Part shown: one piece after another, positions 1 to 21,668 of the stretch
Position numbering within the stretch: the stretch's first letter is position 1
Layout: each line of letters begins with the position of its first letter
Origin: a virus
Length of the DNA stretch: 21,668 nt
Direction: 5' to 3' (one strand)
Virus record (IMG/VR): IMGVR_UViG_3300009418_002269
Coordinates: 1 to 21,668 of that record
Translations under genes and position numbers: made by a program
The notes under the pieces: generated by a model
Told to the model about the DNA's origin: nothing
What the model saw: only the letters and a program-made list of their open reading frames with translations
Database searches by the model: none

Positions 1-2
1 TT

Positions 3-407
3 GTTTGTGAGGATTGTGAGCTTATATGGCAGAAGGAAGCTCCTATGGCAGAAGCTCCTAAAAGATCTAAATGCCCTGAGTGTAAGAAGTTTAAACCTAA
101 ACTTATACATTCTCCTGTGTTTCATCTTAAGGGTGACGGATTTCATGCTACCAAGAATGCTTATAAAAATTCTAGGAAGAATACAGATGACATAAACGAA
201 TTTTATAATACTGCTACAAAAAATTCTAAAAAAAGAATGAAGACTGGTTGGCAAAATTATTCTAGAATGGATATTGATCATCAATACTTTGAAGATAGTG
301 GACGATATAAGAAACTAACTGAGAAGCAAATTGAAGCTAGAAAACATTCAACAGAAGAGATAGGACCAAAGCTAAGAAATAAACACACGAAACCGCCCCA
401 AAAATAA
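3..407 (+). CDS. FmdB-like zinc-ribbon protein, 5' end outside window
   Basis: The frame is open from base 3 with no upstream stop, so the true start lies before the window; the ATG at 45 would cut the zinc ribbon in half. The first visible residues hold a C-x2-C pair (VCEDCELIW) and, 18 residues later, a second pair (CPEC). This four-cysteine pattern with an acidic or aromatic stretch between the pairs is the arrangement of FmdB-type regulatory zinc ribbons, which are common as small phage proteins. The remaining ~100 residues are Lys/Asn-rich, polar and low in hydrophobics, with no recognisable fold. A role in binding nucleic acid or protein is inferred; the molecular function of the family is poorly defined. 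The next gene begins 45 bases downstream. Confidence 0.6.
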   Translation, partial: VCEDCELIWQKEAPMAEAPKRSKCPECKKFKPKLIHSPVFHLKGDGFHATKNAYKNSRKNTDDINEFYNTATKNSKKRMKTGWQNYSRMDIDHQYFEDSGRYKKLTEKQIEARKHSTEEIGPKLRNKHTKPPQK

Positions 408-452
408 CAACCTTCCCCTATAACAGTACAGACAACAGACCAAGGAACCAGC

Positions 453-1748
453 ATGGCTTACGAATTTAACGATAACATTCAGAGAGGTATTTTATACCTT
501 TTAAAAACTAAACGAGACTTCTACTTACAGATAATAAATTTAGTTAAGCCTGAATATTTTGAATTCCCATCACATTCAAAGATCTTTGAAGCAGTTAATG
601 AATATTACTCTAAGTACCAGAAGCTGCCTAGTGATAGTTTTATTCTAGAAGATGTTAAGAATAAACTAGCACCAAAAGAAGAGTTATTTGATTACGAGGA
701 TGAGCTAAACTATATTAATAGTCTAGATACCTCTGCAATTGATAACCCAGATTATTACATGGATTTGGTGGAGAGGTTCGCCAAGAATGAGTCCATGAAG
801 CAGGCAATTCAGCAAGGTATTACTCTTCTAAAGGATAATCGAGTTGAAGAGATTGAGGAGGTTGTTAGAAACGCTCTAACTGTACGCAGGACAGTTGATG
901 TTGGACAGAATTATTTTGAGGATCTTTCAGAAAGATGGGATAGGGTTTTCAATATTGAGTTCAAGGAAAGATACAAGACTATCTTCCCTACTTTGGATAA
1001 ATCTCTTGATGGGGGTTTAAGTAGGAAGGAATTGGCTATGGTCGTCGCGCCCCCTGGAGTTGGAAAGTCTATCTATTTAGTGAATCAGGGTGTTAAGTCC
1101 TTGACGGAAGGAAGACAGGTTCTTTACATTTCCTTGGAGATGAGTGAGGATAAAATCGCCCAAAGATTCGACTCAATCTCTACTCTAATACCTCAGAGAG
1201 AACTGAAAAGACCTGAGACACAATTAAAGGTTAAAGAGAGGCTAGATCTTTTTGCTGAACGCTTCTCAGGAGCAAAGTTAATCATTAAAGAGTTCCCTAC
1301 AGGAACAGCAACCATTAATACTATTAGATCCTTGCTGGTTCAGTTAAGAAACCATGAAGATTTTGAACCTGATCTGATTATTGTAGATTACATGGAGTTG
1401 ATGCGCCCAATCCGAGAAACTTTACAGGAGTACCAAGCACAACAAAAGATTGCGGAAGAGATGCGTGGACTTGCTATGGAATACAAATGTTTGATTTGGA
1501 CTGCAACCCAGACCAACAGGCAGGGTAGGTCAGTTAAACTAATTACTGATTCTGAGTTAGGCGATTCTTATGGTAAAATTAGAACTTGTGATTTCGCAGT
1601 TTCTTTAAATCAGACTGAAGAAGAACTTGACAATGAGCGTATGAGAGTGTATGTTATTAAGTCTAGGAATGGCCCAACAAGATTTGTTGTTCCTGCCCAT
1701 GTGGACTATTCTACCCTAACTATTAAAGAAACTGATGGACTTGATTAA
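453..1748 (+). CDS. DnaB-family replicative DNA helicase
   Basis: ATP-dependent 5'-3' helicase expected to form a hexamer and unwind the replication fork. Residues 1-110 resemble the helical DnaB N-terminal domain. The RecA-like motor follows: Walker A APPGVGKS at 199-206, the SLEM motif at 227-230 with the catalytic Glu, Walker B ending in LIIVDY with Asp312, the sensor-like ATQTNR at 351-356, and KSRNGP at 403-408, matching the region that carries the DnaB arginine finger. At 431 residues it is close to the usual length for phage helicases (compare T4 gp41). An AAGGA lies 7 bases before the ATG. The stop is followed directly by the ATG of the next gene. No primase is visible in the window. 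Confidence 0.92.
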   Translation: MAYEFNDNIQRGILYLLKTKRDFYLQIINLVKPEYFEFPSHSKIFEAVNEYYSKYQKLPSDSFILEDVKNKLAPKEELFDYEDELNYINSLDTSAIDNPDYYMDLVERFAKNESMKQAIQQGITLLKDNRVEEIEEVVRNALTVRRTVDVGQNYFEDLSERWDRVFNIEFKERYKTIFPTLDKSLDGGLSRKELAMVVAPPGVGKSIYLVNQGVKSLTEGRQVLYISLEMSEDKIAQRFDSISTLIPQRELKRPETQLKVKERLDLFAERFSGAKLIIKEFPTGTATINTIRSLLVQLRNHEDFEPDLIIVDYMELMRPIRETLQEYQAQQKIAEEMRGLAMEYKCLIWTATQTNRQGRSVKLITDSELGDSYGKIRTCDFAVSLNQTEEELDNERMRVYVIKSRNGPTRFVVPAHVDYSTLTIKETDGLD

Positions 1749-2150
1749 ATGAAACTAAAAAAAACAACAGAGGAGGAGGTTGTCGAGTCTTCTATTTTAA
1801 TGGGAAAGTTAGCAACACATAAAATTACCCAGGTTGACGCTGGTTGGAGAAAGTTTGATATTATCTTCCTAAAGGATCTTAGGGAAGAGGGAGAGAAATG
1901 CTGGGGTAAGATAGACTTTGATAAATGTGAACTCTTTTTAGAACATGATATGGATGATAGTATTGCTAGAGAAACTATTCTACATGAGATACTGCATATT
2001 GTTCTAAATTTAGTTGGATTTGATAAGGAACACACAGAGGGAGAAATTATTTCCACAAACGAGGAGATGGTTACTAGAATCACTAGAGGATTGATGGTTT
2101 TGATAAATTTAAACGAAAAGCTTTTCAAAATTTTGATGAACAAGGTATAA
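1749..2150 (+). CDS. Small HExxH zinc-metallopeptidase-like protein
   Basis: A 133-residue protein whose main recognisable feature is ETILHEILHIVLN, with the zinc-binding HEILH at residues 79-83 in a predicted helix. A second acidic helix downstream (STNEEMVTRITRGL) could provide the third ligand, a Glu, as in several small phage-encoded putative metallopeptidases. There is no signal peptide or membrane segment, so it is probably cytoplasmic. The ATG touches the helicase stop codon, which suggests co-translation with the helicase. Whether it cuts proteins, and which, cannot be told from the sequence; ImmA/IrrE-like or SprT-like relatives are alternatives that I cannot separate. Confidence 0.6.
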   Translation: MKLKKTTEEEVVESSILMGKLATHKITQVDAGWRKFDIIFLKDLREEGEKCWGKIDFDKCELFLEHDMDDSIARETILHEILHIVLNLVGFDKEHTEGEIISTNEEMVTRITRGLMVLINLNEKLFKILMNKV

Positions 2151-2151
2151 T
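2122..2151 (+). promoter_or_regulatory. Possible sigma70-like promoter before the UvsY-like gene
   Basis: A perfect TATAAT lies at 2146-2151, with TTTTCA at 2122-2127 (4 of 6 matches to the -35 consensus) and an 18-base spacer. The -10 box ends only 5 bases before the ATG at 2157, so a transcript starting from it would have almost no leader. The box contains the stop codon of the preceding gene, which partly explains the bases. Tentative, because TATAAT is frequent in this AT-rich DNA. Confidence 0.3.
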
Positions 2152-2156
2152 ACACT

Positions 2157-2603
2157 ATGAAAAAATCAGAACAACTGCTGGCTGCTTACGAGGATCTTAC
2201 CTGGGATAATTATATCATTATCGCAGATGCCTTGATGAAGTATGATAAGCATGAGATAGATAAAGAGCTTTCCCGTCAAGCTTCTATCTTTTCATACTAT
2301 AATGGTCTACTAGCATACGCAAAGATGGAAATGGAAGATGCCAACCTTGTACTAACAAAGGCTATGGCTCAAATCAGAAAAGAACAAAGACAACAGCCTG
2401 GAAAACAAACAGCGAAGGATCTAGACGATTTTGTATTCGCTCACCCAGACTATGCAACGAACAACAAGGCAGTTAACGATATTACTTTTAAGTATAATCT
2501 AATTAAAGGTCTTGTTCAGGCATTGGATCAGAAAGCATCTATGTTAGTTCAACTTAGTGCTAATTCCAGGGCCGAAACTAAACTATATAACTTACCAAAC
2601 TAA
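2157..2603 (+). CDS. UvsY-like recombination mediator (candidate)
   Basis: A 148-residue, mostly helical, charged protein with no cysteines, signal peptide or membrane segment. Its layout resembles that of T4-type UvsY, the mediator that loads UvsX on gp32-coated ssDNA. An N-terminal helix with a KYDKHEIDKELSRQAS stretch is followed by a helix of the form YYNGLLAYAKMEMEDANL, a charged linker, a short DDFVFAHPDYATNN segment, and a C-terminal helix. T4 UvsY is 137 residues. Genomic context supports the idea: the next gene is a gp32-like SSB and a UvsX/RecA gene lies in the same window. No catalytic motif exists to confirm it, so this is an architectural match only; a generic phage coiled-coil protein is the alternative. 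Confidence 0.4.
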   Translation: MKKSEQLLAAYEDLTWDNYIIIADALMKYDKHEIDKELSRQASIFSYYNGLLAYAKMEMEDANLVLTKAMAQIRKEQRQQPGKQTAKDLDDFVFAHPDYATNNKAVNDITFKYNLIKGLVQALDQKASMLVQLSANSRAETKLYNLPN

Positions 2604-2640
2604 TAACTTGGAAACTAATAACTAAAAAACGGAGAAATAG
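2597..2640 (+). promoter_or_regulatory. Tandem AT-rich repeat and leader before the SSB gene
   Basis: The 12-mer AAACTAATAACT occurs twice, at 2597-2608 and 2612-2623, separated by TGG. It is followed by an A-rich stretch and a GGAGA ribosome-binding site (2631-2635) 5 bases before the ATG at 2641. The leader has few G or C bases and no evident hairpin. T4 gene 32 represses its own translation by binding an unstructured AU-rich leader, and this leader could serve the same purpose; that role is inferred. Confidence 0.4.
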
Positions 2641-3381
2641 ATGGCTATTGATTTAAATGCCTTACGGCAAAAACACGCTGAACTTAGCAAGCAGGGTACT
2701 GGGGAAAACCAAAGTTTTCTCGAAAACTTTATTGCTCTAAAGGACGGCACTAATGTAATTCGTATTCTGCCTGGAAAGGATGATGCGGATTTTTATGCTG
2801 AAACCAAAATTCACAGGATTTCAGACAACGAAGGTAAGATTCGGAACTACCATTGTCGGAAAATACATGGAGAGGCTTGCCCTCTTTGTGATGCATATTT
2901 TGGTCTGTGGAAGACTGGTAATAAGTCTGATGAGGATACAGCAAGGCAGATTAAGCCCCGCGCTCGTTACTACATGAATGTTGTAGATCGTGAAAGTGGT
3001 GCTGTTAAAATTCTGTCTATCGGTGTAATCCTTTTCAAGAAGATTATTGGAGCCATGCTCGATGAAGACTTCGGTGATATTACCGATCTCGAAAACGGAC
3101 ATGATTTCAAGATCATTAAGACTATGGAAGGCCAATGGCCTCGTTATGATCAATCTCAGCCCCGTCCTAAGTCGGAGGCAGCAGGAAGTAATGCTGAGAT
3201 TGCTGGTTGGATGGATAGCCTCCATGAAATTCATAAGCTTGTAAAGTTAGAAGATTATGAAGATACTAAGAAGGTAGCAGAAGTGATCCTCCCTACTCAG
3301 TTTACTGAGAGGAGTTTAGAAGATAGAACTAGTTCTACTTCCAACGATGAGGACGACTACCTAACCAAATTGCAATCATGA
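2641..3381 (+). CDS. gp32-like single-stranded DNA-binding protein
   Basis: ssDNA-binding protein of the T4 gp32 type, which coats unwound DNA at forks and recombination intermediates. A likely zinc site is formed by His58, Cys72, Cys80 and Cys83 (ETKIHRI, then YHCRKIHGEACPLCD), matching the spacing class of T4 gp32 (His64, Cys77, Cys87, Cys90). The N-terminus is a short polar/basic segment such as gp32 uses for cooperativity. The C-terminus is acidic (SNDEDDYLTKLQS), like the partner-binding tail of SSBs. Length 246 against about 300 in T4. The GGAGA site 5 bases before the ATG is one of the best ribosome-binding sites in the window, fitting a protein needed in large amounts. Confidence 0.87.
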   Translation: MAIDLNALRQKHAELSKQGTGENQSFLENFIALKDGTNVIRILPGKDDADFYAETKIHRISDNEGKIRNYHCRKIHGEACPLCDAYFGLWKTGNKSDEDTARQIKPRARYYMNVVDRESGAVKILSIGVILFKKIIGAMLDEDFGDITDLENGHDFKIIKTMEGQWPRYDQSQPRPKSEAAGSNAEIAGWMDSLHEIHKLVKLEDYEDTKKVAEVILPTQFTERSLEDRTSSTSNDEDDYLTKLQS

Positions 3382-3385
3382 TACT

Positions 3386-3838
3386 ATGAATAAACTTAAA
3401 ACTTTCGGTATCTTCCTTATTGCAGCTATTGGCTTTTCTATTGCTGGATGTTCTACATTAGAAGCTATTGGGGATGGAATGGGTGATCTATTCGGTACTG
3501 GTGGAAACTATACCGTTGTTGACGCTACCAACCCTAATGCTACTGTAGGAGATCTTATGGCTTCTCCAACAAGCATTCCTAGTACGCTATGGAATGCTGT
3601 TTGGCGAGTTCTTATAGGGTTCGTCCCTGCTCTCGCTGGTTGGGAAGCCGTTCTTGCTCTGTTCTTCAGGCGCAAGCGCGAGCATTATGTAAGAGCCATC
3701 AAGGCTGCTGTTCCTTATGATGCTAATGTTGATATGAGCGGATTCCTTTCTGGAATTCTTGCGGCTTTAGGTGCCAATCATTCTTCAGAGACTACTAAGG
3801 AAACCTGGGAAGAAGAAGAATACGAAGAAGAAGCTTAA
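3386..3838 (+). CDS. Small predicted lipoprotein with an internal membrane segment
   Basis: The first 22 residues form a lipoprotein signal: MNKLK, a hydrophobic core (FGIFLIAAIGFS), then lipobox IAGC with the modified Cys at 22. A Gly/Asn-rich linker follows. A second hydrophobic stretch, about residues 68-94 (WNAVWRVLIGFVPALAGW onwards), is stopped by RRKRE, and the tail is acidic (EEEEYEEEA). This predicts a lipid anchor plus a transmembrane helix with about 45 residues between them. I do not recognise the family. A unimolecular spanin has both elements, but its membrane helix sits at the extreme C-terminus and its middle is longer; a holin-like or envelope-modifying protein is also possible. 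It starts 4 bases after the SSB stop and is the last gene before the terminator-like hairpin. Confidence 0.65.
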   Translation: MNKLKTFGIFLIAAIGFSIAGCSTLEAIGDGMGDLFGTGGNYTVVDATNPNATVGDLMASPTSIPSTLWNAVWRVLIGFVPALAGWEAVLALFFRRKREHYVRAIKAAVPYDANVDMSGFLSGILAALGANHSSETTKETWEEEEYEEEA

Positions 3839-3855
3839 AATTCTTCGTTCCCTTC

Positions 3856-3861
3856 TATAAT
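3856..3861 (+). promoter_or_regulatory. Consensus -10 box (TATAAT) between modules
   Basis: TATAAT lies in the non-coding gap between the lipoprotein gene and the first glycosyltransferase. The best -35 candidate at the right distance (CTTAAA, 3834-3839, 16-base spacer) matches only 3 of 6 positions. A start site about 7 bases downstream would fall within the following hairpin, so function is uncertain. Confidence 0.2.
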
Positions 3862-3863
3862 AC

Positions 3864-3897
3864 AGGGGGCAGGGTTTTTGCCTTGCCCTCTATTTTT
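3864..3897 (+). terminator. Rho-independent-type terminator after the lipoprotein gene
   Basis: The arm 3864-3873 (AGGGGGCAGG) pairs with 3881-3891 (CCTTGCCCTCT), giving about ten base pairs with one G-T wobble and one bulged T around a GTTTTTG loop. The arm is followed by A and five T (3893-3897). It begins 26 bases after the lipoprotein stop and separates the replication module from the carbohydrate island. Confidence 0.65.
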
Positions 3898-3909
3898 ATA
3901 CCTACTATT

Positions 3910-5082
3910 ATGAGTAAATTAAAACTTTTGATCTGTCCTGCAAATGAAGGGGGGTGTAGTTACTATCGTGCCATCGCACCTTATCAAAAACTCTCCATCT
4001 TGCATCCCGATAAGGTTGAAATTAGATTCAACAAAAATCCTTTAGGGATGGATGAGACGACAGGTAAATGGAAAGAGGATTGGACCTTTGATGATATGAA
4101 ATGGGCAGATGTTATAATGACCCAGAACATAGCCAATTGGGGTGGTCCCTATACTGCTAGAGTATGTGGAAAAGCTAAAGAGTTTGGAAAGTTTTTTCAT
4201 TATGATACGGATGATCTTCTTACCGATCTTTATGAGGGACATAGATTATCTCAGGTCTACAAAGATCGGGGATTAGGGGATATTACTAAATTCATTTATG
4301 CTAATGCTGATCTAGTAACAGTAACCCAGGCAAAGTTTGCTGAAAGAATTAAACCCTACATTGGAGGAGTATTAGCGGTTGTAAAAAATGCAATTGATTA
4401 TGATCTTCCCTGTTGGAATTTACCAAAAATTCCTCCTAGCAAAAAGAGAATAGTAAGGGTTGGTTGGGCAGGAGGGATTCATCATGAAGAAGATGTTAAA
4501 GAGTTTGCAGGGGTTCCTCACTTTGTTAATCAAAGAGTAGGACGAGAGAACATTCAATGGGATTTTTATGGTAAGCCTCCTATTGATCCTAATAGTTCTG
4601 AGAGGTGGCAACATGATGTCTGGGACAACTACCAAAATATTCTTTTACAGGGATTTAAAGGAGCTAAAAACTGGTCTATCTTTCCAGCCTTTCCTGCTGA
4701 TAAGTATGGATCTATCTTTGCTAATATGGATATTGCTATTGCCCCTCTTCAAATGAATGATTTTAATGACTCAAAATCGGAGATTAAAGTAGCAGAGTGT
4801 GGAAGATACAAGGTTCCTCTTATTGCTTCAGATGTTGGCTGTTATAGTGAAACTATTGTAAATGGACATACTGGATTTCTGCTCCCCCCTGACGCTCCTA
4901 AATCGGAATGGGTCAAAGTATTAACCAAAGTTGCCAAGGACCACAAACTCCGCAAGAGGATGGGCGAGAACCTCCACCAGATAACAGAAAAGTATTTTGA
5001 TTTGAACAAGGTTGTCCACCACAGGCTTGATCTATATGATGAGTGCTTCAAGTTAATTCCTTTAAATGAAGCCCAAGATTAA
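3910..5082 (+). CDS. GT-B fold glycosyltransferase, GT4-like (first of two)
   Basis: Predicted retaining glycosyltransferase that moves a sugar from a nucleotide donor to a glycan acceptor in the cytoplasm. The N-terminal half (KLLICPANEGGCSYYRAIAP onwards) resembles the acceptor domain. The C-terminal donor domain begins near VGWAGGIHHEED and carries the segment SKSEIKVAECGRYKVPLIAS, followed by a GHTGFLLPPD turn, typical of the GT4 nucleotide-binding region with its paired glutamates. Length 390 fits the family. I chose the ATG at 3910 because the alternative TTG at 3883 lies inside the terminator hairpin. No good ribosome-binding site is seen. The 3' end overlaps the next gene by 17 bases. 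Donor and acceptor are unknown. Confidence 0.83.
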   Translation: MSKLKLLICPANEGGCSYYRAIAPYQKLSILHPDKVEIRFNKNPLGMDETTGKWKEDWTFDDMKWADVIMTQNIANWGGPYTARVCGKAKEFGKFFHYDTDDLLTDLYEGHRLSQVYKDRGLGDITKFIYANADLVTVTQAKFAERIKPYIGGVLAVVKNAIDYDLPCWNLPKIPPSKKRIVRVGWAGGIHHEEDVKEFAGVPHFVNQRVGRENIQWDFYGKPPIDPNSSERWQHDVWDNYQNILLQGFKGAKNWSIFPAFPADKYGSIFANMDIAIAPLQMNDFNDSKSEIKVAECGRYKVPLIASDVGCYSETIVNGHTGFLLPPDAPKSEWVKVLTKVAKDHKLRKRMGENLHQITEKYFDLNKVVHHRLDLYDECFKLIPLNEAQD

Positions 5083-5839
5083 AATAATAAGTAGTTGGAC
5101 TCGTCCTGGCGGGGGGACGGTTGCTCATATTTCTCTAACTAATTTGTTAAATGATAATGGAATGGATTGTACTTTTTATGGTCCGCATGATTGGCATTTA
5201 GATAAGTGCAAAGGAGCTAGTATACATGAAGCGGTATTAACCCCTGATGATATAGTAATCAGTCACTTCATTCATTTACCCTCTATAAAATTAAGAAAGC
5301 ATATTCTATATTGCCACGAAAAGGAGTTATTTCCTCTTAAAAGTATGGACCTTAGCAAATATACTTCTATTGTATTTGTAAGCAATTTGCAAAAGGAGTG
5401 GCATAATGTAGATCACCCTTCTGTTATTATCCCTCCTCCTGTATCTAAGATACCCTGGAAAAATCCTAAAAATAAAGTTGCTGGAATTATAGGAAGCGTT
5501 GATAAGAATAAACAAGTTCATGTTTCTATAGAAAGAGCATTAAAAGATGGGTATGAGAAAGTTTTACTTTTTGGTGATGTCAATGATTTACCTTACTTTA
5601 ACGAGTCTATAAATGATTTTGTTAATTCAGGGAAGATTATTCTAGCAGGGCATGAGGATAATCGAGAAGTTATGTATGCCCAGATTAGTGAGGTATACCA
5701 CTCATCTCTTAGTGAAACTTATGGTCTTGTAGAAGCGGAATGTAAGATTTCTGGAATTCCTTTTAATGGGTCTAGTAATAATCAACCCATCCTTGAAGAG
5801 AAAGAAATATTAGAAAAATGGAAAACACTATTAGTTTAA
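5066..5839 (+). CDS. GT-B fold glycosyltransferase, GT4-like, short (second of two)
   Basis: The N-terminus (KIIISSWTRPGGGTVAHISL; first I at residue 6) has the glycine-rich loop of GT-B acceptor domains. The middle includes HILYCHEKELFPL and SIVFVSNLQKEWH, followed by IIPPPVS, a usual domain-boundary pattern in GT4 enzymes. The donor domain has GIIGSVDKNKQVH and ends with SSLSETYGLVEAECKISGIP, the conserved E-x7-E-type region. At 257 residues it is clearly shorter than the usual 350-400, with both halves compact, so activity is plausible but unproven. The start overlaps the preceding gene by 17 bases and the end overlaps the GT25 gene by 22, suggesting coupled translation. Its DNA is more AT-rich than the replication genes. 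Confidence 0.75.
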   Translation: MKPKIKIISSWTRPGGGTVAHISLTNLLNDNGMDCTFYGPHDWHLDKCKGASIHEAVLTPDDIVISHFIHLPSIKLRKHILYCHEKELFPLKSMDLSKYTSIVFVSNLQKEWHNVDHPSVIIPPPVSKIPWKNPKNKVAGIIGSVDKNKQVHVSIERALKDGYEKVLLFGDVNDLPYFNESINDFVNSGKIILAGHEDNREVMYAQISEVYHSSLSETYGLVEAECKISGIPFNGSSNNQPILEEKEILEKWKTLLV

Positions 5840-6411
5840 AGAAGACTAAAAATATTTTAATAAACTTAGACTCTTCTACTGATAGACTAAACTTTTCTAC
5901 ACAGATATTAAATAAGTTACAAATTCCTTTTAATAGATTTTCTGCTATTAAGCATGATATAGGAATATTAGGTTGTGGACTTTCTCATTATGATTTACTT
6001 TCCACTATAAAGCCAAACACTTTAATTTTAGAAGATGATATAGAGAGTACAGAGTTTTTTTCTTTAAATTTATCTGTTCCTAAAGAAGCTGATGCTATTT
6101 ATTTAGGAATATCTGATCATGGGTATATCAGAAATCAAAGAATGGGATATAGAGGTACTGTTTTAGCTTCTCAATATAATAAAAACTATAAGAGAGTTTT
6201 TAATATGTGCTCAACTCACGCTATTCTTTATCTTAGCCAAAAATATATTAATGCAGCTAAAGATATAGTTTTTGAATGTTTACAAAAAAGTATTCCTTTT
6301 GATTTGGGGTTAGCAGCTATTCATAAAGACTATAATATCTTAACACCAAACGATCCTATGTTCTATCAAATAGAACAATCCGAGTTCACTAAATTTAGTT
6401 TAAAAGTATGA
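5818..6411 (+). CDS. GT25-family glycosyltransferase (LPS type)
   Basis: Matches the GT25 pattern of lipooligosaccharide glycosyltransferases such as Lex2B/LgtB and H. pylori HP0826. It opens with NILINLDSSTDRL (the INLD..x.DR signature near the N-terminus), then GCGLSHYDLL (GC..SH), and TLILEDDIE, an acidic metal- or donor-binding motif. At 197 residues it is somewhat short (usual 220-280), with a reduced C-terminus. Family members often transfer galactose in beta linkage; the sugar here cannot be told. It overlaps the upstream gene by 22 bases and ends in an ATGA overlap with the GT11 gene. The gene is markedly AT-rich: bases 6001-6060 contain 17 G or C out of 60. Confidence 0.8.
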   Translation: MENTISLKKTKNILINLDSSTDRLNFSTQILNKLQIPFNRFSAIKHDIGILGCGLSHYDLLSTIKPNTLILEDDIESTEFFSLNLSVPKEADAIYLGISDHGYIRNQRMGYRGTVLASQYNKNYKRVFNMCSTHAILYLSQKYINAAKDIVFECLQKSIPFDLGLAAIHKDYNILTPNDPMFYQIEQSEFTKFSLKV

Positions 6412-7124
6412 TTTCTTTTTGCCCAGGCTATTTTGGTTGGCTAGGAAACCAAATGTTTCAGTATGCTGCTACATTTGCAGCCAGCAAGAGGGCTGGAACT
6501 TCTTGCGCTTTTCCTGAGAATAACCCCAACTTATTTGAATTATTTACACTTTCGGCAAATAAAAGTAATAGCTTGCAAGGACAAAATATTTATCAGGAGC
6601 CGCATTTTCACTACTCCCCTATTCCTCAATCTGATGAAATTGTTCTTCATGGATACTTTCAATCAGAAAAATACTTCTCTGATTATATAGATGAATTAAA
6701 AGATGAGTTTGTCCTTTGTCACCCAAAGTACCCAGAAAAACTAGATGAAGATTATATAGGTATCCATGTTAGAAGAGGTGATTACTTGAATCATCCAACA
6801 ATACATCCAACTTGTTCTATGGAGTATTACGAACAAGCTTTAGCGTCCCTTCCTGACAAACCTGTAAAAGTATTTTCTGATGATCAAGAGTGGTGCGCTA
6901 AAAACTTTAAAGGTGATAAGTTCCATATATCGACTAAAGATTTCATAGAAGACTTTGAACTGATGAGGAAATGTAACTATCATATCATAGCAAACAGCAG
7001 CTTTAGTTGGTGGGCAGCATGGCTTTCTGATAGTAAAAAAGTTATAGCTCCGTCAACTTGGTTCGGGCCTGACGGAGCGGGATCTGCAAAGGATGTGGTT
7101 CCTAATAATTGGACTAAAATATGA
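6408..7124 (+). CDS. GT11-family alpha-1,2-fucosyltransferase
   Basis: Inverting fucosyltransferase using GDP-L-fucose. The diagnostic motifs are present: N-terminal GWLGNQMFQYAA (canonical G-x-LGNQ-x-FQ), HVRRGDY at residues 120-126, the donor-binding HxRRGDY motif of the family, and NSSFSWWAAWL at 196-206. Length 238 is a little below the usual 260-300. GT11 enzymes commonly make Fuc-alpha-1,2-Gal caps on O-antigens and Lewis/H-type structures. Its donor could be made by Gmd and Fcl at the end of the same island. It starts in an ATGA overlap with the GT25 gene and ends in another with the aminotransferase-fold gene. Confidence 0.92.
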   Translation: MISFCPGYFGWLGNQMFQYAATFAASKRAGTSCAFPENNPNLFELFTLSANKSNSLQGQNIYQEPHFHYSPIPQSDEIVLHGYFQSEKYFSDYIDELKDEFVLCHPKYPEKLDEDYIGIHVRRGDYLNHPTIHPTCSMEYYEQALASLPDKPVKVFSDDQEWCAKNFKGDKFHISTKDFIEDFELMRKCNYHIIANSSFSWWAAWLSDSKKVIAPSTWFGPDGAGSAKDVVPNNWTKI

Positions 7125-8305
7125 TTAAACTAGCCGAAGCAACTAATGATAAACATGATTTGGATGCTCTTTCTGAGTGGATTTCTGGATATCCTAGACT
7201 TACTCAAGGTGATCTTACAAAAAAGTACGAAGCTGAGTGGTCAGACTACTTGGGTATTAAAAACAGTATTTCTGTAAATTCAGGCTCTTCGGCAAATCTT
7301 TTAATGCTATACTCTTTAATAGAGGCTGGAGATTTAGAGCCTGGAGATTCTGTTATTGTTCCTGCACTTTCTTGGTCAACAGATCTTGCACCCATAATTC
7401 AATTAGGTTTACTTCCTATTTTATGTGATTGCAACATGACAGATTTTTCTTTAGATTTAGATCACCTAGAGAAGTTATTGGATGAGGGTGCCATTTTTGA
7501 AGAGCAGGAGATTAGGATTAGAAAGAGAGCTAAGGCAGTAATAATAGTTCCTGTTTTAGGGTTTGTCCCAGATATGGAGAGAGTATTATCTATATGCAAT
7601 AATCATAAGGTTATATTACTAGAGGATTGTTGTGAGTCATTAGGTTCGGAATTTAAAGGACAAAAGCTTGGAACTTTTGGCGTAATGTCTACTTTTTCTA
7701 CCTTTTTTGGTCATCACATTTCTACTATAGAAGGAGGAATGATTTGCACTAATGATTCAAAATATAATAAGATATTGAGATCAATTAGAGCGCATGGTTG
7801 GGGGAGAGACTGGACAGAGGAGCAACAAAAAGAAGAGCAATTAGAATGGGGAGTTTCTGAGTTTGATGCCTCGTTTACTTTCTATACCGTAGGTTTTAAT
7901 TGTAGAAGCACAGATCTTCAAGCCTTTTTGGGTCTTCGTCAACTAAAAAAGTTGCCTAAAATTGTAGAGAAGAGGAATGAGAACTACAAGAAATATCTAC
8001 ACCTTTTGGGTATGTCTGATAATTTAGAAGGGTTATATGTTTCTAATTTTGCTTTCCCAATTATTTCAACTCAGAGGGAAAAAGTAATTAAAGAGTTGAC
8101 TGAGAATGAGGTAGAATGTAGACCACTAATTTGTGGATCACTAGGAGAACAGCCTATGTATGTGAAGCGATATGGTAAGCTAATGCTTCCAAACGCATCA
8201 TTTATTAAAAAACATGGAATGTATGTCCCAAACCACCACCTGCTTAGTGATGAAGATATACGGAAAATAGCTGAGATTATTATAAATGCCAAAAGTACAG
8301 ATTAA
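7121..8305 (+). CDS. ColD-like NDP-4-keto-6-deoxyhexose 3-dehydratase (DegT fold, Lys to His)
   Basis: A 394-residue PLP-fold protein of the DegT/DnrJ/EryC1 group: SVNSGSSANLLML at the cofactor phosphate region, VILLEDCCESLGS with the Asp expected to contact the pyridine nitrogen, and VGFNCRSTDLQAFLGLRQL near the small domain. At the position of the Schiff-base lysine (six residues before EGG) it has His198, in STFFGHHISTIEGGM. In known enzymes this Lys-to-His change marks ColD (GDP-4-keto-6-deoxymannose 3-dehydratase) and the CDP-sugar enzyme E1/RfbH, which remove the 3-hydroxyl using PMP. Because Gmd in the same island makes the ColD substrate, a GDP-linked 3,6-dideoxy sugar such as a colitose precursor is the natural inference. 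It overlaps the GT10 gene by 20 bases. Confidence 0.8.
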   Translation: MIKLAEATNDKHDLDALSEWISGYPRLTQGDLTKKYEAEWSDYLGIKNSISVNSGSSANLLMLYSLIEAGDLEPGDSVIVPALSWSTDLAPIIQLGLLPILCDCNMTDFSLDLDHLEKLLDEGAIFEEQEIRIRKRAKAVIIVPVLGFVPDMERVLSICNNHKVILLEDCCESLGSEFKGQKLGTFGVMSTFSTFFGHHISTIEGGMICTNDSKYNKILRSIRAHGWGRDWTEEQQKEEQLEWGVSEFDASFTFYTVGFNCRSTDLQAFLGLRQLKKLPKIVEKRNENYKKYLHLLGMSDNLEGLYVSNFAFPIISTQREKVIKELTENEVECRPLICGSLGEQPMYVKRYGKLMLPNASFIKKHGMYVPNHHLLSDEDIRKIAEIIINAKSTD

Positions 8306-9155
8306 TTTAGTAGACGAAACTTTAATTGGAAACGATAGTTTAGTTGCTGCTTCCGCTAAGTGCGGAACGGGTGAGGATAATTATAGAAATCCAAAGCTAG
8401 TAGAGTATGTCAGAAATCAAAATCCCTGGGACGGTATTTCTTATTTTACAGACAAAGCACTCCCCAGGGCTGCTGAAGTTAAATCAAAGTATAAGGTAGG
8501 GTTAATTTTAGAGGCGTGGATTCTTGATCCTAAAGCGTACCAAGATGCTGTTGAGTACGAAGCTCACTTTGATTATATCTTCACATATCACCCAGAACTT
8601 TTAGAAAGGAACCCTACTAAGTACAAATTTGCTCCTTCTGATACGATTTCGGTGGACCTCCCCAGCGTTAAGATTCATGATAAGAGTAAGTTTGTTACAA
8701 TGATGTATTCTAAAAAGGCTTGGCTTCCAGGCCACCAAGCTAGACAGTTTATAGCTAATCAAATTGTACCGTCTGTTGATTGTGATATTGATATTTTTGG
8801 TTATGGTCCTGAGAACCATGTTCAATATAAATCGAAAGGGATTAATGATTATATGTTTTCCATTGAGGTAGAGAATAGTTATCTACCAAACTACTTTACG
8901 GAAAAACCTCTTGATTGCTTTGCTACAGGAACTGTTCCAATTTATTGGGGGTGTCCTAATATCGGAGATTGGTTTGATACTGATGGGATAATTACATTTA
9001 CAGACGGAGACGAATTAATTGATATTTTAAATAATCTAACACCTCAAATGTATCAAGATAGATTAGAAGCGGTTAAAGTAAATTATAAAAAAGCTATAAA
9101 CTACTTAGAACAGGATGATAACTTATATGAAGATCTCAAAAGCTTTGGACTATAA
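8286..9155 (+). CDS. GT10-family alpha-1,3/4-fucosyltransferase
   Basis: The C-terminal half carries the GT10 signature at residues 189-230: YMFSIEVENSY, then NYFTEKPLDCFATGTVPIYW and GCPNIGDWF. The paired EN and EK of this block contact GDP-fucose in known enzymes. The N-terminal half is the less conserved acceptor domain. Length 289 is shorter than H. pylori FutA because the C-terminal heptad repeats are absent. No signal or membrane anchor, so cytoplasmic. GT10 enzymes add fucose alpha-1,3 (or 1,4) to GlcNAc or Glc. Together with the GT11 gene, the phage has two fucosyltransferases of different linkage type. Its 3' end overlaps the sulfotransferase frame. Confidence 0.87.
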   Translation: MPKVQINLVDETLIGNDSLVAASAKCGTGEDNYRNPKLVEYVRNQNPWDGISYFTDKALPRAAEVKSKYKVGLILEAWILDPKAYQDAVEYEAHFDYIFTYHPELLERNPTKYKFAPSDTISVDLPSVKIHDKSKFVTMMYSKKAWLPGHQARQFIANQIVPSVDCDIDIFGYGPENHVQYKSKGINDYMFSIEVENSYLPNYFTEKPLDCFATGTVPIYWGCPNIGDWFDTDGIITFTDGDELIDILNNLTPQMYQDRLEAVKVNYKKAINYLEQDDNLYEDLKSFGL

Positions 9156-9915
9156 AGAAATACTAGGATTAAGAACTGATGATCCTGCAACACAGGATCC
9201 TACCTATTCGCTTTGGTGGGAAACGATTACAGAGCATCCGTTGTTTATCTCATATCCTAGAACTGGATCGCATTGGATTAATGCTGTCATGGAAATGTTT
9301 TTTGAAAGGCCGAGACTTCCCGAAAGCAGAGTAACTTTTTTAGATCCAAAAAGGGATGATTGGGCTTGGTTTCACGATCATGATACGATTGCTTGGGATA
9401 AGTTGCATATCAAGAATACTAACGATCATGGTAAAAATAATGTTTTATATCTTTATCGAAACCCTATAGATACTGTATTTTCTTGGATTGTTTATAATTT
9501 TAACAACGGTCAATCATTAAAAATACTGCCTACTGATAGGTTGGATAATTTAGTTACTGCTGTGTCACAGCAGTATAGAGATCACCTAAACAAATGGCTC
9601 ATTGAGACTCCTGCCAAGGTGGTTCTTCGTTATGAGAACTTTAAAAAGGATCCCATTGAAGAATTTTCTAAAATTTACAACGAATGGTATGGACAGGGGA
9701 AGCTAAAAGCTAGGTATGATAGAGAATTAGCTAAAGCTTGTTTTGATGTCGCAACTCCTGCGGCATTAAGTGAGCGTAGGACTGAACCTAATACCCTAAG
9801 TGATTTTATGCTTACGGATGAGTATGCACAGGATAGATCTGATTTTACAAAAAAGTATGGGGATGTAATAAATTCAATCGTTATCACGGAAGAATTAAAG
9901 GAGTTCTTTGAATGA
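9115..9915 (+). CDS. PAPS-dependent sulfotransferase-like protein
   Basis: Predicted to transfer sulfate from PAPS to a hydroxyl or amine, probably on a sugar. The 5'-phosphosulfate loop is seen as ISYPRTGSHWI (residues 45-55) and the 3'-phosphate motif as LYLYRNPIDTVFSW (111-124), with Arg115 and Ser123 at the usual spacing. The remainder, including the KVVLRYENFKKDP segment, fits the sulfotransferase fold, where a similar strand-loop follows. Length 266 is normal. Two starts are possible: ATG 9115 (41-base overlap with the GT10 gene) or ATG 9127 (29-base overlap); neither has a strong ribosome-binding site. The 3' end is in an ATGA overlap with the next gene. Confidence 0.78.
   Translation: MITYMKISKALDYKEILGLRTDDPATQDPTYSLWWETITEHPLFISYPRTGSHWINAVMEMFFERPRLPESRVTFLDPKRDDWAWFHDHDTIAWDKLHIKNTNDHGKNNVLYLYRNPIDTVFSWIVYNFNNGQSLKILPTDRLDNLVTAVSQQYRDHLNKWLIETPAKVVLRYENFKKDPIEEFSKIYNEWYGQGKLKARYDRELAKACFDVATPAALSERRTEPNTLSDFMLTDEYAQDRSDFTKKYGDVINSIVITEELKEFFE
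9555..9575. repeat. Near-perfect 21-base palindrome inside the sulfotransferase gene
   Basis: TACTGCTGTG (9555-9564) and CACAGCAGTA (9566-9575) are exact inverted copies around a single central T. Ten paired bases with a one-base centre is unusual by chance in 21 kb. It could be a protein-binding dyad, or only a coincidence of codons in the coding sequence. Confidence 0.5.
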
Positions 9916-10571
9916 AAATTTATACTTATGATACTACCATATTTGATTTTCGTAAACTTTTATTAGAGCATTTTGAGTGTTCAGATTTGCAAAAATTACA
10001 TGAGTCTCATAGTGATTGGGTTCCAAAAAAAGAGCTTACTTTTTCAGAGGAAAGTAGAACACTATTTCACAAGAATTTTTATGAAAAGTTATCAAAACCG
10101 TGGAGTGATTTTATAGAATTATATCGTTCCTTTGTTGAAAAACAAATAGCGAGTCATGTAGGTGGGGAATCCAAGTTTATATTTCAAGCCCTGCCTTCTT
10201 TTAGACTTCATCTTCCTAACGAGAAGGCAATCCACAAGGTTCACTTTGATAGTGATGAGGACCATAGACATCCCCCTGGAGAGAAAAATGTATTTCTTCC
10301 TATGACAGACTGTTTGCCTAATAATACTTTGTGGGCAGAAAGTAGCCCTGGAAAATGTGATTTTTCTCCTATGTTATTATCCTATGGTGAGTATGCTGTA
10401 TGGGATGGAAATAAATGCGCCCACTACAACAAAAGTAATACAGAAAAGTTAACGAGAGTTAGTTTCGATTTTAGATTATTAGCAAAAAGTGATTATGATC
10501 CTACTTACGAAAGAACATCTTATACTTCTTCTACTAAGTTTATTTTAGGAGAATATTACGACGAACTATGA
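9912..10571 (+). CDS. 2-oxoglutarate/Fe(II) oxygenase-like protein (StrG-like)
   Basis: The double-stranded beta-helix metal site is suggested by His111 and Asp113 in KVHFDSDEDH and His171 in NKCAHYNKSN, with Arg182 in LTRVSFDFRLL as the likely 2-oxoglutarate carboxylate ligand. This is the HxD...H...R order of 2OG-Fe(II) oxygenases, and the TRVSFDFR ending resembles the StrG group from aminoglycoside clusters. Residues 1-90 are helical and not recognised. At 219 residues it is compact. Such enzymes hydroxylate or oxidise sugars, lipids, proteins or bases; the position between a sulfotransferase and a methyltransferase suggests glycan tailoring. Joined by ATGA overlaps on both sides. Confidence 0.62.
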   Translation: MKIYTYDTTIFDFRKLLLEHFECSDLQKLHESHSDWVPKKELTFSEESRTLFHKNFYEKLSKPWSDFIELYRSFVEKQIASHVGGESKFIFQALPSFRLHLPNEKAIHKVHFDSDEDHRHPPGEKNVFLPMTDCLPNNTLWAESSPGKCDFSPMLLSYGEYAVWDGNKCAHYNKSNTEKLTRVSFDFRLLAKSDYDPTYERTSYTSSTKFILGEYYDEL

Positions 10572-11095
10572 AGTTGCATCTAGGTTGTGGAAATGTACAC
10601 CTCGATGGGTGGCTTAATGTGGATATTAGCGAATTGCCTGCTGCTGATAGGTTAGATGATGTTTCAACTTTAGAGACTATAGTTGATAATTCTTGTGAGA
10701 TAATTTATGCCAGCCATGTTTTAGAGCATTTTGGAAGAAACGAATACCTTGATGTTTTAAAAGTATGGCATTCCAAGCTATGCCCAGGGGGGGTGCTTAG
10801 GTTGGCTGTTCCCAACATTGGAGCTGCTTTAACATGGTATAATGGTGAAAACCTTCATGAGTTATTAGGCATATTTTATGGGGGACAAAGAAGCTCTTAC
10901 GACTATCATAAGATGGGCTTTGATGAGAAAAGCCTAAGCATCAAACTTAAAGAGTTGGGTTTTAAAAATATAAAAATTTGGGATTGGCGAGAGACTGAAC
11001 ACGCTCATCTCGATGATTATAGCCAAGCCTATTTACCACATATGAACAAAGACTCAGGAATATTAATGAGTTTAAACTTAGAAGCTACAAAATAA
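10568..11095 (+). CDS. Class I SAM-dependent methyltransferase
   Basis: The N-terminus LHLGCGNVHLDGWLNVD (residues 3-19) is the SAM-binding glycine loop plus acidic strand end of the COG4627-type predicted methyltransferases. SHVLEHF follows at about 49-55, and LCPGGVLRLAVPN is the usual fourth-to-fifth strand segment. At 175 residues it holds only the core Rossmann-like domain. The substrate is unknown; in carbohydrate loci these proteins are often assumed to O-methylate sugars. The start overlaps the previous stop (ATGA) and the stop overlaps the next start (TAATG). Confidence 0.82.
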   Translation: MKLHLGCGNVHLDGWLNVDISELPAADRLDDVSTLETIVDNSCEIIYASHVLEHFGRNEYLDVLKVWHSKLCPGGVLRLAVPNIGAALTWYNGENLHELLGIFYGGQRSSYDYHKMGFDEKSLSIKLKELGFKNIKIWDWRETEHAHLDDYSQAYLPHMNKDSGILMSLNLEATK

Positions 11096-11763
11096 TGTTT
11101 GCATCCATAGAAACAGTTATTCCCTCTCTAGAGCAAGAGGGGTTTTTTATTAATGATCCTTGGGATGTTGTAGATGCCTTTGAGAAAAAAGTTGCTGCAT
11201 ATGCAGGGAGTAAGTATGCAATATCTTTAGATAACTGCACTAACGCAATGTTCTTATGCCTTAAGTATCTCAATTATACTGGGAAGGTAGTTATTCCAAA
11301 GAATACTTATATGTCTGTTCCAGTTACCATCATAAATGCTGGGTGTTATGTAGCGTTTAAGGATATTGAGTGGTCAGGTATATACCGTTTAGATCCTACC
11401 CCTATTTATGATGGAGCCACTAGGTTCAGGAAGGGGATGTATGTACAAGGTTCTTACCATTGTTTGTCGTTTCATAAGAAAAAGATTCTTGGCATGGGAA
11501 AGGGAGGGATGATCCTGACTAATGACAAGGCTGCTTATGATTGGTTTAGGATAGTACGGTATGAGGGCCGTCACATAGGAGTTCCCTATGCTGAAGATAC
11601 TTTTGATATGATAGGATGGAATATGTATATGCCTCCTGAACAAGCAGCATATGGAATTACTCTTCTTAATAAATTGCCGAGCTATAATGAGGACTGCGGC
11701 TCTTCAGAAGTGTATCATGATCTTTCTAAATTTGAGATATTTCAAAAAGGATTAGTACAATGA
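11095..11763 (+). CDS. Miniature DegT/DnrJ-type aminotransferase-like protein
   Basis: Shows DegT-family PLP motifs in a protein of 222 residues, against about 370-390 normally. SLDNCTNAMFLCL is the phosphate-binding segment, IYDGATRF holds the probable pyridine-nitrogen Asp106, and LSFHKKKILGMGKGGMI has Lys130 at the Schiff-base position, with Lys replacing the Glu of the usual GEGG. Only about a dozen residues separate the segment before Asp106 from KDIEWSG, where full-length members have several tens more, and the protein stops after MYMPPEQAAYGITLLNKL, so the C-terminal small domain is missing. The downstream DNA belongs to the next gene, so no lost tail is present. It may pair with another protein, act as a reduced enzyme, or be degenerate. 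Confidence 0.68.
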   Translation: MFASIETVIPSLEQEGFFINDPWDVVDAFEKKVAAYAGSKYAISLDNCTNAMFLCLKYLNYTGKVVIPKNTYMSVPVTIINAGCYVAFKDIEWSGIYRLDPTPIYDGATRFRKGMYVQGSYHCLSFHKKKILGMGKGGMILTNDKAAYDWFRIVRYEGRHIGVPYAEDTFDMIGWNMYMPPEQAAYGITLLNKLPSYNEDCGSSEVYHDLSKFEIFQKGLVQ

Positions 11764-13418
11764 AAATTATTGGATTTCAGTCAGGACACGATGTTTCGTA
11801 CTGTGTTCTTAAAGATGGAGTACCTATTCTTCATAATGAGTGGGAACGCTTTTTAAGAAAGAAAGAAGCTCAAGGTGATGGTTTAAAGTTCCTGTTTGAT
11901 AAAGAGAAAGATACAGGAGTTTTAGATGATGTAGATTATTTTACTCACGGAAATCCAAGAACTAGGTATGGAGTTTGGGCGTTTAGGTATAGCCCTGAGA
12001 CTGGTGAATTTCCTTGCAATATTGCTAAATATGACGAGATGATGAAAGAAACAGGTGCCTCTTTTACTGAATACTCTCACCACCTTTCTCACGCTGCTAA
12101 TGCGTTCTTTTCTAGCTCGTATCATACATCACTCATTCTAAGCTTAGATGGAGGTGGGTGGGAATTAAAAAAAGACTATGACAATAAAGCAATAGGTAAG
12201 ATTTCTGCGGTTGAGATTGATCGCTCAACTGCTTGTTCGGTTTATATTGGACAAGACACAAAGATATATCCACAACTTGTTCATAAAGCTGAAGAGGTAA
12301 ATATTGGAATGCTGTGGGACCGAATGACGAGGGATGTGTTAGGTCTATCTTGGGGTTATCCAGAAGGTCACGGGGCAGGAACCATGATGGCTATGGCTGC
12401 GTTAGGAAAGTATAGCGAGGATTTAGTTTCAAGAATAAAAAGTTCTTGGTATAGTGATGAGAATATAGCTCTGATAAAAGAGTGGATAGGAGATGATGAA
12501 CAGCGTAGATTTGATCTTGCTGCCACTATTCAATATCTAACCGAAGATCTAATTAAGAATATGATTAATTTCTGGATTAAGGAACTTAAAGAAAGGGTTG
12601 ATTACGAGGTTACGCACTTGTGCATTACGGGAGGAGTTGCACTTAACTCTGTATGTGTTGGTAAAATTCAGGAGTGGTTTCCCCAAATCAAGGACATTTA
12701 TGTTCCCCCTGTTCCTTATGACGCAGGCTTGGCAATTGGTTCAGCCCAGTACCTCTATCACCATATTCTCGGACAGCCTAGAGTTAAGTGGGACGGAAAT
12801 GCATCCCCGTATCTTGGTCGCTCATACTCCGAAAAAGAGGTAATGCTTGCTATTAAAGATCATGATTTAGAGTTTGAGCTTGTAACTGACGATGATGTTA
12901 TTGATTTAATTTCTAAAGATGACAATATAATTTCTGTTTTTGGTGGAGGGTCTGAGTCTGGTAGACGGGCATTAGGTAACAGAAGTATCCTAGCAGATCC
13001 TAGAAGCAAAACCATGAAAGGGGTTATCAATGAGAAGGTCAAGCACAGACAAAGTTTTAGACCGTTTGCCCCATCCATTCTAAGAGAGGAAGTGAGTAAT
13101 TGGTTTACTAGAGATGTAAATAGTCCGTATATGTCATATGTTTTACCTTTCAAGGATGAGGTACTAGATAAAGTACCCGCAGTGTGTCATGTTGATAATA
13201 GCGCAAGGCTACAAACAGTTACAGAGAAAGACAATTTGTGGTATTATAACTTTATCAAGAAGTTTGGAGAAAAGACAGGAGTTCCTATATTATTGAATAC
13301 AAGTTTTAATGATCGAGAGCCTATTGTTGAGACACCTGATAATGCTATTTCTTGTTTTCAAAATACTGATATTGATTATCTTTATTTCTTCGACTGCGGA
13401 GTACTAATTAAAAAATAA
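11760..13418 (+). CDS. NodU/CmcH-family carbamoyltransferase
   Basis: ATP-dependent O-carbamoyltransferase that uses carbamoyl phosphate through a carbamoyl-adenylate and places the group on a sugar or secondary metabolite hydroxyl. The N-terminal Kae1-like domain has the metal-binding YSHHLSHAANAF (HHLSHA at 107-112), LSLDGGGWE, and CITGGVALNSV (GGVALNS at 291-297). The C-terminal YrdC-like/CmcH domain shows GGGSESGRRALGNRSI (ending near 410) and RQSFRPFAPSIL (430-441), with LLNTSFNDREPIVETPDNAI later. The 552-residue length and all core motifs suggest an intact enzyme. It begins in an ATGA overlap with the mini-DegT gene. The acceptor is unknown. Confidence 0.93.
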   Translation: MKIIGFQSGHDVSYCVLKDGVPILHNEWERFLRKKEAQGDGLKFLFDKEKDTGVLDDVDYFTHGNPRTRYGVWAFRYSPETGEFPCNIAKYDEMMKETGASFTEYSHHLSHAANAFFSSSYHTSLILSLDGGGWELKKDYDNKAIGKISAVEIDRSTACSVYIGQDTKIYPQLVHKAEEVNIGMLWDRMTRDVLGLSWGYPEGHGAGTMMAMAALGKYSEDLVSRIKSSWYSDENIALIKEWIGDDEQRRFDLAATIQYLTEDLIKNMINFWIKELKERVDYEVTHLCITGGVALNSVCVGKIQEWFPQIKDIYVPPVPYDAGLAIGSAQYLYHHILGQPRVKWDGNASPYLGRSYSEKEVMLAIKDHDLEFELVTDDDVIDLISKDDNIISVFGGGSESGRRALGNRSILADPRSKTMKGVINEKVKHRQSFRPFAPSILREEVSNWFTRDVNSPYMSYVLPFKDEVLDKVPAVCHVDNSARLQTVTEKDNLWYYNFIKKFGEKTGVPILLNTSFNDREPIVETPDNAISCFQNTDIDYLYFFDCGVLIKK

Positions 13419-13428
13419 TAATGCTACC

Positions 13429-15357
13429 ATGAAGAAAGTTTATCTTTTTGAAATTAATGATGTGATTGCAAACCAGATGAAGCTTCCGTACAGCACGGGA
13501 CTCATTTGGTCGCATTGTCTTCTTAATGATGAGATTACACAAAATTATGTTCTGGATAATTGGTTTTATTACAGACAAGATATTGATCCCATCTTAGAGA
13601 AAATTAAAGATCCTTCAGTTATAGGATTTAATTGCTTTGTTTGGAATTGGGAGTATAACAATGTCGTTGCTAAGAAAATTAAGGAAAAGTATCCTGAGTG
13701 CTTAATTGTTTTTGGGGGTTGGCAACAGCCCACCGCTGATAGAAGCCAGGGCTTTTTTAAGAAGCATCCGTATGTGGATATCTTAGTTCATGGTGAAGGG
13801 GAGATGGCATTTGAAGATATTTTAATTGAAAATTTTAAATCTGATCCTGATTGGAAAACAATTACTGGATGCTCCGTTAGGGAGGAAAACCTAGAAACTT
13901 ATGTAACTCAACCGAGGCCGAGAATTGAAAGCATTGATGATATGCCTTCCCCGTACCTCGACGGATTATTTGATGAGCTTATTGAAGACTGCCCTTATAT
14001 TTTGGAGACAACGATTGAGACATCGAGAGGTTGTCCGTTCCAATGCACATTCTGTGAAATCGGTACAACTTATTATAACAGGGTGAAGAAGCAATCGAAT
14101 GAGAAGGTATTTAAAGAGATTGATTGGATTGCAAGGAATAGAGTTGAGTTCGTATATAACGCAGACTCTAATTTCGGTCTTTTCCCAGAGCATCTTGATA
14201 TAACTAAGTATTTTGTAAACAAGAAAAAGACTACAGGTTATCCTGTAGGTCACAGGTGCGACTGGGCTAAAGGTCGTGCTGATAAAGTTGTTGAACTTGC
14301 ACAGCTTTTTGTTGGAGCTAATATGGATAAAGGAATTACGATTGCTTTGCAGTCTATGAATCCTGATGTTCTTAAAGCAATTAAAAGGAAGAATGTTGAT
14401 AACGGAAAGATTAAAGATTTCCTAGGAATGTATAATGAACAGGAGTTACCTAGTTATATGGAATTGATTCTGGGCCTCCCAGAAGAAACCTACGATTCTT
14501 TTATTGATGGTGTTTGTGAGGTTATGGAGTTGGGACAACATAATTATATTGGGATTTATCCTCTAACTGCACTTCCAAATACTCCTTTTGGTGAACCAGA
14601 GTATATCAAAAAATATGGTTTAAAGATTATTAATTCGTATACTGCATTTAATCATTACGATATTACAGAGGAGAATGAGTTTGAGAGAGAAGATGTTGTT
14701 GTAGAAAGTAATACTATGACCTTTGAGGAATATAAAGAAGCAACTCTGTTTAGGTGGGTGATTCTGTTTGCTCACTATTTAGGGACCATGCAATATATTG
14801 CTAGATTTACTAGAAAAGTGAAAGATATTCCTTATAAAGAGTTTTATAGAAGGCTTTTGAACTTTATTGAGCGAGAGGAAGGCTCATTTCTCAATGAGGA
14901 GCTTAAAATCACAAGAAAAAACATAGATGGTGTTCTTGCTGTTGAGCAGCCCTGGGGTAGAATTATTCCTGAAGTTAAAGAAAATTTTGCTTGGGATTTT
15001 GAGGAAGCTACTGTCATAAAAATTGTAAAAAATCAGAAGCAGTTTTATGAAGAAGTTCGACGGTTCTTAGTTGAAGATATAGGTTATAATGAGGATAGTG
15101 TTCTAGAAGATCTTCTTTCTTATCAAATTGATGCAATCATTGATCCTTCTGTCCAATACCCAACGGATAAGTCTTATTCTCATAATATTCATCAAGTAAT
15201 TCACAAGGATAAGTCCCTAAACAAGAAAGAAAATCACCTTTCCTTTGCTGCAAAAAATTACGATGGAGATTATTATGAGTGGGGTAAAGAAGTTTTGTGG
15301 TGGGGACGAAGAGTGGGAGCGTGTAAAACTACAGTTGAAGAGATGCAAGCGGTATGA
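13429..15357 (+). CDS. Radical SAM enzyme with N-terminal cobalamin-binding-type domain
   Basis: Residues 1-170 look like a B12-binding Rossmann domain (VIGFNCFVWNWEYNN, LIVFGGWQQP, VDILVHGEGEMAFEDIL), but I do not see the DxHxxG motif used for base-off cobalamin. The radical SAM core starts at ETSRGCPFQCTFCEIG with the [4Fe-4S] cysteines 202, 206 and 209 (C-x3-C-x2-C), followed by TIALQSMNPDVLKAIKRKN and ELILGLPEETYDSF, typical of the barrel. About 230 further residues form an unrecognised helical region. At 642 residues it is the longest protein here. This class includes methylases, ring-contracting enzymes and other radical chemistries, so no reaction is assigned. The gene follows the carbamoyltransferase by 10 bases and joins fcl by ATGA. 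Confidence 0.85.
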   Translation: MKKVYLFEINDVIANQMKLPYSTGLIWSHCLLNDEITQNYVLDNWFYYRQDIDPILEKIKDPSVIGFNCFVWNWEYNNVVAKKIKEKYPECLIVFGGWQQPTADRSQGFFKKHPYVDILVHGEGEMAFEDILIENFKSDPDWKTITGCSVREENLETYVTQPRPRIESIDDMPSPYLDGLFDELIEDCPYILETTIETSRGCPFQCTFCEIGTTYYNRVKKQSNEKVFKEIDWIARNRVEFVYNADSNFGLFPEHLDITKYFVNKKKTTGYPVGHRCDWAKGRADKVVELAQLFVGANMDKGITIALQSMNPDVLKAIKRKNVDNGKIKDFLGMYNEQELPSYMELILGLPEETYDSFIDGVCEVMELGQHNYIGIYPLTALPNTPFGEPEYIKKYGLKIINSYTAFNHYDITEENEFEREDVVVESNTMTFEEYKEATLFRWVILFAHYLGTMQYIARFTRKVKDIPYKEFYRRLLNFIEREEGSFLNEELKITRKNIDGVLAVEQPWGRIIPEVKENFAWDFEEATVIKIVKNQKQFYEEVRRFLVEDIGYNEDSVLEDLLSYQIDAIIDPSVQYPTDKSYSHNIHQVIHKDKSLNKKENHLSFAAKNYDGDYYEWGKEVLWWGRRVGACKTTVEEMQAV

Positions 15358-16265
15358 ATAAAAAAACTTTGTTGACAGGGGCTGGGGGTCTTGTGGGTTT
15401 ACAAGTTGATGCTGATTTCAGGATCGAAGGCAAAGATCAGCTTGATTTGCGAGATTGGGACGCTACTCTTAATTACTTTGAAGAAAAGAAACCTACCCAT
15501 GTTATTCATTGTGCTGCGAAAGTAGGTGGGGTTCTTGCCAATATGAGTCATATGGGTGAGTTCTTCTATGAAAGCATGGCTATGAACTTGAATGTTCTTG
15601 AAGCTTCCAGAAGAACGGGTGCTAAAAAAGTTGTATCTTTTTTGTCAACTTGTATTTATCCTGACCAAGCTAAGTACCCGTTAGTTGAAACCGATTTGCA
15701 TAGCGGTGAGCCTCATGAATCAAACTTTGCGTATGCATATGCGAAGAGAATGTTAGAAGTTCAAAGTAGAGCTTATAGAAAGCAGTATGGAGTTAACTAT
15801 ATTTGTGTCGTTCCTACAAATATTTACGGACCAAATGATAATTTTAGTTTAGAAGGAGGTCATGTTGTTCCAGCCCTAATTCATAAGTGCTATCTGGCTA
15901 AGAAGAATAATACTCCGCTTACCGTCTGGGGAAGTGGAAATCCACTTAGAGAGTTTGTTTACTCCGAGGATATGGGCAGGTTAATTAATTGGGCTGCTGA
16001 TGAATATGAAGAAGATACTCCTATTATTCTCTCCAATAGTGAAGAGATTAGCATTAAAGAACTAGTCCTTACCGTTGTAGATGCGTATGATTTTAAGGGA
16101 GATATTATCTTTGACGCAACAAAGCCTGAAGGACAACATAGGAAGCCTACCGATAACTCTAAATTGAGATCATATTTACCAGACTTTGAATTCACTTCCA
16201 TCCGAGAAGGAATTATAAAAACTGTAGATTGGTTTGTAAAAAACTATGAAGGTTGTAGAAAATGA
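15354..16265 (+). CDS. fcl: GDP-L-fucose synthase (GDP-4-keto-6-deoxymannose epimerase-reductase)
   Basis: Extended SDR enzyme that epimerises C3 and C5 and reduces C4 to give GDP-L-fucose. LLTGAGGLVG (residues 6-15) is the NADPH-binding glycine motif. FLSTCIYP gives the catalytic Ser98 and Cys100, YAYAK the Tyr127/Lys131 pair, and VVPTNIYGPNDNF and GGHVVPALI bring His170, which aligns with E. coli Fcl His179. Cys and His are the epimerase acid-base pair, so both activities look retained. Length 303 is near the usual 310-320. ColC, which makes GDP-colitose, is a close homologue; the ColD-like gene at 7121 makes that a real alternative. ATGA overlaps join it to its neighbours. Confidence 0.85.
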   Translation: MNKKTLLTGAGGLVGLQVDADFRIEGKDQLDLRDWDATLNYFEEKKPTHVIHCAAKVGGVLANMSHMGEFFYESMAMNLNVLEASRRTGAKKVVSFLSTCIYPDQAKYPLVETDLHSGEPHESNFAYAYAKRMLEVQSRAYRKQYGVNYICVVPTNIYGPNDNFSLEGGHVVPALIHKCYLAKKNNTPLTVWGSGNPLREFVYSEDMGRLINWAADEYEEDTPIILSNSEEISIKELVLTVVDAYDFKGDIIFDATKPEGQHRKPTDNSKLRSYLPDFEFTSIREGIIKTVDWFVKNYEGCRK

Positions 16266-17254
16266 AAAAAGCATTTATTACAGGAATTAGTGGGCAAGAT
16301 GGTTCATATTTAGCAGAGCTACTTTTAGAGAAGGGTTATGAAGTTTGGGGTTTTTTTAGAAGACATTCTGTTCCTGAGAATCAAACCAGTCGCTTAGATT
16401 CTTTGGGGATTATGAATAACCCTAATTTTAATTCTGAGAGTTATGGGGACATGACTGACCTTCCATCACTACTTAGAGTGTTAGATAAATGTAAGCCTGA
16501 CGAGATATATAATCTTGCTGCTCAGTCTCATGTAAAGATTAGTTTTGATCAACCTGCATTTACTACAATGGCAGACGCGAATGGTGTTCTAAATCTTTTA
16601 GAGGCTGCTAAGGTTTGTTGCCCTGAAGCTAGAATTTATCAGGCTGGCTCTTCAGAAATGTTTGGAAATGAATGTGATGAGGACGGATACAGACGAGAGA
16701 CTACACTTATGCGTCCAGTTAGTCCTTATGGGTGTGCGAAAGTTTATGGTTACAACATAGCAAGAGTTTATAGGTCTTCTTACGGTATGTTTATTTCTAA
16801 CGGTATCTTGTTTAATCATGAATCACCTCGTAGGGGGTTAAATTTTGTTACAAATAAAGTTATTGATGGGGCTGTAAAAATATTTAAAGGAAAACAAGAG
16901 ACTCTTCCTTTAGGAAATTTAAATGCTACAAGAGATTGGGGTCATGCTAAAGATTATGTTAGAGCTATGTGGCTTATATTACAGCATGATGAGCCAGAAG
17001 ACTTTGTATGTGCCACAGGAGAATCTCGTTCAGTTAAAGATCTTTGTGTTAAAGTATTTTCTGAATTAGAGATGGATTACAGAGATTATGTTACTATTGA
17101 TCCTAGGTATTTTAGACCTACAGAACTCGATAATCTTAGGGGAGACTCTACAAAGCTTAGAGAAACTCTAGGCTGGTCCCCTACTTATACTTTTATGAGT
17201 ATGATTGAAGAAATGGTCAAAAGTCGGTTAAGAATTCAGGAAAGTCTTCTATAA
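16262..17254 (+). CDS. gmd: GDP-mannose 4,6-dehydratase
   Basis: Converts GDP-D-mannose to GDP-4-keto-6-deoxy-D-mannose, the first committed step to GDP-fucose, colitose and perosamine. The family motifs are strong: ITGISGQDGSYLAE (TGxxGxxG at 7-14), GFFRRHS, YNLAAQSHVKISF, AGSSEMFG around 128-135 with the catalytic Ser and Glu, PYGCAK with Tyr156 and Lys160, and LFNHESPRRG (183-192) in the nucleotide-binding region. The length of 330 is slightly short but typical of bacterial Gmd. It overlaps fcl by ATGA, the usual gene partnership for GDP-fucose, and ends the carbohydrate island. Confidence 0.94.
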   Translation: MKKAFITGISGQDGSYLAELLLEKGYEVWGFFRRHSVPENQTSRLDSLGIMNNPNFNSESYGDMTDLPSLLRVLDKCKPDEIYNLAAQSHVKISFDQPAFTTMADANGVLNLLEAAKVCCPEARIYQAGSSEMFGNECDEDGYRRETTLMRPVSPYGCAKVYGYNIARVYRSSYGMFISNGILFNHESPRRGLNFVTNKVIDGAVKIFKGKQETLPLGNLNATRDWGHAKDYVRAMWLILQHDEPEDFVCATGESRSVKDLCVKVFSELEMDYRDYVTIDPRYFRPTELDNLRGDSTKLRETLGWSPTYTFMSMIEEMVKSRLRIQESLL

Positions 17255-17255
17255 T
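17228..17255 (+). promoter_or_regulatory. Possible sigma70-like promoter after gmd
   Basis: TATAAT at 17250-17255 overlaps the gmd stop codon; TTAAGA at 17228-17233 matches the -35 consensus at 4 of 6 positions with a 16-base spacer. It lies just before the small membrane protein at 17264 and could drive the dUTPase, glutamine synthetase and uvsX genes separately from the island. Confidence 0.3.
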
Positions 17256-17263
17256 GGTGTGAT

Positions 17264-17446
17264 ATGATAACTACGCTATTTTTGATATATATGTTCACGA
17301 TGCACAAGCTTGGCTACGGGATCGGATGGTACGATGTTGTTGCTCTTATAGTGCTTAGTTTTGTGAACTTCAGCGCATTCTGTATAAAATTAAATGATGG
17401 TCCAAGTAAAGATAAGAAAAATAAATTCCTCGGCAAAATTACCTGA
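17264..17446 (+). CDS. Small predicted membrane protein
   Basis: A 60-residue protein with two hydrophobic stretches, about residues 2-12 and 22-41 (GWYDVVALIVLSFVNFSAFC), and a basic C-terminal tail (SKDKKNKFLGK). I do not recognise a family. Its last 53 bases are shared with the start of the dUTPase in another frame. There is no convincing ribosome-binding site, so it may be a genuine small membrane protein or a chance frame in an AT-rich stretch; its position straight after gmd, in a genome without other gaps, favours a real gene. Confidence 0.4.
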   Translation: MITTLFLIYMFTMHKLGYGIGWYDVVALIVLSFVNFSAFCIKLNDGPSKDKKNKFLGKIT

Positions 17447-17831
17447 GAAGAAAAGTCAAGGTGCTGCGGCTTGGGACTTGTATTCTACGGAAGAGGTATA
17501 CATTCCTCCGCAAGAAACCGCCACCGTTGGTACAGGAATCTCTTTAGAAATCCCACAAGGATGGAAGGGGGAGATTTATTCTAGAAGCGGCATGGCTGCT
17601 GATGGAGTTTTTGTTTCCAACCAGCCTGGAAAGATTGATTCTGATTATAGGGGTGAGATTAAAGTAATTCTTTTTAATTCAAATAAAGAACGAGGAGTTG
17701 CTTGTATTAAGGTAGGCTCTAGAATCGCCCAGATTGAAATTAATCCTGTTCAAGAAGTAGAATGGGAAGAGGTCGAAGAGTTAGAGCAAACTGAAAGAGC
17801 CGAAGAAGGTCTTGGCTCTACAGGAGTTTAA
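17394..17831 (+). CDS. dut: dUTP diphosphatase (trimeric dUTPase)
   Basis: Hydrolyses dUTP to dUMP and diphosphate, keeping uracil out of phage DNA and feeding dTMP synthesis. All five dUTPase motifs can be followed: AAAWDLYS (motif I, Asp28), EIYSRSGMA (II, 60-68), PGKIDSDYRGEIK (III, 78-90, with the catalytic Asp82), SRIAQIEI (IV) and EEGLGSTG (V, 137-144), the flexible C-terminal arm, although it lacks the usual Arg/Phe pattern. Length 145 is typical. ATG occurs twice in a row (17394, 17397). The gene overlaps the preceding small protein by 53 bases and is 3 bases from the glutamine synthetase. Confidence 0.9.
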   Translation: MMVQVKIRKINSSAKLPEKKSQGAAAWDLYSTEEVYIPPQETATVGTGISLEIPQGWKGEIYSRSGMAADGVFVSNQPGKIDSDYRGEIKVILFNSNKERGVACIKVGSRIAQIEINPVQEVEWEEVEELEQTERAEEGLGSTGV

Positions 17832-17834
17832 TTA

Positions 17835-18830
17835 ATGAATTTAGAGTATATTTGGATTGATGGTAGAGAGGGTACTCCTCAACTAAGGAGTAAAACAAAG
17901 GTTGTGTATTCAGAAGAATCTATTCCTGACTGGGGTTTCGATGGAGGCTCTACTTATCAAGGAACTCTTCAAGACTCTGATAGAATTTTAAAATCCGTGA
18001 GAGTTTATGCTGATCCATTTGGAGCGCATACTGATAAGCTTGTTCTTTGTGAGGTTTATTATCCTGATGGAACTCCGCACGAAAGTAATACTAGACATAG
18101 CCTGTCTAAAAAAGATGTAAAAGAGTTGGATCCTTGGTTCGGATTTGAACAAGAGTATACTTTAATTAACCCTGACACAAGAAAACCAATAGGGTTTAAA
18201 GATAAAGATCCTAATACTCTTATGCAGGGAGATTTTTATTGTAGCATTGGAACCTCAAAAGCAATTGGTAGGGAGATAGCAGAAGCACACCTAGGGTATT
18301 GTAGGCTTGCTGGAGTCGCTTTGGATGGTATGAATGCAGAGGTTATGCCTGGACAATGGGAATACCAGACTTCTCCTGAAGGCTATCTGAAAGCCCCTGA
18401 CGATGCTTGGATGGCAAGGTATATCCTAGAGCGATTATCTGAAAGGTATGGTGTTGATATATCTTTTAATCCAAAACCGCATGAGGCTTTCAATGGGGCT
18501 GGAATGCATACTAACTTTTCTACAGTAAAGACTAGAGAAGATTATAGTTATTGTATAGAAGTAATTGAGAGTCTGAAAGAGAATCATTCCGAAGCTATTA
18601 AAATTTACGGTGATGGGATTGAACGAAGGCTAACGGGAGAATGTGAAACTAGTCCCTTTACTGAGTTTTCTTTTGGGGTTGCCGATAGAGGTGCTTCCGT
18701 TAGGGTTCCTGCTCATGTGTATGCTGCGGGAAAAGGATATATTGAGGATCGTCGTCCTTGTGCTAATGCTGATCCTTACAAAGTTTGTTCACATATTCTT
18801 GAGTGTGTTGCTACTCCTGTTCTATCATAA
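17835..18830 (+). CDS. glnII: Glutamine synthetase, type II (eukaryote-like)
   Basis: Joins ammonia to glutamate using ATP. The sequence follows the GSII pattern, not the long bacterial GSI: YIWIDG, WGFDGGSTYQ (33-42), SVRVYADPF, LVLCEVYYPDGTPHESNTR (GSI lacks this block), PWFGFEQEYTL with metal ligands Glu105 and Glu107, GMNAEVMPGQWEYQ with Glu169, FNGAGMHTNFST (219-230) with His225, ERRLTGECET, and KGYIEDRRPCANADPY with Glu305. All main metal and substrate residues appear intact. The length of 331 matches the GSII minimum and is shorter than the ~450-residue GSI. It lies between dUTPase and recombinase genes, with gaps of 3 bases on both sides, so it is part of the core phage operon rather than a cellular fragment. 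Confidence 0.92.
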   Translation: MNLEYIWIDGREGTPQLRSKTKVVYSEESIPDWGFDGGSTYQGTLQDSDRILKSVRVYADPFGAHTDKLVLCEVYYPDGTPHESNTRHSLSKKDVKELDPWFGFEQEYTLINPDTRKPIGFKDKDPNTLMQGDFYCSIGTSKAIGREIAEAHLGYCRLAGVALDGMNAEVMPGQWEYQTSPEGYLKAPDDAWMARYILERLSERYGVDISFNPKPHEAFNGAGMHTNFSTVKTREDYSYCIEVIESLKENHSEAIKIYGDGIERRLTGECETSPFTEFSFGVADRGASVRVPAHVYAAGKGYIEDRRPCANADPYKVCSHILECVATPVLS

Positions 18831-18833
18831 AGT

Positions 18834-19841
18834 ATGAAAACAGAAATACTGAGTAGGCTTAGAAACGCTGGCCTTTTATCCGATCAAGAGTTAGATCTTG
18901 GTCAAGTCCCTACTGGAAGTTATGCCCTTAATAAGATAATTTCTGGAGATTATTTTGGTGGGATTCCTATTGGAATGATTAGCCAATTCATTGGAGAATC
19001 AAGTACCGCTAAGACGGTTTTCGTTACGCACATCCTAAAGGAAGCGCAAGAGAAGGGTTACTATACCGTTTTAGTAGATAGTGAGAATGCTTTTAATTCT
19101 AAATTTGCTACTAGCCTTGGGCTGGATCCTACTAATCTGATTTATGCTTCCCCAGAGACACTAGAGGATTGCTTCCAGATTATTGAGGATACTATCCTTT
19201 CTATACGAGAAGTTGATTCTGACACTCCCATTGTTGTAGGTTATGATTCTATTGCTGTAAGCCCTTCAAAGTCTGAGTATGAGGCTGAGAGTTATGATGG
19301 AAACAATATGCAGGGAGCAGTTCGGGCTAAGGCTACTGGTGCTTGTTTAAGAAAGATTAATCCTCTTCTCAGGAAACATAAAGCAGCCTTGATTATCGTT
19401 AATCAGATTAGGAATAAGATTGGGGTTATGTTTGGTAATCCTGAAACCGCAGCAGGAGGTGGGAAGGCTTTAGAATATTATTTAGGAGTGAACCTAAAAT
19501 GCCGTTCCAACAAGACTAGTGATCTTATCAAGGACGAGAACAAAGAGACGATAGGCATTTGCGGGACAATAAAAAATACAAAGAATAAGATCTCTAGACC
19601 CTATAGGTCTTGTGATTTTGAGTTGCTGTATGATCAAGGGTTAACGGAGGCTTACGGTCTTGTTGAGATGCTGGTAAAGGATGATTTAGTGATTCAGAAC
19701 GCTGCTTGGTACACAATTAAGGGAACTGAGACTAAGTTTCAGAAGAAAACCTTCATAAGTTCTTTGTACAACGATACTTCGGACGATTGGCAAATCCTAA
19801 GAAATTTGTTAAAAATCACTTGTAACAAATCACCGAATTGA
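18834..19841 (+). CDS. uvsX: RecA/UvsX-family recombinase
   Basis: ATP-dependent strand-exchange protein. Walker A is GESSTAKT at 54-61, Walker B IVVGYDS with Asp138, and IIVNQIRNKIGVMFGNPE (188-205) followed by TAAGGGKALEYY corresponds to the RecA L1/L2 ssDNA-binding region. The end of the protein (EAYGLVEMLVKDDLV, NAAWYTI) resembles the RecA/UvsX C-terminal part of the core. The N-terminal segment is short and there is no large acidic RecA tail. Length 335 fits. Expected partners in the window are the gp32-like SSB at 2641 and the UvsY-like candidate at 2157. The symbol is used by analogy; bacterial RecA relatedness is also visible. Confidence 0.87.
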   Translation: MKTEILSRLRNAGLLSDQELDLGQVPTGSYALNKIISGDYFGGIPIGMISQFIGESSTAKTVFVTHILKEAQEKGYYTVLVDSENAFNSKFATSLGLDPTNLIYASPETLEDCFQIIEDTILSIREVDSDTPIVVGYDSIAVSPSKSEYEAESYDGNNMQGAVRAKATGACLRKINPLLRKHKAALIIVNQIRNKIGVMFGNPETAAGGGKALEYYLGVNLKCRSNKTSDLIKDENKETIGICGTIKNTKNKISRPYRSCDFELLYDQGLTEAYGLVEMLVKDDLVIQNAAWYTIKGTETKFQKKTFISSLYNDTSDDWQILRNLLKITCNKSPN

Positions 19842-19848
19842 CTATAAT
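19820..19848 (+). promoter_or_regulatory. Likely sigma70-like promoter after uvsX
   Basis: TTGTAA (19820-19825, 4 of 6 matches), a 17-base spacer and a perfect TATAAT (19843-19848) make this the best promoter-like sequence seen. The -35 lies in the end of uvsX. The following ATG at 19857 is only 8 bases beyond the -10 box, so the transcript would be leaderless or nearly so; an AGGA at 19849-19852 would then hardly be transcribed. Confidence 0.45.
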
Positions 19849-19856
19849 AGGACACT

Positions 19857-20126
19857 ATGAGACAGGAAGATATTTTTAAGGATCTGGAAAGGCTTATTGA
19901 TAGAGCTTTCTCCAAGCTTTTTTCTAAGAAAAAAGAGAAAAAGACCGTGAAACCTGAAACTCAACCGAAGGCTGCTCACGAAGAGACGGCCCCAAATTTT
20001 GTGTTTGAAAGTATAGAAGATTACACAACTAAAACAGGAAAGCGTTTTCGTATGTTGAAGGACCAAAAAGAAAGAGGACTTTCACGCGAAGAGGCTTTTA
20101 AAGAAACCTTTGGAGGTTTAAACTAA
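19857..20126 (+). CDS. Small charged protein of unknown function
   Basis: 89 residues; not recognised. The N-terminal third is a predicted amphipathic helix (EDIFKDLERLIDRAFSKLF). The centre is a lysine-rich linker (SKKKEKKTVK, then Pro/Gln/Ala). The last third (YTTKTGKRFRMLKDQKERGL, then SREEAFKETFGG) reads like a short folded charged domain. There are no cysteines, signal or membrane segment. The stop overlaps the next start as TAATG, suggesting coupled translation with the DUF932 protein. A possible promoter lies just upstream. Confidence 0.65.
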   Translation: MRQEDIFKDLERLIDRAFSKLFSKKKEKKTVKPETQPKAAHEETAPNFVFESIEDYTTKTGKRFRMLKDQKERGLSREEAFKETFGGLN

Positions 20127-20911
20127 TGGTTATTAAAAATGAAGAATTGTTGCGTCAATACGCTCCTGCTGCTTTTGCAAAAGAGCCAGAGAATGGGAGA
20201 GTGTCAGATAGGTACTCCTTCCTTCCTACTACTGATATTCTAAATATCCTAGGTGATTGCGGCTGGAGTCCTTGGAAAGCCTCGCAAGTTAACGCTAGGA
20301 AGTGGAGTAAAGGTCATGCGAAGCACATTATTCGTCTTCGTCATGAAGAACTTACTCCTCAAGCTTTTGGGGTTGGAGATTCTTTTCCTGAGATGCTTCT
20401 TATAAACTCTCATAATGGTCTTGGCTGTTATGAGCTTCGTGGGGGTATCTTTAGAATGGTTTGCTCTAATGGAATGGTAATTTCAGAAGCAGAATTTGAT
20501 GCTATTAAAATCCGTCATATCGGTTTTGAAGAGCAGCAGGTGGTTGATGCTTCTAAAGAATTTGTAAACGGTGCTGGTCGATGGGCTGAACAAGTTTTAA
20601 CTTGGCAGAATACCGAACTTGACAAACCTACTCGTCGTAAGTTCTTTACTGATGCTGCTCATGTGCGTTTTGAAGCCCCTGATGATCTAATTATTCGAGA
20701 TATTTCTACTCCTCACAGGACAGAAGACCAAGGAACAGATTTGTGGACTCTCTTTAATGTTGCACAAGAGAATGTAATTAGAGGTGGTTTTGTTAATACT
20801 TCGACTGGTCGCAAGGCTCGTCCCATTAAGAATATTCAAAAAGATATTAATTATAACTCCCAACTTTGGAGTATCGCGGATAAATATAGTAGAGAGGTTT
20901 CCTTAAACTAA
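20126..20911 (+). CDS. DUF932 family phage/plasmid-type protein
   Basis: Matches the DUF932 pattern known from phages, plasmids and mobile elements: VSDRYSFLPTTDILNILGDC near residue 26, then AKHIIRLRHEE, PEMLLINSHNGLGCYEL and GGIFRMVCSNGMVIS (the NSH and CSNGM blocks are the clearest). 261 residues, near the family's usual length. No enzymatic motif is known or seen and no function should be assigned. Followed by a GC-rich hairpin. Confidence 0.8.
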   Translation: MVIKNEELLRQYAPAAFAKEPENGRVSDRYSFLPTTDILNILGDCGWSPWKASQVNARKWSKGHAKHIIRLRHEELTPQAFGVGDSFPEMLLINSHNGLGCYELRGGIFRMVCSNGMVISEAEFDAIKIRHIGFEEQQVVDASKEFVNGAGRWAEQVLTWQNTELDKPTRRKFFTDAAHVRFEAPDDLIIRDISTPHRTEDQGTDLWTLFNVAQENVIRGGFVNTSTGRKARPIKNIQKDINYNSQLWSIADKYSREVSLN

Positions 20912-20919
20912 CCTTAACA

Positions 20920-20941
20920 GGGGAGGGGATGCCCCCTCCCC
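20920..20941 (+). terminator. GC-rich hairpin after the DUF932 gene (no U-tract)
   Basis: GGGGAGGGG (20920-20928) pairs perfectly with CCCCTCCCC (20933-20941) around ATGC: nine G-C-rich pairs with a four-base loop, starting 9 bases after the stop. A run of T does not follow (ACAACTATATTA), so it may be an inefficient terminator or a 3'-end stabilising or processing hairpin. The ATG at 20929 is in the loop. Confidence 0.55.
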
Positions 20942-20958
20942 ACAACTATATTATATCC

Positions 20959-21336
20959 ATGAAGAAAAAAACGGGGATATACAAGCCCCTTTACACGGAT
21001 GAAAACGGTATGTATATTACTGTTTCTCAGATGGAGTTTTTTTTGAATCGCCCCCGTGGGCAAAGGCTATTTGAAGAAGGAGCAAATGAATTTTTTTCCT
21101 ACTTCAGAAACTGTCAGAATTACAATATGATTTCTGATATGATGTTGGATGATCCTGAATGCGCCGAAATGTATTGGGATCCAGTCAAGAAGATTGTAGG
21201 CTTTAAGTTCCCTGAAAATGGATCTGTTGCTCGAAAATTCAGATCTCTAGAAAAGTTAGAAACAAATAATAGAGAAGAAGAAGAAGAGTACGAAGATTAT
21301 TTTGGGAAATTTAAAGATGATTTTTTCAAGGAATGA
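20959..21336 (+). CDS. Uncharacterised acidic-tailed protein
   Basis: 125 residues, not recognised. I chose ATG 20959 (KKKTGIYKPLYTDEN) because the upstream in-frame ATG at 20929 is inside the loop of a strong hairpin. The centre (YITVSQMEFFLNRPRGQRLF, then FFSYFRNCQNYNMIS) is aromatic-rich and predicted mixed alpha/beta. The C-terminus is highly acidic (REEEEEYEDYFGKFKDDF). An AT-rich TATATT at 20947-20952 precedes the ATG by 6 bases. The stop overlaps the next start (ATGATG). Confidence 0.6.
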   Translation: MKKKTGIYKPLYTDENGMYITVSQMEFFLNRPRGQRLFEEGANEFFSYFRNCQNYNMISDMMLDDPECAEMYWDPVKKIVGFKFPENGSVARKFRSLEKLETNNREEEEEYEDYFGKFKDDFFKE

Positions 21337-21575
21337 TGAAATATATTAAAAACTTAATATTTTACTCTGTTGCATTTGTTGAATCCTTTACTAACTTCTT
21401 ATGCTCTTTTCTTGGGTACTATCCCAAACTCTCTTGGTCCGTAGATTTCTTAGTAATGACTGAACTAAAAAGAGTAAAATCTGAAATTTATTCTAGGGAC
21501 CAGCATAAAGTAATAAAAAATATGGAAGCCAAACAATTAGTTGAGACGGCAAAAAGTTATGAGCAAGACTCGTAG
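21333..21575 (+). CDS. Small predicted membrane protein
   Basis: 80 residues (79 if the second ATG at 21336 is used). Residues 6-29 are hydrophobic (NLIFYSVAFVESFTNFLCSF), suitable for one membrane helix, preceded by KYIK. The rest is a charged helix (ELKRVKSEIYSR, VIKNMEAKQLVETAKSYEQ), presumably cytoplasmic. No family is recognised. The start overlaps the preceding stop. Confidence 0.55.
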   Translation: MMKYIKNLIFYSVAFVESFTNFLCSFLGYYPKLSWSVDFLVMTELKRVKSEIYSRDQHKVIKNMEAKQLVETAKSYEQDS

Positions 21576-21668
21576 ATACGATAAGAACGATTACTCAAGT
21601 AATCAAAAACACTTAAAAAATAAAAAGACTGTAAAAAATAAACAGAAGAAGAAGCGTTCCTCTACAAA
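21559..21668 (+). CDS. Very basic protein, 3' end outside window
   Basis: An ATG at 21559, overlapping the preceding gene by 17 bases, opens a frame that stays open to the window end (36 full codons). It reads MSKTRRYDKNDYSSNQKHLK followed by a Lys/Asn-rich, nearly uncharged-to-basic stretch with KKTVKNKQKKKRSS. More than a third of the residues are Lys or Arg. Such a start could belong to a nucleic-acid-binding protein, but composition alone does not show this. Too short to judge. Confidence 0.4.
   Translation, partial: MSKTRRYDKNDYSSNQKHLKNKKTVKNKQKKKRSST

Follow-up and report, generated by a model that had tools for sequence, protein, structure and literature searches.

The closest described systems are the gene 32 operators of phage T4 and its relatives. 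According to the accessible portions of PMC535899 and PMC3014915, the T4 single-strand DNA-binding protein (SSB), gp32, nucleates on a pseudoknot, spreads over the unstructured leader and represses its own mRNA, and the former describes the UUAAA/UAAA repeats of this leader as essential for repression. The T4 gp32 monomer covers 7 nt, as given in the available sections of PMC7826291 and PMC10484735, and the same section of PMC7826291 treats its site as independent of ssDNA sequence. The way in which such a non-specific protein picks out its own message is an old question, called unclear for T4 in the accessible text of PMC535899, which also leaves the autoregulation of phage RB49 open, and a study of diverse T4 relatives is asked for in that of PMC3014915. 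Among open-access titles and abstract openings we found no description of word arrays in other gp32 leaders; the T4 and RB69 papers were among those listed.

Here we describe a leader of this family in a viral DNA stretch of 21,668 nucleotides (the window), the relevant features of which are as follows.

2157 to 2603, plus strand: upstream ORF of 148 aa, PHROG 2058 (unknown function), whose 3' end bears part of the word array
2574 to 2640, plus strand: proposed SSB operator, a G-poor leader running into the ribosome-binding site, proposed from word enrichment and low structure
2580 to 2592, plus strand: degenerate third copy of the repeat, AAACTATATAACT, inside the upstream ORF near its end, encoding KLYN
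2597 to 2608, plus strand: repeat copy 1, AAACTAATAACT, within which the upstream ORF terminates (stop codon 2601-2603)
2612 to 2623, plus strand: repeat copy 2, AAACTAATAACT, an exact 12-nt match to copy 1
2631 to 2634, plus strand: Shine-Dalgarno GGAG, 6 nt 5' of the ATG at 2641
2641 to 3381, plus strand: gp32-family single-strand DNA-binding protein of 246 aa, assigned by Pfam, PHROG, PDB and predicted fold

The preliminary description of this DNA had called the downstream gene gp32-like, and the searches agree: its product belongs to the gp32 family by Pfam PF08804 (E 6.5e-19, over the cut-off), and it matches PHROG 1192 (E 3.1e-37) and the T4 gp32 entry 8gme in the PDB (E 4.1e-11). The AlphaFold model has a mean pLDDT of 80.4, and all six Foldseek matches of the model at E ≤ 0.001 are RB69/T4 gp32 chains (best E 7.3e-11). 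A tblastn search of the named phage collection at E 1e-5 left the ORF upstream of it without a match. In most of 42 aligned relatives (154 loci, 126 of them with an upstream frame, reduced to 42 by removing near-identical ones), a frame ending in a similar ETKLY(N/K) lies 5' of the SSB gene. In the tail of the window's ORF, synonymous conservation is 0.71 for Thr against a mean of 0.46 for fourfold codons, and 1.0 for Lys and one Glu against 0.62 for twofold codons, while Arg, Leu, Tyr and the second Glu are near average; the tail codons appear partly more conserved at synonymous sites, a pattern that is suggestive only of an overlap between the array and the coding sequence.

The two exact repeat copies reported before the gp32-like start were both recovered (2597-2608 and 2612-2623, with TGG as the spacer) and were joined by the degenerate copy at 2580-2592, the whole forming an array of 2.8 copies at 2580-2623 in Tandem Repeats Finder. 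The noncoding leader of the SSB gene is 37 nt long, and the ACT words of the proposed operator start at 2577, 2582, 2590, 2599, 2606, 2614 and 2621, with spacings of 5, 8, 9, 7, 8 and 7. The leader is predicted to be weakly folded, with -4.2 kcal/mol over 91 nt (z 0.37), -4.2 kcal/mol over 70 nt (z -0.49) and -1.5 kcal/mol over -50 to -1, and the segment overlapping the ribosome-binding site is predicted to be unstructured, as a T4-type operator requires. The earlier view of a leader without hairpins fits this weak predicted structure and needs one amendment, a single 4-bp helix (CCAA/UUGG) 5' of the Shine-Dalgarno in the predicted fold. An H-type scan that finds the T4 pseudoknot (-19.2 stacking) gave no pseudoknot in the window between -80 and -30. 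A weaker candidate at 2543-2581 (-14.8, reached by 0 of 100 shuffles), inside the upstream ORF, was rejected as a conserved element: among 32 distinct relative segments, 11 of 11 pairs are retained in L001 alone, which is identical, and no more than 7 in any of the other 31. An Rfam search of positions 2000-4000 up to E 1 gave no accepted match near the leader, and its lone match, RF01730 at 3861-3924, is under the gathering score. A terminator-like hairpin with 12 pairs and a T-rich tail lies at 3864-3891, 3' of ORF 3386-3838. Elsewhere in the window, a 15-nt tandem repeat (2 copies, 93%) occupies 7320-7349 within ORF 7121-8305, and a glutamine synthetase-like ORF (17835-18830) adjoins dUTPase and UvsX genes.

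Dinucleotide shuffling of the 70-nt leader gave an exact 12-mer repeat within 30 nt in 44 of 5000 trials, and shuffling of the whole window gave one at any position in 9 of 100. Taken alone, the window repeat is modestly beyond chance, and its weight comes from the comparison with relatives. The same leader is present in two contigs of the window's own population (L001 and L002), and the exact repeat is absent from the leaders read in relatives with 57-70% identical SSBs; noncoding leaders in relatives are 10 nt long in some (L019 and others) and 37-47 nt in many. As a conserved motif the exact repeat was rejected after a pattern scan of IMG/VR, which returned seven stretches, two of them from the window's own population, and in the other five (L012-L015 and L018) no SSB reading frame was found at E 1e-3. 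The preliminary description had counted against its own reading a repeat unconserved among relatives together with an SSB indifferent to the leader RNA. The first half of this is what we observed for the exact 12-mer, which stands beside an SSB gene only within the same population, and the words inside it are enriched in relatives.

This enrichment was measured in the 45 nt 5' of the SSB start for 43 clusters (<90% identity) from 190 loci, which remained of 212 SSB-match loci once those with a match starting after profile position 8 or a start <60 nt from the locus end were dropped, and was compared with 520 leaders of other genes at the same loci. For the control leaders of this test, as well as of the register and whole-record tests below, gene starts came from our own simple caller. 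Per 45 nt, SSB leaders against other leaders contain 3.42 against 0.72 ACT, 2.12 against 0.25 AACT, 0.93 against 0.04 TAACT and 1.23 against 0.07 ACTAA, counts reached by 0 of 5000 locus-matched draws for each word. The 20 distant clusters alone still give 1.30 against 0.17 for AACT (0 of 5000), and G is scarcer in SSB leaders (6.28 against 10.09).

Different words are repeated in several of the leaders that we read in 17 named phages: CGACA in Pseudomonas phage nickie, AATAC in P-SSM4 and S-SSM7, and ATACTATA and AATACAA in Vibrio ValKK3. Across lineages the words vary (AACT, AATAC, AAATCC, TCGACA, ATACCAGC) and the register stays at ~8-10 nt. For a word-agnostic measure of this register, exact 5-mer repeats were counted by lag in the leaders of 426 SSB loci (from 456, the rest dropped by limits of profile position 12 or 90 nt from the locus end), placed in five alignment groups (A1-A5) and clustered at 70% to 93, with 909 other leaders (400 sampled for the lag profile) and all 526 mostly noncoding ones as controls. 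The top words are AACT/ACTA/CTAA in A1, AACT/TAAC in A2, ATAC/AATA in A3, ACAA/AACA in A5 and, in the four clusters of A4, ATAC/TAAA, where ATAC comes from one cluster.

At lags 8, 9 and 10, the SSB leaders have 0.55, 0.59 and 0.90 repeats per leader, against 0.15-0.17 in dinucleotide shuffles (3.5 to 6 times), and the controls have 0.06-0.14 at these lags and exceed their own shuffles mainly at lag 6. The SSB leaders are near their shuffles at lags 6, 7, 12 and 14, are raised ~1.8-fold at lags 5 and 11 and 2.6-fold at lag 13, and show second peaks at lags 16-20; with lags 11 and 13 raised too, the register is loose. Summed over lags 7-12, they reach 2.68 against 0.70 over all 909 controls (0 of 5000 draws), and all five groups are above their own controls (at most 7 of 5000 draws). 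Clustering removes relatedness inside the groups only in part, and with one leader per 60%, 50% or 40% cluster (57, 33 and 18 leaders) the sum over lags 7-11 is 2.26, 2.09 and 2.78 against 0.63-0.67, with 0 of 5000 draws reaching the SSB sum at each level. Individually, 26 of 93 SSB leaders have p<0.05, against 16 of 500 controls, and 32 of the 93 score zero on the lag 7-11 test, many being without a clear array. SSB leaders well outside the window's clade are likewise marked by repeats in this 8-10 nt register.

These comparisons bear on a rival account, neutral tandem duplication, in which slippage in the window lineage duplicated the upstream gene's 3' end (AAACTATATAACT) to no functional effect. 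This would agree with a degenerate copy that is coding and conserved, with a 12-mer that the relatives read do not share, the leader being as short as 10 nt in some of them, and with a repeat that by itself exceeds chance only modestly (44 of 5000). It leaves unexplained why the density of AACT in SSB leaders is ~8 times that in the leaders of other genes at these loci, and why registered arrays of different words stand at the same gene in other groups. As an account of the whole pattern we consider it unlikely, and slippage may be the origin of the window's two copies. The idea that the repeat region is an SSB-specific leader element gains from the same observations, namely the word enrichment in relatives and the 8-10 nt register of SSB leaders beyond the window's clade.

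The register is also specific in location. The 713 segments from within SSB genes, the 89 following their stops and the 93 at -200 to -131 show no 8-10 peak, and the gene-interior and -200 to -131 segments show multiples of three only, as in coding sequence. Repeated words take up 29-37% of the SSB leaders in the bins spanning -30 to -11, against 7-8% of controls. In 74 of 93 cases, the predicted fold of the SSB leader is weaker than the mean for up to four noncoding control leaders sampled at the same loci. The G-poor, A-rich and weakly folded character of SSB leaders would also suit an unstructured A-rich enhancer of a generic sort, on which ribosomal protein S1 or an RNA chaperone lands to boost the output of an abundant protein, with no feedback involved. 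The major-capsid-type genes (PF07068), taken here to encode abundant proteins, provide a comparison. Their leaders (29 loci, 3 without a usable start and 7 repeats removed, leaving 19; both strands used and frame lengths checked) have a mean lag 7-11 score of 0.58, with one at 5, which is no more register than other genes have, whereas SSB leaders score 2.1-2.8. High expression alone is therefore disfavoured, and the dinucleotide shuffles remove composition alone, so that this enhancer is, in our estimate, rather improbable and less probable than slippage.

The pattern is not uniform among individual phages, the window included. The window leader scores 2 on the lag 7-11 test, a value reached by 2961 of 5000 shuffles, and strict periodicity of 5-mers at these lags was rejected for the window as not significant. 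None of the eight leaders of its group A1 is individually significant, the signal of this group being word density plus lags 8 and 15, and the window's case rests on word density and on membership in the pattern. ACT spacings that are all 7-9 arise in 34 of 200000 random placements, a post hoc figure that disregards the first ACT (2577, spacing 5) and includes spacings which the duplication itself copied. In eight whole or large records, the SSB leader tops all other leaders in five, namely G001 (69 others), G023 (61), G011 (127), nickie (157) and G047 (141); it is reached by one or two in two more (1 of 223 in P-SSM4, 2 of 128 in part of ValKK3). It fails in one, G009 (L133), which has no register: its score is reached by 84 of 84 and its AACT count by just 1 of 84. 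Six named phages with annotated gene starts were held out. Campylobacter F341 scores 11 (0 of 9 controls reach this), Sinorhizobium phiM7 scores 3 (2 of 23) and Citrobacter CfP1 scores 1 (4 of 17); the other three, Acinetobacter KARL-1, Dickeya Ds9CZ and Vibrio K440, score 0, and universality of the array was rejected. The mean of the six is 2.50 against 0.70 (402 of 20000 matched draws).

Some SSB leaders are built differently. Eight cyanophage-like leaders (L317, L322, L323, L324, L336, L349, L358 and L371) have one or two mini-hairpins of the GGGAGTTCCC type 5' of the Shine-Dalgarno and no word array, and an Rfam search of four of these loci (L322, L349, L358 and L371) returned tRNAs only. 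In L406, the last 75 nt before the SSB start contain a long direct repeat with predicted strong hairpins.

A third account, which we hold to be very improbable, makes the array an operator for another phage repressor, for example RegA, selecting UAA triplets. RegA acts on many mRNAs, which fits poorly with arrays specific to SSB leaders. The available part of PMC3014915 likewise has RegA acting on many mRNAs, and a title in its reference list links selection with RB69 RegA to UAA triplets. UAA does occur within the window words, and RegA (PF01818) is present in 8 of 22 searched records, including the array-bearing P-SSM4 and ValKK3. It was not found in the array-bearing Pseudomonas phage nickie (complete, 112 kb) or in G001, G011, G023 and G047 (records that may be fragments), which argues against this account, and the search also gave no match in the window's record, G002 and G009, which, like G001 and G023, are possibly incomplete. 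Least credible of all is an array at the DNA level, a promoter or transcription-factor element. Of the 93 leaders, 39 have a sigma-70-like pattern (TTGAH-N17-20-TANNNT) within their final 140 nt, and 32 of these belong to the cyanophage-like A3 (a count without chance control). In 31 of the 39, however, the end of the -10 box falls at -41 to -67, which would place most of the array within the transcript and over the ribosome-binding site, and this position together with a register (8-10, second peak 16-20) off the 10.5-bp helical repeat disfavours it.

The reading of the sequence comparisons that we favour, as the probable one, is autogenous translational control of the SSB gene by a pseudoknot-free operator built as a lattice of repeated words. 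In this operator, short, weakly preferred, G-poor words (AACU/ACUAA) would stand 5-9 nt apart, mostly 7-9, from ~-64 to the Shine-Dalgarno. SSB in excess of the available ssDNA would fill successive words side by side, monomer by monomer, and polymerise into the ribosome-binding site, which would block initiation, and replication or damage would pull SSB back to ssDNA and lift the block. In other lineages different words would serve, set at a comparable pitch of 8-10 nt. Three steps here are inferred: SSB as the ligand, monomer packing as the source of the register, and repression of translation as the consequence of binding. The preliminary suggestion that the repeat could raise cooperativity draws support from the word enrichment and from the 8-10 nt register of repeats beyond the window's clade. 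Words placed every 7-10 nt over the ribosome-binding site would be the expected look of a T4-type operator that needs no nucleation site, its numerous weak sites kept in step so that monomers can pack cooperatively.

More tentatively, and with rather less confidence than for the window's own operator, gp32-type SSBs may in general carry weak, lineage-specific RNA word preferences, and their leaders may be registered lattices with one word per monomer, in which the sequence turns over while the 8-10 nt pitch is kept; arrays, pseudoknots and mini-hairpins might then be interchangeable builds of the same feedback switch. A registered, lineage-specific array is a candidate answer, readable from sequence, to how the protein finds its own mRNA, and it predicts the word for each phage. 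If true, the spacing of protein footprints could be read from genomes.

Compared with the T4 gene 32 operator as described in the accessible portions of PMC535899 and PMC3014915, the window shares a gp32-family SSB gene and an unstructured leader with short repeated words over the ribosome-binding site. The likeness to T4 put forward in the preliminary description holds for this unstructured, repeat-bearing part and stops at the pseudoknot, which in T4 lies near -67 and has no conserved counterpart found in the window or its relatives. The words differ as well: those of T4 are UUAAA every 5 nt (T4 lag 5, computed here), whereas those of the window are AACU/ACUAA mostly every 7-9 nt. UUAA is absent from the window's 70-nt leader and UAAA is found there only within ACUAAA; the T4-type UUAAA/UAAA elements are missing and AACU/ACUAA words stand in their place. 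The 8-10 nt register is longer than, though close to, the 7-nt site of T4 gp32. The RB49 gene 32 leader is reported to be without a pseudoknot, like that of the window, in the available text of both papers, of which PMC535899 has UUAA/UUAAA units kept and PMC3014915 has no A+U-rich sequence conserved. For RB69, the accessible sections of PMC535899 show A(-1) to A(-45) to be unstructured, a likeness to the window, and, unlike the window, describe a pseudoknot backed by RNase V1 and chemical probing. According to the same sections, the RB69 leader has diverged in sequence and is still repressible by both gp32 proteins, which provides a precedent for sequence turnover with kept function. The leader described here may thus be regarded as a variant of the known gp32 autogenous operator, with a putative function.
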